DNA from: Bacillaceae bacterium JMAK1
GTDB taxonomy: Bacteria; Bacillota; Bacilli; Bacillales; Marinococcaceae
NCBI GenBank assembly: GCA_012970285.1
Contig: JIBW01000002.1
Coordinates: 1 to 64,000 of the forward strand
DNA length: 64,000 nucleotides
Direction: 5' to 3'
Position numbers and translations under genes: made by a program. Numbering within the stretch: position 1 is the stretch's first letter; every line of letters starts with the position of its first letter. Shown in pieces: positions 1-64,000 of this stretch. The notes under the pieces were generated by a model. That model saw only the letters and a list, made by a program, of their open reading frames with translations. It made no database searches and had not been told where the DNA came from.

Positions 1-8
1 AAAAAAAA

Positions 9-46
9 CCGCCACTCATTCTTAAATGAGTGGCGGTTTTTTATAG
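9..46. terminator. Bidirectional intrinsic terminator
   Basis: A 12-bp inverted repeat (CCGCCACTCATT / AATGAGTGGCGG) is flanked by an A-run on the left and a T-run on the right, so it can terminate transcription in both directions. It lies just beyond the stop codon of the minus-strand penicillin-binding protein gene and probably ends its transcript. Confidence 0.85.
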
Positions 47-49
47 TTT

Positions 50-2908
50 TTACGTATCCGTTGTTGGTGGATCGTCAGGTTCAGGTTCTGGCTCAGGTTC
101 AGTTGGTTCATCGTCTTCGTCATCTCCATTAGGTGGTGTTTCTTCTGGAGGGGCGTTATCATCACCATTACTGTCACCGTTACCGTTTTCGCCTTCACCA
201 TCACTATCACCGGGAACATCTTCTTCCGGTGCTTCTGACTCTGATGGTTCTTCTTCAGTAGGCTCTTCAGGTGCAGATTCGGTTACTGCTGATGCTCCTG
301 ACTGACGTCCTAACGTATCTACAGCAGCTACATAGTAACTTTGACCAGGAGAAATGCCTGAGTAACTCGTTGTTGTGTTGCCTTTTACACTAGCAACATG
401 TTGACCACTGGCTGTGTAAATTCTATAGCCGACAATATCTCCAGCACCGTGCTGAGACCAACTAATTGTGCCTCCGCTAGAACTGATGCCTATCACCTCA
501 GATGGATTGCCATCAACAACTGGAGCATCCCGTTCTGGTACGAGGTTACCGCTCAAGTTATCCGGCAAGTAGTTGCTAATGTCAACGCCACTAAAGAACG
601 TAGAGTTAACCGAGAAGCCAGTGTCTGTAAATTCATTCGGTGTATCGTCATACGCAAGATAGCTTTCACCGCTAATTGTCACGTAGCGAGTACCACTTAA
701 GGAATCATCATAGTCTGATGGTAAATGGGCGCTATTAAAGAGGTCTGTATTGACGAGACCTGCATCATAACATGCTTGTGACGGAAGTAATCCACTCACC
801 CCACAAATCGATTGACGAACAATGCCATCAGGTTGTGAAAAGCGATCATCTGTAAGAACAGCATCAGAATCTGCATCGACCGCAGCGTTCATCAGTGTTG
901 CCCATAATTGTTGATTACGAGGCGCGTAATCTCCTTGTAGTGATCGATGCTCAGAATAACCGAGCCAAACGCCAAAACTAACTTTCGGGTTCATTCCGAC
1001 AAACCAATAATCGTACGTGTATTGAGATGTACCGGTTTTTCCTGCCCAATCCCCACCAAAGTTCGTGAGCCCTGGGATCCGTGATGCTGTACCGCTCGAA
1101 ACGACATCTCGCATCATATCAATGGCAAGATAGGCTGTTTGAGGCGAGAAGACGTCGGTTTGTTCAGACTCATGTTCATAAATGATTTCACCAGTATGAG
1201 TTTCAATCCGATCAATCATGTAGGAATGATTCCGTGTTCCGCCAGTCGCGAGCGTCGACAGCGCATTCGTGTTCTGTTCTACCGTTGCAGTAAAAGAACC
1301 AAGTGCGTAGGATTGCAATAAATGATCCTCTTGTGGTCTGTACCCGAGTTGCAGAAGCTCATCATACGTTTCTTCTTCAGGCAATTCCCATAACGTTCGC
1401 ACTGAAGGCGTGTTCCTTGAGTTGGTAATTGTATCTCGAACAGATGGAATGCCTGCGTAGCCGCCTCCAAAATTACTGAACGTGCCTCCACCGCGGTAAT
1501 TCGTTGGCACGTCTGGAACAACGACACCCGGTTGCACGATGCCTCGTTCCATTGCCGAAGCAAAAGGCATTAACGGTTTTACCGTTGAACCGACGGAGCG
1601 TCTCGCTTGTGTGGCAAGGTTAAATGATTCCTCTTCAAAGTCACGACCACCGACAAAGCTTAAAATGGCTCCTGTTTCGTTATCTTGCATAACGGCACCG
1701 ACTTGCTCGATGAGTCCGTCATTAGAATTAGGTCCGAATAAGCTTCCGTTTTCAACAGCCTCTTCCATGGCGTCATAGATGTCTTTGTTAATTGTAGAAT
1801 GAATGCGATACCCGCCTAAACGAAGTTGCGTCTCAGCTCTGGCGTAATAATCACTGCGAATTGATTCGCGTTCTTCTGATTCGTACTCACTTAAATCAAC
1901 GCCATCTTTTTCTAGGAAGTAGTCACGCAAGATTGGAATCGCACGTCGTTCCAATTCATTCGTAATGTACGGATAACGTTCAAAGCTGTTGCGAGGTGCT
2001 GAGTCTGTGAAATCACTGACAATGTCATAGTCTCTCGCTTCTTCGTATTCTTCTACGGTAATCATACCCGCATCGACCATTCGATAAAGGACGGTATTCA
2101 TTCGACTAAGACCCGCGGTGAGGTCTTCTTTTAAGTTTCCATTTCCATCAAAAGGTGTGTAGGAAAACGGATTCTGAGGAATTCCTGCAATAAACGCAGA
2201 TTGTGGTAAATTCAGTTCAGAAGCCTCAACGTCGAAAATGCCGTTTGCTGCTGCTTGGATTCCAGCAATCTGAGTACCACCTGCATTGCGTCCGAAAGGA
2301 ACAATGTTTAAGTACGCTTCTAAAATATCGTCTTTATCAAGATAGTTTTCAAGACGCATGGCGATCATCATTTCTCTTGCTTTACGATCAAAAGAAACTT
2401 CACTGGATAGCATTTGATTTTTTACAATTTGTTGTGTGAGCGTACTTCCTCCAGTTTGCATTCCAGTGTCTACAAACTCTTGGAATGTCGCTCGCATGAT
2501 CGCTTTAGGGACAATTCCGTTATGTTCATAGAAGTATTCATCTTCTGTAGAAATAAGTGCCGCTTGCACATACCCCGAAACGTTTTCGAGTTCGACTTCC
2601 CGGCGTTCTAAGATGGCAGGAAGTTCACCTAAGTAAACGTCATCAGCGAAGTACACTTCACTCGTTTCTTCATAGTTGTACACTTCTTCTTTCATTTGTG
2701 CTTCTGTATATTCAGGTTCTCCTTCAACGAGAGAAACAAAATATCCAGCCCCAGCTGCTCCTACAAAGGTTGTTCCGAGTAGTAACGTGACGGTTATGAT
2801 AATAAATAAATTCCATAGAACTAAACTTGTCAAATTAATACGTTGGATGTACCGTTTATCGCGTAAAGAATCAAGCCAGTTATTCAATTGCTGAATACGA
2901 GACTTCAT
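50..2908 (-). CDS. Class A (bifunctional) penicillin-binding protein, PBP1A-like
   Basis: This is a membrane-anchored peptidoglycan synthase of about 952 residues with glycosyltransferase and transpeptidase activities. A single membrane segment spans about residues 27-57. The GT51 domain follows, with the EDEYFYEH active-site motif near 122-129 and TGGSTLTQQ near 152-160. The transpeptidase domain shows STVK (441-444, catalytic serine), SRN (497-499) and KTGTS (624-628). A fibronectin-type-III-like module sits near 795-870. The last ~80 residues are low complexity (Glu, Asp, Pro, Gly, Asn, Ser) and strongly acidic. I chose the ATG at 2908 because GGAGGTGA lies six to seven bases upstream; a GTG one codon earlier is too close to it. 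The gene is divergent from the tyrosine T-box. Assignment to class A is secure; the exact orthologue name is not. Confidence 0.93.
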   Translation of the reverse strand: MKSRIQQLNNWLDSLRDKRYIQRINLTSLVLWNLFIIITVTLLLGTTFVGAAGAGYFVSLVEGEPEYTEAQMKEEVYNYEETSEVYFADDVYLGELPAILERREVELENVSGYVQAALISTEDEYFYEHNGIVPKAIMRATFQEFVDTGMQTGGSTLTQQIVKNQMLSSEVSFDRKAREMMIAMRLENYLDKDDILEAYLNIVPFGRNAGGTQIAGIQAAANGIFDVEASELNLPQSAFIAGIPQNPFSYTPFDGNGNLKEDLTAGLSRMNTVLYRMVDAGMITVEEYEEARDYDIVSDFTDSAPRNSFERYPYITNELERRAIPILRDYFLEKDGVDLSEYESEERESIRSDYYARAETQLRLGGYRIHSTINKDIYDAMEEAVENGSLFGPNSNDGLIEQVGAVMQDNETGAILSFVGGRDFEEESFNLATQARRSVGSTVKPLMPFASAMERGIVQPGVVVPDVPTNYRGGGTFSNFGGGYAGIPSVRDTITNSRNTPSVRTLWELPEEETYDELLQLGYRPQEDHLLQSYALGSFTATVEQNTNALSTLATGGTRNHSYMIDRIETHTGEIIYEHESEQTDVFSPQTAYLAIDMMRDVVSSGTASRIPGLTNFGGDWAGKTGTSQYTYDYWFVGMNPKVSFGVWLGYSEHRSLQGDYAPRNQQLWATLMNAAVDADSDAVLTDDRFSQPDGIVRQSICGVSGLLPSQACYDAGLVNTDLFNSAHLPSDYDDSLSGTRYVTISGESYLAYDDTPNEFTDTGFSVNSTFFSGVDISNYLPDNLSGNLVPERDAPVVDGNPSEVIGISSSGGTISWSQHGAGDIVGYRIYTASGQHVASVKGNTTTSYSGISPGQSYYVAAVDTLGRQSGASAVTESAPEEPTEEEPSESEAPEEDVPGDSDGEGENGNGDSNGDDNAPPEETPPNGDDEDDEPTEPEPEPEPDDPPTTDT

Positions 2909-3052
2909 CACTCACCTCCATACAAAATCACGCATATTATAGCATACTTTTTGATATACTAATCAACAGCTCTAGTACAAATTCGATAATGTTAGACATT
3001 TTCCTTTTACCGATTTCCCGTTAGTTTTCCATAAAGACGATTGAGCATACAG

Positions 3053-3081
3053 TTGACATGACGAATTCCTCGTGATATAAC
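3053..3081 (+). promoter_or_regulatory. SigA-type promoter of the tyrosine T-box/tyrS unit
   Basis: TTGACA at 3053-3058 and TATAAC at 3076-3081 are separated by 17 bp, a near-consensus vegetative promoter placed directly before the T-box leader. Confidence 0.8.
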
Positions 3082-3084
3082 ATG

Positions 3085-3308
3085 AAGCATCGCTATAACA
3101 TAAAAGTCATGACGGTAACGAAGTAGTTTGGCGTTTATTGGTACAGAAAGTCGACGGTTGCTGCGAGTCGACCCAGAACGTTAAATGAATTACATTGCCC
3201 GAACTTTCCCGTAAGTGGAACGTGAACTCTGCGTTAAAGAGCCGAGTGGAGAATAGAGATGTTATTCTCAACAAGGGTGGTACCGCGACACGTTCGTCCC
3301 TTTTTTGG
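3085..3308 (+). promoter_or_regulatory. Tyrosine-specific T-box leader
   Basis: The leader contains the conserved T-box sequence GGGTGGTACCGCG (about 3275-3287), followed by CCC and a T-run (3297-3306) acting as terminator. Stem I features are visible: a hairpin GTCGAC...GTCGAC around a GGTTGCTGCG loop (about 3150-3172), then the specifier region GAAT-TAC-ATTGCCCGAAC with TAC (Tyr) at 3191-3193. Uncharged tRNA-Tyr is expected to stabilise the antiterminator and switch on tyrS. The specifier codon agrees with the downstream gene. Confidence 0.92.
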
Positions 3309-3353
3309 GGGTGGCGTTTTTTTTATGTTTAATTTTAATTAGGAGGAAGTTAC

Positions 3354-4595
3354 ATGTCAGAGCAATGGAGCTTAACACCAGAACAAACTGAACTCGTTGA
3401 TCGTCAAGTAGAAGACTTGATGCGTGGTGTCGTTGAGGTCGTTCCAAAAGAGGCATTTCGAGATAAAATTGCAAAAAGTGTCGTTACAGGTAAACCATTA
3501 AATATTAAATTAGGGATGGACCCTTCAGCGCCTGACGTACACATTGGTCATACGGTTGTGCTTCACAAGTTACGTCAGTTCCAAGAATACGGTCATCACG
3601 TACAAATGTTAATCGGAGATTTCACAGGACGAATCGGAGATCCAAGTGGTAAATCAGAAACGAGAAAAGTCCTCACGAGTGAGCAAGTTGCAGCAAACGC
3701 ACAAACGTACGTGGAGCAATACGGCAAGATTATTGATATGGATAAAGCAACCCTTTACTACAACTCTGAGTGGTTGAGCAAGTTAAACTTTGAAGATGTA
3801 ATTCAATTGTCGGGGAACTTAACGGTTGCAAGAATGCTCGAGCGTGAAGACTTTAACAACCGTTACAAAAACAATTTACCGATTTCGATCCATGAATTTT
3901 TCTATCCGTTAATGCAAGGGTATGACTCTGTTGCGATGGATACGGATATTGAAGTGGGTGGGACTGACCAGACATTTAACTTAATGATGGGACGTCAGCT
4001 TCAAGATGCGTACGGGAAAGAGAAGCAAGTTGCTTTAACACTTCCATTAATTGAGGGGCTTGACGGTGTACGTAAAATGTCGAAGTCATTGAACAACTAC
4101 ATCGGAATTGATGAAGCACCTAACGAGATTTTTGGTAAATCAATGAGTATTCCTGATGAGTTGATGATTAAATACTACAAGCTTGCGACTGACATTCCAT
4201 TAGAAGAAGTCGCAGCGCTAGAAAAAGGAATAGCTGACGGCTCCGTCCATCCAAGAGATGCGAAGCAAAACCTCGGAAAACACTTCGTTGAAATGTACCA
4301 CGGACAAGAAGCGGCAGAAGAAGCACAGCGCTATTTCCAAACGGTCTTTACAAAGCGCTCTCTACCAGAAGATCTACCGGTCGTGAAATGGGAGAAAGAA
4401 CGTGAGATTTCATTGATCGATCTTCTCGTTGAACTGAACATGATGCCTTCTAAAGGGGAAGCGCGCCGGATGATCAAAAACGGTGGTGTGAAGATTAATG
4501 AAGAGAAGCAAGAAGATATTCAAACGACAATAACTGTCGAAGACGATATGATCGTTCAAGTCGGAAAACGTAAATTCGCCAAACTAACCGTGTAA
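3354..4595 (+). CDS. tyrS: Tyrosyl-tRNA synthetase, TyrZ-type
   Basis: This enzyme charges tRNA-Tyr with tyrosine in the cytoplasm. The class I signatures are HIGH at residues 63-66 and KMSKS at 241-245. An S4-like tRNA-binding domain occupies about 350-413. The length (413 residues) and the N-terminal block [13 protein letters not shown]...[17 protein letters not shown] match the TyrZ branch of TyrRS rather than the ~420-residue TyrS branch of B. subtilis. It nevertheless sits at the conserved tyrS locus next to rpsD. AGGAGG precedes the ATG. Expression should be controlled by the T-box upstream. Confidence 0.96.
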
Positions 4596-4599
4596 CGCA

Positions 4600-4654
4600 T
4601 TAAAGCGCTGGGGGACAGTCCCCCAGCGCTTTAACGTACCGGGGGACTGTCCCC
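4600..4654. repeat. Double palindrome with GGGGAC/GTCCCC cores
   Basis: A perfect 17-bp inverted repeat around one central base covers 4600-4634 (arms TTAAAGCGCTGGGGGAC / GTCCCCCAGCGCTTTAA). Five bases later comes a second short palindrome GGGGAC-T-GTCCCC at 4642-4654. There is no T-run, so it is not a typical terminator, though the first hairpin may end or stabilise the tyrS transcript. The same core in both palindromes suggests a dispersed repeat family. Confidence 0.75.
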
Positions 4655-4718
4655 GATGGGCGATTTATGGTAAATTGTAAGAATAGATCGACAAAGTTAA
4701 TAATTAGGAGTGAGACGA

Positions 4719-5360
4719 ATGTATAACAAATCATATTTTAGTCGCTTAGGAGAATTTAAAGAACTTGCTCCGGCTGCATTTGAAGCATTTATGGCGTTTG
4801 ATCAACAAGCGCTAAGAGAAGGTCAATTAGATGGGAAGTTAAAGGAACTCATCGCTGTTGCTGTTGCCCATACAACGGGTTGTGCTTATTGTATTGAGCT
4901 ACATGTAAACCAAGTGAAACAAAAAGGAGCAACAAAAGGTGAGATGGCAGAAGCAGTGATGGTAGCAACGGCACTTAAAGCAGGCTCAGCGATTGCACAT
5001 AGTGTGAATGCCTTAAATGCATATGACGATTTTACTGAAGATTCACTTTATGATTCTTCATACTTTAAGCGATTACCAGAGCTAAAAGAGCTTAGTCCTG
5101 GAGCGTTTAAGACATTTATTGAATTTGATCAAGAAGCGTTAAAGCCAGGTGCGCTCACGAAAAAGGATAAAGAATTAATTGCGATTGCTGTCGCACATAC
5201 CACCGGTTGTCCGTACTGCATTGAACTGCATACAGATGGTGTAAAAAAAGCAGGAGCATCAAAAGAAGAGGTCGCAGAAGCAGTGATGGTAGCAACGGCA
5301 TTAAAAGCAGGTTCTGCACTCGCTCACGGTGTGAACGCCTTAAATGCGTATGATTCATAA
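4719..5360 (+). CDS. Tandem-duplicated carboxymuconolactone decarboxylase/AhpD-like protein
   Basis: A 213-residue protein built from two homologous ~105-residue copies of a CMD/AhpD-like domain. Each copy starts with a Y-x-S-Y-F-x-R-L block and carries the redox-type motif C-x-Y-C-I-E-L-H: C55/C58/H62 in copy one and C164/C167/H171 in copy two. Such domains act in peroxide reduction or decarboxylation and normally form oligomers of single-domain chains; the fused pair probably makes a pseudo-dimer. I chose the ATG at 4719 because TAGGAG lies about nine bases upstream; a GTG at 4710 is too close to it. The gene is monocistronic. The substrate is unknown. Confidence 0.85.
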   Translation: MYNKSYFSRLGEFKELAPAAFEAFMAFDQQALREGQLDGKLKELIAVAVAHTTGCAYCIELHVNQVKQKGATKGEMAEAVMVATALKAGSAIAHSVNALNAYDDFTEDSLYDSSYFKRLPELKELSPGAFKTFIEFDQEALKPGALTKKDKELIAIAVAHTTGCPYCIELHTDGVKKAGASKEEVAEAVMVATALKAGSALAHGVNALNAYDS

Positions 5361-5439
5361 AAATACGGCAATAACCTTGAGTACGCTCCGTAAACGTGTT
5401 AGAGTAACTGATTAGTACGGCAAGTCAAACACACATATG

Positions 5440-5471
5440 AAGGGAGGGTAACGGAGACGTTGCCCTTCTTT
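5440..5471 (+). terminator. Probable terminator of the CMD-domain gene
   Basis: AGGGTAACG (5445-5453) pairs with CGTTGCCCT (5458-5466), with one G-U, and is followed by TCTTTC. The hairpin is good but the U-tract is weak. Confidence 0.55.
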
Positions 5472-5500
5472 CATGTACATAAAGAATACAGGTTACTTGA

Positions 5501-5532
5501 TGTGGCAACATGTTCCCGACCATGTTGCCACA
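5501..5532. repeat. 12-bp perfect inverted repeat
   Basis: TGTGGCAACATG and CATGTTGCCACA flank an 8-base spacer. The repeat lies between two terminator-like hairpins in the convergent gap and has no U-tract of its own. The role is unknown; it could be an operator or an RNA hairpin. Confidence 0.6.
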
Positions 5533-5536
5533 TCCA

Positions 5537-5575
5537 AAAGAAACGCACACGAAATGGATTCGCATGCGTTTCTTT
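5537..5575 (-). terminator. Terminator of the aldo/keto reductase gene
   Basis: AAAGAAACGCA (5537-5547) pairs perfectly with TGCGTTTCTTT (5565-5575), with further pairing inside the loop. On the minus strand the right arm ends in TTTCTTTT. It lies 27 bases past the stop at 5602. Confidence 0.6.
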
Positions 5576-5601
5576 GATGTGCACTGCCTTGTAATGGTTG
5601 C

Positions 5602-6582
5602 TTACTTCGGTAACGGTGCTTTTGTTGAAAGTAACTGTCGTTCAAGGAGCTCATCCCAAAACTCTTTAGGAATTATTTCGTTCATTGCATCTAAATCTTC
5701 TTTTATTCGTTCAGGTCGTGTTGAACCTGGAATTACGGCTTCAACGGCAGGGTGAGCAGTCGAAAATTGTAGAGCTGCGGCTTTTAAGTTCACGTTAAAG
5801 CGATGTGCGACCTCATTTAGTTGCTGGACATGTTTTTTTACATCAGGTGTCGCTTCGACATAATCAAAATGATTCCCACCTAGTAATGCGCCAGAATTAT
5901 AAGGTCCACCAACGACAATCCCCATCCCTTTCTTTTGGGCACCAGGCATCATTCTTTCTAGTGCGCGCTCATGTTGCATCAATGTATATTGTGTAGCCGA
6001 TAGGCTTAAATCAGGGTGAGCATTTTCGAGCTCCATTGCCAGTTCAATTGGCACTGTTGTGTTTACGCCTAGTCCCCATGAACCAATGACTCCTTCATCA
6101 CGCAATTGAGAGAGTACAAGGAAGGCTCCATTTCTAGCTTCATCGAACTTTGTAAGCCATTCATCGCCGTGAAAATCTGGAGAAATGTCATGAACGTAAA
6201 CAATATCAAGACGATCGGTTTTTAAACGCTCTAAACTTTGTTCAATGGAACGTAACGTGCCATCTGCGGTATAGTCATCGATCACTTTATTTTTACGACC
6301 GAATTCAAATAACCCTTCTTTATTTTCTTCTTTTTCGTCAGAGATGAGGCGGCCGACCTTTGTACTTAATATATAGTCATTTCTATTGTAGTTAGACAAG
6401 ACTTCGCCTAAGCGGATTTCTGACAATCCGGCACCGTAAAGAGGGGCAGTATCGAAGTAACGAATGCCATGGTCCCAAACGGATTGAACCGTTTCCGTCC
6501 ATTCTTTCTCTGGAATGTCACGAAACATGTTACCAAGTGGTGCAGTACCAAATCCAATTTTTCCTTTTATATTTATGGTCAT
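5602..6582 (-). CDS. Aldo/keto reductase, D-threo-aldose/pyridoxal dehydrogenase-like
   Basis: A 326-residue soluble NAD(P)-dependent oxidoreductase with a TIM-barrel fold. Family marks are GFGTAPLGN at the N terminus, YFDTAPLYGAGLSE (Asp and Tyr of the catalytic tetrad, about residues 43-56), STKVGR (catalytic Lys, about 73-78) and VYVHD (His region). The layout resembles the L-fucose/D-threo-aldose/pyridoxal 4-dehydrogenase branch of the superfamily, but the substrate cannot be read from sequence. GGGAGG lies ~11 bases before the ATG. It is a single gene between its own terminator and the rpsD terminator. Confidence 0.85.
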   Translation of the reverse strand: MTINIKGKIGFGTAPLGNMFRDIPEKEWTETVQSVWDHGIRYFDTAPLYGAGLSEIRLGEVLSNYNRNDYILSTKVGRLISDEKEENKEGLFEFGRKNKVIDDYTADGTLRSIEQSLERLKTDRLDIVYVHDISPDFHGDEWLTKFDEARNGAFLVLSQLRDEGVIGSWGLGVNTTVPIELAMELENAHPDLSLSATQYTLMQHERALERMMPGAQKKGMGIVVGGPYNSGALLGGNHFDYVEATPDVKKHVQQLNEVAHRFNVNLKAAALQFSTAHPAVEAVIPGSTRPERIKEDLDAMNEIIPKEFWDELLERQLLSTKAPLPK

Positions 6583-6630
6583 TGTAATTGTTCCTCCCTT
6601 TAAAGTAAAAAAGATCTTTCTAATTCATAA

Positions 6631-6644
6631 CCTGAACGCTTACA
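6631..6644 (-). promoter_or_regulatory. cre-like site upstream of the aldo/keto reductase
   Basis: On the minus strand the sequence TGTAAGCGTTCAGG matches the CcpA operator consensus TGWNANCGNTNWCA at all positions except the last two. It lies about 50 bases upstream of the start codon, so carbon catabolite control is possible. This is a motif match only. Confidence 0.3.
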
Positions 6645-6758
6645 GTTTAAACATATTATGAGAGGTGTTAACAGAAAAAGCAGTCGTTCATTACATGAGA
6701 CTTTAAATGTTAACTACGTTTACTCAGTATTGTACCTAATCTTATCGATGAAAAACAA

Positions 6759-6802
6759 AAAACCCCTTAAGAGGTTGATCAAACAACATCTTAAGGGGTT
6801 TT
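6759..6802 (-). terminator. rpsD terminator
   Basis: A 14-bp perfect inverted repeat (AAAACCCCTTAAGA / TCTTAAGGGGTTTT) lies 28 bases past the rpsD stop. On the minus strand it is followed by TTTTTTGTTTTT. The T-runs on both sides may make it bidirectional. Confidence 0.9.
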
Positions 6803-6829
6803 CCTGCATAACTCTGCAATCTAAGAAGA

Positions 6830-7432
6830 TTAACGAGAGTACCACTCAACGATTAACGCTTCTGTGATTTCAGAAGAAAGCTCAGAGCGCTCAGGAAGGC
6901 GAGTGAATGTAGTTTCAAGCTTTTCACCGTCAACGTTTACGTATTCAGGTGTGAAAGCAATTGATTCACGTGCTTCACTGATTGAAGTGAGGTTTTGAGA
7001 CTTTTCACGAACACCGAATACTTGTCCTGGCTTAAGAGTGTAAGAAGGAATATCTACACGCTTACCATCAACAGTAATGTGTCCGTGGTTAACGAGTTGG
7101 CGAGCTCCACGACGAGTGCGAGCAAGACCAGCGCGGTAAACGAGGTTGTCAAGACGAGACTCAAGAAGGATCATGAAGTTCTCACCGTGTACTCCGTCGA
7201 TTTTACCTGCTTTATCGAATGTGCGCTTAAATTGACGCTCATTCAAACCGTACATGAAACGAAGTTTTTGCTTCTCTTGAAGCTGAACACCGTATTCAGT
7301 AAGTTTCTTTCTTTGAGTTGGACCATGTTCACCTGGAACATATGGGCGCTTTTCTAATTCTTTGCCAGTACCGCTAAGAGAGATTCCAAGACGGCGTGAC
7401 TTTTTCCAAGCTGGACCTGTATAACGAGCCAT
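6830..7432 (-). CDS. rpsD: 30S ribosomal protein S4
   Basis: This 200-residue primary 16S rRNA-binding protein nucleates 30S assembly. It begins [16 protein letters not shown] and contains the S4 RNA-binding domain (about 92-155: [11 protein letters not shown]...[15 protein letters not shown]). The start at 7432 is set by GGAGGAGC seven bases upstream and by the family N terminus; the frame stays open further upstream but that part is leader. It is monocistronic with its own promoter and terminator, as in other bacilli. Confidence 0.98.
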
Positions 7433-7600
7433 AGTAATAGCTCCTCCTTCATCACGATAAATTTGCGTGAAAAAGACGGACAGTGGCAATCTCTTATTCG
7501 GACATTTTGCTTTCACACATCTTCGCTCCGACAGCGAGGAGTTAGTGATGCACCTCTTCATGTATAGAAATACGGTTGAGGAACAAAATGAGCACGTATA
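7433..7600 (-). promoter_or_regulatory. rpsD leader, probable S4 autoregulatory RNA
   Basis: About 190 bases separate the promoter from the start codon. Reading the minus strand, the leader contains GAGGTGCATCACTAAC, a hairpin CTCGCTGTCGGAGCG, and a later stretch that could base-pair around the ribosome site. B. subtilis rpsD is known to be autoregulated by S4 binding to such a leader. I cannot fold it here, so the assignment rests on position, length and family knowledge. Confidence 0.55.
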
Positions 7601-7633
7601 AGTTCACCTAGGCTGCCTTTTAACACAACTACC

Positions 7634-7662
7634 ATTGTATAAAGATCAGGATGAAAAGTCAA
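7634..7662 (-). promoter_or_regulatory. rpsD promoter
   Basis: On the minus strand TTGACT (7662-7657) and TACAAT (7639-7634) are separated by 17 bp, a strong SigA-type promoter. Confidence 0.8.
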
Positions 7663-7727
7663 CCTCTCGTTTACGATGGAAATCATGATATAGTAGGTAG
7701 GAAACTGTTAAGAAAGGTGTGACCTGA

Positions 7728-8402
7728 ATGAATGCTAATGAGCTAGCATCTTATATTGATCATACGCTATTGAAGCCAGAAGTTACGAAAGAGGCCATCG
7801 TAGCATTATGTCAGGAAGCGAAAGATTACCACTTTAAAACGGTATGCGTTCATCCGTACTGGGTGAAGACGGCGGTAAAAGCGCTTGAAGGAACAGAAGT
7901 TGGCGTGACGACGGTCATTGGGTTCCCGCACGGCACGACAACAAAAGAAGTGAAAGCATTTGAAACCGAGCAAGCGATTCAACACGGAGCATCCGATGTT
8001 GATATGGTTATTAACGTTGGTGCATTGAAGTCTGGTCTTACTGATGAAGTAGAAGAAGACATTGCAGCCGTCGTTAAGGCGAGTAACAAACGTGCGGTCG
8101 TAAAAGTCATCATCGAAACGAGTCAACTTACAGACGAAGAAAAGGTAGTGGCTTGTGAGCGTGCCGTTGCAGCAGGTGCAGACTTTGTGAAAACATCAAC
8201 TGGTTTCCATACAGGTGGAGCGACACTCGCTGATGTTCGTTTAATGAAAGAGACAGTCGGCAATCATGCTAAAGTAAAAGCATCAGGTGGAGTGAAGAAC
8301 GCTCACGATGCGAAAGAGTACATCGATGCAGGTACAGACCGCATTGGAACAAGCTCAGGAATTGCAATTGTTTCAGGTGGAGAGTCACAATCAAATTATT
8401 AA
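7728..8402 (+). CDS. deoC: Deoxyribose-phosphate aldolase
   Basis: A 224-residue class I aldolase that splits 2-deoxyribose 5-phosphate into glyceraldehyde 3-phosphate and acetaldehyde during deoxynucleoside catabolism. Visible marks are IDHTLLKPE at the N terminus, [13 protein letters not shown] in the middle, and FVKTSTGF (Schiff-base lysine, about residue 152) with VKASGGV (second lysine). The ATG at 7728 follows AAAGGTGTG. It stands alone here, without the deoR, nupC or pdp genes found beside it in some bacilli. Confidence 0.96.
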
Positions 8403-8408
8403 TCAATT

Positions 8409-8442
8409 AAGCTCTGCTAACAAAGTTAGCAGAGCTTTTTTA
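8409..8442 (+). terminator. deoC terminator
   Basis: AAGCTCTGCTAAC and GTTAGCAGAGCTT form a 13-bp stem around AAA, followed by a T-run. Confidence 0.9.
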
Positions 8443-8537
8443 TACACTCATGCCGATCATTGAGTCGCACGTTATGGTTTAATGGACAATCAAAAGAGGT
8501 AATGAACACTATGTAAGTATACTAGGAGGTTTTTAAC

Positions 8538-9320
8538 TTGAATTTCCGAGTCGATGCGTTTACGAAGTTTGCATTATCAACGACTGACGATGAATTTGGA
8601 ACGGTAAATGATGTTTATTTTGACAGCGTTGGGAATTGGAAAGTACGTTATATTATTGCAGATACAAGGCCTTGGTTTTTCGGTGGCAAAGTGATCTTGA
8701 GCCCTGACAGTGTGGAGCGAATGGACATCGACGCTCAGCTACTGCATCTCTCAGCGACTAAAGAAGAGATTAAAGACAGCCCGAAGCCGGATGAGAAAGA
8801 ACCAATTTCGAGAACACACGAAGAGAAGATTTTAAGTCATTACGGGCTTCCTTATTATTGGACGGCTTCAGGTGGCATGGCGCAAAATGGCACACCACCT
8901 TATCCGACTGTAGGTCCACTATCCCCAGTAGCAGTTGAGGCTGTCATTGAGAGCGAAGAAGCTCAGATCTCAGAAGAACCGACAGAAGACGTTAATTATC
9001 ATTTACAAAGTTCTAAAGACTTAACGTCTTATTCAGTCTATTCACGAGGGGAAAAGATCGGCAAGATTGATGACATTGTGTTCGATAGTAGAACGTGGCA
9101 AGTAGAATTTATTGAAGTGAACACAGGGACGGCATTGAAAAAAACACACCACCTTATTCCAGTTCAGAAATTTAAAGAATTTGATCCAACCACAGAACGT
9201 GCACACGTCGATATTGATTTAGAGAAGCTTAAAGATGCCCCAACTCATGAGCAACTCACCGATGAGCATAAAAAAGGATTGAACAAATACTATGGCATGT
9301 CAGGCATGTCTGGATTATAG
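8538..9320 (+). CDS. Protein with two PRC-barrel domains
   Basis: A 260-residue soluble protein. Two PRC-barrel-like modules are visible, about residues 1-75 (FGTVNDVYFDSVGNWKVRYIIADT) and about 155-230 (GEKIGKIDDIVFDSRTWQVEFIEVNTG), joined by a linker rich in Glu and Pro. PRC-barrel proteins bind RNA-processing or photosynthetic partners or act in stress-related roles; the specific role here is unknown. The start is TTG at 8538, supported by AGGAGGT seven bases upstream and the lack of a better codon. The gene is monocistronic. Confidence 0.8.
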   Translation: MNFRVDAFTKFALSTTDDEFGTVNDVYFDSVGNWKVRYIIADTRPWFFGGKVILSPDSVERMDIDAQLLHLSATKEEIKDSPKPDEKEPISRTHEEKILSHYGLPYYWTASGGMAQNGTPPYPTVGPLSPVAVEAVIESEEAQISEEPTEDVNYHLQSSKDLTSYSVYSRGEKIGKIDDIVFDSRTWQVEFIEVNTGTALKKTHHLIPVQKFKEFDPTTERAHVDIDLEKLKDAPTHEQLTDEHKKGLNKYYGMSGMSGL

Positions 9321-9337
9321 ATTTACCGATCGTTAAG

Positions 9338-9374
9338 GAGCCGTCTCGTTTTAAAACAGACGGTTCTTTTTTTA
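9338..9374 (+). terminator. Terminator of the PRC-barrel gene
   Basis: AGCCGTCT pairs with AGACGGTT across an 11-base loop, followed by TCTTTTTTTATTT. Confidence 0.85.
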
Positions 9375-9539
9375 TTTGGTTTCGAATGCAAACTTGAAAC
9401 GTGTACGTGTAATCCAATGTAACACTTAAGTTAGATTGCCGGATGTACCTATATCGATAATTGCTCTAATCCTCTAGAATATTGGTGAAACCGCTACGCA
9501 TATACTGTCTCTTGTTTCTAACATAGAAGGAGGACATTT

Positions 9540-10949
9540 ATGAAGAAGAATACGGCAATCGTCATTGGTAGTAGTATTGCGGGTCTGTTTGCCACCCACG
9601 TAGTAGCACCTGTTTATGAGAAAGTGATTGTTATTGATCGTGACAGGCTTCCAAATGAGCCGAAGAATCGACCAGGAACGCCGCAGTCGTTTCATATTCA
9701 TCGCCTACTTCCGAAAGGAATTGAAGTGATGAATCGTTACTTCCCAGGTTTTATTAAAGAAATGATCGATCAGGGCGCATTTCGTTCTTCTAGCTTCCCA
9801 GGCTACATCGATAACCCTTTCGGTTCAATGAAAATCCCTGCTGCGATGGAAGATGCTGGTGCGAGTCGTGCCTTATTAGAATCAACATTGCGTCGACGCG
9901 TCAAAAATCATCGCAATGTGATGTGGATGGAACAAGTGAACGTTATTGGATTAACGACGACGAGTAATCAGCAAACCATTACTGGTGTTCGTGGGGAAGA
10001 TCGACAAACGAGAAAAGAAATACAAATTAATGGGGATCTTGTCATTGACGCATCGGGGATTTCAACAAAACTTCCTCAATGGCTACGTGACTTGAACCTA
10101 TCGCCCCCGACTCCTGAGAAGTTGATCACCAATATCGGTTATACAACACGGTATTATTCTTATCCTCATGAAGATGATTCACTCTCTTATTCCGATATTA
10201 TTAGTCACGGTAATCCAGGTGAACATGTGGGCTCTGGGCTTTTGTCTCATCAAGAGAACGGCCGAGCAGGAATTATTCTTTATTTTGCAGGTGGTGCACG
10301 CTATCCATCCACAGACGAAGAGGCATTCGAAAATGAAATAAATGAACTTTACAGTTCGAAAATAGCTGAAATTTCCGAACCCTTTGTGCCGGAGTCAGCC
10401 CCACGAGGGTATCGCATTAAAGAATGTGTCAGGCAGCATTATGAGCGAGCAGAAGTGTGGCCAGAAGGGTTACTCGCTCTTGGAGATTCCTTTTGTAATT
10501 TCGACCCTTTATTCGGCCAAGGAATTAGTGTTGCGGCAATGGAAGCAGAAGTGTTAGATGAGTGCTTGAGCGTACATCGACCTCATTGGACGAAGCATGT
10601 CTTTGAGCAAATGCAGCAACGTGTTATTGCTCCTGCTTGGTGGACGAGTGGGTTGTCTGATTTGCAATGGTCTGGCGTTCAATACGTTGGTGACGGAGAG
10701 CTTAAAGATCCAACGTTTGCACACAATTACTTACGACATTACCTTTCCTATGCATTTCAAGAGAAGGAACATGGAAACAAGAAGCCGATCGAAGAATACT
10801 TAGCGATGATTGGTTTGTTGGAACCGGTGGACTCGGTTTTCAATTCTGATGTAGCGCTTATATTGGCGGAACGTTCAAGTGAATTTGAGAGATATAAAAA
10901 AAGAGAAGAGACTTGGGAGCATATCATTTCTTCTGCGTTACCCAACTAG
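9540..10949 (+). CDS. FAD-dependent monooxygenase-like oxidoreductase
   Basis: A 469-residue flavoprotein. A Rossmann dinucleotide-binding motif opens the chain (AIVIGSSIAGLFATHV...VIVIDRD, residues 5-36) and the second FAD motif LALGDSFCNFDPLFGQGISVAAMEAE lies near 317-342. This is the layout of 2-polyprenyl-6-methoxyphenol hydroxylase-like enzymes, which hydroxylate or epoxidise hydrophobic substrates. The substrate is not evident, and no biosynthetic partner genes sit nearby. AGAAGGAGG precedes the ATG. It interrupts the conserved core order and may be a lineage-specific insertion. Confidence 0.82.
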   Translation: MKKNTAIVIGSSIAGLFATHVVAPVYEKVIVIDRDRLPNEPKNRPGTPQSFHIHRLLPKGIEVMNRYFPGFIKEMIDQGAFRSSSFPGYIDNPFGSMKIPAAMEDAGASRALLESTLRRRVKNHRNVMWMEQVNVIGLTTTSNQQTITGVRGEDRQTRKEIQINGDLVIDASGISTKLPQWLRDLNLSPPTPEKLITNIGYTTRYYSYPHEDDSLSYSDIISHGNPGEHVGSGLLSHQENGRAGIILYFAGGARYPSTDEEAFENEINELYSSKIAEISEPFVPESAPRGYRIKECVRQHYERAEVWPEGLLALGDSFCNFDPLFGQGISVAAMEAEVLDECLSVHRPHWTKHVFEQMQQRVIAPAWWTSGLSDLQWSGVQYVGDGELKDPTFAHNYLRHYLSYAFQEKEHGNKKPIEEYLAMIGLLEPVDSVFNSDVALILAERSSEFERYKKREETWEHIISSALPN

Positions 10950-10970
10950 TGTTACTTTGTATTGCACGAA

Positions 10971-11005
10971 GAAGTGATCGACACCAAGTTGTTGTCGATC
11001 ACTTC
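10971..11005. terminator. Hairpin between convergent genes
   Basis: GAAGTGATCGACA pairs perfectly with TGTCGATCACTTC across a 9-base loop, between the convergent monooxygenase and ytsP genes. No strong U-tract is present on either strand, so it may be a weak terminator or a transcript end-stabiliser. Confidence 0.55.
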
Positions 11006-11025
11006 AATTCAAAAACAAAATCGTA

Positions 11026-11511
11026 TTAATGTGTAATATGTGGAAGTAAGTGCTCAACAAAGCGTGTGAGCAGTTCACCTTCTTCTTCAGTAAAGCGTGA
11101 TTTTTCTGGAGAATCAATGTCGAGTACACCGATAACCTCATCATTTACGATGATCGGAACGACGACTTCCGATTGTGAAGCGGCGTCACAGGCAATATGA
11201 CCTGGGAACTGATGAACATCTTGGATGACTTGTGTTTCTTTCGTTTCAACGGCTGTTCCGCAAACCCCTTTACCGACAGCAATGCGTACGCAAGCAGGTA
11301 ATCCTTGGAAGGGACCTAATACAAGTTCGCCGTCTTTCATTAAATAGAACCCGACCCAATTCGTGCGATCTAGGAATTGATTTAACAGTGCGGTTGCGTT
11401 TGACATATTGGCAATATTGTCAGTCTCGTCTTCAAGTAATGCATCCAGTTGCTTGTAAAGCATTTCGTATTTCTTTTGCAAATTTCCATCATAAGTGACA
11501 GGTTCGAACAT
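11026..11511 (-). CDS. ytsP: GAF-domain free methionine-(R)-sulfoxide reductase
   Basis: A 161-residue cytosolic GAF protein of the fRMsr family, which reduces free methionine-R-sulfoxide. The family pattern NWVGFYLMKDGELVLGPFQGLPACVRI...GVCGTA...HIACDAASQSEVVVPI is present. It provides three conserved cysteines (about residues 80, 90 and 114), including the resolving and catalytic pair. The orthologue lies in the same rpsD-refZ neighbourhood of B. subtilis. The ATG at 11511 follows GAGAGGGG. Confidence 0.9.
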   Translation of the reverse strand: MFEPVTYDGNLQKKYEMLYKQLDALLEDETDNIANMSNATALLNQFLDRTNWVGFYLMKDGELVLGPFQGLPACVRIAVGKGVCGTAVETKETQVIQDVHQFPGHIACDAASQSEVVVPIIVNDEVIGVLDIDSPEKSRFTEEEGELLTRFVEHLLPHITH

Positions 11512-11659
11512 AATAAGTACCCCTCTCCATTTCTTTCTTGTCTAACGGAATTATAACATGTAGAACGAGCATACATATAGTCGTAAAGCATTTGCAGGAA
11601 GTACGCCTTTCAAAAAGAATGATTAACGATACGGTCATCTATTGAGAGGAGTGTTTGAA

Positions 11660-12307
11660 TTGACGAATGCTACAAGCACGAAAACAAAAGAAGCGGTGAT
11701 CACAGCCGCAATAGACCTCTTTATGACACGAGGATACAACGGAACGTCTGTACGAGCGGTTGCAGACAAAGCGAAAGTCAATGTCGCATTAATCTCCTAT
11801 TACTTCGGCGGAAAAAAAGGTTTGTTAGAAACGATCTTAAATGACTATTTAATTGGCTATTTAGAAGCCATTGAAAATGGAATTCGACGTGAAACATCGA
11901 GCTTTGATCGATTGGTCGCCATGGTAGAGTCGGCAATGGAATACCAACGAACTCACCACCGAAAAGCAAGGCTCGTCTTACGTGAAATGACACTCGATTC
12001 GATGCTCGTTCGTGAAGTGATGGCAAGTTACTTTATGAAAGAAAAACATTACTTCTCACTCGTATATGAACAAGGTCGAAAACAAGGTGTTTTCACACAA
12101 ATGCGCAAAGAATGGGCCATTCTCCATTTACGTGGCATGATCACAATGCCATTTCTTCATGCGCAATACATTCGTGAAGTTTTTCATCTAGAACCAAATG
12201 ACGACACCTTTGTTATGCACTATATGAATCACGTGAAGCAGTTTATCGAACTTCAGTTGTGTACAGATCGTGAAACGAAGCATTTGCCCCTACCGATGAT
12301 GATTTAA
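11660..12307 (+). CDS. refZ: TetR-family regulator of FtsZ assembly (RefZ)
   Basis: A ~215-residue DNA-binding protein with an N-terminal TetR helix-turn-helix (KEAVITAAIDLFMTRGYNGTSVRAVADKAKVNVALISYYFGGKKGLLETIL). The VNVALISYYF recognition helix is typical of RefZ/YttP, which links chromosome position to septum placement during sporulation. Synteny with ytsP, hisJ and ezrA supports the name. I chose TTG at 11660, spaced correctly from GAGAGGAGT; an upstream in-frame TTG at 11642 lacks its own site. The 3' end overlaps the convergent hisJ stop by four bases (12304-12307). Confidence 0.87.
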   Translation: MTNATSTKTKEAVITAAIDLFMTRGYNGTSVRAVADKAKVNVALISYYFGGKKGLLETILNDYLIGYLEAIENGIRRETSSFDRLVAMVESAMEYQRTHHRKARLVLREMTLDSMLVREVMASYFMKEKHYFSLVYEQGRKQGVFTQMRKEWAILHLRGMITMPFLHAQYIREVFHLEPNDDTFVMHYMNHVKQFIELQLCTDRETKHLPLPMMI

Positions 12308-13116
12308 TACCGTGTTGGTGAGCTTAGTGGGAAAGTGCGTAACGTGTCGTAACCTTGGGCAATACCAGTTGGGTGGTGGGCATCAGAGCCATAAACGAGT
12401 GGGATCCTCTGTTTCGTTGCTTCATTTAGAATGAACAGCGGAGGATAAGGCTCTAGGCATTTTGGTTTGATTGTGCCTGCCCCATTGGTATCAATTGCGT
12501 AATTGTTTGCTTTGATTCGTTGTAACACTTGTAAAAGCCAAGTTTCATCATTTGGAAGTGCGAATTCTCGCTGGAACTTTCTGACGAGACTCGGATGACC
12601 AATTCGGGTTGGCTTAAAACGACCTAAATTTGCATGAATGGACTGTATGACAGTTTCATAATAACGACGGATGCCTTGTTCAATCGACCCTGCTTGTTCA
12701 TAAAAAAGTTGGAAAGCTTGTTCACTGAAATCAATACAGTGGTAGTAGTCTTTCGTTTTTACAAAATGGACCGATAGAATTGCGTCATCAAGCTTAGGTC
12801 CGTATTCATCTAACAATTCCTTCGTTTCTTCTTCATACCCTTCAATAAAATCGACTTCTAATCCGATATTAATCGTGAAATGATGTTCATATTCTTTCTT
12901 CATATGTTGCAAGTCCTCTAAATAATGAGGAAGTTGTGCAAGTGACATCCCGCTATCTTGTTCTGGCGTCGGATCGACAAATGAGTGAGGCAAAGGAGCG
13001 TGTTCACAGAAAGTAGCCCCTTGAAACCCTTGACGCCGCAACGTGTCAACATAGTCTATGAAAGAAGCTGAACTGCCATGAGGACAGTAAGGTGTGTGGA
13101 CATGACCATCATACAT
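12304..13116 (-). CDS. hisJ: Histidinol-phosphatase, PHP family
   Basis: A 270-residue metal-dependent phosphatase for the histidinol-phosphate step of histidine synthesis. PHP metal-binding motifs are visible: DGHVHTPYCPHG (residues 3-14), a mid-chain EVDFIEGYE, and YGSDAHHP near 242-249. AGGAGGA lies upstream of the ATG at 13116. As in B. subtilis it stands apart from the his operon, next to refZ and ezrA. Its stop and the refZ stop overlap, so no terminator fits between them. Confidence 0.94.
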   Translation of the reverse strand: MYDGHVHTPYCPHGSSASFIDYVDTLRRQGFQGATFCEHAPLPHSFVDPTPEQDSGMSLAQLPHYLEDLQHMKKEYEHHFTINIGLEVDFIEGYEEETKELLDEYGPKLDDAILSVHFVKTKDYYHCIDFSEQAFQLFYEQAGSIEQGIRRYYETVIQSIHANLGRFKPTRIGHPSLVRKFQREFALPNDETWLLQVLQRIKANNYAIDTNGAGTIKPKCLEPYPPLFILNEATKQRIPLVYGSDAHHPTGIAQGYDTLRTFPLSSPTRY

Positions 13117-13327
13117 ATGAAAAATTCCTCCTATTCGGGTTTTGTTTTCCTATTTATGAGGCTTACATGTTAATATAGTAAATAGACACAAAGATTACCA
13201 TAAAAGATTATTACGATTCTCACTAACGATAATGATAAGTAGGGTTTTTATAATTACATAAAGCTGAATAAAGTACGATTCAACATTACACAACGGTTAG
13301 TTGTATGAACATATTGGGGTGAGCGAA

Positions 13328-15058
13328 ATGTTTATGATCATAGTAATCGCCATCGGACTCCTTTTAGTTGCTGGAATTGCCTATGGTGCATGGTTTAGAC
13401 GGAAGATCTATCAACGTGTTGACGCACTTGATAAACGGAAAAATGCAGTCATGAATGAACCAATTGCAGATGAGATCAGTCGTGTAAAAGGACTAACGAT
13501 TTCTGGAGAAACCGAGCAGAATTTTGAGCGCTGGCGAAGCGCCTGGGATACGATCGTTGAAGATCGTTTTCAAGAAATAGAGCTTCAGCTTTTTGATATT
13601 GAAGAAGCGGCCAACAAATACCAATTCAAAAAAGCCAATGAAGCGATTGATCGCGCATCAGAGAATCTTGACCACGTTGAAAGCGAGATTGCACTGATTC
13701 GAAGTGAAGTCGATGAATTAGTAAGCAGCGAACAACAAAATCGCAATGAAATCGATGATGTATCCGATCGCTTAAAAGATACAAGAGCGCTATTATCAAG
13801 GCAAAGTCGTGCTTTAGGTGAAGCAAGTGCTACGATTCAAGAACACGTTGAGCAGTGCAAAGAAGAACTTGAAGCGTATTTTGAAGATACGAAGGCTGGG
13901 AACTATATGAGTGCCCGCAAACGTCTCATCGCTTTAACAGAACAGATGGAACAGGTGAATAAATGGTTAGAGACCATACCTGGTCAACTTGTAGAAATTA
14001 ATGTCAACATTCCTAGTGAGTTAAATCAAATTGTCGCTGGGATGGATGAAATGGAAGAGAACGGCTTTGATTTAGACCATTTCACGTTAAAAGAAGACGT
14101 TGCTGAATTACGTCAACTCTTACCGAACATCAAAGATGAAACGGAGAAGTTGCACGTTGATTATGTTGAAGAGAAGATTCAAGTCATTAAACAACAAATC
14201 GAAGAGATGTACGATACACTTGAGCAAGAAGTAGAATCTCGAAGCATTGTTGAAAAACAAGTCCAACAGCTTCACAAGCGCTACAAAAAAGTAAATGATA
14301 GCATCGTACAGTTAGAGCAAGAACAACGTAGAGTGAAAGAAAGTTATCGTTTGCCTGAGCGGGAACAAAATGTATACGAGCAAGTCGCTAAAGAACTACA
14401 AGATACTGAAAAAGAACAACGAGTATTTCAAGATCTTCATGAACATCGCAAACAGTCGTTTATTGATTTAAAAGCAACGCTCTCGCGTCATGAGGAGAGA
14501 ATCGAAACGATCGAAAACGATGTGAAGGAATCGATGGTTCGATTGGAAGAGCTGCGCAGTGATGAACTAAAAGCTTATGAAGAACTCGCTCTTCTTCGCA
14601 AGAAAATCATGGAAGTGCAGATGAAAATTCAAAAAAGCCACTTACCAGCCGTCCCAGAAATGCTCATATCCGAACTTGATCAGTCAAAGAGGGAATTAGA
14701 GAAAGCAACCGCTTTGTTAGAAATGACGCCGCTTGAAATGAAAGCTGTAAAAGATGCTTTAGAACTTGGCCAACATCAAGTAGGAAAAGCGGTGATGACG
14801 GTGCAGGCGACCATTCAATCGGCTGCTTGGGCAGAGCGATTGTTGCAATTTGGGAATCGTTATCGCAACCAATACCCATCGTTATTAGATGAGTTGCATG
14901 CAGGGGAGTGGGAATTTAGAAACGGTTTTTATGAAGAGGCCATTGAACGTTTAACAGACGTCTTCAATCGTCACGTTCCAGTCGCGCTAAGCCAATTAGA
15001 ATCGGCATGGGATGAAGAAGCGGACAAAGATGAAATTAAACAATATCAAAATGTATAG
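13328..15058 (+). CDS. ezrA: Septation ring formation regulator EzrA
   Basis: A ~576-residue division protein that modulates FtsZ ring assembly. One N-terminal membrane helix (about residues 3-22, FMIIVIAIGLLLVAGIAYGAWF) is followed by long spectrin-like coiled coils across most of the chain. The QNR-patch region AERLLQFGNRYRNQYPSL lies near residue 500, as in characterised EzrA. I chose the ATG at 13328, with GGGGTGAG five bases upstream; a TTG at 13301 would add nine residues without a good site. The gene is monocistronic. Confidence 0.94.
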   Translation: MFMIIVIAIGLLLVAGIAYGAWFRRKIYQRVDALDKRKNAVMNEPIADEISRVKGLTISGETEQNFERWRSAWDTIVEDRFQEIELQLFDIEEAANKYQFKKANEAIDRASENLDHVESEIALIRSEVDELVSSEQQNRNEIDDVSDRLKDTRALLSRQSRALGEASATIQEHVEQCKEELEAYFEDTKAGNYMSARKRLIALTEQMEQVNKWLETIPGQLVEINVNIPSELNQIVAGMDEMEENGFDLDHFTLKEDVAELRQLLPNIKDETEKLHVDYVEEKIQVIKQQIEEMYDTLEQEVESRSIVEKQVQQLHKRYKKVNDSIVQLEQEQRRVKESYRLPEREQNVYEQVAKELQDTEKEQRVFQDLHEHRKQSFIDLKATLSRHEERIETIENDVKESMVRLEELRSDELKAYEELALLRKKIMEVQMKIQKSHLPAVPEMLISELDQSKRELEKATALLEMTPLEMKAVKDALELGQHQVGKAVMTVQATIQSAAWAERLLQFGNRYRNQYPSLLDELHAGEWEFRNGFYEEAIERLTDVFNRHVPVALSQLESAWDEEADKDEIKQYQNV

Positions 15059-15061
15059 ACG

Positions 15062-15094
15062 CAGCGCGGGACCATTCGTCCCGCGCTTATCTTT
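15062..15094 (+). terminator. ezrA terminator
   Basis: AGCGCGGGAC pairs with GTCCCGCGCT across five bases (15063-15087). The trailing TTATCTTT is a modest U-tract. Confidence 0.7.
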
Positions 15095-15157
15095 GATTAA
15101 AAAATGTGCTATAATGTTCTGCTGGATAGAAAGCGACATTTGTGAGGTGGCTTCACA

Positions 15158-16309
15158 ATGATATATTTAGATAATAGCTCAACGACGAAACCGTACGCTG
15201 AGGTTATGAATACATTTACGAAAGCGAGCATCGATTATTTTGGGAATCCTTCTTCACTGCACAATCAAGGTTCAAAGAGCGAGCAGTTAATAAGAGAAGC
15301 AAGACGGTCGATTGCAAAGCAATTATCAATTTCTCCTCAAGAGATTGTGTTTACTTCTGGAGGCTCAGAAGGGAATAACATCGCGATTAAAGGGGCGGCT
15401 TTTACAAGGCAAGATCGAGGGAAACATTTGATCACTACCGCGATTGAACACCCTTCGGTACTAGAAACGTTTCAATATCTAGAATCGGTAGGCTTTACGG
15501 TTACGTATTTACCAGTGGACTGTGAAGGGCGTGTAGCTGTTCAATCTGTCATAGATGCGATCACTGCAGACACAACACTCGTGTCAATCATGCATGTGAA
15601 TCATGAAACTGGGGCCGTTCAACCGATAAAAGCGATTGGTGAAAAACTAAAAGACATTGAAAAGATTCGTTTTCATGTCGATCATGTGCAAGGTTTCTTG
15701 AAAGTCCCTCTTGATTTACACGCTGCGGGAATTGACTTATGTACGATTTCTGGTCATAAGATTCACAGTGTGAAAGGAAGCGGCTTTTTATTTGTGAGAG
15801 ATACTGTTAAGCTCGTTCCTCTTATTCACGGTGGTGGTCAAGAGTATGGTGTACGTTCTGGAACCGAAAACGTCCCTGCAATTGCTGCATTAACAAAGGC
15901 AATTCGTTTGTCTTCAATGAAGCGAGACGCTCAGCTTCAACATGTACAAGCACTAAAAGCATTCTTAATAGACGAATTGCAACAACGATCGGGTATGCAC
16001 GTAAACACACCAAACGAACAAAGTGCGCCTCATATCGTAAACGTATCGATTGATGAGACGAAACCAGAAGTGCTCATCCAAGCATTAAGCAAAAAAAGCA
16101 TTTATGTTTCATCAAAGTCTGCATGCTCATCCAAGCAAAAGAGTGCAAGTGCTGTTCTTTATGAACAGTTTCATGATCTAACAAGGGCATCTACGGCTCT
16201 TCGTATTAGCCTCTCTTATGAAACGACAAAAAGTGATGCTGAGGCATTTCTAGAAGCTCTTGATGAAATTGTAGCCGAAGTTCGAACGATAAAGGAAGTG
16301 AAGTTGTGA
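15158..16309 (+). CDS. nifZ: Cysteine desulfurase, ThiI partner
   Basis: A 383-residue PLP enzyme that moves sulfur from cysteine. The PLP-lysine motif SGHKIHSVKGSGF is present at about residues 197-209, and the mobile active-site cysteine is in SSKSACSSKQKSA near 325. The gene overlaps thiI by four bases (GTGA), a tight coupling. In bacilli this desulfurase feeds ThiI for 4-thiouridine in tRNA rather than general Fe-S assembly. GAGGTGG precedes the ATG. Confidence 0.93.
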   Translation: MIYLDNSSTTKPYAEVMNTFTKASIDYFGNPSSLHNQGSKSEQLIREARRSIAKQLSISPQEIVFTSGGSEGNNIAIKGAAFTRQDRGKHLITTAIEHPSVLETFQYLESVGFTVTYLPVDCEGRVAVQSVIDAITADTTLVSIMHVNHETGAVQPIKAIGEKLKDIEKIRFHVDHVQGFLKVPLDLHAAGIDLCTISGHKIHSVKGSGFLFVRDTVKLVPLIHGGGQEYGVRSGTENVPAIAALTKAIRLSSMKRDAQLQHVQALKAFLIDELQQRSGMHVNTPNEQSAPHIVNVSIDETKPEVLIQALSKKSIYVSSKSACSSKQKSASAVLYEQFHDLTRASTALRISLSYETTKSDAEAFLEALDEIVAEVRTIKEVKL

Positions 16310-17508
16310 AAGTCGATCATATACTCGTTCGTTACGGTGAAATTGCCCTTAAAGGCAAAAATCGTAATGAGTTCGAAAGAATGTTAAAAGGGAATATGAA
16401 CCAAGCGTTACGGGAGATAGGTTCTGCACGTGCAAAGCGAATTTTTGGTCGTTTAATTGTTGAAGTAGGCGATGAAGACGACGCTGACCAGATCATGGCA
16501 CGTCTCCAAAATATATTCGGGATCGTTTCGTTATCAAAAGCGATAAAAACGACAAGAGAACTTGAAGATATTCAAAATGCAGCGCTATATATGATGAACG
16601 AGAGCTTGACTGCAAAAACGTTTAAAGTGACGGCAAGACGTTCTTATAAACAAACACCATTAAACTCACAAGAAATGAACTACGAAATCGGTTCATACGT
16701 CTTAAGAAATACAGAACATTTAACAGTCGATGTTCACAACCCAGATGTTGAATTGCACGTTGAGGTGCGCGAACACGGTACGTACTTGAGTGCGGGTCGA
16801 GTGATGGGCCGTGGAGGGCTTCCTGTTGGAAGCTCTGGTAAAACGATGCTTTTATTGTCTGGTGGTATTGATAGTCCAGTTGCGGGCTATCTAGCAATGA
16901 AGCGTGGTGCGGTTGTAGAGGCCATTCATTTCCATAGCCCACCATATACGAATGAACGCGCGAAGCAAAAAGTAATCGATCTCACGAAGCAGATGGCCGC
17001 TTACGGTGGTGCTGTTCGCTTACACCTTATTCCATTTACAAAGGTGCAACAAGACATCCATCAGAAGATTCCTTCCTACTATGCGATGACGATTACGAGA
17101 CGAATGATGATGAGGATTTCAGAACAAGTCGCTCATGAACAGCGTGCACTTGCGCTCGTAAATGGGGAGAGTCTCGGTCAAGTTGCATCACAAACACTTG
17201 AAAGCATCCATGCCATTGAGGAAGCAAGCTCACTTCCAGTGTTGCGTCCGCTCGTTACGATGGACAAAACAGAAGTAATGGACATTGCGAAGGAGATCGG
17301 CACATACGAAACGTCAATCTTGCCATATGAAGATTGTTGTACGATCTTTTTACCTCAAGAATCAAAAACAAAGCCAAAGCTTGAAAAAGCAAAGATGTTT
17401 GAGACAAACCTTGATATTGAAGATTTAATCAGTCAATCGCTTGCAGGTAAAGAAACGATGCTAATTAAACATCAAGACAGCTCTGATGAGTTTGATGATT
17501 TGCTATAA
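16306..17508 (+). CDS. thiI: tRNA 4-thiouridine synthase
   Basis: A 400-residue enzyme that adenylates U8 of tRNA and inserts sulfur. The N-terminal THUMP RNA-binding domain spans about residues 60-165. The PP-loop SGGIDSPVAGY lies near 185-195. YEDCCTIF near 340-347 supplies the conserved cysteine. There is no C-terminal rhodanese domain, as in the short Bacillus form, so the NifZ desulfurase must donate sulfur directly. The start is GTG at 16306, overlapping the nifZ stop. Confidence 0.96.
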   Translation: MKVDHILVRYGEIALKGKNRNEFERMLKGNMNQALREIGSARAKRIFGRLIVEVGDEDDADQIMARLQNIFGIVSLSKAIKTTRELEDIQNAALYMMNESLTAKTFKVTARRSYKQTPLNSQEMNYEIGSYVLRNTEHLTVDVHNPDVELHVEVREHGTYLSAGRVMGRGGLPVGSSGKTMLLLSGGIDSPVAGYLAMKRGAVVEAIHFHSPPYTNERAKQKVIDLTKQMAAYGGAVRLHLIPFTKVQQDIHQKIPSYYAMTITRRMMMRISEQVAHEQRALALVNGESLGQVASQTLESIHAIEEASSLPVLRPLVTMDKTEVMDIAKEIGTYETSILPYEDCCTIFLPQESKTKPKLEKAKMFETNLDIEDLISQSLAGKETMLIKHQDSSDEFDDLL

Positions 17509-17521
17509 ATGGTGAGTAGCG

Positions 17522-17542
17522 TGGCAACCGTTTTGGTTGCCA
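17522..17542 (+). terminator. Hairpin after thiI
   Basis: TGGCAACC pairs perfectly with GGTTGCCA across GTTTT. There is no following U-tract. A second small pairing (CCTCTTACGTAGAGG) overlaps the next ribosome site, so both could tune read-through and translation of the amidohydrolase gene. Confidence 0.4.
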
Positions 17543-17567
17543 GGCCTCTTACGTAGAGGAGGAAGTT

Positions 17568-19172
17568 ATGGGTACGTTGTATTTCAATGGGAACTTTTAT
17601 TCGTTAACGTCAGAACATTCTAGATTCGACGCGCTGTTCTCAGAAGATGGAACGGTTGTTGAACTAGGAACGAAAGAATACCTTCAAGCGAAGTATCAAG
17701 ACAGGGTCAAGAAGCGATTTGATTTCGAAGGGAAGACGATTGTCCCTGGTCTCGTAGATAGTCATGCACACATGTTAGGGTTTGGTTTTCAACAGCTACG
17801 CCTTGATCTTTCTCGAGCGAAAAGTCGTGAGGAAGTGTTTTTGAAATTAGAAGAGAAGGCACAAACGTTGCAAACAGGAGACTGGTTAATTGCCGAAGGC
17901 TGGAATGAGAACGAGTGGGAGAACGCTACGATCATTCACCGACGTGAACTAGATGAACGATTTCAAGATCGACCTGTTATGCTCACTCGAATTTGTCGTC
18001 ATGCGATGATCGTTAATTCAAAAGCGTTAGAGCTCGCTGGGGTCACTGTTGAATCGCCTGATCCAAGTGGTGGTGTAATTGGTCGTGATGAAGATGGGCT
18101 TAATGGTTTGCTTCTTGAAGAGGCGCAAGATATAATACATGCTGTGCGTCCAAGGTATACGAGCGACTCGATGAAACGTGCGTTAACAGCCGCGTATGAG
18201 CAAATGGTTACTATGGGTCTGACGGGTGTACATACTGAAGACTTAGCGTATTACAACTCTCCTACGTCTGTGATTGAAACATATCGTGATGTCATTGATG
18301 GAGACACTCGCAGGTTCCGTGTTCACCACCTCGTGCACCATGATGCGGTGGATGAGTGGCTTGAGTTAGAACGGGGTACTAAACTCGCAAATGCATATCA
18401 AACGTTTGGAAGCATGAAGATTTTTGCAGACGGCTCTCTTGGGGGACACTCCGCTTGGTTATCAATGCCTTACGTTGGTGAAGAAAGCAATGTAGGGGTA
18501 CCCATTCATCGTGATGATGAATTAGAATCGTTAATTGTAAAAGCACGAAACTTATCGATGACGATTGCCGTACATGTAATTGGGGACCAAGCTCTTGAAC
18601 AAACGATTCGTATACTTAAAAAGCATCCCCCGAACCATTCTGAAAAAGATCGACTTATTCACTTGCAAATCGTTCGAGCAGACCTTATGGAAGATTTGAA
18701 AGCTATGCCAGTTGTGCTTGATCTTCAACCACAATTTACAGTTTCTGATTTTCCATGGGTACGCACGATTGTTGATGAGACGTTGCTCGAACACGCGTAT
18801 GCATGGAAGACCCTTCTAGCGAATAAAATCTCTTGTGCAGGAGGTTCTGATGCACCGATTGAGATTCCAGATCCTAGAATCGGCATACACGCTGCTGTGA
18901 CAAGAAGAGCAAAAGGAGAAACAGTGGCTCGTTTTAAGCCAGAACAATGCTTATCTATTTACGAGTCGTTTTGCCTTTATACGTCAGGTAGTGCGTCTGC
19001 AATTGGGAAAGAAGGGCAGTTTGGACAGTTGGCACCAGGATACGCAAGTGATTTTACCGTGTTTACTGACGATCCTTTTCAATTTAAGGAGGATCAGTAC
19101 GATGAGCTTTTAGATCTAGAAGTCGCTTATACGATCGTTAATGACAAAGTCGTGTTTGCAAAAGAGGTTTAA
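17568..19172 (+). CDS. ytcJ: YtcJ-like amidohydrolase
   Basis: A 534-residue metal-dependent hydrolase of the amidohydrolase superfamily with a TIM-barrel fold. The metal-binding HxH appears in VPGLVDSHAHMLGFG (about residues 60-74), a further histidine in VHVIGDQALEQ, and the barrel-end aspartate in CAGGSDAPIE. The family takes exo-amide or ester substrates; no substrate is known. AGAGGAGG precedes the ATG. It is followed at 18 bases by sppA, so the two are likely co-transcribed, as in B. subtilis. Confidence 0.83.
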   Translation: MGTLYFNGNFYSLTSEHSRFDALFSEDGTVVELGTKEYLQAKYQDRVKKRFDFEGKTIVPGLVDSHAHMLGFGFQQLRLDLSRAKSREEVFLKLEEKAQTLQTGDWLIAEGWNENEWENATIIHRRELDERFQDRPVMLTRICRHAMIVNSKALELAGVTVESPDPSGGVIGRDEDGLNGLLLEEAQDIIHAVRPRYTSDSMKRALTAAYEQMVTMGLTGVHTEDLAYYNSPTSVIETYRDVIDGDTRRFRVHHLVHHDAVDEWLELERGTKLANAYQTFGSMKIFADGSLGGHSAWLSMPYVGEESNVGVPIHRDDELESLIVKARNLSMTIAVHVIGDQALEQTIRILKKHPPNHSEKDRLIHLQIVRADLMEDLKAMPVVLDLQPQFTVSDFPWVRTIVDETLLEHAYAWKTLLANKISCAGGSDAPIEIPDPRIGIHAAVTRRAKGETVARFKPEQCLSIYESFCLYTSGSASAIGKEGQFGQLAPGYASDFTVFTDDPFQFKEDQYDELLDLEVAYTIVNDKVVFAKEV

Positions 19173-19190
19173 CTTAGAGGAGGAAATACT

Positions 19191-20183
19191 GTGACAGTAA
19201 AACGTTGGATTGCTCTTGCTGTTGCAGCAATTGTACTAGTCGTTTCTTCGATGTTTCAATTTTTTGGTGCAATTGCTTCAACGAACTTTTCTGACATGTT
19301 TGACCTTGACGGAGGAGATTTTCGTCAAGAAATTATGGAAACAGGAACGGACGGTCAAATTGCCGTTATTGATTTAGATGGAATGATTATGGATACAGGC
19401 TCTCAAGGAGGCCTTTTTGCAGGTGGCGGTTATGACCACCGTGTATTTATGCAAATGTTAGAAGTCGCTGCCGAAGACGCTAGCGTCGATGGCATTGTTA
19501 TTAATGTGAACACCCCTGGTGGAGGTGTCGTTGAAAGTGCGGCAATCCATGACCGGATTGTACGTGCACAAGAAGAATTTGATACAGAAGTATACGTATC
19601 AATGGGTAGTATGGCTGCATCTGGTGGTTATTATATTGCTGCACCTGCAGACTACATCTCGGCACATTCTGGAACGATTACCGGCTCGATTGGTGTCATT
19701 ATGGACAGCATCAACTTTGCCGAGCTTGCTGAAGAGTGGGGAATTAGCCACAACGTCATTAAATCCGGCGAGTACAAAGACATTATGAGTCCGACTCGTG
19801 AAATGACATCAGAAGAAGAACAACTTCTACAAGACATGGTCGATGACATGTTCGAAGAATTTACTGAGGTCGTCGTCAATGGTCGCGATCTATCAGAGAG
19901 TGAAGTGCAAGAACTTGCTCAAGGTCAATTGTTCACAGGAAACCAAGCGTTAGAAAATGGCTTGATTGATGGCATCGGTGATCTCGAGCATACGATTGAT
20001 CATATGCAAGAGAGCTTAGGCATTAATGCGACAGTTGTTCACTATACAAATGATTATGGTATGGGGTCGATTTGGGGTCTTGCGGCGGAAACGCTTGCTA
20101 GTGAGCGAGTGACGATGAATCAACTCGAGCAACTGATTACACATTCGAATGCACCACGCTTAATGTATCTCTATCAAGACTAA
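19191..20183 (+). CDS. sppA: Signal peptide peptidase SppA
   Basis: A 330-residue membrane-bound serine protease that digests leftover signal peptides and has been linked to lantibiotic resistance in B. subtilis. An N-terminal membrane segment (residues 6-28) precedes the S49 domain. The catalytic serine is S144 in GSMAASGGYY and the catalytic lysine is K196 in IKSGEYKDIMSP. The start is GTG at 19191 after GGAGGAAA. yteJ follows 12 bases later and is in the same operon. Confidence 0.94.
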   Translation: MTVKRWIALAVAAIVLVVSSMFQFFGAIASTNFSDMFDLDGGDFRQEIMETGTDGQIAVIDLDGMIMDTGSQGGLFAGGGYDHRVFMQMLEVAAEDASVDGIVINVNTPGGGVVESAAIHDRIVRAQEEFDTEVYVSMGSMAASGGYYIAAPADYISAHSGTITGSIGVIMDSINFAELAEEWGISHNVIKSGEYKDIMSPTREMTSEEEQLLQDMVDDMFEEFTEVVVNGRDLSESEVQELAQGQLFTGNQALENGLIDGIGDLEHTIDHMQESLGINATVVHYTNDYGMGSIWGLAAETLASERVTMNQLEQLITHSNAPRLMYLYQD

Positions 20184-20195
20184 AGGAGTGGAATG

Positions 20196-20756
20196 ATGGA
20201 TTACACATACGATGAAGAAAATCGATACGATCGACAGCCTCATCAAACCGATCATGAACCTCCTAGGCAAGAGGCAATGCAAAAAACGGTTGAAGAGAGC
20301 ATTTATGCAGGTTTTTGGATTCGTCTTTGGGCGTATTTATTAGACTTGCTCATTGTTGGTGCAGTAAATGGGATACTCATTACGCCAATTTTTATGTTTA
20401 TGGATTCAAACCCTACGTTGTTAAGCATATTTACAATCCAAGGGGTATTAACGGCTACAATGGCTTATGTATACTTCGCGATTATGACGAGATACCTCGG
20501 TCAAACGCTCGGTAAAATGGTGTTTGGATTACGAGTCGTTCGAGCAGATGGCGGAAAGCTAAGTTGGTCAGATGTGTTTTTCCGTGAAGTTCCGGGGCGC
20601 ATGATTCACCGAGTGCTTGGAATTACGAACTTGATGTACATCGTTGTAGGAGTTCATCCTGAAAAGGCTGGCGTTCATGATTTACTTGCTGACACGCGAG
20701 TGATTCGTGATACGAAAATCCCTGCTGACAAAGAAGATGAAGAAGAAGACGAATAG
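20196..20756 (+). CDS. yteJ: RDD-family membrane protein
   Basis: A ~186-residue membrane protein with an RDD domain (GFWIRLWAYLLDLLIVGAVNG, then a second helix and LGQTLGKMVFGLRVV). The two or three helices lie between about residues 40 and 130, with a charged C-terminal tail (ADKEDEEEDE). Its function is unknown, but it accompanies sppA in bacilli and is reported to modulate SppA activity in B. subtilis. Two adjacent ATGs are possible (20193, 20196); the second has better spacing from AAAGGAG. Confidence 0.85.
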   Translation: MDYTYDEENRYDRQPHQTDHEPPRQEAMQKTVEESIYAGFWIRLWAYLLDLLIVGAVNGILITPIFMFMDSNPTLLSIFTIQGVLTATMAYVYFAIMTRYLGQTLGKMVFGLRVVRADGGKLSWSDVFFREVPGRMIHRVLGITNLMYIVVGVHPEKAGVHDLLADTRVIRDTKIPADKEDEEEDE

Positions 20757-20762
20757 TTTAGA

Positions 20763-20799
20763 AGCCGGTGCAACGATGTTGCATCGGTTTTTTCGTTTA
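20763..20799 (+). terminator. Terminator after sppA-yteJ
   Basis: GCCGGTGCAAC pairs with GTTGCATCGGT (one G-U) across GAT, followed by six Ts. It separates yteJ from ytfI and argues against an ytfI start inside yteJ. Confidence 0.8.
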
Positions 20800-20856
20800 T
20801 ACGCTCATCGTTTTGTCGATACTGAAATCATCAATGTCTTAGAAATGAGGAAGATG

Positions 20857-21546
20857 ATGGTTTGGTTTATTGTTAGTGCCGTGATGTTCATGTTAGTAGG
20901 GATCGGTGTTGTGACGTATTTCCTTCGCGTGTCGTGTCATATTCATGTGCTCCAAGCCAACTTACATACAAATGGTGAACTGCAAGTAAAGCTGTTAGGC
21001 GGATTGATCAAAAAAACGTGGGATGTACCCGCAATTCGTTTTGACGAAAAGAACCTTTCCTTCGTGTATGTGGAAGATGAGACAAAGCTATTTTCAAAGC
21101 GTAAACAGAAAAAAGTAAAAGAAGAAACCCCAAAGGATATCGAGAATAGGCTCAAAGACTCTAAAGAACTCATTGAGGGAATTTCCCATCTTGGAACGAT
21201 CCTTCGCAAGTTTTTAGCAACCGTTCAAGTCGAACAGTGGAAATGGGCAACAACATTTGGAACCGGGGACGCAGCCGTAACAGGCATTGCTGCTGGAGTT
21301 GCTTGGACATTAAAAGCTTTTATCCTTCAGTTTGTTTCGTCGTATACACAGTTACAAGAAAGACCAAATTTTCAGGTGACGCCATTTTATCAAGCGCCGG
21401 TTTTTTATATGGATGTTCGTTGCATAGTTACCTTTCAAATCGGACACGCTATACGAGCATTACTTAAAATGTGGATGCATAGCAAAAAGCTACAAAAAAC
21501 ATCCTCTCGGAATGAACGAACGGAACATGTAACGAAAGGGGCATAA
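20857..21546 (+). CDS. ytfI: DUF2953-family sporulation-associated membrane protein
   Basis: A ~229-residue protein with one N-terminal membrane helix (MVWFIVSAVMFMLVGIGVVTYFL) and a DUF2953-type body (GELQVKLLGGLIKKTWDVPAI..., later GTGDAAVTGIAAG). The pair ytfI-ytfJ is linked to spore germination or the forespore in B. subtilis. The frame is open back to 20707, but that would overlap yteJ and cross a terminator. GAGG at 20847 points to the ATG at 20857 (or 20854). ytfJ follows within ten bases. Confidence 0.78.
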   Translation: MVWFIVSAVMFMLVGIGVVTYFLRVSCHIHVLQANLHTNGELQVKLLGGLIKKTWDVPAIRFDEKNLSFVYVEDETKLFSKRKQKKVKEETPKDIENRLKDSKELIEGISHLGTILRKFLATVQVEQWKWATTFGTGDAAVTGIAAGVAWTLKAFILQFVSSYTQLQERPNFQVTPFYQAPVFYMDVRCIVTFQIGHAIRALLKMWMHSKKLQKTSSRNERTEHVTKGA

Positions 21547-21552
21547 CGTGCC

Positions 21553-21996
21553 GTGGCAGAACATCCTATTCAAGGTTTAATGAAAACAGCAATGGAAAAC
21601 ATCAAAGAAATGGTCGATGTGAATACGATTATTGGTGATCCTGTTGAGTCGCCAGATGGCAATGTCATCATCCCTGTTTCCAAAGTAGGCTTTGGGTTTG
21701 CAGCAGGTGGTACAGAGATGAACGTTGGACATGCAATGGACGAAGAAGAACGTCATCCATTTGGAGGAGGTAGCGGTGGCGGTGTGTCCATTACGCCAGT
21801 TGCTTTTCTAATTGTCGGAACGCATGGAGTTAAGATGATTCATTTGAACAACGGAACCCATTTCTACGAGAAATTACTCGAACTTACTCCTCAAGTCGTC
21901 GAGAAAATTAAAGATCTCATTCAAGGGAATGACCACGTTGAAGACCAAAGTTTATCGCCAATTGATATAACAAAAAAAGAAACGCCGCCTTTTTAA
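21553..21996 (+). CDS. ytfJ: GerW-family sporulation protein YtfJ
   Basis: A 147-residue protein of the GerW family, conserved in spore formers and implicated in spore germination. The family motif VSKVGFGFAAGG...GGGSGGGVSITPVAFLIVG lies at about residues 38-96. The start is GTG at 21553 after AAAGGGG. It shares an operon with ytfI. Confidence 0.9.
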   Translation: MAEHPIQGLMKTAMENIKEMVDVNTIIGDPVESPDGNVIIPVSKVGFGFAAGGTEMNVGHAMDEEERHPFGGGSGGGVSITPVAFLIVGTHGVKMIHLNNGTHFYEKLLELTPQVVEKIKDLIQGNDHVEDQSLSPIDITKKETPPF

Positions 21997-22060
21997 ATTT
22001 GCAGACATTGCCAATTCAGATTAGACTAGATGTAAAGGATCTATTCTAGGAGGATTAAAT

Positions 22061-22564
22061 ATGGCAAAAGTTACGTTTAAAGGCAACCCAATGACACTAG
22101 TAGGAAATGAAGTAAAAGTAGGTGAGCAAGCGCCGAATTTCACCGTACTTGATTCAAGTCTCCAAGAGAAAACACTTGCAGATTACGAAGGTAAAACGAT
22201 CGTAATTAGTGTTATTCCGAGCATCGACACAGGTGTTTGTGAACAACAGACAAAACGTTTCAATGAAGAAGCAGCGAAGCTTGATAACGTTCAAGTGCTC
22301 ACAATCAGTGCAGATCTTCCATTTGCACAAAAGCGCTGGTGTGCAGCAGAAGGCGTCGACAATCTTGAAATGCTTTCAGACCATCGTGACTTCTCATTTG
22401 CACAAAGCTTCGGTGTCGGCATGAAAGAACTTCGCCTACTTGCACGCGCTGTGTTCGTCATTGATGATAAGGGTACGATCCAACATGCGGAATACGTGGA
22501 AGAAGCGACAAATCATCCTGACTATGACAATGCGTTGTCACAAGTGAACAGTCTTATCAAGTAA
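22061..22564 (+). CDS. tpx: Thiol peroxidase
   Basis: A 167-residue atypical 2-Cys peroxiredoxin that reduces hydrogen peroxide and organic peroxides using thioredoxin. The peroxidatic cysteine is in SIDTGVCEQQT (about residue 60) and the resolving cysteine in KRWCAAEG (about 94). CTAGGAGG precedes the ATG. It is monocistronic with a palindromic terminator. Confidence 0.96.
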   Translation: MAKVTFKGNPMTLVGNEVKVGEQAPNFTVLDSSLQEKTLADYEGKTIVISVIPSIDTGVCEQQTKRFNEEAAKLDNVQVLTISADLPFAQKRWCAAEGVDNLEMLSDHRDFSFAQSFGVGMKELRLLARAVFVIDDKGTIQHAEYVEEATNHPDYDNALSQVNSLIK

Positions 22565-22574
22565 TAGAACACCT

Positions 22575-22608
22575 AAAAATGACTCATCATATGATGAGTC
22601 ATTTTAGT
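22575..22608 (+). terminator. tpx terminator
   Basis: AAAATGACTCATCAT and ATGATGAGTCATTTT form a perfect palindrome (22576-22605) followed by a short T-containing stretch. Confidence 0.75.
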
Positions 22609-22654
22609 ATTGTATTGGAAAACATTTGAGATTTATTCAATTAATAGGTTTGTT

Positions 22655-22996
22655 TTAATCATCAATCATTTCAAAATTCGTTCCACTAATTTGCACAGGA
22701 TAACTTTCCATGATTACACCATCATAGCCTACTCTTATAGAGTCACCCTTTTTAATTTGAGCGTATTTAAAAATATGAGTTCGCGGAACTCGAACGATTA
22801 CACTTTCTGTTAGATGACTAGAGCTTTCTTCTTCAATGTTAATCGTGAAGGAAACGCCCATCCTGTTTATGTCAGCAATTACTCCCTCGACATATAAAAG
22901 TGCCTCTTCGTTATCTGAGCCATCAGCGTTAGTATGAGTACACGCTATAGATAGAATTGATAATAGCATCGTAATTAACAAGAAGAGTTTCTTCAT
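22655..22996 (-). CDS. Small lipoprotein, DUF3221-like
   Basis: A 113-residue predicted lipoprotein. The lipobox LSIAC lies at residues 15-19 after a KK...LLITMLLSI signal, giving Cys19 as the lipidated residue. The mature part (YVEGVIADINRMGVSFTINIEEE...GDSIRVGYDGVIMESYPVQI) is a small beta-rich domain resembling DUF3221 proteins of bacilli, which have no known function. CTGGAG lies before the ATG. The gene is the first of three minus-strand accessory genes here. Confidence 0.75.
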   Translation of the reverse strand: MKKLFLLITMLLSILSIACTHTNADGSDNEEALLYVEGVIADINRMGVSFTINIEEESSSHLTESVIVRVPRTHIFKYAQIKKGDSIRVGYDGVIMESYPVQISGTNFEMIDD

Positions 22997-23061
22997 TTTT
23001 TTTATCTCCAGAGTGATCGTAATGACTGATTTTTAGTAATTAGTCTACAATGGGCTAGCCT

Positions 23062-23826
23062 TTAAGTGAACCCTTTCTTCTCGTCTACGAGTTTCTGGAA
23101 TGCGTCTGGGTCCGTAAGATGAAGACGATCATCAAGTGCTTGGTCAATTTTTGCGTTAATCATGCCTGATTGAATCGTATGAAGGGTTTCTTCTACTTCA
23201 ACGTTTTGTGTATATGTTTTCGTCGCAAGGGAATCAACGAGCATCTCATCTGTAAATTGGTACATACTCGAGAGTGTGAGTCGGTATTTCCCATTGCGAT
23301 CAACTTCAGTTACTTTTCCGAGTTGACCTTTAAATGGCTCCATATGAGAAGTGAACGTATCATACGTGTTGGAATCTTCATTGTAATAGTCGCTCCCGAC
23401 GACAAGATTGGAGCGAACAGTCACTAGATCACCAACACGAAATCTCGTAATTGTCGGGACGTCATAAGGGAGTACGTATGCGAAGTTGTTTGTAGGTGTA
23501 TCTTGCAAGATCATGACTGCAAGTTGTTTGTTCTCAACAGTAAGCAAGCGTCCTTTATGGATGACCGTTCGGTTGCGAAGCGTATAGCCGTATACGGGGT
23601 CATAAAAAAGCGTTCGGCTGGACCCTCGAATGAGTTCTTTCCCACCTTGACCCAAATAAACCCCGCGTATGCTACCGTCTCGATAGAGTTTCGCATCGGT
23701 TAAATAAATCGTATAATTCTGACTCTCTTCAATAAGGACTTTCCCGTACGTCGTTTCAATTCTGTACGTATCTGGCTGCATTCGGTGTAATACGACCACT
23801 GTACCTTTTTGAATACGAACCAACAC
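23062..23826 (-). CDS. Unknown protein, beta-rich
   Basis: I do not recognise this ~254-residue protein. It has no signal peptide or membrane segment. The composition (many Val, Thr, Tyr, alternating hydrophobics, e.g. GTVVVLHRM, GKVLIEESQNYTIYL, DLVTVRSNLVVG) suggests beta-sheet modules, with a charged helical end (INAKIDQALDDRLHLTDPDAFQKLVDEKK). The frame opens at GTG 23859, but GAGGAG lies five to six bases before a GTG at 23826, which I prefer. It is not part of the conserved core order here. Confidence 0.55.
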   Translation of the reverse strand: MLVRIQKGTVVVLHRMQPDTYRIETTYGKVLIEESQNYTIYLTDAKLYRDGSIRGVYLGQGGKELIRGSSRTLFYDPVYGYTLRNRTVIHKGRLLTVENKQLAVMILQDTPTNNFAYVLPYDVPTITRFRVGDLVTVRSNLVVGSDYYNEDSNTYDTFTSHMEPFKGQLGKVTEVDRNGKYRLTLSSMYQFTDEMLVDSLATKTYTQNVEVEETLHTIQSGMINAKIDQALDDRLHLTDPDAFQKLVDEKKGFT

Positions 23827-23930
23827 GTCCATCTCCTCTACACATAAAGTCAACTTCACGTTCGTAAATAATGTAAGTTTATTTACTATGACACAAAAGT
23901 CAGTTTTTTTCTAGCGGAAAGAATTCATAT

Positions 23931-23960
23931 AAAAAACCACTGAAGAACAGTTCAGTGGTC
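23931..23960 (-). terminator. Terminator of the thymidine-kinase-like gene
   Basis: On the minus strand CCACTGAA pairs with TTCAGTGG across six bases and is followed by TTTTTT. It lies just past the stop at 23962. Confidence 0.85.
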
Positions 23961-23961
23961 G

Positions 23962-24570
23962 TTAAGCATAGGCTGCTTGAATGGCCATAGTATAGCAGTC
24001 ATAACAAACAGATTCATAGATTTGGGTTGCATCCGCATAATCTTCAACATTAATGGGTGAACCAGACGTTTGCAAAATACCATCAAGATAAAGAAGATGG
24101 TGAGTCGCATCTTGAGAACAGTGAGCACATGGCATGGAAAGATGGTGAATCGTAAATCCGCATTCCATCGCACGCTTAATCGGAGAGAACATTTCACCTG
24201 TATATGAAATCATGAGCCCGTAAGCTTGGATGGCTACATCAAAGCGAATAGAAGCTTTCGCTAACGCTTCAACTTGCTCATCTGTGAAGAATTGTAATTC
24301 ATCCACAAGGATCACTTCAGGCCGTTCAGTCTCTATAATCGATTGTACATAAGATCCATCATCGTATTTGGGGATAATGTGTGCAGGGCGTTTCGTATGT
24401 AGAGCCCGTGAAGAAACGAAAGCGCCGTCTCGAAGGTCTGTTTCTGGTTTTAACGTCAAAACCTTCTTCCCTTGTTCATCTAATTGATACCCGTGCATTA
24501 ATAAATGTGCAGATTTCGCAGATTTCATTGTGCCGAGCATCAAATGGCGGACTTTATTAGATTTCAACAT
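23962..24570 (-). CDS. Thymidine kinase-family protein (type II), divergent
   Basis: A 202-residue P-loop protein with the layout of bacterial type II thymidine kinases, which phosphorylate thymidine in DNA precursor salvage. Visible marks are a Walker A-like GTMKSAKS (13-20, family form GxMxSGKS), KPETDLRDG...SR (41-55), the DELQFF catalytic Glu/Walker B block (90-95), a lasso-like YTGEMFSPI, and two zinc-type pairs (C-A-H-C and C-Y-D-C). Several family positions differ, notably A18 in place of the P-loop glycine. It may be a second, specialised kinase rather than the housekeeping tdk. AGGTG precedes the ATG. Confidence 0.78.
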   Translation of the reverse strand: MLKSNKVRHLMLGTMKSAKSAHLLMHGYQLDEQGKKVLTLKPETDLRDGAFVSSRALHTKRPAHIIPKYDDGSYVQSIIETERPEVILVDELQFFTDEQVEALAKASIRFDVAIQAYGLMISYTGEMFSPIKRAMECGFTIHHLSMPCAHCSQDATHHLLYLDGILQTSGSPINVEDYADATQIYESVCYDCYTMAIQAAYA

Positions 24571-24755
24571 GGAAGCACCTCGTTACGTCATTTTACAAGT
24601 GGTCAATCAGACCTTTATCTTGTCACAGAATGTCATTTCATGCAATGCGTAATCATTGTATGAAAATGGATTATTTTGTGTGCGTCTCTTCTGAAGGTAG
24701 AGATGAAGGGAACGAACGTGATAAACTAAAACAAGATTGTATTCGAGGTGAAAAG

Positions 24756-25745
24756 ATGGAACGTCAAATAGATACAGATCAGTTGTTTCACGTATTAGAT
24801 GAAATGGCTGAAACGCTAAGCAATGAAGGACATGGCAGTTACTTGGAAACACTTGCGCTCGCTGGAGATAATTTATTCCAAGGAAGTATTATGCAACAAC
24901 CGCTCTCAGACGTAGCGTTTAAGAAAATGGAAGAGCAATTTAAAAAGATCGATCAAATGACGATGGAGCGAGAAACAGTTCGAAAAGCGTTCCAACTTGC
25001 GATCATTAAAGGGATGAAACAAGCTGTACAACCTCATCATGCGATGACACCAGACGGCATTGCTATTTTTATGTCGTATTTGTTAAAACGTTTGTTAAAA
25101 GGACAACTAGGTGTGAGTGTCTACGATCCTGCTGTAGGAACAGGAAACATGCTAACCGCTATGATGAACCATACAGAAGGCATCGAACGTGCAATAGGGG
25201 CAGATGTGGATGAGTCTTTAATTCGTCTTGCGTTCGTTATGTCAAATCTACAGCAATATGAACTAGAACTGTACAACATGGATAGTGTCAAAGAAGAAGG
25301 CATACCGACGGTTGATGTCATTGTGTCAGACCTTCCGAATGGGATTTATACGAACGATGAGGTCGTAGAATCGTTCAAAACGAAACCTAGTGAAGGAAGA
25401 ATGCCAGCAGAGTATGCAATCATTGAAAGCAGCTTACGTGCATTAAAGCCAGGCGGGATTATGCTTGTACTGATTCCGAATGATTTATTCACAAGAGAGC
25501 ATTCTGAAGCGTTCCGCACATTCATGAGAAAAGAAACAATTACACTTGGGATGTTGCAACTTCCTGAGACGATGTTTAAAGCGGAAAGGCACGGAAAGAG
25601 CATTTGGATGTTGCAAAAACAAGGTCCAGACGTATCTGCCCCGCAACAAGCTTTATTCGCAGAACTTCCATCATTTACACGTGCAGAAGCAATGACAGAC
25701 ATGATGGGTAAAATTAACGAATGGTTTGATCACATTTATAACTGA
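24756..25745 (+). CDS. ytxK: YtxK-like class I SAM-dependent methyltransferase
   Basis: A 329-residue protein, matching B. subtilis YtxK in length. A SAM-binding motif VYDPAVGTGNMLTAM lies at about residues 120-135. The adenine-methylase catalytic slot reads VSDLPNG instead of NPPF/Y, as usual in this family, so DNA methylation is doubtful. I chose ATG at 24756 because GAGGTGA lies close upstream; the frame extends to 24630 without a site. It is usually followed by ackA, which is missing here. Confidence 0.88.
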   Translation: MERQIDTDQLFHVLDEMAETLSNEGHGSYLETLALAGDNLFQGSIMQQPLSDVAFKKMEEQFKKIDQMTMERETVRKAFQLAIIKGMKQAVQPHHAMTPDGIAIFMSYLLKRLLKGQLGVSVYDPAVGTGNMLTAMMNHTEGIERAIGADVDESLIRLAFVMSNLQQYELELYNMDSVKEEGIPTVDVIVSDLPNGIYTNDEVVESFKTKPSEGRMPAEYAIIESSLRALKPGGIMLVLIPNDLFTREHSEAFRTFMRKETITLGMLQLPETMFKAERHGKSIWMLQKQGPDVSAPQQALFAELPSFTRAEAMTDMMGKINEWFDHIYN

Positions 25746-25755
25746 AGGTGATGGC

Positions 25756-26574
25756 ATGGATGAAGCAAAGCTTCACGAGAGACTTCGTGAGTTGCATGAG
25801 TGGGAAGCGTTGTATTTTCCTGAAGAAATTCGACATCGTAAGTTTACGAACAGCCAAGATGTGTTACCGAAGCGTTATGAAAAGAAACTCGTAGAACTTG
25901 TTGATCGCTTTATGTTTTATACACAAACACTAATCTTGAACTCGAGTGCTCAAGTTGAAGCGGAGCAACGCATCTTATCCACCGCAAAAGTGTTTAATCA
26001 TCGAATTGAGCACATTTCTGAGTTGGATCAACTTTCGTTTGAGCAAAACAAGTTTATCCTTGAACAACAAACCGCTAAGCAACGCTTGTTGTCATTTGGT
26101 CAAGGTGGATTGACTGGTCTTGGTGGACCGTTTTTATTGGCAGCGGATTTACCGCTAATGCTCGCGACCAATTTACGTACGGTTCAATTGGCAGCAATGT
26201 CGTTTGGGAATGACCTTAGACACCCAAGAGAAATGATGATTGCCTTAAAAGCATTTCATGTTGCAACGCTTCCGAGAAAAGCGCAATATGAAGGGTGGAC
26301 TGAACTACAAGCTGAAAAAGAAGTATGGATGGGTCGTTTTCCTGTGTTTTATGGTGGGAATGAGGAAGTCACATCGGCAGAATGGTTCCAACAACCGTTG
26401 CGTCAAATTGCGAAGTTGATGATCATTTCGGTATTAAGAAAGAAAATGGTCCAAGGCATTCCGATTGCAGGGATTGCTGTAGGCGCGTATAGCAACTATC
26501 AATTAGCAAGACAAGTATCAACGATCGCTGGGCATTATTATGAGCGACGTTATTTAGAAGAAGTTTTACAATAG
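25756..26574 (+). CDS. EcsC-family protein
   Basis: A ~272-residue protein of the EcsC family. The signature is GQGGLTGLGGPFLLAADLPLMLATNLRTVQLAAMSFGND (about 115-155), a hydrophobic segment that may associate with membranes. A later hydrophobic stretch (GIPIAGIAVGAYSNY) lies near the end. The family accompanies the Ecs ABC transporter in bacilli, but no ecsAB genes are nearby and the function is unknown. The start at 25756 follows GAAGGTGAT, ten bases after the ytxK stop, so the two are probably co-transcribed. Confidence 0.82.
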   Translation: MDEAKLHERLRELHEWEALYFPEEIRHRKFTNSQDVLPKRYEKKLVELVDRFMFYTQTLILNSSAQVEAEQRILSTAKVFNHRIEHISELDQLSFEQNKFILEQQTAKQRLLSFGQGGLTGLGGPFLLAADLPLMLATNLRTVQLAAMSFGNDLRHPREMMIALKAFHVATLPRKAQYEGWTELQAEKEVWMGRFPVFYGGNEEVTSAEWFQQPLRQIAKLMIISVLRKKMVQGIPIAGIAVGAYSNYQLARQVSTIAGHYYERRYLEEVLQ

Positions 26575-26656
26575 GTAACAGTAATAAAAGAAATATACAA
26601 AGTGAATGAGAACGTACAAAAGCAATTCATGTGATGTGGTTTTTGTATTAGTTACT

Positions 26657-26848
26657 AAACTATGCAGTAGAAAAGCAGCTGTTGTGGCGGATATAATTTC
26701 GGGTATAGTGTTAGCAGAAGATCATCGAGCGAAGCACTAAGCCCGGAAAACACCGGCAAGAAGCGTAGTTACATTAGCTTTTTGTTCATTTGTGAGTATG
26801 TAGTTAGTACGTTATCTAAGTGGCAATCAGTTGCCGCTTTTTTTTATG
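26657..26848 (+). ncRNA. Candidate structured non-coding RNA
   Basis: AACTATGC (about 26658-26665) can pair with GCGTAGTT (about 26763-26770, one G-U). Inside, CGGG-ta-TAGTG (26700 onward) can pair with CACTA-ag-CCCG. A strong terminator (AGTGGCAA / TTGCCGCT then eight Ts) closes the segment. TATAAT at 26692-26697 lacks a clear -35. I could not match it to a known RNA family. It occupies the place where ackA lies in relatives. Confidence 0.3.
26818..26847 (+). terminator. Intrinsic terminator upstream of argG
   Basis: AGTGGCAA and TTGCCGCT form a stem with one G-U across TCAG, followed by eight Ts. It lies 240 bases past the EcsC-family gene and could end that transcript or a short RNA. Confidence 0.85.
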
Positions 26849-27050
26849 TTATTACATTTTTATAAAAATGTATGTATAACTATTGATGTTCATTAAAGAT
26901 GGTGTTAAAGTATATTTAGACATTGAGAGGGCGATCCCTCCTATATTTTTTACTAAATAATGCATAATAATAATATCGATAGCATGTTTATTCGTACCGA
27001 AATTTTATACACGGAGGTGAATGAAAGGGGAACTATCCCTTTCAATCAAT

Positions 27051-28256
27051 ATGAACAAACAAAAAGTCGTTTTAGCCTATTCAGGTGGATTAGATACGTC
27101 AGTTGCAGTTAGATGGTTAATGGATCAAGGTTATGAAGTTATTGCGGTAGGCTTAGATGTTGGTGAAGGTAAGGATTTAGAGACGGTTAAACAAAAAGCA
27201 ATCAACGTTGGCGCAAGTAAATCCTATACGATTGATGCAAAGAAAGAATTTGCAGAAGAGTTCGTATTGCCTGCACTTCAGGCACGTACGATGTATGAAG
27301 ATAAGTATCCATTAGTATCAGCGCTCTCAAGACCTTTAATCGCGAAGAAGCTCGTTGAGATTGCTGAACAAACGGGTGCAGGGGCTGTTGCGCACGGTTG
27401 TACAGGTAAAGGGAATGACCAAGTTCGTTTTGAGGTGTCGATTCAAGCACTTAATCCAGACCTTGAAGTATTAGCTCCAGTACGTGAGTGGGGTTGGTCA
27501 CGTGATGAAGAGATTGAATATGCAAAAGAGCATAACATTCCAATTCCAGTCGACTTAGATAATCCATATTCAATCGATCAAAACCTTTGGGGTAGAAGTA
27601 ATGAATGTGGAATTCTTGAAGACCCTTGGGCAACGCCGCCAGAAGGTGCTTACGACCTGACGAAGCCACTTGAAGAAACACCAGATACACCAGATACAAT
27701 TGAGATTGAATTCGAACAAGGAAAACCAGTTGCTGTTGATGGAGTTCACTATGAACTAGATGAATTGATTTTGCATTTGAATAAGCTAGCGGGTGCGCAC
27801 GGCATTGGAAGAATTGATCACGTTGAGAACCGTCTCGTTGGTATTAAATCACGTGAAGTGTATGAAACGCCTGGTGCAACGACTTTAATTACGGCGCACA
27901 AGGAACTCGAAGACTTAACGCTTCCAAGAGAGTTAGCACACTTTAAGCCAATCGTTTCTAAGCAGTTAACAGAACTTATTTATCAAGGGCTATGGTTCTC
28001 TGCACTTCGTCCAGCACTTGAAGCGTTCTTGAAGGAATCGCAAAAGTCCGTTACTGGAACAGTTCGTGTGAAGCTTTTCAAAGGTCACGCCATTGTAGAA
28101 GGACGTAAATCACCATTCTCGTTATACGATGAGAAGCTTGCAACCTATACAAAAGAAGATGAGTTTGATCACAATGCAGCAGTAGGGTTTACGCAACTTT
28201 GGGGCCTCCCAACGAAGGTGCATAGCCAAGTGATGAAGAACGGTGTGAAACTATGA
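27051..28256 (+). CDS. argG: Argininosuccinate synthase
   Basis: A ~401-residue ATP-dependent ligase that joins citrulline and aspartate in arginine synthesis. Marks are AYSGGLDTS (N-terminal ATP-binding PP-loop), [13 protein letters not shown] and [16 protein letters not shown]. Homology favours the ATG at 27051 ([13 protein letters not shown]). An in-frame ATG at 27021 sits only three bases after GGAGGTGA, and the sequence between can fold (AAAGGG...CCCTTT). Either may be used. It overlaps argH by four bases (ATGA). Confidence 0.96.
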
Positions 28257-29626
28257 CCAAGCTTTGGGGCGGCAGATTTACGAAAGAAGCAGAAGAGTGG
28301 GTGGATGCATTTGGTGCATCCATCGGCTTTGATCAACAGCTCGTCTTTGAAGATCTAGAAGGAAGCATGGCGCATGCGGCGATGCTCGCCAATTGTGGAA
28401 TTATTACTGCTGAAGATGAATCGCTCATCCAAAAAGGCTTAGCGTCACTCTTAGAGAAAGCGAAGCGTAATGAACTTGTCTTTGATGTGAAATATGAAGA
28501 TATTCATATGAATCTGGAGAAGCTGTTAAAAGATGAGATTGGTGATGTGGCAGGGAAGTTGCATACGGCGCGGAGTCGTAATGACCAAGTAGCGACCGAC
28601 ATCCACCTATTTATGAGAAAAGAAACACATGAATTAATGACGCTTTTGAACAATCTAAAGCTCGTTTTACTAGAACAAGCAGAAGAACACGTTGAGACGT
28701 TGCTACCAGGTTACACTCATTTACAACGTGCGCAACCGATTTCCTTTGCCCATCATATGCTTGCTTACGTGTCGATGTTTGATCGTGACTTTGACAAGTT
28801 ACAAGATAGCTTAAAGCGTGTGAACATTTCGCCGCTTGGAGCTGGGGCTTTAGCGGGAACTACTTTCCCGATTGATCGATACGAAACAGCAGAAGCATTA
28901 GGGTTTGACGATATTTATATGAACAGCATGGATGCGGTCAGTGATCGTGACTTTCTCATTGAATTTTTAAGTGTTGCTTCAACCATTATGATGCACCTTT
29001 CAAGGTTCTCTGAAGAACTCATTTTGTGGTCGAGTCATGAGTTTAACTTTATTGAGCTAGACGATGCATTTGCAACGGGAAGTAGCATTATGCCTCAAAA
29101 GAAAAATCCAGATATGGCTGAACTCGTTCGTGGAAAAACAGGACGAGTATATGGCAGTCTAATGGGACTGCTTACAACGTTAAAAGGTCTTCCACTTGCG
29201 TATAACAAAGATATGCAAGAAGACAAAGAGGGAATCTTTGACGCCGTAACGACGGTGAAAGGTTCACTAAAAATCTTTATCGGAATGATTGAATCGATGA
29301 CTGTCAAAAAAGACCAGACAGAAAAAGCGACGAAATCTGACTTCTCGAATGCAACTGAACTTGCGGATTACCTAGCAACAAAAGGAATGCCGTTCCGTGA
29401 GGCGCATGAAGTTGTCGGAAAGCTTGTTCTTCAGTGCATTCAAGAAAACAAAGTGTTAAGTGAGCTCTCGCTTGACACGTTCAAGGATGCGAGTCACTAT
29501 TTCGAAGAGGACATCTATACTGCGTTAGACCCTTATGAGGCAGTTGCAAGAAGGTTGAGCGCAGGTGGTACTGGCTTTACAAAAGTGAAAGAGAGTATTG
29601 CTTTCCAAAAAGCAAAGTTACAATAA
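28253..29626 (+). CDS. argH: Argininosuccinate lyase
   Basis: A 457-residue homotetrameric lyase that splits argininosuccinate into arginine and fumarate, the last arginine step. The superfamily signature [19 protein letters not shown] lies near 280-300, and [12 protein letters not shown] near 105-116. It is translationally coupled to argG by an ATGA overlap. Confidence 0.97.
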
Positions 29627-29639
29627 AAGCACTAAAGAT

Positions 29640-29682
29640 CGGAAAATGGCATGACTCGTGATGGAGTTATGTCATTTTCTCT
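29640..29682 (+). terminator. argGH terminator
   Basis: GAAAATGGCATGACTC pairs with GAGTTATGTCATTTTC (two G-U) across five bases, followed by TCTTATT. Confidence 0.65.
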
Positions 29683-29708
29683 TATTGTATTGAGGTGGCA
29701 TCAAGTCA

Positions 29709-29748
29709 AAAAGCGTCCTGCAAAGTAAAAACTTTGCAGGACGCTTTT
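29709..29748. terminator. Strong 18-bp hairpin between convergent argH and uspA
   Basis: AAAAGCGTCCTGCAAAGT and ACTTTGCAGGACGCTTTT pair perfectly around AAAA. The arms themselves end in A/T runs, so it can act in both directions. It is 13 bases past the minus-strand stop at 29762. Confidence 0.85.
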
Positions 29749-29761
29749 AAGAACTTCTTCT

Positions 29762-30199
29762 TTACTTACGACGAACGATCAGAACGTCACAAGTCGCTTG
29801 GCGTACGATCGCTTCAGAAACACTACCGATCACGATACGTTCTACTTTGTTGGCGCCTGTTGCACCCGCCATAATTAAGTCAATTTCATATTTAGGAGCG
29901 ATGTATCGTGTGATGCGTACTTTAGGTGAGCCAAAATCAAGAATCGTCTCGACTTCCTCGACACCTTTTTCTAACGCTTGTTGTTTGTAGCTCTCAAGTG
30001 TTTCTTTTCCTTGTTCCTCTGCACGTTTTACGATTTGGCGATCAAAACGTTCAATCGTCGCGAATGACTTCGTGTCAATCACAGTCACGATAAAAAGTTT
30101 GGCTCCTTGATCAACTGCAAATTCACAAGCTTGGTCAAATGTGTAATTGGATTCAGTTGAACCATCTACCCCAACTAGAATCTTTTGGTAACGACGCAT
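29762..30199 (-). CDS. Universal stress protein, UspA family
   Basis: A 145-residue cytosolic protein with the UspA nucleotide-binding fold. The ATP-binding pattern G-A-T-G-A-x8-G-S-V-S-E is clear near residues 113-128 (GATGANKVERIVIGSVSEAIV), which marks the ATP-binding branch. KILVGVDGS opens the fold at the N terminus. GGAGGAGA precedes the ATG at 30199. It is a single gene; its stress trigger is unknown. Confidence 0.9.
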   Translation of the reverse strand: MRRYQKILVGVDGSTESNYTFDQACEFAVDQGAKLFIVTVIDTKSFATIERFDRQIVKRAEEQGKETLESYKQQALEKGVEEVETILDFGSPKVRITRYIAPKYEIDLIMAGATGANKVERIVIGSVSEAIVRQATCDVLIVRRK

Positions 30200-30455
30200 A
30201 ATAGTCTCCTCCTTTGTTCAAACGGTTCGTAGTCAAACATAAGTATAAATCGATAAAAGCAGTTGAATCTCTCTTCAGAATAGCTGTTTCCTTTAAAGGG
30301 ATATTCTAAACCTCAATTGAGTCCATTTTACCCTTTGTTAATGAATTTGTCGAAAATTAAATATGGGTCTAATGAAACAAATGAGCGACTTGCTTTTCGT
30401 CTCTTAAAAAAAATAGTAAGATCAAATAGACGAACAGGACCTGGAGGTTTTCTGT

Positions 30456-31220
30456 ATGAAACATGCACTTATTACAGCGGGATCAAAAGGATTAGGGAAA
30501 CAAGTAACCGAAGCCTTTATTAAAAAAGGCTACTCTGTCACTGTTAGTTATCGAAGTGATTATGCATCCGTTGAGAGATTGCGTGAAGAGTTAGGAATTG
30601 ATGAAAAGAAACTGTTTGCTGTTCAAGCGGATGTGACGAACCGTGAAGATGTTATCTCACTCGTTCAACAGGCAATTGAGACATTTGGACGTCTTGATGT
30701 ACTCGTCAACAACGCAGGTCCATACATTTTTGAGCGAAAAAAGCTTTATGATTACGAACCATTCGAATGGCATGCGATGATTGAAGGAAACCTTTCAAGT
30801 ATGTTCTATTTATTAAAAGAAGCTTTACCGGTGATGCGTAAACAACGATACGGTCGAATTATTGCATACGGTTTCCAAGATGTAGGAAACGCACCTGCAT
30901 GGTTGTACCGGAGCGCATATGGTGCTGCAAAAGCGGGGCTTGCATCCTTAATTAAGTCAGTTGCCGTGGAAGAAGCGGAATACGGCATTACTGCAAATAT
31001 GGTTTGCCCAGGAAAGATCGTTGGTGACATGAAAGAAGCATCAATTGAGATGGGCAAAACCCATGAAGATGACGAGACACCAGTTGGTAGGCCAGGTACA
31101 GGCGGCGACATTGCGCGTACGGTCATGTTTCTCGCAGATGAACAAGCAGATCTTGTGACAGGTGCAATTATCGAAGTGACTGGTGGCGTTGATGTTCTTC
31201 ACCAAAACCGACACGAATAG
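30456..31220 (+). CDS. ytkK: YtkK-like short-chain dehydrogenase/reductase
   Basis: A 254-residue SDR-family protein related to 3-oxoacyl-ACP reductases. The cofactor motif TAGSKGLGK lies at residues 6-14, NNAG at about 85-88, and the YxxxK pair in YGAAKAG near 151-157. The catalytic serine expected ~13 residues before the tyrosine is not obvious: the segment reads AYGFQDVGNAPAWLYRS. The protein may have altered or lost activity. GGAGG lies before the ATG. Confidence 0.82.
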   Translation: MKHALITAGSKGLGKQVTEAFIKKGYSVTVSYRSDYASVERLREELGIDEKKLFAVQADVTNREDVISLVQQAIETFGRLDVLVNNAGPYIFERKKLYDYEPFEWHAMIEGNLSSMFYLLKEALPVMRKQRYGRIIAYGFQDVGNAPAWLYRSAYGAAKAGLASLIKSVAVEEAEYGITANMVCPGKIVGDMKEASIEMGKTHEDDETPVGRPGTGGDIARTVMFLADEQADLVTGAIIEVTGGVDVLHQNRHE

Positions 31221-31261
31221 GAAGTCATTTCAAAGCCATGCTAGTGGTGAGGTGATCGGTC

Positions 31262-31651
31262 ATCAGAAAGGTACTTGTAGCTGTGTTGGCGCTAGTTATG
31301 ATGGTGAGTGTAGGGACGTTAGAGCGAGCAGAAGCGGATGAATTAATGGAAAGCTTTGGTTTGCGTGTGACCATCGAGACGAAAGATGGGGGTTATCAAT
31401 GGAAATTTGATAGTCCAGATCTTTATGAATTTCAAGATGGTGATCGGGTGTTGCGCTCAGATGATGCGAAAGAACATGTCGAGAATATGAGTAAACAATT
31501 GCATGTAAATGAGAAAGTAACAGCAGATCAATTGGCAGAAAGAATTAAGCAACATTTTCCAAAGCTACGTAAGATGGACGTTCGTTGGAAGAACGGAGAA
31601 GGTGAGCTCTATACGTGGCGATGGAAAAGTGAACAAGTGTTGGTTGATTAA
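31262..31651 (+). CDS. Small secreted protein of unknown function, apparent ATC start
   Basis: A ~129-residue protein with no recognised family. A signal peptide is suggested: starting at ATC 31262 the N terminus would read (M)RKVLVAVLALVMMVSVGTLERAEA, with a basic n-region, hydrophobic core and AEA-like cleavage end. GAGGTGA lies six bases before this ATC. The first standard start codon, GTG at 31283, would lose the basic residues and has no ribosome site. The mature domain (DELMESFGLRVTIETKDGGYQWKFDSPDL..., many Lys, Glu, Trp) is uncharacterised. Confidence 0.55.
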   Translation: MRKVLVAVLALVMMVSVGTLERAEADELMESFGLRVTIETKDGGYQWKFDSPDLYEFQDGDRVLRSDDAKEHVENMSKQLHVNEKVTADQLAERIKQHFPKLRKMDVRWKNGEGELYTWRWKSEQVLVD

Positions 31652-31660
31652 TCACTACTG

Positions 31661-31692
31661 TTAGTCTATCTTTGAGGTAGACTAATTTTTAT
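31661..31692 (+). terminator. Terminator before ald
   Basis: TTAGTCTA pairs with TAGACTAA, with partial pairing in the loop, followed by TTTTTA. Confidence 0.75.
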
Positions 31693-31726
31693 TTTATACC
31701 ATAACTAGAATAGGGGCGTGGGGCTT

Positions 31727-32854
31727 ATGAATATTGGCGTACCCAAAGAGATTAAGAACCAAGAAAATCGTGTCGCAATGACACCAACAGGCGTTGTGCT
31801 ATTAAAGCGTGACGGGCATCAAGTATTTATTGAGAAATCTGCAGGAGTTGGATCAGGATTTACGGATGAACAGTACGTAGAAGCAGGTGCTGTAATCGTT
31901 GATTCTGCTAAAGAAGCGTGGAATCAAGAATTAATCGTAAAAGTGAAAGAGCCTGTTCAAGCTGAGTATGGCTATTTCAAAGAAGGCCAACAGTTGTTTA
32001 CATACTTGCACTTGGCTGCAGAAGAAGAGCTAACGAAGGCGTTACTTGAGAGTAAAGTGACGGCAGTTGCCTATGAAACGGTGCAATTACCGGACCGCTC
32101 ATTGCCACTACTTACGCCGATGAGTGAAGTTGCTGGGAGAATGTCCACGCAAATGGGTGTGCAGTACCTTGAGAAAACAAAAGGTGGAAAAGGAATCTTA
32201 CTTGCAGGCGTACCTGGAGTTAGTCGTGGGAAAGTAACAATTATTGGCGGGGGTGTCGCAGGAACGAATGCCGCTAAGATTGCATTGGGACTTGGGGCAA
32301 GTGTGACAATTCTGGATCTAAGTCCACAACGACTACGAGAACTTGATGATCTATTCGGTTCTTCTGTGAACTTACTCGTTTCAAACCCGGTCACGATTGA
32401 ACAATCGGTCATTGAAGCGGATGTTGTAATTGGTGCAGTCCTTATCCCAGGCGCAAAAGCGCCTAAGCTCGTAAAAGAAGAAACGATTAAGAAGATGCAA
32501 CCAGGTTCAGTAATCGTTGATATTGCGATTGACCAAGGTGGAATTTTCGAGACGACAGATCGCATTACGACACATGATGATCCAGTTTATACAAAGCACG
32601 ATGTGTTGCATTATGCCGTGGCGAACATGCCTGGAGCTGTTCCTAGGACGTCGACAATTGCTTTGACTAACGTGACAATGCCATACGTGTCAGCGATTGC
32701 GAACAAAGGACTAGTGCCTGCGCTTCAACAAGATCTGAACCTTAAAAAGGGATTAAATACGATTGACGGCAAGTTAACGTATGAAGCGGTAGCTGTTGCG
32801 ATGGACCTACCATTTACGCCACTTGAAGCAGTTTTGCCTTCAGAGAACGTTTAA
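31727..32854 (+). CDS. ald: Alanine dehydrogenase
   Basis: A ~375-residue NAD-dependent enzyme that interconverts alanine and pyruvate plus ammonia, important for alanine use and for sporulation in bacilli. Marks are [18 protein letters not shown] at the N terminus, LHLAAEEEL, a Rossmann [18 protein letters not shown], and [15 protein letters not shown]. The ATG at 31727 fits the family start (MNIGVPKEI); a GTG at 31718 would add three residues. B. subtilis has ald elsewhere, so this position is a rearrangement relative to it. Confidence 0.95.
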
Positions 32855-32914
32855 CCAAAGCGAAAATCGGTTATAGAGCTAGTGAATCGAAAGTCGATGA
32901 AGGGTGGATAAACA

Positions 32915-33595
32915 ATGAAGCTAACATTCCATGGACAATCGTTTATTGAAATTGAAACGAACGGGTATACCGTATTAATTGATCCGTTCATTACCGGCAA
33001 CGATACGTGCACAATTAAACCTGAAGACGTAAACCCTGATGCGATTCTATTAACGCATGGACATGCGGATCATCTTGGAGACACAGAGGCGATTGCAAAG
33101 CGTAGCGGCGCACTCGTCGTAGCAACTCATGAACTTGCCACATATTTAGGTGGAAAAGGGCTTGAGACTCACCCGTTAAATACTGGTGGAGGCTATGAGT
33201 TCCCATTTGGTCACGTAAGATTAACACAAGCGTTTCATAGTTCTTCGTTCCAAGAAGAAGATGGACAAATCATCTATCTTGGTATGCCGAATGGAATCTT
33301 GTTCACAGCTGAAGGGAAAACGATTTATCACGCCGGAGACACATCGTTATTCTCTGACATGAAACTGATTGCAGAGCGTCATGACTTGGAAGTTGCGCTA
33401 CTTCCAATTGGAGATAACTTTACGATGGGACCAGAAGACGCGAAGATTGCAGCTGAATGGTTGCATGCTGAACTTGTCATTCCGATTCACTACAACACGT
33501 TCCCATTAATTGAACAAGATGGAGATGCTTTCGTAGATTCAATCGCGCCACTTAAAGGAAATGCTTTAAAGCCAGGTGAGTCTACAGAAGTGTAA
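32915..33595 (+). CDS. ytkL: Metal-dependent hydrolase, UPF0173 (YtkL)
   Basis: A 226-residue metallo-beta-lactamase-fold hydrolase. The metal motif HGHADHLGD lies at residues 50-58, further ligands are in YHAGDTSLF and IPIHYNTFP. The substrate is unknown. GGGTGG precedes the ATG. It is followed by ytoI in B. subtilis; here a small membrane protein lies between. Confidence 0.93.
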
Positions 33596-33602
33596 TGCAT
33601 AA

Positions 33603-33647
33603 AGAACCAGGTGAGATCATTGTGATCACCTGGTATCTTTTTGTGTA
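33603..33647 (+). terminator. ytkL terminator
   Basis: ACCAGGTGA pairs with TCACCTGGT around a short loop, followed by ATCTTTTTG. Confidence 0.8.
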
Positions 33648-33732
33648 TCGAATTGGGAAGTAGACAAGTCATATTGGCTCGTCCTTTTGAATAAACTGTC
33701 ATAAAGGATTGGTTTATTTAGGAGGTTAGAAG

Positions 33733-33993
33733 ATGCGCCGGTTAAGAATTTGGATTTCTTTAGTCGTTGCTGCGTTCCTTTTGTACCTTGGTGTACAGCA
33801 ATTTACAATCGGTACCGTTGGGCTTCATGGTTGGTTTTCTGTTGCTTGGTTTTTGTTTTGTTTCCTCGTTATCGGGGGGAACCTTGCAGTGCTTGCGTAC
33901 AACCGAACTCGAGTATATGAAGGTGAAGCACATCCATCAAGACTGATTAAAAAGCGTGAACTAGAACGAAAGGCGGCTCGTCTTCGAGCTTGA
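33733..33993 (+). CDS. Small two-helix membrane protein
   Basis: An 86-residue protein with two predicted membrane helices (about residues 7-25 and 34-55) and a basic C-terminal tail (KKRELERKAARLRA) expected in the cytoplasm. I do not recognise the family. AGGAGG lies nine bases before the ATG. It is a monocistronic gene followed by its own terminator. Confidence 0.72.
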   Translation: MRRLRIWISLVVAAFLLYLGVQQFTIGTVGLHGWFSVAWFLFCFLVIGGNLAVLAYNRTRVYEGEAHPSRLIKKRELERKAARLRA

Positions 33994-34036
33994 AGTCCGC
34001 GTACGACACCGATATAATTAAAGAGACTTTAGTCGA

Positions 34037-34063
34037 AAACTTGGCTTTATGCCAAGTTTTTTG
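34037..34063 (+). terminator. Terminator between the small membrane protein and ytoI
   Basis: AAAACTTGGC pairs with GCCAAGTTTT across TTTAT, followed by TTG. It lies in an open frame that runs into ytoI, which supports starting ytoI at 34101. Confidence 0.85.
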
Positions 34064-34100
34064 TATCGTAATTATCCTTTTTCTAAAAGGAGTGACCCGA

Positions 34101-35411
34101 ATGAGTACGAAGCATGAACAAATATTAGATTACATAGCTCAATTGAGTGTTGGAGAAAAAATCTCTGTACGCCAAATTGCCAAAGCCTTACATGTGAGTG
34201 AAGGGACAGCATATAGAGCCATTAAAGAAGCGGAGAATCAAGGCCTCGTTACGACGATCGAACGAGTAGGAACGATCCGTGTTGAACAGAAGCTCAAAGA
34301 AAACATCGACCATTTAACATTTGCGGAAGTTGTTAACATCGTAGATGGACAAGTTCTTGGTGGAAGAAGTGGTTTACATAAAACGCTTCAACGGTTCGTA
34401 ATCGGAGCAATGAAGATGGAAGCGATGATGCGATATGTAGAACCGGGAAACTTATTAATCGTCGGAAATCGCTATCAAGTTCACCGCTTGGCACTAGAAG
34501 CAGGAGCAGCCGTGTTAATTACGGGTGGATTTGGAACGAATGAAGAGATCATTCAGTATGCCAATGAACAATCGCTACCAATCATAACGACGAGTTATGA
34601 TACATTTACGGTCGCCAGTATGATTAACCGGGCGATCTATGATCAATTGATAAAAAAAGAAATTGTCATCGTAGAAGACATTCTCATCCCTCTCAATGAG
34701 ACGTACTTTTTAACGACAGATAATATGGTTGAACGTTGGCATCAATTAAATGCAAAAACGAGCCATAGCCGATATCCAGTCGTTAATCACGAAATGCGAG
34801 TTCAAGGTATGGTTGCGGCGAAAGACATTCTTTCAATGAAAGAAAGTACACCAGTGGAAAAAGTCATGACGAAAGAGCCGATCACCGTTCATGCAACGAT
34901 GTCGCTAGCATCCGCTGCTCACGTTATGGTTTGGGAAGGTATTGAGTTACTACCGGTTGTTGATGACGAGGCTAGACTTGTCGGGGTCATTAGTCGTCAA
35001 GATGTGCTAAAAGCATTACAAATGGCGCAACGTCAACCGCATGTTGGAGACACACTTGATGATGTTGTAACGAGACAAGTAGAAGAAGCACCAACAGGTA
35101 CGGTTTATGATTACGTTTGTCATTTAACACCGCAAATGACGAATCCAATTGGGATGATCTCGTACGGAGTGTTGTCCACGTTAATTACAGAAGTCGGTAG
35201 CCGACTGCTAAGGCGTCATAAACGTGGTGATGTTGTTGTTGAGAACTTATCGTTATACTTCCTAAAGCCAGTGCAAATTGAAAGCAAGATTGAGATGAAG
35301 GGTAAGATTCTTGAAGTGAGTCGTAAGAGTGGTAAGGTAGATGTCGAATTGTACTCAAGTGATGAACTTGTTGGCAAAGGTCTCATGACTGCTCAACTTC
35401 TTGAACGTTAA
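34101..35411 (+). CDS. ytoI: YtoI: HTH-DRTGG-CBS-hotdog protein
   Basis: A 436-residue multidomain regulator-like protein. The order is an N-terminal winged helix (residues 5-60, RQIAKALHVSEGTAYRAIKEAE), a DRTGG domain (about 70-180), two CBS motifs (about 195-305) that probably bind an adenine nucleotide, and a C-terminal hotdog fold (about 320-430). The ligand and target are unknown. I chose ATG 34101 with AAAAGGAG seven bases upstream; the open frame to 33990 crosses a terminator. Confidence 0.92.
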   Translation: MSTKHEQILDYIAQLSVGEKISVRQIAKALHVSEGTAYRAIKEAENQGLVTTIERVGTIRVEQKLKENIDHLTFAEVVNIVDGQVLGGRSGLHKTLQRFVIGAMKMEAMMRYVEPGNLLIVGNRYQVHRLALEAGAAVLITGGFGTNEEIIQYANEQSLPIITTSYDTFTVASMINRAIYDQLIKKEIVIVEDILIPLNETYFLTTDNMVERWHQLNAKTSHSRYPVVNHEMRVQGMVAAKDILSMKESTPVEKVMTKEPITVHATMSLASAAHVMVWEGIELLPVVDDEARLVGVISRQDVLKALQMAQRQPHVGDTLDDVVTRQVEEAPTGTVYDYVCHLTPQMTNPIGMISYGVLSTLITEVGSRLLRRHKRGDVVVENLSLYFLKPVQIESKIEMKGKILEVSRKSGKVDVELYSSDELVGKGLMTAQLLER

Positions 35412-35440
35412 AAAAACAGCTGCCAACGGGCAGCTGTTTC
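35411..35440. terminator. Bidirectional terminator, ytoI/ytpI
   Basis: AAACAGCTGCC and GGCAGCTGTTT pair around AACG. The minus strand ends in seven Ts (strong, for ytpI) and the plus strand in TTTCATT. Confidence 0.9.
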
Positions 35441-35441
35441 A

Positions 35442-35756
35442 TTAACTCTCTTGAGAACGTAATTCTTCTTTTGCATGTGGTGTGATGATTCGATTTGCTT
35501 TAATTCCGTAGTAGACGAATACAGCTCCGAGAATTGCAAAAACGAGTCCAACAACGATGTCTACCCAACTTCGGTAAGAAAACATGAACAATAGACCTGG
35601 TGATAGAATGAAGATTCCAAGAGCAGTCATTGCCTTCGTTTGATACCATTCTTTTAAACGTTCGCCTTTTACGCGGAAACGTTTATATTTATAATAAACA
35701 TACAATGCAAGAGCTAGGGTTAGAATCAACGTAACGACAATTGAAATAAATCCCAT
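35442..35756 (-). CDS. ytpI: YtpI-family membrane protein
   Basis: A 104-residue protein with three membrane helices (about residues 3-21, 44-60, 64-86). The segment KYKRFRVKGERLKEWYQTKAMTALGIFIL matches YtpI. Function is unknown. AAAGGGGG lies before the ATG. It lies between ytoI and nrnA as in B. subtilis, here on the opposite strand. Confidence 0.85.
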   Translation of the reverse strand: MGFISIVVTLILTLALALYVYYKYKRFRVKGERLKEWYQTKAMTALGIFILSPGLLFMFSYRSWVDIVVGLVFAILGAVFVYYGIKANRIITPHAKEELRSQES

Positions 35757-35831
35757 CGAATATCCCCCTTTTTTTCATTCGTTAATAGTTTACAGGATAA
35801 GGGTTCGATGTACAACAGAGGAGAAGTGACA

Positions 35832-36791
35832 GTGCAAGAAAAACTATTAGAAACAATTGAGCGCTTTAATACAATCATTATTTGTCGTCACGTGCGACCA
35901 GACCCAGATGCGTTTGGTTCGCAGCTTGGCTTGGCGGAATTAATTCGAGAAAACACAACGAAGACCGTGTATACAGTCGGAGAAGACGAACGTTCCCTTT
36001 CCTTTCTAGCAGAAATGGATGAAGTGGATACCGAGACGTTCAAAGACGCCCTCGTTATTATCTGTGATACGGCCAACCGTGGTCGGATCGATGAAGAACG
36101 ATACGCGTTAGCGAAAGAGACATTCAAAATCGATCATCATCCAGAAATTGATGATTATGCAGATGCGGCATGGGTCGATACGAGTTATAGTTCGACATCT
36201 GAAATGGTAACAAGGTGGTTTGAGGAAACAGCAAAGCCAAACGGTTGGAAGATGAATCAAACGAGCGCAAGGGTTTTGTATGCAGGAATTGTCGGAGATA
36301 CCGGACGCTTTCGTCATCCGAATACAACAGAACATACATTTCGAGCGGCGGGAGTGCTTATGGAACAAGGCATTGATTTGCCTGAACTGTTTCGCAATCT
36401 ATATCGCAAGCCGTTGCCACTTTTACGACTTGAAGGCGAGCTGTTACGTACGGTGAGCTTAAGTGAGTACGGTGTGGCTGCCATTCGCGTGTCCGACGAA
36501 CAATTAAAGCAATACGAAGTGACCGTGAATGAATCTTCTGCACTTGTAAACGCCATTAGCGATCTTGAAGGACTTCTTGCGTGGGGCATGTTTGTCGAAC
36601 AAGAGGATGGCACGTATCGCGTACGACTCCGTTCTAAAGGACCTGTTGTGAACACCATTGCAGAAAAGCATAACGGTGGTGGCCACCCGCTTGCTGCAGG
36701 TGCGTCTGCTACGAGTGAAGAAGAAATTGAGACGATCATTGCTCAGTTAAATGAAACTGCCAAGCAGTTTAACTTGAAGACTCAATCATAA
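35832..36791 (+). CDS. nrnA: Bifunctional oligoribonuclease/pAp phosphatase NrnA
   Basis: A ~319-residue DHH/DHHA1 phosphoesterase that degrades short RNA oligomers and 3'-phosphoadenosine 5'-phosphate. Metal motifs are RHVRPDPDAFGSQ (residues 17-29), CDTANRG, KIDHHPEID and GIVGDTGRF. The C-terminal DHHA1 motif is GGGHPLAAGA. GAGGAGAA with eight bases of spacing supports GTG at 35832; an ATG eight codons earlier has no site. It overlaps the convergent ytrI end by 23 bases. Confidence 0.95.
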   Translation: MQEKLLETIERFNTIIICRHVRPDPDAFGSQLGLAELIRENTTKTVYTVGEDERSLSFLAEMDEVDTETFKDALVIICDTANRGRIDEERYALAKETFKIDHHPEIDDYADAAWVDTSYSSTSEMVTRWFEETAKPNGWKMNQTSARVLYAGIVGDTGRFRHPNTTEHTFRAAGVLMEQGIDLPELFRNLYRKPLPLLRLEGELLRTVSLSEYGVAAIRVSDEQLKQYEVTVNESSALVNAISDLEGLLAWGMFVEQEDGTYRVRLRSKGPVVNTIAEKHNGGGHPLAAGASATSEEEIETIIAQLNETAKQFNLKTQS

Positions 36792-37284
36792 TTTCTGTAT
36801 GAAGGTCAATTTTTTTATAGAAGATGGCCCGTGTTACTTCCAGGGTGAATTGTTGTTCGTTCACTTCGAATCGTTTGTTTTCAAGTGTTCGAATAACAAG
36901 CTCTTGTTGTTCAGCAACACTCTCTAAGTTCTGATGAAGCAGCGGCTCCAGTTCATCAACCGCTTGTTGGCGTAAGTCATAGAGGGCGAGTTCACTGAGC
37001 CTGCTCTCTCTTTCGTTTGTGAAGTGAATTTCAATGGTTTCCACTTCAACACGTCCTTGATCTTCATCGAGATCTTCTTGCTCTTGCTCTCGTGCGAGCA
37101 GAAGATCAATTTGACTTTCAAGTTGATTGATGGTGAGTTCGTTTTTTCTAAGTTCTATAATGGTTCGCTCATAGACTTGACCATATTGAAAGATGAAAAG
37201 CCCCCAACCGATGACAACACCAACAAATAACCCAGCTAAAAAGCGTTGCCACGCAGGTCGCTTATAATAGGGTGGAATCCTCAT
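36769..37284 (-). CDS. ytrI: Sporulation membrane protein YtrI
   Basis: A ~171-residue protein with an N-terminal membrane helix (about residues 17-36, GLFVGVVIGWGLFIFQYG) and a following coiled-coil region (IIELRKNELTINQLESQIDLLLAREQEQEDL). YtrH and YtrI are sigma-E-dependent proteins needed for normal spore formation in B. subtilis. The ATG at 37284 overlaps the ytrH stop (ATGA). The 3' end overlaps nrnA on the other strand. Confidence 0.88.
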   Translation of the reverse strand: MRIPPYYKRPAWQRFLAGLFVGVVIGWGLFIFQYGQVYERTIIELRKNELTINQLESQIDLLLAREQEQEDLDEDQGRVEVETIEIHFTNERESRLSELALYDLRQQAVDELEPLLHQNLESVAEQQELVIRTLENKRFEVNEQQFTLEVTRAIFYKKIDLHTEIMIESSS

Positions 37285-37619
37285 GGATACATCTGTTCCT
37301 GAGTAATCCACTGAATAATGAGTGCACCTGCATTGGCGCCCGACAAGGCACTTAATATCATAAAGATCGTCTTATAAACGTCAATGTGTGTACCTGCAAA
37401 CAATCCCCGCTCTAGACTTGTGATTGCATCAAATGTTCCACCGATGGCTGCAACGAGTGCCCAAATCTTTAAGCTGCTCGCAAGTTCTTGAATGGTCGTG
37501 AGTGGCGGCTTTCCGATAATAAATGCGCCAATTCCGCCGATAAGTGCTCCACCAAGAACGACGCCAAAGGCAACAAAAAAATCAATGACGAGTGTAGCGG
37601 CAAAGTCTCTGCTAAACAT
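37281..37619 (-). CDS. ytrH: Sporulation membrane protein YtrH
   Basis: A 112-residue hydrophobic protein with three likely membrane helices (about residues 8-36, 48-66, 84-103). The start MFSRDFAATLVIDFFVAFGVVLGGALIGGIGAFIIGKPP is the conserved YtrH block. GGAGAGGGG precedes the ATG. It is coupled to ytrI. Confidence 0.9.
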   Translation of the reverse strand: MFSRDFAATLVIDFFVAFGVVLGGALIGGIGAFIIGKPPLTTIQELASSLKIWALVAAIGGTFDAITSLERGLFAGTHIDVYKTIFMILSALSGANAGALIIQWITQEQMYP

Positions 37620-37733
37620 GGTGCATGCCCCTCTCCTTGAAACGAATCACCTAGTCTCTTATCTTTCATTTATATCGAGTCTTTGTCCAAGTTATGACTA
37701 GTCAATCTAAAAACGATCGGAGTGAACAGAGTC

Positions 37734-40700
37734 ATGGCTAATTTTGTACATTTACAAGTGAAAAGTGAGTACTCTTTTTTAACAAGTACTTGTCGGATTG
37801 ATGCGCTTGTTGCTAGAGCAAAATCGCTAGGCTATGAAACGTTGGCTCTTACTGATCGCAATGTCATGTATGGCGTGAAAAAGTTCATCGATGCGTGTCA
37901 TAACGGAGGAATTAAACCGATCATCGGGCTTGAACTTGATGTTGTTAGCAATCAAGTGGAAGGCAATGTACTCGTCTACGCAAAGAATGCACAAGGGTAC
38001 CAAACACTACTTTCATTTTCTACATTTGCTGCATCAAGTGATGGGCGGATTGATGTTCAACAGCTCGCCCAATTTCAAACGGATGACGTCATTTTTATAT
38101 TTCCAGAACAAACACATCCAATCGCTAAGCTTATAAGTCTCGAGCAACATGAGCGTGCGACTGAAGAACTTCAAAGATGGCGGCACGTTTTGCCGAATCA
38201 CAACTACTGGTGTGGGCTTTTACCGAGTACACACACGGATTTACATGAGCACAATGCGTGGGTTACGTTTCTTGCCGAGCAGAACTTAACACCGGTCGCA
38301 CTTGCCAATGTTACGATGTTGAATCAAGGTGATGACTGGATTAAGCAATGCCTACACGCGATCCGAGACGATGTCCCAGTAACAGAGGTCAATCGATTTG
38401 AATGGCGGGCTGAATCACATTTATTGTCAGAGGAAGAAGCGACGGCTACATGGCAAAATGAGTTCGAACGAAGGGCGCTATATGAGACAGTGAATGTTGC
38501 CGACCTTTTACACGTTTCTTTAGAACCATTAACAACAACACTACCAAGCGTCAGTGATGAAGAAGAAACGACGCAATTGCAGCAACTCGTGAGAAAAGGT
38601 GCATCTGTACGCTTTCCTGAACTGACAAATGCAGTGAAAGAGCGTCTAGCAAAAGAAATGCAAACGATTAAGAAGATGGGATTCTCCAATTACTTCTTGA
38701 TTGTGTGGGACTATATGCGCTTTGCAAGAAAACAAGAAATGTTAACTGGTCCTGCTCGAGGTTCTGCTGCAGGTTCTCTCGTTGCATATTGTTTGTTTAT
38801 TACTGATGTGAATCCACTTGAGTATGGTTTACTCTTTGAACGTTTTCTAAATCCTGAACGAAAATCATTACCTGATATTGACCTTGACTTTCCTGATGAT
38901 CGTCGAGATGAAATGTTTCATTATTTAGCAAAACGATACGGCAGTGAGCACGTCGCTCAAATTATTACATTCGGAACATTTGGCGTCCGTTCTTCACTAC
39001 GAGAAACAGCAAAAGTACAAGGGATTCGGGATGCACTTTTACAACGAGTCTTAAAGTTTGTACCGAGCGCAGCAGGTGAATTGAAAACGGTTATAAAGGA
39101 TACATCTGAACTTCAACGATTGTTCAAAGAAAACGAAGAAGTTCGTGAGTGGTTTAACCGAGCACTCGCTATTGAAGGGTTGCCTAGGCATACGTCTCTT
39201 CATGCAGCAGGGATCGTTCTTAGCAAACGACCGCTAACATCCGTTGTACCGATTGTGCGTGAAAAGGGTGCGTTAGCGTATACACAATTGCCAATGGAAG
39301 ATCTTGATGCTTTCGGTTTGCTGAAATTTGATTTGTTAGGCTTACGTAACTTAACGCTTTTAGATCGCCTGCAAAAAGATACGTTTTCAAAAACAGGGCA
39401 ACACATTGAATTCAATCGGTTGCCAACAGATGATCAAAGAACGATGCAAATGCTTGCAAGTGGTCAAACTGCAGGAGTTTTTCAGTTTGAATCGGTGGGC
39501 ATGCAATCGGTGTTAAGAAAGTTAAAACCGAGTCAATTTGAAGATATCGTCGCGGTAAACGCCCTGTATCGTCCTGGCCCAATGGACAATATTGATACGT
39601 TTATACGTGGCAAAAAGGCACCCGAAAAAATTACGTATTTGCATGATTCACTACGCCAGACGTTGTCACTGACGTATGGCGTCATGGTTTATCAAGAACA
39701 AGTCATGCAAGTCGCCGTGCAAGTTGCAAATTATTCGTTAGCAGATGCAGACCTCCTTCGAAGAGTGATCAGTAAAAAAAACAAAGACGTACTCATCCAA
39801 GAGGAAGAGCGTTTCTTAGCTGGAGCTATGGGCAATGGTTATGATCAATCAGTAGCTAAACAGTTGTTCGAATGGATCTTGCAATTTGCAAACTACGGTT
39901 TCAATAGAAGTCATGCGGTTGCTTATAGTTTAATTGCGTATCGAATTGCTTATTTTAAAGCACATTTCCCAGGGATTTTCTATGCCGCTTATTTTTCAAT
40001 GATTAGTGGTGATTTAGAACGGATGAAGCGTGCAGCAGCTGAAATGAAACGTAAAGAGTTGACCCTTCTTGGACCGTCAGTGAACAACAGCGACTACACG
40101 TATGTTGCAGATGAACGGGGTGTGCGTTTCCCCCTTCAAAGTGTGGCACACGTTGGAGGAAATATAGCAAAAGCCATTGTTGCTGAACGGAAGGAAAAGG
40201 GAAGGTTTCGTAACTTTATTGACTTTTGTCGTCGAATGAAGCCTGTTCGCTTGCAAAGAAATCAAATGATAAGTCTCATCCGCGCGGGGGCACTAGATGA
40301 GTGGGAGCAACATCGCGCAGTTTTGCTTGCGTCTATCGATCGAGCGAAAGAGTACATTGACTTCGAAGACGATGTTGGAGCGCTTTTCAAAAGTCGAGAT
40401 GAAGATTTTCGTTATGCGGAACGTGAGCCGTATACCCATCATGAGATGTTGTTGCAAGAGAAAGAAGCGACAGGGTTTTACTTGAGTGGTCATCCACTCG
40501 ATGAATATCTACACTTATTCCACACGCAAAAGCCCATTGATATTGGCGAAGTTGCAGGACAACATCATGATCAACACGTTTGGATTGCTGGAACTTTAGA
40601 AACAATGAAGCCTATACGAACGAAGAATGGACAATCCATGGCCTTTTTGAACCTTAGTGATGATACAGGTCGGATTGAAATTGTCGTTTTTCCAGATGTT

Positions 40701-41060
40701 TATCGTGAAATGAAAGATGAACTTATTGAAGGAGAGCTACTCGTTGTCTTTGGAAAAGTGGAAAGCAATGCGAATCGAATAAAAGTACTCGCTCAACTTA
40801 CACAATTAGCGGATCATGCTAAGGTTGAATCAACGACGTCACTTTATCTCAAAATACCCCAACACTTAAACTCTACGAAGACATTAAGGGCAATTAAACG
40901 ACAGCTTCGCAACCATTCTGGATTTGCGGGTGTGAAGGTGTATCATGAATCAGAACGTAAGCTGTATGAGTTAGATGCGAGTTACCACGTTCACATCAAA
41001 AAAGAATTACTAGAACGTCTAACCCTTATTGTAGGTGAAGAAAACGTTGTCAAAAAATGA
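37734..41060 (+). CDS. dnaE: DNA polymerase III alpha subunit, DnaE type
   Basis: A ~1108-residue C-family polymerase. In bacilli it extends RNA primers with DNA before PolC takes over. The order is an N-terminal PHP domain, palm with GPARGSAAGSLVAYC (about 340) and PDIDLDFPDD (about 380, catalytic aspartates), finger region (GVFQFES), tandem HhH, and an OB fold near 940-1010 (VWIAGTLETMKPIRTKNG...MAFLNLSDDTG). No PolC-type exonuclease insert is present. The PHP HxH-like motif reads HLQVKS with Lys in place of the second His. I chose ATG 37734 after GGAGTGAA. Confidence 0.96.
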   Translation: MANFVHLQVKSEYSFLTSTCRIDALVARAKSLGYETLALTDRNVMYGVKKFIDACHNGGIKPIIGLELDVVSNQVEGNVLVYAKNAQGYQTLLSFSTFAASSDGRIDVQQLAQFQTDDVIFIFPEQTHPIAKLISLEQHERATEELQRWRHVLPNHNYWCGLLPSTHTDLHEHNAWVTFLAEQNLTPVALANVTMLNQGDDWIKQCLHAIRDDVPVTEVNRFEWRAESHLLSEEEATATWQNEFERRALYETVNVADLLHVSLEPLTTTLPSVSDEEETTQLQQLVRKGASVRFPELTNAVKERLAKEMQTIKKMGFSNYFLIVWDYMRFARKQEMLTGPARGSAAGSLVAYCLFITDVNPLEYGLLFERFLNPERKSLPDIDLDFPDDRRDEMFHYLAKRYGSEHVAQIITFGTFGVRSSLRETAKVQGIRDALLQRVLKFVPSAAGELKTVIKDTSELQRLFKENEEVREWFNRALAIEGLPRHTSLHAAGIVLSKRPLTSVVPIVREKGALAYTQLPMEDLDAFGLLKFDLLGLRNLTLLDRLQKDTFSKTGQHIEFNRLPTDDQRTMQMLASGQTAGVFQFESVGMQSVLRKLKPSQFEDIVAVNALYRPGPMDNIDTFIRGKKAPEKITYLHDSLRQTLSLTYGVMVYQEQVMQVAVQVANYSLADADLLRRVISKKNKDVLIQEEERFLAGAMGNGYDQSVAKQLFEWILQFANYGFNRSHAVAYSLIAYRIAYFKAHFPGIFYAAYFSMISGDLERMKRAAAEMKRKELTLLGPSVNNSDYTYVADERGVRFPLQSVAHVGGNIAKAIVAERKEKGRFRNFIDFCRRMKPVRLQRNQMISLIRAGALDEWEQHRAVLLASIDRAKEYIDFEDDVGALFKSRDEDFRYAEREPYTHHEMLLQEKEATGFYLSGHPLDEYLHLFHTQKPIDIGEVAGQHHDQHVWIAGTLETMKPIRTKNGQSMAFLNLSDDTGRIEIVVFPDVYREMKDELIEGELLVVFGKVESNANRIKVLAQLTQLADHAKVESTTSLYLKIPQHLNSTKTLRAIKRQLRNHSGFAGVKVYHESERKLYELDASYHVHIKKELLERLTLIVGEENVVKK

Positions 41061-41107
41061 GATCGTCTTTTTGAACGCAAAAGGGTGAATGCAAGAGAAC
41101 ACTTTGT

Positions 41108-41113
41108 TATAAT
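41108..41113 (+). promoter_or_regulatory. Putative -10 element for ytsJ
   Basis: TATAAT at 41108-41113 lies 140 bases before ytsJ, with a poor -35 (GTGAAT, 17 bp away). It is the best promoter candidate in the dnaE-ytsJ gap. Confidence 0.45.
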
Positions 41114-41247
41114 AGATTGCACATGTACAGTTAATACAGTTTGTCCTTTTTTATTCATTCATAGTTCGAACAGCGTCCTATAGGTCGCAAACATAAGATT
41201 CATCAAATAAAAGATGAGATCCACTTGTTAAGGAGTGTGCAGGAATA

Positions 41248-42483
41248 ATGCCAACTACTAGAGAAGAAGCACTACACATCCATAGAATGAAGCAAGGAAA
41301 GCTAGAATCGAAGTCGAAGATTCCCGTAAGAAACAGCAAAGATTTAAGTCTTGCATATTCTCCAGGTGTTGCAGAACCGTGTAAAGAAATTTTTAAAGAC
41401 AAGCAAAAGGTATTTGAATATACGATGAAAGGCAACATGGTCGCGGTAGTTAGTGACGGAAGTGCTGTTCTTGGCCTCGGTAACATTGGTCCAGAAGCAT
41501 CCTTGCCTGTTATGGAAGGAAAGGCTGTCCTGTTCAAATCATTTGCAGGCGTTGACGCATTTCCAATCTGTCTAGACACTTCTGATCCGGATAAGATCGT
41601 TGAGACGGTCAAATTGATGCAACCAACATTCGGTGGTGTGAACTTAGAAGATATTGCAGCTCCGAATTGCTTTATTATTGAAGAACGCTTAAAGAAGGAA
41701 ACGAACATTCCAATTTTCCATGATGACCAACATGGTACAGCAATCGTTACACTTGCAGGACTTATCAATGCACTCAAAGTAACGAACAAACAGTTATCTG
41801 ATATTCGAGTTGTCTTGAACGGTGCTGGAGCGGCAGGAATTGCGATCGTGAAACTACTTCTCAATATGGGCGTAAAAGAAATTGTCCTTTGTGATAGTAA
41901 GGGAGCAATCTTTGAAGGTCGTACAGCTGGAATGAACCCAATCAAAGATGAGGTTGCTAAAGTTACGAACAGCCAGAAGAAAGAAGGCGCTCTTAAAGAC
42001 GTTATTAAAGACACTGACGTATTTATCGGAGTATCTGTTGAAGGTGCACTTACGAAAGAAATGATTGAGAGCATGAATGACGATGCTATTATCTTCGCAA
42101 TGGCGAACCCGAACCCTGAAATTATGCCTGAAGATGCAAAAGCAGCAGGGGCAGCGGTAATTGGAACAGGTCGTTCTGATTTCCCTAACCAAGTGAATAA
42201 CGTTCTTGCATTCCCGGGTATTTTCCGAGGGGCATTGGATGTGAATGCGACGCATATCAATGAAGAGATGAAACAAGCAGCCGTTTTTGCGATTGCTGAA
42301 CTTATTTCTGAATCGGAATTAACGAGAGATTACGTCATTCCAGCACCGTTTGATACAAGAGTAGCACCAGCTGTTGCTGCTGCTGTAGCAAAAACAGCGA
42401 TGGAGACTGGTGTTGCCCGTAAAGAAGCTGATCCAGAAGAGATTGCTTCACGAACTAGAAAAATGGCTATGATCGAGGAATAA
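41248..42483 (+). CDS. ytsJ: NADP-dependent malic enzyme YtsJ
   Basis: A 411-residue enzyme that decarboxylates malate to pyruvate with NADP reduction, supplying NADPH and pyruvate. It is the major malic enzyme of B. subtilis at this locus. Marks are SLAYSPGVAEPCK, FHDDQHGTA, and the cofactor motif GAGAAGIAI. AAGGAGTG lies before the ATG. A 360-codon antisense open frame covers it but is a codon-usage shadow. Confidence 0.94.
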   Translation: MPTTREEALHIHRMKQGKLESKSKIPVRNSKDLSLAYSPGVAEPCKEIFKDKQKVFEYTMKGNMVAVVSDGSAVLGLGNIGPEASLPVMEGKAVLFKSFAGVDAFPICLDTSDPDKIVETVKLMQPTFGGVNLEDIAAPNCFIIEERLKKETNIPIFHDDQHGTAIVTLAGLINALKVTNKQLSDIRVVLNGAGAAGIAIVKLLLNMGVKEIVLCDSKGAIFEGRTAGMNPIKDEVAKVTNSQKKEGALKDVIKDTDVFIGVSVEGALTKEMIESMNDDAIIFAMANPNPEIMPEDAKAAGAAVIGTGRSDFPNQVNNVLAFPGIFRGALDVNATHINEEMKQAAVFAIAELISESELTRDYVIPAPFDTRVAPAVAAAVAKTAMETGVARKEADPEEIASRTRKMAMIEE

Positions 42484-42490
42484 GAAGATA

Positions 42491-42524
42491 AGGAGCGATC
42501 GTCTCTTTGGACGATCGTTTTTCC
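42491..42524 (+). terminator. ytsJ terminator
   Basis: GCGATCGTC pairs with GACGATCGT across TCTTTG, followed by TTTTT. Confidence 0.85.
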
Positions 42525-42579
42525 CTATTATTTCCTATTGGAGAAAGCCGCCTTTAGTGTGGTACGAGAGGTGAATAAG

Positions 42580-43458
42580 GTGTTCAAAGACTTATTTTCA
42601 AAGAAAAGAAAGTATGCAACGATCCCTTCTGAACGTACACAACCGACGAAGATGAACGACGGTGTGATGACGAAATGTCCAACGTGTAAAACAATCATGT
42701 ATTCAAGGGAATTAAAGAAACATGACTATGTTTGTACGAAGTGTGATCATCATTTCCGGTTGACCGCAAGAGATCGAATTAATAGCGTAATCGATGTCGG
42801 CTCATTTGAAGAGCTGGATGTAAGTCTTATGTCAGGGAATCCACTAGATTTCCCAGACTACGAAGAGAAGTTAGCGAGTGACCAACAAAAGACAGGCTTG
42901 AATGAAGCGATCATTACAGGACGTGGGCAGATTGATGGCTTACCTGTGGTGATTGGTGTGATGGATCCACGTTTTCGTATGGCGAGCATGGGGACAGTCG
43001 TTGGCGAGAAAATTAAGCGCGCAATTGAGACAGCACTAAAGGATCAAGTACCATTCATCATGTTTAGTGCCTCTGGTGGTGCGAGAATGCAAGAAGGGGT
43101 ACTAAGCCTAATGCAGATGGCCAAAACATCTGTCGCCTTGCAAAGACTCGACGAAGAAAAGCTTCCGTTTATCTCGATTATGACTCACCCTACAACAGGT
43201 GGTGTATCCGCAAGCTTTGCGTCACTTGGTGATTACAACTTTGCAGAACCAGCAGCATTAATCGGGTTCGCAGGTAGAAGAATTATTGAGCAGACGATTC
43301 GTGAAGACTTACCTGAAGATTTTCAGACTGCGGAGTTTCTACTTGAGCACGGTCAACTCGACAAAGTCATTCATCGATCTGAGATGAAATCAACACTAAC
43401 AACGATCTTGAAGATGCATCAAGCTTCGCATCAACGAGGAGGCGAGCTTTCGTCATGA
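42580..43458 (+). CDS. accD: Acetyl-CoA carboxylase carboxyltransferase beta subunit
   Basis: A ~292-residue subunit that, with AccA, transfers carboxyl from biotin to acetyl-CoA to form malonyl-CoA, the first step of fatty-acid synthesis. A zinc ribbon (CPTC...CTKC) is near residues 30-52, followed by the crotonase-like fold with [12 protein letters not shown] and [27 protein letters not shown] points to GTG at 42580, which gives the family N terminus MFKDLFSKK; the frame is open back to 42538. It overlaps accA by four bases. Confidence 0.95.
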
Positions 43459-44399
43459 CCCATAAGTTACCATTCGAAAAGCCTGTTGTAGAACTTCAAA
43501 ATAAAATAGATGAATTGAAAAACTTCACGCAAGATAAAGATATTAACCTTGAAGAAGAGATCGCTCATCTTGAAGGACGTTTACAACAAGTTGAATCTCA
43601 AATCTATGATAATTTAAAGCCTTGGGAGCGCGTGCAAATCGCAAGACACGCTGAGCGACCGACAACGTTGGATTATATCGAGCATTTATTCACGGATTTC
43701 ATTGAACTTCATGGGGATCGTTACTATGGAGATGACGATGCAATCGTCGGTGGAATTGCCTTTTATAAAGGACAACCGGTCACGGTTATTGGTCATCAGC
43801 GAGGGCGCAATACAAAGGAGAACATCCAACGTAACTTCGGGATGCCGCATCCAGAAGGCTATCGTAAAGCGTTGCGATTGATGCATCAAGCAAACAAGTT
43901 CAATCGCCCAATTATTACGCTCATCGATACAAAAGGTGCGTTCCCTGGAAAAGCTGCAGAAGAGCGTGGGCAAAGTGAAGCGATTGCTCGCAACTTGTTA
44001 GAGATGGCAAGCTTTACTGTGCCGTCGATCGGCATTGTTATCGGTGAAGGGGGAAGTGGTGGAGCATTAGCACTTGGCGTAGTAAATCGCATGTTTATGC
44101 TTGAGAACTCCACATACTCTGTTATTTCTCCAGAAGGTGCAGCCGCAATCCTTTGGAAAGATGCAACACAAGCTCAGCGTGCCGCAGAGACAATGAAAAT
44201 TACGGCACCTGATTTGTATGAATTAGGAGTTATTGAAGGCGTGATTCGTGAAGTTCGAGGCGGGGCACATCATAATGTGAAGCAACAAGCTGAATATATT
44301 GACTCGGTTTTACAGCAACAAATGGACGAATTAACGCAACTATCCAAAGAAGAGATAAGAAACCAACGCTACGAAAAGTTCAGTAAAATTGGTATGTAA
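43455..44399 (+). CDS. accA: Acetyl-CoA carboxylase carboxyltransferase alpha subunit
   Basis: A 314-residue partner of AccD. Conserved blocks are [47 protein letters not shown] and the oxyanion-region [13 protein letters not shown]. The ATG at 43455 overlaps the accD stop (ATGA), as is usual for translationally matched subunits. pfkA follows 32 bases later, possibly in one transcript. Confidence 0.97.
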
Positions 44400-44413
44400 G
44401 AAATGCTGGTTAA

Positions 44414-45391
<978 letters not shown>

Positions 45392-45414
45392 TCAACACAA
45401 GGAGGAATCTTTCG

Positions 45415-47169
45415 ATGAGAAAAACAAAAATAGTCGCGACGATCGGACCTGCATCTGAAGAAAAAGACATGCTAAAACGCCTGATTTCAGCAGGGATGAA
45501 CGTGGCGCGTCTTAATTTCTCGCACGGGTCACATGAAGAGCATCGCAGTCGTATTAAAACGATTCGAGAGGCAGCGGAAGAACTTGAAACGACCGTGTCG
45601 ATTCTTTTAGATACGAAAGGTCCAGAAATTCGCACGTACACGATGGAAAATGACGCGATTACGCTTGAAAAAGGTCAGCCGCTCATCGTAACTGGTGAAG
45701 AAGTGGTCGGTACGACGGACCGGATCGGTGTGACGTATCAGAATTTGTCAGAAGATCTCTCAGTCGGTAATACGATTTTGTTAGATGACGGTCTCATTGG
45801 ACTTCAGGTAGATCGTATTGAAGGTAAAGACGTTGTTACGACCGTTATGAACAACGGTGTATTAAAGAACAAAAAGGGAGTTAACCTTCCGAAAGTAAAA
45901 GTGAATTTACCAGGCATGACAGACAAAGATGCAGCCGATATTCGTTTTGGAATTGAAGAAGAAGTGGATTTTATTGCAGCTTCGTTCGTTCGTCGCGCGT
46001 CAGACGTTCTTGAGATCCGTGAGCTTTTGGAAGCGCATGGTGCAGGAGATACGTATATTATCCCGAAGATCGAAAACGAAGAAGGTGTCGAGAACATCGC
46101 AGAGATCCTCGAAGTGTCTGACGGGCTTATGGTCGCACGAGGAGACTTAGGTGTCGAGATTCCACCTGAAGAAGTTCCTCTCGTTCAGAAGAGACTCATT
46201 CAACGTTGTAACGATCTTGCTAAGCCAGTCATTACAGCAACGCAAATGTTAGATAGCATGCAACGTAATCCTAGACCGACCCGTGCAGAAGCAAGTGATG
46301 TTGCCAATGCAATTTTTGATGGTACAGATGCGATCATGCTTTCAGGTGAAACTGCAGCAGGTGACTATCCGTTCGAAGCTGTTGAGACGATGAGTAACAT
46401 TGCAAAGCGTACTGAATCTGCGCTAGATTTCGATCGTTTACTTAACATCCGTACTGAAGAAAGTCAGACGACGATTACGAATTCGATTAGTCAAGCAGTA
46501 GCTAGAACAGCGTTAACGTTAAATACACCAGCGATCTTAACTGCTACTGAAAGTGGCTATACGGCTAGACTCGTATCAAAATATCGTCCGAAAGCGACAA
46601 TTGTAGCTGTGACGAGTAACATTCGCGCTCAACGACGCTTAAACCTCGTTTGGGGTGTTCACCCGTTACTTGGGAACACTGTAGAGACGACAGATGAAAT
46701 GTTCGATGAAACAGTCAGTACTGCGCTTAAGAGTAATCAAGTGAAGCACGGCGATCTCGTTGTGATCACAGCCGGTGTACCGGTGGGTGAGATTGGTACA
46801 ACAAACATGATGAAAGTCCATGTCATTGGTGAAGTAGCAGCAAAAGGGCAAGGGATTGGACGTACAACAGCAAGTGGAAAAGCGGTTGTTGTGAAAGATG
46901 CTGCAGAGGCGAATGCTAGAATGGAAGAAGGTAACATTCTTATTACGACAGGAACAGACAAAGAGATGATGCCTGCATTTGAAAAAGCAGGAGCTGTGAT
47001 CACCGAAGAAGGTGGATTAACATGCCATGCCGCAGTTGTAGGAATCTCACTTAGCGTTCCAGTTATCGTCGGTGTTCATGATGCGGTTAAGATCTTTAAA
47101 GATGGTGAAGAACTAACCGTGGACAGTTCAAGAGGCGACATTTATCGAGGTCACGCTCGAGTATTGTAA
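45415..47169 (+). CDS. pyk: Pyruvate kinase with C-terminal PEP-utilising domain
   Basis: A 584-residue enzyme that makes pyruvate and ATP from phosphoenolpyruvate. The barrel holds [20 protein letters not shown], the catalytic region [13 protein letters not shown] and [12 protein letters not shown]. The extra ~110-residue C-terminal domain contains [14 protein letters not shown], the PEP-utiliser swivel motif typical of Bacillus Pyk. AAGGAGG precedes the ATG. Confidence 0.97.
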
Positions 47170-47194
47170 TTGATGGAAGGGGTTGGGAGTGATC

Positions 47195-47587
47195 GTGGCA
47201 CGATTCCTGCTTATCGGTTTGCTGCTCGTACCAATCATAGAAATCGCTGGAATTTGGCTTATTGGCCGCTGGCTTGGATTTTGGCCGACTCTCGGTTTAA
47301 TGTTACTAACGAGTTTACTCGGTTTATGGATGGCTAGACGAGAAGGTAGACAAGCTTGGCAAGTGTTCAACCTGCAACTGAACAATCGTGAAGTTCCGAC
47401 AAGTACAGCAATCGATGGGGTTTGTATCTTACTTGCAGGTTTATTGTTATTAGCTCCAGGATTTTTGACTGACTTTATCGGATTTATTTTACTCATCCCA
47501 TTTACAAGAGCTTATATAAAAGGGTTTTTACGACATTTTTTTCAAAAAATGGTGGCGAGTGGTCGTTTTATCGTTATACGTAGATAA
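47195..47587 (+). CDS. fxsA: FxsA-family membrane protein
   Basis: A ~130-residue cytoplasmic-membrane protein of the FxsA (YtzA) family, which in E. coli lessens phage T7 exclusion when overproduced. Three or four helices (about residues 3-22, 24-45, 68-97) and LLLVPIIEIAGIWLIGRWLG are visible. GTG 47195 follows GGGAG by five bases; GTG 47189 is an alternative after GAAGGGG. It ends the pfkA-pyk cluster. Confidence 0.83.
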   Translation: MARFLLIGLLLVPIIEIAGIWLIGRWLGFWPTLGLMLLTSLLGLWMARREGRQAWQVFNLQLNNREVPTSTAIDGVCILLAGLLLLAPGFLTDFIGFILLIPFTRAYIKGFLRHFFQKMVASGRFIVIRR

Positions 47588-47591
47588 GATT

Positions 47592-47628
47592 CCCCTCTTA
47601 GACGGTGTTCTAAGAGGGGTGTTTTTTT
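47592..47628 (+). terminator. fxsA terminator
   Basis: CCCCTCTTAGA pairs with TCTAAGAGGGG across six bases, followed by TGTTTTTTT. Confidence 0.92.
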
Positions 47629-47670
47629 CTTGGTAAATTTTGCGCTAATCATTGTAAAGGGTAGAAGGGA

Positions 47671-47697
47671 AAGCCTTGATTTAATAAGGCTTTTTTG
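47671..47697 (+). terminator. Second terminator between fxsA and citZ
   Basis: AAAGCCTT pairs with AAGGCTTT around a TA-rich loop, followed by TTTTG. It is 45 bases past the fxsA terminator with no gene between, so it may be a backup or end a short RNA. Confidence 0.7.
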
Positions 47698-47743
47698 ACA
47701 TTATTTCATTGTATACAAAAAAACATTGGAAAAAAGATTTGTG

Positions 47744-47780
47744 CGTTTTCGTTCACAAAAAGACGAATCACGTTTATAAT
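47744..47780 (+). promoter_or_regulatory. citZ promoter with cre-like overlap
   Basis: TTCACA (47752-47757) and TATAAT (47775-47780) are 17 bp apart. The 14 bases 47744-47757 (CGTTTTCGTTCACA) fit the cre consensus TGWNANCGNTNWCA except at positions 1 and 5 and cover the -35. CcpA binding here would repress citZ, as is known for B. subtilis citZ. Confidence 0.6.
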
Positions 47781-48075
47781 AGAGGATGTTGAAAAAACCG
47801 GAGAAATCACGACCACCATAGTAACATACGGTAAGAATTGTCTAATTATGTCAAATTGGACGAGGGAACAATTGAATACAATATAGTAGGATGATCGTGT
47901 TCACTTCACGTTGATCTTGTAGAAATTATGGTGCGCGACGGTTTTATCTGGTAACAGCAGTCATACGTTTTTCGTTTCTGCATGATGGAAAACGCATAAT
48001 GTGGACAAGGTTAAGACAAGTTATCCTTGTTATTTATGAAGAATCGGATTCTTGTTACAAAGGGGAGAGATTGTA

Positions 48076-49191
48076 ATGAGTCAAACAAGAGGTTTAGAAG
48101 GAGTCGTCGCGACGACTTCAAGTGTTAGCTCGATTATTGATGATGTGTTAACGTATCAAGGTTACCATATTGATGATTTAGCAGAACAATCTTCGTTTGA
48201 AGAGGTCGTGTACCTATTATGGAATGGCAAATTGCCGACAAAGCAAGAGCTTGATGCTTTTTCTAAAGCGTTAATTGCAAACATGCAAGTTCCTGACGAG
48301 ATTTTCAATTACATGAAAGCGTATCCGATTGCAGATGTACATCCAATGGCGGCGCTACGCACAGCAATTTCGCAGCTTGGTCTATACGACAAAGATGCAG
48401 ATAAGATCGACGTGGAAACAGCGAAGAAATCAGCAATTAAGCTACAAGCAAAAGTTGCAACAGTTGTAACTGGTTTTGCGCGTATTCGTAATGGCAAAGA
48501 ACCTATACAGCCAAAAGAAGGTTTGAGCTTTGCTGCGAACTTCTTGTACATGTTAAACGGCGAAGAACCAAATGAGATTGCAGAAGATGCATTTAATAAA
48601 GCACTCGTATTGCATGCAGATCATGAACTCAATGCTTCGACGTTTACTGCACGTGTTTGTGTAGCTACGTTATCAGATATTTACTCTGGTATTACAGCGG
48701 CAATTGGTGCTTTAAAGGGACCATTGCACGGTGGAGCGAACGAACGTGTTATGCAAATGCTAAGTGAGATTGAGCAACCTGAAAACGTAGACAGCTACGT
48801 TCAAGGAATGTTCGACAAAAAAGAAAAAATCATGGGATTCGGACACCGCGTATACAAAAACGGTGATCCACGTGCGAAGCACCTTCGAGAAATGTCGAAA
48901 AAACTCGGTGGCATTACGGGTGAAGACAAGTGGTATAACATGAGCCTTCAGATTGAGAAGATCGTGACAGAAGAAAAAGGACTTCTTCCGAATGTCGATT
49001 TCTATTCTGCATCGATGTATCATAGCTTAGGCATCGACCATGACTTATTTACGCCAATCTTCGCAGTAAGCCGTGTTTCTGGTTGGAACGCGCACATCTT
49101 AGAGCAATACAGCGATAATCGTTTAATCCGCCCACGTGCAGAATACGTTGGTCCTGGAAAGCAACAATACGTTTCAATTGAGAATCGCTAA
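48076..49191 (+). CDS. citZ: Citrate synthase
   Basis: A 371-residue TCA enzyme condensing acetyl-CoA and oxaloacetate. Catalytic-region blocks are HADHELNAST (about 187-196), GPLHGGANERV, GFGHRVYKNGDPRA and DFYSASMYHSLGI. AGGGGAGA lies seven bases before the ATG at 48076. It is first of citZ-icd-mdh with a 29-base gap to icd. Regulation by CcpA and CcpC is established for the B. subtilis operon. Confidence 0.97.
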   Translation: MSQTRGLEGVVATTSSVSSIIDDVLTYQGYHIDDLAEQSSFEEVVYLLWNGKLPTKQELDAFSKALIANMQVPDEIFNYMKAYPIADVHPMAALRTAISQLGLYDKDADKIDVETAKKSAIKLQAKVATVVTGFARIRNGKEPIQPKEGLSFAANFLYMLNGEEPNEIAEDAFNKALVLHADHELNASTFTARVCVATLSDIYSGITAAIGALKGPLHGGANERVMQMLSEIEQPENVDSYVQGMFDKKEKIMGFGHRVYKNGDPRAKHLREMSKKLGGITGEDKWYNMSLQIEKIVTEEKGLLPNVDFYSASMYHSLGIDHDLFTPIFAVSRVSGWNAHILEQYSDNRLIRPRAEYVGPGKQQYVSIENR

Positions 49192-49220
49192 TCCATCATT
49201 TTTTATAGGAGGTTTTTACT

Positions 49221-50483
49221 ATGGCTGAAAAAATTACAGTAAACAACGGTGTACTAAACGTACCTAACAACCCGGTTATTCCATATATCGAAGGTGACGG
49301 AATCGGTCCTGACATCTGGGCTGCAGCTTCTCGCGTTCTTGATGCGGCGGTTGAGAAAGCATACAACGGCGAAAAGAAAATCGATTGGAAAGAAATCCTT
49401 GTCGGTGGAAAAGCACACGACAAAACAGGTGAATGGTTACCAGAAGATTCACTTGATGCAATCCGTGAATACTTGATTGCAATTAAAGGACCACTTACAA
49501 CACCAATCGGTGGCGGTATTCGTTCATTGAACGTTGCACTTCGTCAAAAGCTTGACCTTTACACTTGTCTTCGCCCAGTACGTCACTTTACAGGTGTACC
49601 TTCACCGGTTAAGCGTCCTGAAGACGTAGACATGGTTATCTTCCGTGAAAACACTGAAGACATCTATGCTGGTATTGAGTTCCAAGAAGGAACTACTGAT
49701 GCGAAGAAAGTGATCGACTTTATTCGTAACGAAATGGGATCTGAAAACATCCGTTTCCCTGAAACATCTGGTATTGGTATTAAGCCAGTATCTAAAGAAG
49801 GTACAGAGCGAATCGTTCGTTCAGCGATTGAATATGCACTCGCTGAAGGTCGTAAGAGCCTAACACTCGTTCATAAAGGAAACATCATGAAGTTTACTGA
49901 AGGTGCCTTTAAGTCTTGGGGTTATGATCTTGCTGAACGTGAATTTGGAGACAAAGTATTCACGTGGAACCAATACGATGCGATCGTTGAAAAAGAAGGT
50001 AAAGATGCTGCGAACAAAGCACAAGACGAAGCTGAAGCAGCGGGTAAGATTATCGTTAAAGATTCAATCGCTGACATCTTCTTACAACAAATTCTCACTC
50101 GTCCAAAAGAATTTGACGTTGTTGCTACTATGAACCTTAACGGTGACTACATCTCTGATGCTCTTGCAGCACAAGTTGGTGGAATCGGAATTGCACCAGG
50201 TGCGAACATTAACTACGCAACTGGACACGCAATCTTTGAAGCAACTCACGGAACTGCACCTAAATATGCAGGTCTTGATAAAGTGAACCCATCATCTGTA
50301 ATCCTTTCTGGTGAGCTTATGCTACGTCACTTAGGATGGTTCGATGCAGCTGAACTTGTTCTTCAATCAATGGACAAGACAATTGGAAGCAAAGTTGTAA
50401 CTTATGACTTCGCTCGTCTTATGGACAACGCAAGAGAAGTTAAATGCTCTGAGTTTGCTGATGAACTTATCAAAAACATGTAA
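49221..50483 (+). CDS. icd: Isocitrate dehydrogenase, NADP-dependent
   Basis: A 420-residue enzyme making 2-oxoglutarate and NADPH. Marks are [30 protein letters not shown] and [14 protein letters not shown], and [32 protein letters not shown] precedes the ATG. It is the middle gene of the citZ operon. Confidence 0.98.
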
Positions 50484-50508
50484 TTGATTTCGCTAGGAGG
50501 GCTAGGCT

Positions 50509-51456
50509 ATGGCAATCACACGCAGAAAAGTCTCCGTAATTGGCGGTGGGTTCACAGGTGCCACAACGGCACTAATGGTCGCACAAAAGGAACTTGCAGA
50601 CGTCGTACTCGTTGACATTCCTGACCAAGAAGGACCTGTGCAAGGGAAAGCATTAGATATGCTAGAAGCAACGCCCGTACAAGGCGTTGACGTGAATGTT
50701 GTCGGAACGTCAGATTATGCTTTAACGAAAGACTCGGACGTCGTTGTTATTACGGCTGGAATTGCAAGAAAGCCAGGAATGAGTCGAGACGATCTTGTTA
50801 ATACCAATGCGAATATCATGAAGTCTGTGACTGAGCAAGTTGTAAAGTATTCTCCGAATACGCACATCATCGTTTTGACAAACCCTGCAGATGCAATGAC
50901 GTATGCCGTCTACAAATCGTCTGGTTTACCAAAGAATCGAGTTATAGGTCAATCTGGTGTGCTCGATACGTCACGTTTTCGTACCTTTATCGCTCAAGAA
51001 CTTGGGCTTTCTGTAGAAGATGTACAAGGATTTGTACTTGGTGGTCATGGTGATGATATGGTGCCACTAATTCGATACTCAAGTGTCGGAGGAGTGCCAT
51101 TAACGAAGTTGTTATCACAAGATCGCATTGATGCCATCGTGGAGCGTACACGAAAAGGCGGAGGAGAAATCGTTTCCTTACTTGGAAATGGTAGTGCATA
51201 CTACGCTCCAGCCGCTTCGCTTACGCAAATGGTAGAAGCCATCATAAAAGACAAAAAACGCTTGTTACCCGCAATCGCATATCTCGAAGGTGAGTACGGA
51301 TATGAAGGTGTTTATGTTGGAGTTCCGACAGTGCTTGGCGGAAATGGGATTGAGAAAATCATTGAGCTTGATCTTACAGATGAAGAACGTGATCAATTTG
51401 CTACTTCTGTCACCTCTGTTCAGAGCGTTATGAATGCACTTCCTGATGAATTTTAA
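50509..51456 (+). CDS. mdh: Malate dehydrogenase
   Basis: A 315-residue LDH-type MDH that oxidises malate to oxaloacetate with NAD. Marks are [12 protein letters not shown] (NAD motif), [32 protein letters not shown] and the catalytic histidine in [19 protein letters not shown] precedes the ATG. It is the last gene of the TCA unit. Confidence 0.98.
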
Positions 51457-51459
51457 ATG

Positions 51460-51490
51460 AAAAACCAGCCAATTTTGGCTGGTTTTTTCT
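51460..51490 (+). terminator. citZ-icd-mdh terminator
   Basis: AAAACCAGCC pairs with GGCTGGTTTT across AATTTT, followed by TT. Confidence 0.92.
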
Positions 51491-51604
51491 ATAGTTGTAC
51501 ATGAGCTTTGGGTGTGATATGATGAACGCGTAGTCATGTAAACAAGTCACATTTCTGTGGTTAATACTTAGAAATTCAGACAAAGTTCTGAAGGAGGAAA
51601 CATC

Positions 51605-51820
51605 ATGAGCCCTTTAAATATCGGTGTCCCAAGCTTAATTCTAATTCTCTTGCTCGCTTTACTCATTTTCGGACCGAAGAAGCTTCCTGAGATTGGTGGA
51701 GCATTTGGTAAGACACTCACAGAGTTCAAGAAGTCCACGAGCAACATGATGGATGATGATTCGGATAAGAAGGACGTTATTGAGCAATCGTCAACTACTG
51801 AGACGAATAAACAAGCATAA
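51605..51820 (+). CDS. tatA: Sec-independent (Tat) translocase subunit, TatA/E type
   Basis: A 71-residue protein with one N-terminal membrane helix (about residues 7-22), the hinge [11 protein letters not shown], an amphipathic helix ([12 protein letters not shown]) and an acidic tail. This is the TatA/TatE layout, forming the Tat channel. It is alone, with no tatC nearby. It lies directly before phoPR; in B. subtilis the phosphate-regulated Tat set (tatAd-tatCd) serves PhoD, so a link to phosphate is tempting but unproven. AAGGAGG precedes the ATG. Confidence 0.9.
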
Positions 51821-51833
51821 CAGCGATAAGAGT

Positions 51834-51866
51834 AAAGGCTAGCACAGAATGTGTTGGTCTTTTTCT
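51834..51866 (+). terminator. tatA terminator
   Basis: AGGCTAGCACA pairs with TGTGTTGGTCT using several G-U pairs around GAA, followed by TTTTT. Confidence 0.65.
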
Positions 51867-51885
51867 GTGTTTTCTTTGCACCACT

Positions 51886-51902
51886 TGTAAAGAATATGTA
51901 AA
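51886..51902 (-). promoter_or_regulatory. Pho-box-like direct repeat upstream of phoP
   Basis: On the minus strand TTTACA-TATTC-TTTACA gives two copies of the PhoP half-site TT(A/C/T)ACA with an 11-bp period (5-bp gap). A third candidate TTCACA lies near 51920-51925. This could allow PhoP to autoregulate phoPR. Confidence 0.5.
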
Positions 51903-51993
51903 GGTATGACAGAGAAGCTTGTGAAGGTTATGTTGTTCGATTACGATTAATAGTGTGGACAGTCTTGATTATAAGAATTAAAGGGGTTATTCG

Positions 51994-52710
51994 ATGGGCC
52001 TAAAAATGCTAGTTGTTGACGATGAAGCGTCAATTGTAACATTACTTACTTACAATTTAGAGCAGTCAGGTTATGTTGTAGAAAGTGCTACAGACGGGGA
52101 ACAAGCGTTAGAACTTGGTTTGAACAATGATTATGACATGATTATTCTAGATTTAATGTTGCCAGTATACGATGGTTTAGAAGTTTGTCGAAAGCTTCGG
52201 GAGCGTGGAGTTACGACCCCAATTGTTATGCTAACTGCAAAAGATGAAGAGTTCGATAAAGTGCTCGGTTTGGAGCTAGGGGCAGATGATTACTTAACGA
52301 AGCCGTTTAGTCCTAGAGAGTTAATTGCTCGAGTGAGGGCGATTTTAAGAAGAGTAGAACAAGCTGGAAAAGTAGATGAAGAAGAGGAAAACGAGAAAGT
52401 ACACGTAAGCCTCGGTGATTTAACGATTTACCCAGATTACCATGAAGCATATCTACAAGAAGAAGCACTTGAATTGACACCTAAAGAATTCGAATTATTA
52501 CTCTATCTGGTGAATCATAAAGGAAGAGTACTAACGAGGGATCAGCTATTGAAAGCGATTTGGAACTATGAATTTGTTGGAGATACGCGGATTGTTGATG
52601 TGCACATTAGTCACTTACGAGAGAAGATTGAGCCAAACACGAAAAAGCCGACGTACATAAAAACGGTACGTGGTTTAGGGTATAAGATGGAGAACCCTGC
52701 TCTACGATGA
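51994..52710 (+). CDS. phoP: Phosphate response regulator PhoP
   Basis: A 238-residue OmpR-type regulator for phosphate starvation. The receiver domain (residues 1-120) has the acidic pair D10/D11 region and the phospho-acceptor D53 in ILDLMLPVYDG; K102 is in LTKPFSPREL. The winged-helix domain (about 135-233) includes TRDQLLKAIWNYEFVGDTRIVDVHISHLREKI. It overlaps phoR by four bases. Confidence 0.96.
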   Translation: MGLKMLVVDDEASIVTLLTYNLEQSGYVVESATDGEQALELGLNNDYDMIILDLMLPVYDGLEVCRKLRERGVTTPIVMLTAKDEEFDKVLGLELGADDYLTKPFSPRELIARVRAILRRVEQAGKVDEEEENEKVHVSLGDLTIYPDYHEAYLQEEALELTPKEFELLLYLVNHKGRVLTRDQLLKAIWNYEFVGDTRIVDVHISHLREKIEPNTKKPTYIKTVRGLGYKMENPALR

Positions 52711-54458
52711 ATACATTTAGAACACGGCTTATGTTTGCTCTTAGTCTCATCATTCTTGTTGTACTCAGTGCTCTTGGACTTCTCGTTGGCTCACTTGTGA
52801 ACGACATTAATATGGAGCAAACGATTGAACGGATACAAAATGAAACGTCACTCATGGTCTCACAAATCAATGAATTATCGGATCCAAGCTCAATCGAACA
52901 ATATGTGGATCAAGTTAGTGATGAGTTAAACTTACGAATTACAGTCATTGATGAGACAGGATCAGTACTCGCTGAAAGTAATATTGAACAAGTGTCAGAA
53001 CAAGATGATAATTACTTATCGCGAGAAGAGATCGTTCATGCAGAAGACTCTACTCATTCAGCGGTACGAGTGAGCGATACGTTAAATGAGGAAATGTTGT
53101 ATTATGCACTTCCTTTATCTGGAGAACTAGAAGGGTATGTGCGTACATCATTAAATATCGATCATTTGCGTGAAGCTTCCATGCAATTATGGCTGTTCTT
53201 AGGTTTAAGTTTTACAGCAGCAATGATTATTATTATGATACTCGTCTACCGAGTGTCCCAACAATTGACACGTCCAATTTATGAATTAACTGAGATGTCT
53301 AGGCAACTCGCGAGAGGGAATTATAAAGCTCGTGCATACGATGATACGAGTGATGAACTTGGTCAGCTTGCCCGCTCAGTAAACGTACTCGCCTACAATT
53401 TAGATAAGATGACTCGTCGTTACAAACGCCAACAAGATCGTCTTGAAGCACTCATCGATCATATGGGTAGCGGTCTCGTTTTTATTAATGGTCATGGACA
53501 AATTAATTTAACGAACAAAATGGGAATGGCAATCTATAAAGACGCTAAAGACCATGAAGGATTGTATTACGAGAAAATTGCTGAGCCTACGCTCGTCGCT
53601 TTTATCCAAGATGTGTTCATGAGTGAAGAACATCAACGTTCTCAAATAAGCTTTAGCCAACGAAGTCCTCAGCAATATTACGAGGTATATGGTACGCCTA
53701 TCATTAATAGTCACGGTGAATTGCAAGGCGTTGTAATCGTGTTGCATGACATTACAAATTTGAAACGATTAGAACAAGCTCGAAAAGACTTTGTCGCAAA
53801 CGTTTCTCATGAACTAAAAACACCGGTCACATCCGTAAAAGGATTTGCTGAAACGTTGTTAGATGGTTCTCATGAGGAAGAAGCAATCCGACTTCAGTTT
53901 TTGCATATTATTGAGAAAGAAAGTAGTCGATTGCAAGAATTAATTGAAGATCTCTTAGAGCTCTCTAGAATTGAGCATCACAGTTTTCAATTAAACGTGA
54001 TGCCCCTTGAACTTAGTGAAGTGACAAAGGAAGTCGTACATTTACTAGAAGAAAAGGCGAATGATAAGGAGATTACGATTCACGTTTCTTCCAAAGGATC
54101 AACAATGATGGATGGTGACATCGCTCGTATTAAGCAAGTACTTATTAACCTAATTACGAATGCGATCGTTTATACGCAACAAGGTGGAAAGGTTTGTGTT
54201 GAGACGATTGAGAAAGAAGAAGAAGTTGCCATCGTCGTTCAAGATAACGGAATTGGTATTGATGAAGAATCATTACCGAGAATCTTTGAGCGTTTCTATC
54301 GCGTCGATCGTGCTAGAAGCCGTAACTCAGGTGGCACAGGTCTTGGACTTGCCATCGTCAAGCATCTCGTCGAAGCACAACACGGGAGAATTGACGTGGA
54401 TAGTACAGTGGGTAAAGGAACCGCTTTTACGATAACTCTTCCAAAAAAACCGAATTAA
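52707..54458 (+). CDS. phoR: Phosphate sensor histidine kinase PhoR
   Basis: A 583-residue membrane kinase paired with PhoP. Membrane helix 1 is about residues 8-30 and helix 2 about 156-180, with an extracytoplasmic domain between. HAMP (about 183-235), PAS (about 245-345), the phosphorylated histidine in ANVSHELKTPVTS (about 363-375) and the HATPase N, G1 and G2 boxes (NLITNAI, DNGIGI, GGTGLGLAI) follow. It is translated by ATGA overlap with phoP. In B. subtilis it responds to wall teichoic acid intermediates. Confidence 0.95.
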   Translation: MNTFRTRLMFALSLIILVVLSALGLLVGSLVNDINMEQTIERIQNETSLMVSQINELSDPSSIEQYVDQVSDELNLRITVIDETGSVLAESNIEQVSEQDDNYLSREEIVHAEDSTHSAVRVSDTLNEEMLYYALPLSGELEGYVRTSLNIDHLREASMQLWLFLGLSFTAAMIIIMILVYRVSQQLTRPIYELTEMSRQLARGNYKARAYDDTSDELGQLARSVNVLAYNLDKMTRRYKRQQDRLEALIDHMGSGLVFINGHGQINLTNKMGMAIYKDAKDHEGLYYEKIAEPTLVAFIQDVFMSEEHQRSQISFSQRSPQQYYEVYGTPIINSHGELQGVVIVLHDITNLKRLEQARKDFVANVSHELKTPVTSVKGFAETLLDGSHEEEAIRLQFLHIIEKESSRLQELIEDLLELSRIEHHSFQLNVMPLELSEVTKEVVHLLEEKANDKEITIHVSSKGSTMMDGDIARIKQVLINLITNAIVYTQQGGKVCVETIEKEEEVAIVVQDNGIGIDEESLPRIFERFYRVDRARSRNSGGTGLGLAIVKHLVEAQHGRIDVDSTVGKGTAFTITLPKKPN

Positions 54459-54500
54459 AAAAAGGGAAAAAGATCAGCTGTTTGATCTTTTTCCCTTTTC
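54459..54500. terminator. Shared terminator of phoR and the convergent small gene
   Basis: AAAAGGGAAAAAGATCA and TGATCTTTTTCCCTTTT pair perfectly around GCTGTT, with T-runs on both sides. The stop codon of the minus-strand gene (54474) lies inside the stem. Confidence 0.9.
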
Positions 54501-54866
54501 TTTTACTTGAATGGTCTCGCCTCCATCAAATGTAATCGTAACGTCCCAAAGTGTGACGTCAGTAACATCGATGTCTAAAGCGTTCGCTAGTCGAAGTTGA
54601 ACATCGTGTTTAGTAGCACCTGGGTAAATCCCAAGGTGAAAGACGAAACGTTCAGTGGATTGCTTTTTTTCATCGTTGTCCGTTTCTTGACAGCTATATT
54701 GCTCTTTAAACGCATCGTAGCAAACTTTATAGTCATCAGTGTCAGTAATAATTGTAGCTTTAAATTCGACAATGCTTGGGGTCGCATAGACGTCTTGTGA
54801 AAGTGGAAATAATAGTAACAGTAAGATAATGCTCATGATTATAGGTTTCATATGATTACCGTTCAC
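54474..54866 (-). CDS. Small secreted protein of unknown function
   Basis: A 130-residue protein with a signal peptide (MKPIIMSIILLLLLFPLSQDVYA, cleavage probably after VYA). The mature domain has two cysteines (about residues 49 and 59, CYDAFKEQYSC) that could form a disulfide. No family is recognised. The GTG at 54866 with AGAGCG upstream, or the ATG at 54851, may be the start; neither has a strong ribosome site. Its 3' end reads into the phoR terminator stem. Confidence 0.6.
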   Translation of the reverse strand: MNGNHMKPIIMSIILLLLLFPLSQDVYATPSIVEFKATIITDTDDYKVCYDAFKEQYSCQETDNDEKKQSTERFVFHLGIYPGATKHDVQLRLANALDIDVTDVTLWDVTITFDGGETIQVKEKGKRSNS

Positions 54867-54959
54867 ATCGCTCTAAAAAACTATACAGGCGAACGAGAAG
54901 AATCATCGGAAAAGGTATGATAAACTAGTTGTATTGATCGGTACGAAAGGGGTTTCCAA

Positions 54960-57602
54960 GTGAATAAAAAATTAGTATTAGTCGATGGAAACAGTATTGC
55001 ATACCGCGCATTTTTTGCTTTGCCGTTACTTACAAACGACCAAGGTGTATACACGAATGCGGTGTATGGATTTACGAATATGTTAATGAAGATTTTAGAA
55101 GACCAAGCACCTAGCCATATTTTAATTGCTTTTGATGCAGGCAAGACGACATTTCGTCATGAGCAATTTGAAAGCTATAAAAGCGATCGTGAAAAAACAC
55201 CACCTGAGCTTTCAGAGCAAATGCCAATTATAAAAGAGGTATTGCAAGCCTTTCAAATTAAAGAAACGCGCATTGAATTGTATGAAGCGGATGATATTAT
55301 CGGTACGCTTTCAAAGCGAGGGGAAGATGAAGGCTTTGACGTTCGCATTTATACAGGCGATAAAGACTTACTTCAACTCGTAAGTGAGCGCACTCACGTT
55401 GCCATTACGAAAAAAGGCATTACAAATGTTGAATGGTTTGATGAGGCGCATATGGAAGAGGTTTATGGAATTCCAGCTTCTCATATTCCAGATATGAAGG
55501 GTCTTGCAGGAGATTCCTCAGACAACATCCCTGGTATTCCTAAAGTTGGAGAGAAGACGGCACTGAAACTGCTTAAAGAATTTGGGGACATTGAAGGTGT
55601 ACTCAACTCATCAGAGCAAGTTTCCGGACCGAAGTTACGTGAACGTTTAAAGGAATTCCGTGATCAAGCTTTGATGAGTAAGGAGTTAGCGGTCATTCAT
55701 CGTGAATCACCGGTGGAAGAGTCGCTGTCAGACCTAGAATACAATGGTTACGAGACGAATGACGTACGCAAGCTTTTCACAGAGTACGGATTCAACTCTC
55801 TAATGAAACACATCGGCGTAGACGATGCAGAACAAATTGAAGCTAAAGAACAGGCACTAGAAGAATTCACATTTCACCACGAGCAAGAAATTACAGACGA
55901 TATGCTGCAATCACCAGCAGCGCTCGTCATCGAGTCACCAACTGAAAACTATCATCATGCTGAAATCTGGGGACTAGGCATTGTTAATGAAAATGGTTCT
56001 TATACCGTTCCTATGGATGCTGCCTTACAATCTGACGATTTCAAAGCTTGGTTAGCAGATGAGACGAAAGAAAAGTACGTGTTTGACGGAAAAAAACTGA
56101 AGGTGATGCTAGGTTGGGAAGGTCTTGAAGTACGGGGCGTTGTTTTTGATACATTAATCGCTTCTTACTTAATTGACCCATCATTATCGAGCCACGACCT
56201 TGCTAATATTGCAGAGCGTAGAGAAATAACGAGTGTCTTGCTTGATGAAGACGTTTACGGGAAAGGCGCGAAACAGCAAAAGCCTGAAACAGATTCCCTT
56301 AACGATCACATCGCAAGAAAGACGGCAACGATTTGGAAGTTGCAGCCAATATTAAAAGAAGAGTTAACAACGAACGACCAATGGCAACTCTTTGAAACGT
56401 TAGAGCTACCGTTATCTCTCGTGCTATCAGAAATGGAATTAGAAGGTGTGAAGGTAGACCGGGAACAACTACAACAGATGGGTGTAGAGTTGGACAAGCG
56501 TTTAGAACAGCTTGAGCGTGACATCCACGAGCTTGCTGGTGAGGATTTTAATATTAATTCTCCGAAACAGTTAGGGCCGATTTTGTTTGAAAAACTAGGT
56601 CTACCCGTTATTAAGAAAACGAAAACAGGCTATTCAACAGCAGCAGACGTTTTAGAGAAGCTAGAAGGCGAGCATGACATTATTCCGAATTTGCTTCATT
56701 ACCGCCAAATCTCGAAACTACGCTCCACCTACGTGGAAGGGCTGCTAAAAGTTATTCACGAAAAGAGCAACAAGATTCATACCCGGTTTAACCAAGCTTT
56801 GACACAGACTGGAAGGTTAAGTTCTCAAGACCCGAACTTACAAAACATCCCAATCCGCCTTGAAGAAGGACGTAAAATCCGTAAAGTGTTCGTGCCAAGT
56901 GAAGAGAATTGGTACATTCTCGCAGCCGACTACTCACAAATTGAACTTCGCGTGTTAGCGCACATGTCTGGTGACGAGAAATTGATGGAAGCATTCCATG
57001 AAGGGCAAGACGTTCATACGAAAACAGCGATGGATGTTTTTGATGTATCAAAAGACGACGTAACAGACACGATGCGTCGCAACGCAAAAGCAGTGAATTT
57101 CGGGATCGTATACGGAATTAGTGACTACGGGTTGTCGCAAAACCTCGGCATTACGAGAAAAGAAGCCCAATCATTTATCGACAAATATTTCGAAACGTAC
57201 CCGAATGTGAAACGTTATATGGATGAATCGATTGCGTATGCAAAAGAGCACGGTTACGTGACGACATTGTTAAAGCGTCGCCGTTATTTACATGACATTA
57301 ACAATCGCAACTTCAATTTACGTAGCTTTGCTGAGCGGACTGCAATGAACACACCAATTCAAGGAACAGCCGCTGATATTATTAAAAAAGCGATGGTAGA
57401 CGTTGCAAATACGTTGAATGATCAAGCGTTAAAAAGCCGTTTGCTTCTACAAGTACACGATGAATTGATCTTCGAAGTACCAGAGTCAGAGCTCGAAACG
57501 ATGCAGCAGCTCGTAAATGATTTGATGAGCCAAACGATTTCGTTAGACGTTCCACTTGTCGTGGATGTAGCACTCGGAAAGACATGGTACGAAGCAAAGT
57601 AA
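54960..57602 (+). CDS. polA: DNA polymerase I
   Basis: An 880-residue A-family polymerase for Okazaki-fragment maturation and repair, identical in length to B. subtilis PolA. The order is a 5'-3' exonuclease domain (residues 1-290, with YEADDIIGTLSKR and GLAGDSSDNIPGIPKVGEKTA), a 3'-5' exonuclease-like domain (about 305-465) lacking the usual acidic metal residues, and the polymerase domain (DYSQIELRVLAHMSGD, RRNAKAVNFGIVYGIS, QVHDELIFEVP). The start is GTG 54960. mutM follows 12 bases later. Confidence 0.97.
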   Translation: MNKKLVLVDGNSIAYRAFFALPLLTNDQGVYTNAVYGFTNMLMKILEDQAPSHILIAFDAGKTTFRHEQFESYKSDREKTPPELSEQMPIIKEVLQAFQIKETRIELYEADDIIGTLSKRGEDEGFDVRIYTGDKDLLQLVSERTHVAITKKGITNVEWFDEAHMEEVYGIPASHIPDMKGLAGDSSDNIPGIPKVGEKTALKLLKEFGDIEGVLNSSEQVSGPKLRERLKEFRDQALMSKELAVIHRESPVEESLSDLEYNGYETNDVRKLFTEYGFNSLMKHIGVDDAEQIEAKEQALEEFTFHHEQEITDDMLQSPAALVIESPTENYHHAEIWGLGIVNENGSYTVPMDAALQSDDFKAWLADETKEKYVFDGKKLKVMLGWEGLEVRGVVFDTLIASYLIDPSLSSHDLANIAERREITSVLLDEDVYGKGAKQQKPETDSLNDHIARKTATIWKLQPILKEELTTNDQWQLFETLELPLSLVLSEMELEGVKVDREQLQQMGVELDKRLEQLERDIHELAGEDFNINSPKQLGPILFEKLGLPVIKKTKTGYSTAADVLEKLEGEHDIIPNLLHYRQISKLRSTYVEGLLKVIHEKSNKIHTRFNQALTQTGRLSSQDPNLQNIPIRLEEGRKIRKVFVPSEENWYILAADYSQIELRVLAHMSGDEKLMEAFHEGQDVHTKTAMDVFDVSKDDVTDTMRRNAKAVNFGIVYGISDYGLSQNLGITRKEAQSFIDKYFETYPNVKRYMDESIAYAKEHGYVTTLLKRRRYLHDINNRNFNLRSFAERTAMNTPIQGTAADIIKKAMVDVANTLNDQALKSRLLLQVHDELIFEVPESELETMQQLVNDLMSQTISLDVPLVVDVALGKTWYEAK

Positions 57603-57614
57603 GGAGAAACGAGA

Positions 57615-58433
57615 ATGCCGGAATTACCAGAAGTTGAGACGGTACGAAAAACGTTAACATCACTCGTTGTCGGAAAGACAATTGCCGATATTGAGATTGG
57701 CTGGCCAAAGATGATTAAAGAACCAGACGATGTGAACATATTTCGTGATCAAGTGATCGGTCAAACGATCGTAGACATTGAACGGACAGGAAAGTTTTTA
57801 CGATTTATTCTGACCGACTATGTGCTCGTTTCACATTTAAGAATGGAAGGCAAGTACAACACGTCTAATGATGAAGTCGATAAGCATACACATGTGCGGT
57901 TTTTCTTTACAGATGAAACCGAACTTCGTTATCGAGATGTGCGTAAGTTCGGTACGATGCATCTCTTCTTGAAAGGGACAGAATTTGACCGAGCACCGTT
58001 GAATAAAGTAGGACCAGAGCCGTTTAATGAGCGTTATACGGTGTCATATTTGCACGAGCGGTTCCAAAAAACGTCTCGCTCCATTAAAGCCGTGTTACTC
58101 GATCAAGCAATTGTGGCGGGGCTTGGGAATATTTATGTAGACGAAGCACTACATCGCGCAGGCATTTTGCCTGGACGAGTGGCGAACACGTTACGTCTAG
58201 ATGAAATCCAACGGATACACAAAGAAACGATTCAGACGTTAGAGGAAGCGATTGCGTCAGGAGGCTCTTCGATCCGCTCCTACTTAAATGGAAACGGTGA
58301 GATGGGTTATTTCCAGCAGAAGCTTTTCGTTTACGGTAGAAAGAACGAGCCGTGTAAGACGTGTGAAGGAACCATTATTAGATCAGTAGTCGCAGGTCGA
58401 GGCACGCATTATTGCCCTAACTGTCAATCGTAA
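57615..58433 (+). CDS. mutM: Formamidopyrimidine-DNA glycosylase
   Basis: A 272-residue base-excision enzyme that removes 8-oxoguanine and nicks the strand. The N terminus MPELPEVETVRKTL provides the Pro catalytic nucleophile. The C-terminal zinc finger is CKTCEGTIIRSVVAGRGTHYCPNCQ (about 245-270). TAAGGAGA precedes the ATG. It is coupled to polA in one operon. Confidence 0.97.
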   Translation: MPELPEVETVRKTLTSLVVGKTIADIEIGWPKMIKEPDDVNIFRDQVIGQTIVDIERTGKFLRFILTDYVLVSHLRMEGKYNTSNDEVDKHTHVRFFFTDETELRYRDVRKFGTMHLFLKGTEFDRAPLNKVGPEPFNERYTVSYLHERFQKTSRSIKAVLLDQAIVAGLGNIYVDEALHRAGILPGRVANTLRLDEIQRIHKETIQTLEEAIASGGSSIRSYLNGNGEMGYFQQKLFVYGRKNEPCKTCEGTIIRSVVAGRGTHYCPNCQS

Positions 58434-58443
58434 TTGTCAAAAC

Positions 58444-58520
58444 GCCCCCTTCCCTCATGTACATAGGATAAGCGTAGATCATAGGCTATCGTATTGAGTG
58501 AGTAAGAGGGGGCTTTTTTT
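58444..58520 (+). terminator. Long-loop hairpin ending at the ytaF start codon
   Basis: GCCCCCT (58444-58450) is the exact complement of AGGGGGC (58507-58513), followed by a T-run (58514-58520) that abuts the ATG of ytaF at 58521. The right arm also contains the ytaF ribosome site. It may be a terminator of mutM, a ribosome-site-sequestering hairpin, or both. Confidence 0.5.
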
Positions 58521-59183
58521 ATGGAATCGTGGATTGCAGTTTTAATTCTTGCATTTGCGGTTAGTGTAGATGGTTTGGGCGTTGGAATGACGTACGGAAT
58601 GCGAAAAATGCAAATTAATTGGTTGCCTCTTTTCATTATCGGCACATTTTCATTTACGGCGGTATTGCTGTCAGGGTTTGCAGCTACTTTTGTGTTTCAA
58701 TATTTACCGAATGCATTTGCGGATTACTTAGGGGGAAGCATTCTAATCCTCATCGGGGTTTATGCGATCGTGCAAGCGTATCACCATTCAAAAACAAAAC
58801 CAGAAGAAGTTAAGCCAATAACAAAAGTAGATAAAGTAAAAGAGAAAGTCGTCAAATTCGAAATTAAAAAATTAGGGTTGGTCATCCAGATCCTCAAAAA
58901 ACCGACCGCAGCAGACGTTGATAATTCTGGGACAATTAGTGTTAAAGAAGCAGTCCTACTCGGCGTTGCCTTATCACTTGATGCATTTGGTGCCGGATTT
59001 GGGGCGAGCATGCTCGGGTATTCTGTCGTTTGGTTCGCCTTAATCGTTTCCATCATGTGTGTCACGTTTTTAGTGATCGGCAAAAAGGGTGGTTATAAAC
59101 TGTCGAACGTGCGGTTTTGTGAGCCTTTAGTGTTTTTGCCAGGTTTATTGCTTATGTGTATTGGAATATACAATTTTTTATAA
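58521..59183 (+). CDS. ytaF: Sporulation membrane protein YtaF (MntP-like)
   Basis: A 220-residue polytopic protein of the YtaF branch of the MntP family. About six helices are visible, with the two internally related halves starting ILAFAVSVDGLGVGMTYG and GVALSLDAFGAGFGASMLGY (aspartates in each half). A charged cytoplasmic loop (KPEEVKPITKVDKVKEKVVKFEIKK) separates them. YtaF is annotated as a sporulation protein in bacilli; metal transport is inferred from MntP. AGAGGGGG lies eight bases upstream. Confidence 0.9.
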   Translation: MESWIAVLILAFAVSVDGLGVGMTYGMRKMQINWLPLFIIGTFSFTAVLLSGFAATFVFQYLPNAFADYLGGSILILIGVYAIVQAYHHSKTKPEEVKPITKVDKVKEKVVKFEIKKLGLVIQILKKPTAADVDNSGTISVKEAVLLGVALSLDAFGAGFGASMLGYSVVWFALIVSIMCVTFLVIGKKGGYKLSNVRFCEPLVFLPGLLLMCIGIYNFL

Positions 59184-59195
59184 GGAGTTTTCATT

Positions 59196-59786
59196 ATGAT
59201 CATCGGGCTAACTGGTGGCATTGCTAGTGGTAAAAGTCTCGTGGCGAACCTTCTTAAGCAGGAAGGTTTGCCTGTTATTGATGCAGATCAAATTGCAAAG
59301 GAAATTGTTGAGCCTCACGAAGAGGCTTATCGTGACATACTATTTCATTTTGGACATGAAGTGTTCCATGAGGATGGCACGCTTCATCGGAAAGCACTCG
59401 GCAAAGTCATTTTTAATGACCCTAAACAACGTGAAACCTTGAATAACATTATGCATCCGCGCATTCGTGAGCGATCGAAATTGAAACAACAACAGTATGA
59501 AGATGAAGGGTACACAACGATTGTGTATGATATTCCACTCTTGATTGAAGGTGGAAAAATGGATCAATATGACCGAGTTTTGCTCGTTTATGTTGATGAA
59601 GGTGTACAGTTGAGACGACTTATGGAGCGGGATCAAAGTACCGAGGAAGAAGCTAGATCACGAATAAATTCACAAATGCCCCTAAGTGAAAAACGGCAAT
59701 ATGCTGACGAAATCATTAATAATAACGACTCAATTGAGGAAACTACAAGACAAGTACGGCAAACACTAAAAAAATGGGGACTATAA
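59196..59786 (+). CDS. coaE: Dephospho-CoA kinase
   Basis: A 196-residue kinase for the last step of coenzyme A synthesis. The P-loop GLTGGIASGKS lies at residues 4-14, VIDADQIA at about 28-35 and YDIPLLIEGG in the middle. AAGGAG precedes the ATG, 12 bases after ytaF, in one operon. Confidence 0.96.
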   Translation: MIIGLTGGIASGKSLVANLLKQEGLPVIDADQIAKEIVEPHEEAYRDILFHFGHEVFHEDGTLHRKALGKVIFNDPKQRETLNNIMHPRIRERSKLKQQQYEDEGYTTIVYDIPLLIEGGKMDQYDRVLLVYVDEGVQLRRLMERDQSTEEEARSRINSQMPLSEKRQYADEIINNNDSIEETTRQVRQTLKKWGL

Positions 59787-59833
59787 ATAGAATTGATTTC
59801 CAATAAAGAAAAACATCGTACAAGTTATCGTTA

Positions 59834-59877
59834 TATGATATACTATTGGAGAAAATAGTGATGATTAGTGTATCATA
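59834..59877. promoter_or_regulatory. CcpN-like operators at the gapB promoter
   Basis: TATGATATACT at 59834-59844 fits the CcpN motif TRTGHYATAYW exactly and overlaps a TATACT -10 (59839-59844). An inverted second copy at 59867-59877 (AGTGTATCATA) matches with one mismatch. CcpN represses gapB during growth on glucose in B. subtilis. Confidence 0.6.
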
Positions 59878-59893
59878 ATTAGGGGGCATCAAG

Positions 59894-60922
59894 ATGAAAG
59901 CGAAAGTAGCGATCAATGGGTTTGGAAGAATAGGGAGAATGGCTTTTCGGCGTGCATTCTTCAATGACAATATTGAAATCGTTGCAGTAAACGCAACCCA
60001 CCCTCCAAAAACGCTTGCGCATTTGCTAAAGTATGACAGTACACATGGAACGTTTGACGTCACTGTAGACACGACAGATGATGCGTTAATCGTTGATGGT
60101 CAAGAAATTAAACTACTTCAAAACCGTGACCCGAAGCAGTTACCTTGGGCAGAACTCGGTGTTGATATTGTTATTGAAGCAACGGGCAAGTTCGTTACGA
60201 AAGAAGGCGCTGGGAAACACATTGAAGCTGGAGCGAAGAAAGTCGTTATTACGGCTCCTGCGAAAGAAGAAGACATTACAATTGTAATGGGCGTAAATGA
60301 TGAAGAGTATGACCATGATAATCACCACGTTATTTCAAACGCTTCTTGTACGACAAACTGTTTAGCACCAGTTGTGAAAACGCTTGATGACGTATTTGGA
60401 ATTCAAAGTGGTATGATGACGACGGTTCATGCTTACACAAACGATCAGAAGAATATCGATAATCCACATAAAGATTTGCGTAGGGCGAGAAGCTGTGGAC
60501 AATCCATTATTCCGACGACAACTGGAGCAGCTCGTGCAATTTCCCTCGTATTGCCTCATTTAGATGGGAAATTAAACGGTATGGCACTACGAATTCCTAC
60601 TCCGAACGTCTCACTTGTAGACCTCGTATGTGAACTTCAAAGTGACGTAACAGCTGAGCAAGTGAATGAAGTGTTCAAGTCTGCAGAAGAGAAAGAAATG
60701 AAAGGCATTTTAGGCGTGTCTGATGAGCCGCTTGTTTCCATTGATTTTAACGGCGATGATCGCTCTAGTATTGTCGATAGCATGTCTACAATGGTCATGA
60801 ACAAGCGTCAAGTGAAAGTGATTGCTTGGTACGACAACGAGTGGGGTTATGCTTGCCGTGTCGTAGACCTTGTTGATTTAATTGCTCAGAAAATTACACA
60901 ACAATCAGTTGCTAACTCTTAA
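59894..60922 (+). CDS. gapB: NADP-dependent glyceraldehyde-3-phosphate dehydrogenase GapB
   Basis: A 342-residue gluconeogenic GAPDH. Marks are INGFGRIGRM (residues 7-16), the catalytic cysteine in SNASCTTNCLAPV (about 150-162), and WYDNEWGYACRVVDL near the C terminus. The locus (after coaE) and CcpN-like operators support GapB rather than the glycolytic GapA. AGGGGGC lies before the ATG. Confidence 0.95.
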   Translation: MKAKVAINGFGRIGRMAFRRAFFNDNIEIVAVNATHPPKTLAHLLKYDSTHGTFDVTVDTTDDALIVDGQEIKLLQNRDPKQLPWAELGVDIVIEATGKFVTKEGAGKHIEAGAKKVVITAPAKEEDITIVMGVNDEEYDHDNHHVISNASCTTNCLAPVVKTLDDVFGIQSGMMTTVHAYTNDQKNIDNPHKDLRRARSCGQSIIPTTTGAARAISLVLPHLDGKLNGMALRIPTPNVSLVDLVCELQSDVTAEQVNEVFKSAEEKEMKGILGVSDEPLVSIDFNGDDRSSIVDSMSTMVMNKRQVKVIAWYDNEWGYACRVVDLVDLIAQKITQQSVANS

Positions 60923-60948
60923 ATTAGATATAACTGACGTTTTTATGG

Positions 60949-60980
60949 CTGATCCATGTCGATAATGGATCAGTTTTTTT
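60949..60980 (+). terminator. gapB terminator
   Basis: CTGATCCAT pairs with ATGGATCAG across six bases, followed by eight Ts. Confidence 0.9.
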
Positions 60981-61006
60981 ACATTTGTCGTCTAATTTGA
61001 TTAGGA

Positions 61007-61036
61007 TTGGATGAGTAATTCTAGACATGTTATGAT
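61007..61036 (+). promoter_or_regulatory. nrdR promoter
   Basis: TTGGAT (61007-61012) and TATGAT (61031-61036) are 18 bp apart, upstream of nrdR. Confidence 0.55.
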
Positions 61037-61080
61037 AGACTCAATTAGTTGTTATTCTACCTTATTAAGGAGTGGGGCCG

Positions 61081-61557
61081 ATGCGTTGTCCGGTCTGTCA
61101 TTCCAACGGGACTCGCGTACTCGACTCAAGGCCACACAATGAGGCTCGCTCAATTCGAAGACGAAGAGAGTGTGAACGATGCAGTCATCGATTCACAACG
61201 TATGAGATTGTCGAAGAGACACCGATGTTAATTGTGAAGAAAGATGGCAACCGTGAGGAATTTAGTCGCGACAAAATGCTTCGCGGCTTAATTCGAGCAT
61301 GTGAAAAGCGCCCAGTTCCATTGGAAAGATTAGATAAGATTGTTAGCGATGTTGAGCGCGAATTACGAGGGGGTTCCGAGCGTGAAGTTCCGAGTGGCCG
61401 TATTGGTGAGCTCGTTATGGAACATTTATCACACGTTGACGAAGTCGCTTACGTACGTTTTGCATCCGTATATCGACAGTTTAAAGATATTAATGTGTTT
61501 ATAGATGAATTAAAAGAACTGATGAAACGCACAGATGATGAAGGGCCCGACAAGTGA
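61081..61557 (+). CDS. nrdR: Transcriptional repressor NrdR
   Basis: A ~158-residue repressor of ribonucleotide reductase genes that senses (d)ATP. The N-terminal zinc ribbon is CPVC...[12 protein letters not shown] (residues 3-38), followed by the ATP-cone (about 49-140, [29 protein letters not shown]). ATG 61081 follows AAGGAGTGG; a GTG at 61072 lies inside that site. dnaB follows in the same direction. Confidence 0.96.
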
Positions 61558-61607
61558 GCAATGACGCTTTCAGGGCTCTTTCTACGTCTTGAAGGAAGGT
61601 GACTTGT

Positions 61608-63002
61608 TTGTCTTGGTCTTGGAGTGAATTACGCCCAATCGATCCGTATACAGTGCGCATGATTGAGCCGTTTTCACAACTACATGAAAAAGTATTGCTA
61701 TTATTGTACCAACCGTTAATTGGTTCAATGGCTGTTAATTTGTATTTGACGTTATATTATCGACTTGAACGAGATGCGTACATGTGTGATGAAAGTACGC
61801 ATCGTGAATTGATGATTACAACGGCAGAAGAATTGCCAACGCTCTTAGAGGCTAGAAAGCGACTCGAAGCGATTGGATTACTCAAGACGTATATGCAAAA
61901 GCAAAACGATGAACGTTTGTTTTTATATGAATTGTCGACACCAATGCTTGCCAATGAATTTTTCTCCGACCCGTTTTTAGGTGTGTATTTACAAAATCGA
62001 ATTGGTGTGACGAAGTTTCGACAAGTCCGACAACGTTTTAGCACACCTAAAATTGACAAGCAACAATGGGAAGAGAAAACAGTTGCGTTTAATGACGTGT
62101 TTACTTCGTTAAAAGATCGTGAATTAAACCGAGAAGATCGAGTGGATTCGGAAGAACTTGTTGGTGAGAGTGTTCGATCGTCACTTGCGATCAACGATCA
62201 ACAGTTTGATTTTGAGCTTGTAAAGACGTTTCTACCAGCATTTTTCGATCATGATGCGATGCTAACCGAGTCAGTGAAAGAAGATGTTCGCAGTTTATCG
62301 TTTGTGTATCAGCTTGATGAATTGGAAATGAGTCGGTTACTGATCGAAGCGATGATCGGTGATGACACGATTGATATTGAACGATTACGTACGGTAGTGA
62401 AAAATTGGTATCGTCATCAACACGGTCAAAACCCTCCGAAACTCGGGCTTCGTACAACGGCCGATGTTGAAGAACCACTACCGGAGAAAACACAAGCCAT
62501 GAGTGAAGACGAAAAGATGGCGAGTTATTACAACCGCATCTCACCGTATGAGTTATTAGAAAGTATATCGGAGGCAACCGTTTCACCCCCAGACATTAAA
62601 TTGGCAGAATCGCTCGTTCATGACTACAAATTACCTGTCGGTGTCGTAAATACGCTCATTGATTATGTTATGCGAACCCATGATAAGAGACTAGATGCCC
62701 CGCTCGTACAAAAGATTGCAGGTGACTGGTCAAGAAAGAAGATTAAAACGGTTGAAGAAGCGATGAATCATGCAAAACAAGAATACCAAAAGCGTAAACA
62801 GGTAAAAGATAAACCATCCAAATCTACGAATCGCCCTTCTCAGACGTCGAAGAAAAAGCAACAACCGAATCAGGATAAATTACCGAAATGGTTAACAGGT
62901 GAACGACAAGAAGAACCGTCAGAGGAGAAACGCAAAAAAGCAGAAGAAGAGCGCAAGAAGTTTGAGTTATTACTTCAAAAATATAAGAAAGGGGACAGTT
63001 AA
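61608..63002 (+). CDS. dnaB: Replication initiation and membrane attachment protein DnaB
   Basis: A ~464-residue helicase-loading co-factor of the Firmicute initiation pathway (not the E. coli DnaB helicase). DnaD/DnaB-type domains are in the middle and towards the end (RISPYELLESISEATVSPPDIKLAESLVHDY...LPVGVVNTLIDYV), and the tail is charged and lysine-rich (QTSKKKQQPNQDKLP). TTG 61608 follows AAGGTGA by five bases; the GTG at 61599 is part of that site. dnaI begins one base after its stop. Confidence 0.93.
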   Translation: MSWSWSELRPIDPYTVRMIEPFSQLHEKVLLLLYQPLIGSMAVNLYLTLYYRLERDAYMCDESTHRELMITTAEELPTLLEARKRLEAIGLLKTYMQKQNDERLFLYELSTPMLANEFFSDPFLGVYLQNRIGVTKFRQVRQRFSTPKIDKQQWEEKTVAFNDVFTSLKDRELNREDRVDSEELVGESVRSSLAINDQQFDFELVKTFLPAFFDHDAMLTESVKEDVRSLSFVYQLDELEMSRLLIEAMIGDDTIDIERLRTVVKNWYRHQHGQNPPKLGLRTTADVEEPLPEKTQAMSEDEKMASYYNRISPYELLESISEATVSPPDIKLAESLVHDYKLPVGVVNTLIDYVMRTHDKRLDAPLVQKIAGDWSRKKIKTVEEAMNHAKQEYQKRKQVKDKPSKSTNRPSQTSKKKQQPNQDKLPKWLTGERQEEPSEEKRKKAEEERKKFELLLQKYKKGDS

Positions 63003-63944
63003 GTGGAACCGATCCGTGATTCTCTAAAAAAGTACATGGGAGAAACAGGCTGGGAAAAGCGTTTAAATAAAGCTCGTGAATCACTGTTCCAAGATGAGAG
63101 AATTCGTTCTTGGCTTGATCAACATCGCGATGAATTAACTGACGGAGCAATTGAACAGGGCATTGCAGACTTATATGAGTATAAAAACTCTACAGTTGGT
63201 TGCAACGCCTGTGATTCCTTAGGGGCCTGTCAAAATCCGATGCCTGGATATCAACCTGAACTATATACCCATCTAGGACAAATCCATATGAGGTATCAAC
63301 CGTGTCCCTCAAAAATCGCGAGTGAACAAGAACAAAAGCATAAAAAATTGATTCAAAGCATGTACGTTTCCGATGAGTTTAAAAAAGCTACATTTGAAAA
63401 AGTAGAACTTGATGATGAAGACAATACGAGGGGTACAGCGGTTATTCAGGCAATTACGTTTGCGAATGAAATTGAACCTAAGAAAGATGGGAAAGGGCTT
63501 TATTTGCACGGAATGTTCGGTGTCGGCAAAACGTACATCGCGGCAAGCATTCAAAACACGTTAGCGAGCCGAAAAATTTCGTCATTGCTCGTCTATGCAC
63601 CAGAGTTTTTCCGAGAAATGCGACAATCGGTGGCAGATGGAACCGTAACAGAGAAGCTCGATGCCGTAAAGGCAGTGCCGGTCTTAATTCTAGATGACTT
63701 AGGGGCAGAAACGATGTCCGCTTGGATTCGTGATGACGTGCTAGGTGTTATATTACAATATCGAATGACTGAAAAACTACCAACCGTGTTTACGTCAAAC
63801 TGGGATCTAGATGAACTAGAAGGACATTTAGCATTCTCACAAAAAAATGGCGAAGAACGATTAAAAGCGAAGCGGTTGATGGAAAGAATTCGACCAATGA
63901 CAAGTGGAGTGTATGTTTCGGGGAGAAATCGACGTCACGAATAA
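63003..63944 (+). CDS. dnaI: Primosomal helicase loader DnaI
   Basis: A 313-residue AAA+ ATPase that loads DnaC helicase. The N-terminal zinc-binding domain (about residues 60-105) holds CNACDSLGAC and CPSK. Walker A is GMFGVGKTYIAA (about 168-179), Walker B is VLILDDLGAETMS, and sensor 1 is VFTSNWD. The start is GTG 63003, immediately after the dnaB stop, so it is translationally coupled. The window ends 56 bases downstream with no further gene. Confidence 0.95.
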   Translation: MEPIRDSLKKYMGETGWEKRLNKARESLFQDERIRSWLDQHRDELTDGAIEQGIADLYEYKNSTVGCNACDSLGACQNPMPGYQPELYTHLGQIHMRYQPCPSKIASEQEQKHKKLIQSMYVSDEFKKATFEKVELDDEDNTRGTAVIQAITFANEIEPKKDGKGLYLHGMFGVGKTYIAASIQNTLASRKISSLLVYAPEFFREMRQSVADGTVTEKLDAVKAVPVLILDDLGAETMSAWIRDDVLGVILQYRMTEKLPTVFTSNWDLDELEGHLAFSQKNGEERLKAKRLMERIRPMTSGVYVSGRNRRHE

Positions 63945-64000
63945 CTGTCGTCCCTGAAACTACATTCGATGTTTTTAAGCTGCTATGTTACGATAGAAGA

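What the first reader, a model, noticed from the sequence alone, without database searches (positions are those of the whole stretch)
26657..26848. Candidate structured RNA in a long gap before argG
The ~480-base gap between the EcsC-family gene and argG has nested complementary segments (AACTATGC/GCGTAGTT; CGGG-TAGTG/CACTA-CCCG) and a strong intrinsic terminator with eight Ts. It is far from any gene end, and ackA, usual in this place, is absent. I could not assign it to a known riboswitch or sRNA.
Basis: partly seen in the sequence, partly recalled or inferred. Interest (0 to 1): 0.5.

Follow-up and report, generated by a model that had tools for sequence, protein, structure and literature searches.

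The report
Decayed jumping-element relic before argG
The folded stretch before argG is a worn-out copy of a small mobile DNA element that sits in many gene terminators of this genus, most likely not a regulator of argG; its better-kept relatives carry a conserved folded segment that also occurs in full-size IS1182-family elements and resembles a Staphylococcus small RNA.

Summary
The hairpins and terminator are real (26657-26772 folds at z -4.16), but this is not an argG-specific RNA. It is a decayed copy of a repeat dispersed in the genus (Geomicrobium): 15, 16, 13 and 5 model matches in this genome and three congeners. Intact copies are MITEs of about 220-340 bp with IS1182-like ends; 15 of the 17 copies with both ends recognisable are flanked by direct repeats, mostly whole terminator hairpins. 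At the argG locus one congener lacks the element and two carry it inverted. Across the order the family has a strongly covarying core (92.7% of cells paired; score 0.446 against 0.100 shuffled), found in 96 of 299 genomes, and is a sub-threshold relative of Rfam tsr24. In one complete IS1182-family element it lies between the left end and the transposase start, on the opposite strand. The window copy itself is a relic; the family is the interesting part. Whether the core acts as RNA or DNA is open.

The parts
26579..26833 (+). Decayed MITE copy (profile envelope; aligned part 26599-26813). Left end not recognisable; right end inferred at 26819 (..TCTAA) by comparison with other copies
   Evidence: nhmmer profile of 7 intact copies, window copy not among them: 74.1 bits, E 2e-21; end by eye; ends not found by script
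26654..26799 (+). Degenerate copy of the structured core (24 of 30 family pairs still possible)
   Evidence: Covariance model R1, 115.2 bits (this copy was one of the 14 in the model); pairs counted
26658..26770 (+).
26818..26845 (+). Intrinsic terminator that abuts the inferred right end of the element; probably the terminator into which the ancestor inserted (inferred; no second copy of it was found on the left)
25726..26574 (+). EcsC-family gene (PF12787), upstream neighbour
27021..28256 (+). argG, downstream neighbour (start may be 27051)

Best explanation
The segment is a decayed, non-autonomous IS1182-type element (a MITE) between the EcsC gene and argG. Shown: it is homologous to short repeats of this genus whose intact copies have IS1182-like inverted ends and mostly sit between duplicated terminator hairpins; the folded core of these repeats is a conserved, covarying motif that IS1182-family elements of related genera carry beside the transposase start. 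Inferred: an IS1182 transposase acting in trans moved the ancestor here by joining its ends at the foot of a terminator hairpin, and the left end and one hairpin copy were later lost. In the element family the motif probably serves the element (end function, transposase control, or a transcript of its own); this step is inferred. In the window the copy has mutated away from the family fold and most likely does nothing specific for argG.
For: Profile without the window copy finds it at E 2e-21. Dispersed copies in 4 of 4 genus genomes. The end sequence TTTCTCAACAGCCTGA, up to 2 mismatches, occurs 10, 26, 7 and 3 times in G000-G003 against 3, 0, 0 and 1 for the reversed control. 15 of 17 copies with both ends have flanking direct repeats above the 99th percentile of 698 cross-pairings. 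A multi-copy longer element in G. sediminis has matching ends beside terminators. IS1182 transposase homology inside a related element of about 880 bp of the window's own genome. Element absent or inverted at argG in congeners. Complete IS1182-family element with the motif; 10 of 11 loci with transposase homology have one geometry.
Against: In the window copy neither end was recognised by script and no flanking repeat was found; the terminator duplication here is inferred. The Geomicrobium MITEs have not been seen inside a complete IS of this genus: the collapsed IS of G. sediminis shows no motif in the 80-90 bases seen of its ends, and in the 880-bp element the transposase fragment lies on the other side and strand relative to the motif than in other genera (against 92). 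The strong fold of the window copy is not explained by decay alone.
Confidence: 0.9

Rival explanations
1. The copy has been kept as a working small RNA gene: the core is transcribed and ends at the strong terminator at 26845, as its distant relative tsr24 is thought to be in S. aureus.
For: Strong terminator, strong fold, sub-threshold kinship of better copies to Rfam tsr24, typed there as an sRNA gene.
Against: Promoter-like sites only at chance number; the window copy itself does not match tsr24 even at E 10; its fold differs from the family fold; the congeners at this locus lack the element or have it inverted.
Confidence: 0.06
2. It is a cis-acting leader or attenuator of argG.
For: It lies upstream of argG on the same strand and ends in a terminator.
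Against: Absent in G003 and inverted in G001 and G002; 22 of 25 argG loci examined give no profile hit at E 1 or better; what the four Geomicrobium loci share starts downstream of the terminator.
Confidence: 0.02
3. It is a mobile repeat of another class (for example REP elements moved by a Y1-type transposase, or a free-standing structured element), and the IS1182 link is incidental.
For: Nested palindromic core, intergenic, multi-copy; copies outside the genus have several different terminal repeats, and 8 of 27 gave none in the script, which had no null.
Against: Ends shared with longer elements in the genus; the motif lies in a complete IS1182-family element and keeps one geometry in 10 of 11 loci with IS1182 transposase homology.
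Confidence: 0.05

Closest known systems
IS1182 family, especially IS1272/TnSha1 of staphylococci (PMC4923244, PMC5678879; passages read)
   Same: IS1182-type transposase family; insertion at the foot of hairpins, often transcription terminators; both orientations at one site
   Different: IS1272/TnSha1 are described as removing part or all of the hairpin without target duplication; here the hairpin is duplicated on both sides (an outcome that PMC5678879 draws as an alternative in its model figure). The Geomicrobium repeats are MITEs without a transposase gene
Rfam RF02577, tsr24 small RNA of S. aureus
   Same: Shared core letters and pairing: AGACuCC..GGGAG..GCCGAAGACC..GgCuGAG..GGaAAGCGAAGC; 13 of 14 chosen loci match at E 1e-7 to 0.03
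   Different: No match reaches the gathering score of 50 (best 48.1; 0 of 29 family genomes); the window copy does not match at all. The link of tsr24 itself to a mobile element is my inference
Structured non-coding RNA of IS110/IS1111 elements (seekRNA/bridge RNA; listing of PMC11187229, otherwise recalled)
   Same: A conserved structured non-coding segment inside an IS beside the transposase gene
   Different: Different transposase family; no evidence of a guide function; strand and transcription of this motif unknown

Membership tests
Geomicrobium MITE family (described here) | Sequence homology to the family profile | tested here: met
   74.1 bits, E 2e-21, window copy not in the profile
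Geomicrobium MITE family (described here) | Both terminal inverted repeats | tested here: not met
   Neither end recognised in the window copy; so it is filed as a decayed relic, not as an intact MITE
Geomicrobium MITE family (described here) | Flanking duplication of the terminator hairpin | tested here: not met
   Window copy score 12, below the null 99th percentile of 17; met by 15 of 17 copies with both ends
IS1182-family derivative | Ends shared with an IS1182-family element | tested here: met
   For the family, not for the window copy: remnants with PF13751 domains end in TTTCTCGACAACCTGA; 880-bp element with 41 residues of IS1182 C-terminus at 85%
IS1182-family derivative | Mobilised by an IS1182 transposase | not testable with these tools
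   Needs a transposition assay
Rfam RF02577 tsr24 | Score at or above the gathering score of 50 bits | tested here: not met
   Best copy 48.1 bits; window copy no match at E 10
Small RNA gene | Discrete transcript ending near 26845 | not testable with these tools
   No expression data are held
argG leader/riboswitch | Presence and orientation conserved upstream of argG | tested here: not met
   Absent in G003, inverted in G001 and G002, no hit in 21 further argG loci

The most novel reading that the evidence does not exclude
IS1182-family elements of this bacterial order carry a so far unrecognised structured non-coding module upstream of the transposase, on the opposite strand, that is needed for transposition or its control; their MITEs persist because they keep this module, and the staphylococcal small RNA tsr24 is a transcribed descendant of such an element.
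Probability: 0.35. Interest if true: 0.75.

Novelty: new variant of a known kind. Interest (0 to 1): 0.45.

Why it matters
It removes a false lead for arginine regulation. It also links three things that the sources seen here do not connect: hairpin-targeting IS1182 elements, a widespread structured repeat, and an Rfam small RNA family. If the module acts in transposition, IS1182 would be another transposase family with a structured nucleic-acid component; if not, tsr24-type annotations may mark transposon remains. Both can be tested with one plasmid assay.

Tried and rejected
Rfam on the window at gathering and permissive thresholds gave nothing for this gap (DapZ at 18.6 bits against 56 is chance). 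Promoter scan: chance numbers.

Strand of the motif from G.U against A.C cells: 36 against 20 after leaving out two pairs dominated by one of them (105 against 47 with all pairs); p 0.044, but 15 of the 36 come from one column, so not decisive.

Terminal repeats in 27 order-wide copies and 2 Geomicrobium controls: no null was made; 8 of 29 gave none; long matches only in some (L176, L187, L196, L202, L002); L196 has an exact abutting 8-bp repeat. The control L011, whose hairpin duplication shows, was not recovered, so the script is insensitive. The flank comparison had no null and is superseded.

The two transposase queries taken from L217 and L226 were neighbouring genes, not transposases (my choice of the longest ORF); the one hit to them (L185) is not counted.

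Rows dropped: L190 (a simple hairpin in G027, 35.5 bits, likely a false positive) was left out, L181 out. A2 contains two places on both strands (L156, L169); A4 does not. RAYT/REP was considered and not pursued.

Literature: ten searches; no listing showed a paper that names this repeat or ties tsr24 to a mobile element, but listings were capped and most subscription journals are not held. Passages of PMC4923244, PMC9208149 and PMC5678879 were read; no paper was read in full.

Full report
What is in the window. Rfam finds no family at threshold in this gap and only weak matches at E up to 10. The gap lies between an EcsC-family gene (PF12787) and argG.

It is a dispersed repeat. Searching the window's own genome with 26645-26848 gave nine places at E 1 or better, the window and eight others with E from 1.3e-13 to 0.11; one of the weakest, C5:611762, lies in what reads as a coding region and is probably chance. 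In 101 genomes (the own one included) 18 matched at E 0.1 or better, but the best E outside the four genomes of the window's genus was 0.01. A pattern from the core found 10 stretches in the named genome collection, 7 in Geomicrobium sediminis DSM 25540 and 3 in Geomicrobium sp. JCM 19038. Contig lengths identify these with G001 and G002, so the window is from a Geomicrobium; the species is not known.

Anatomy of better copies. They are about 220-340 bp, begin CAGAGTGTCGAAAAA and end TTTCTCAACAGCCTGA (an imperfect inverted repeat), with a nested palindromic core of about 113 bases. Of 27 copies examined, both ends were recognised in 17. In 15 of these 17 the flanks form direct repeats above the 99th percentile of 698 cross-pairings of flanks from different loci; in 14 of the 15 the repeats abut both ends, and after the right-hand copy 10 of the 15 continue with TTT. 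Most are hairpins, i.e. duplicated intrinsic terminators. L048 and L093 lack them. L003 and L034 are one locus in two species. Of the ten copies without both ends, the window's among them, none passes in that test, though L007 shows a duplicated hairpin by eye.

The mobile partner. In G. sediminis many contigs break inside a longer repeat that ends in the same sequence, each time followed by a different hairpin. Another repeat end, TTTCTCGACAATCTGA, occurs at other contig ends, and three pairs of contig ends share one hairpin (C4 end with C20 start, C7 end with C8 start, C7 start with C20 end). That these are the two ends of one element is inferred. Remnants with PF13751 transposase domains in G000 and G001 end in a near-identical repeat beside a terminator. 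In the window's own genome an element of about 880 bp at C8:518857 has 41 residues of IS1182 transposase C-terminus (85% identity, E 2e-18) and the right end of the MITE. No transposase-bearing contig of the multi-copy IS was recovered.

The argG locus. A nucleotide profile from seven better copies, without the window copy, finds the window at 26599-26813 (envelope 26579-26833), 74.1 bits, E 2e-21. Among 25 argG loci (from 27 genomes) it hits only the window's own and those of G001 and G002, where the element is inverted. G003 has no element: the EcsC stop is followed by a terminator and the promoter region that the four loci share. A leader of argG would not be expected to be missing or inverted in congeners.

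On 14 Geomicrobium cores the window copy keeps 24 of 30 family pairs; 11 others keep 26 to 30, and the two inverted argG copies, which carry a deletion, keep 24 and 23 of 26. The window's minimum-energy fold contains none of its 24. The fold seen is therefore a by-product of this copy's mutations.

The family structure. Within the genus covariation gives no support (term +0.3, although 8 of 30 pairs have a change on both sides). Across the order it does. Model R1 (14 cores, window copy included) finds 15, 16, 13 and 5 matches in G000-G003 (two places counted on both strands), 20 of 29 genomes of the family (10 of 12 genera; one of these, G027, is probably false) and 96 of 299 genomes drawn from the order (53 of 116 genera; 10 candidates scored per genome, so copy numbers are lower bounds). 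On 81 matches from 74 sources, window copy not included, 92.7% of cells are standard pairs and 506 cells have changes on both sides; the covariation score is 0.446 against 0.100 for shuffles (0 of 500) and at most 0.059 with partners slid; pairs with changes on both sides 25 against 21.2 (1 of 500), further pair types 84 against 76.4 (3 of 500). Some pairs fit poorly (columns 57/192: 43 of 81 not paired; 81/169: 29 of 77). That alignment was fitted to the model; an unfitted alignment of 32 sequences still gives 14 pairs, 12 with changes on both sides. The conserved loop letters are shared with Rfam RF02577 tsr24: with permissive settings 13 of 14 chosen loci match it at 48.1 to 27.4 bits, below the gathering score of 50; L202 does not. 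The tsr24 model matches 18 of 29 family genomes at E 0.001, none above its cut-off, and none of 14 control genomes.

Where the motif lives outside the genus. In 11 of 75 motif loci the held flanks, often short, contain IS1182 transposase homology; in 10 of the 11 the transposase is on the opposite strand with the motif on its 5' side, 21 to 263 bases away, and L222 is the exception. In four (L274, L276, L235, L220) the homology starts at residue 1 or 2 of a full-length transposase, 39 to 116 bases from the motif. L220, L222 and L225 had been fetched by transposase; the other eight all have this geometry. NCBIfam names the fragments in L220, L222 and L230 IS1182 family. One complete element, L282 (G096), lies within an exact 20-base inverted repeat spanning 1979 bases (ends GAGGCTGGGACAAAA); its 567-residue frame, which runs a little past the right end, scores 416.6 bits against the IS1182 model (cut-off 270), and the motif lies at 880-971 on the opposite strand between the left end and the start codon at 1087. 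Several full-length IS1182 transposases elsewhere (L218, L219, L221) have no motif within the held flanks, so the module is not universal in the family. Among plasmids, 19 records (Priestia 15, Bacillus 2, Radiobacillus 1, Cytobacillus 1) match one element, but the best place covers the core only in the first four, from Priestia megaterium and Radiobacillus; a second query found Radiobacillus alone and nothing in phages.

How it most likely works. Shown: repeat family, shared ends, hairpin duplication, covarying core, carriage by IS1182-family elements. Inferred: movement in trans by an IS1182 transposase that recognises a hairpin. Papers on TnSha1 and IS1272 describe hairpin targeting with loss of the hairpin, and one draws its duplication as an alternative outcome (PMC4923244, PMC5678879; passages). 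What the core does is open: G.U cells outnumber A.C cells only weakly, so neither RNA nor DNA is excluded. For the window copy the simplest reading is a relic beside a terminator.

Noticed in passing
window 3100-3304 (+): T-box leader, 120.6 bits against a gathering score of 93: the only Rfam match at threshold in the window.
   Followed up: no
window 26927-26946: Second terminator-like hairpin (GAGGGCGATCCCTC, then CTATATTTTTT) in the argG leader. A variant of it stands at the same place in G001 and G002, and I saw none in G003; a possible attenuator.
   Followed up: no
window 26854-26871: Perfect palindrome ACATTTTTATAAAAATGT upstream of argG, kept in all four Geomicrobium loci; in G002 it is shorter by one base on each arm and still symmetrical. 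Looks like an operator.
   Followed up: no
L007 (own genome, C4:862410) and L032 (G001, C7:58686): Flanks indicate the same terminator in two species with the element in opposite orientation, as at argG (by eye).
   Followed up: no
L005 and L010: In these Geomicrobium copies the core is interrupted by another hairpin-rich stretch (GGCGGCCTGCAAAGCAG..), a second sub-family.
   Followed up: no
L195, L197, L203, L249, L265; L202, L247: Second copy of the motif within a few hundred bases, on the opposite strand in the first five loci and on the same strand in the last two.
   Followed up: no
G001 contig ends (L083-L087, L095, L096, L127, L128, L131, L132, L136, L143, L145): The G. sediminis assembly breaks at a multi-copy IS inserted at terminators; its interior was not recovered.
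   Followed up: partly
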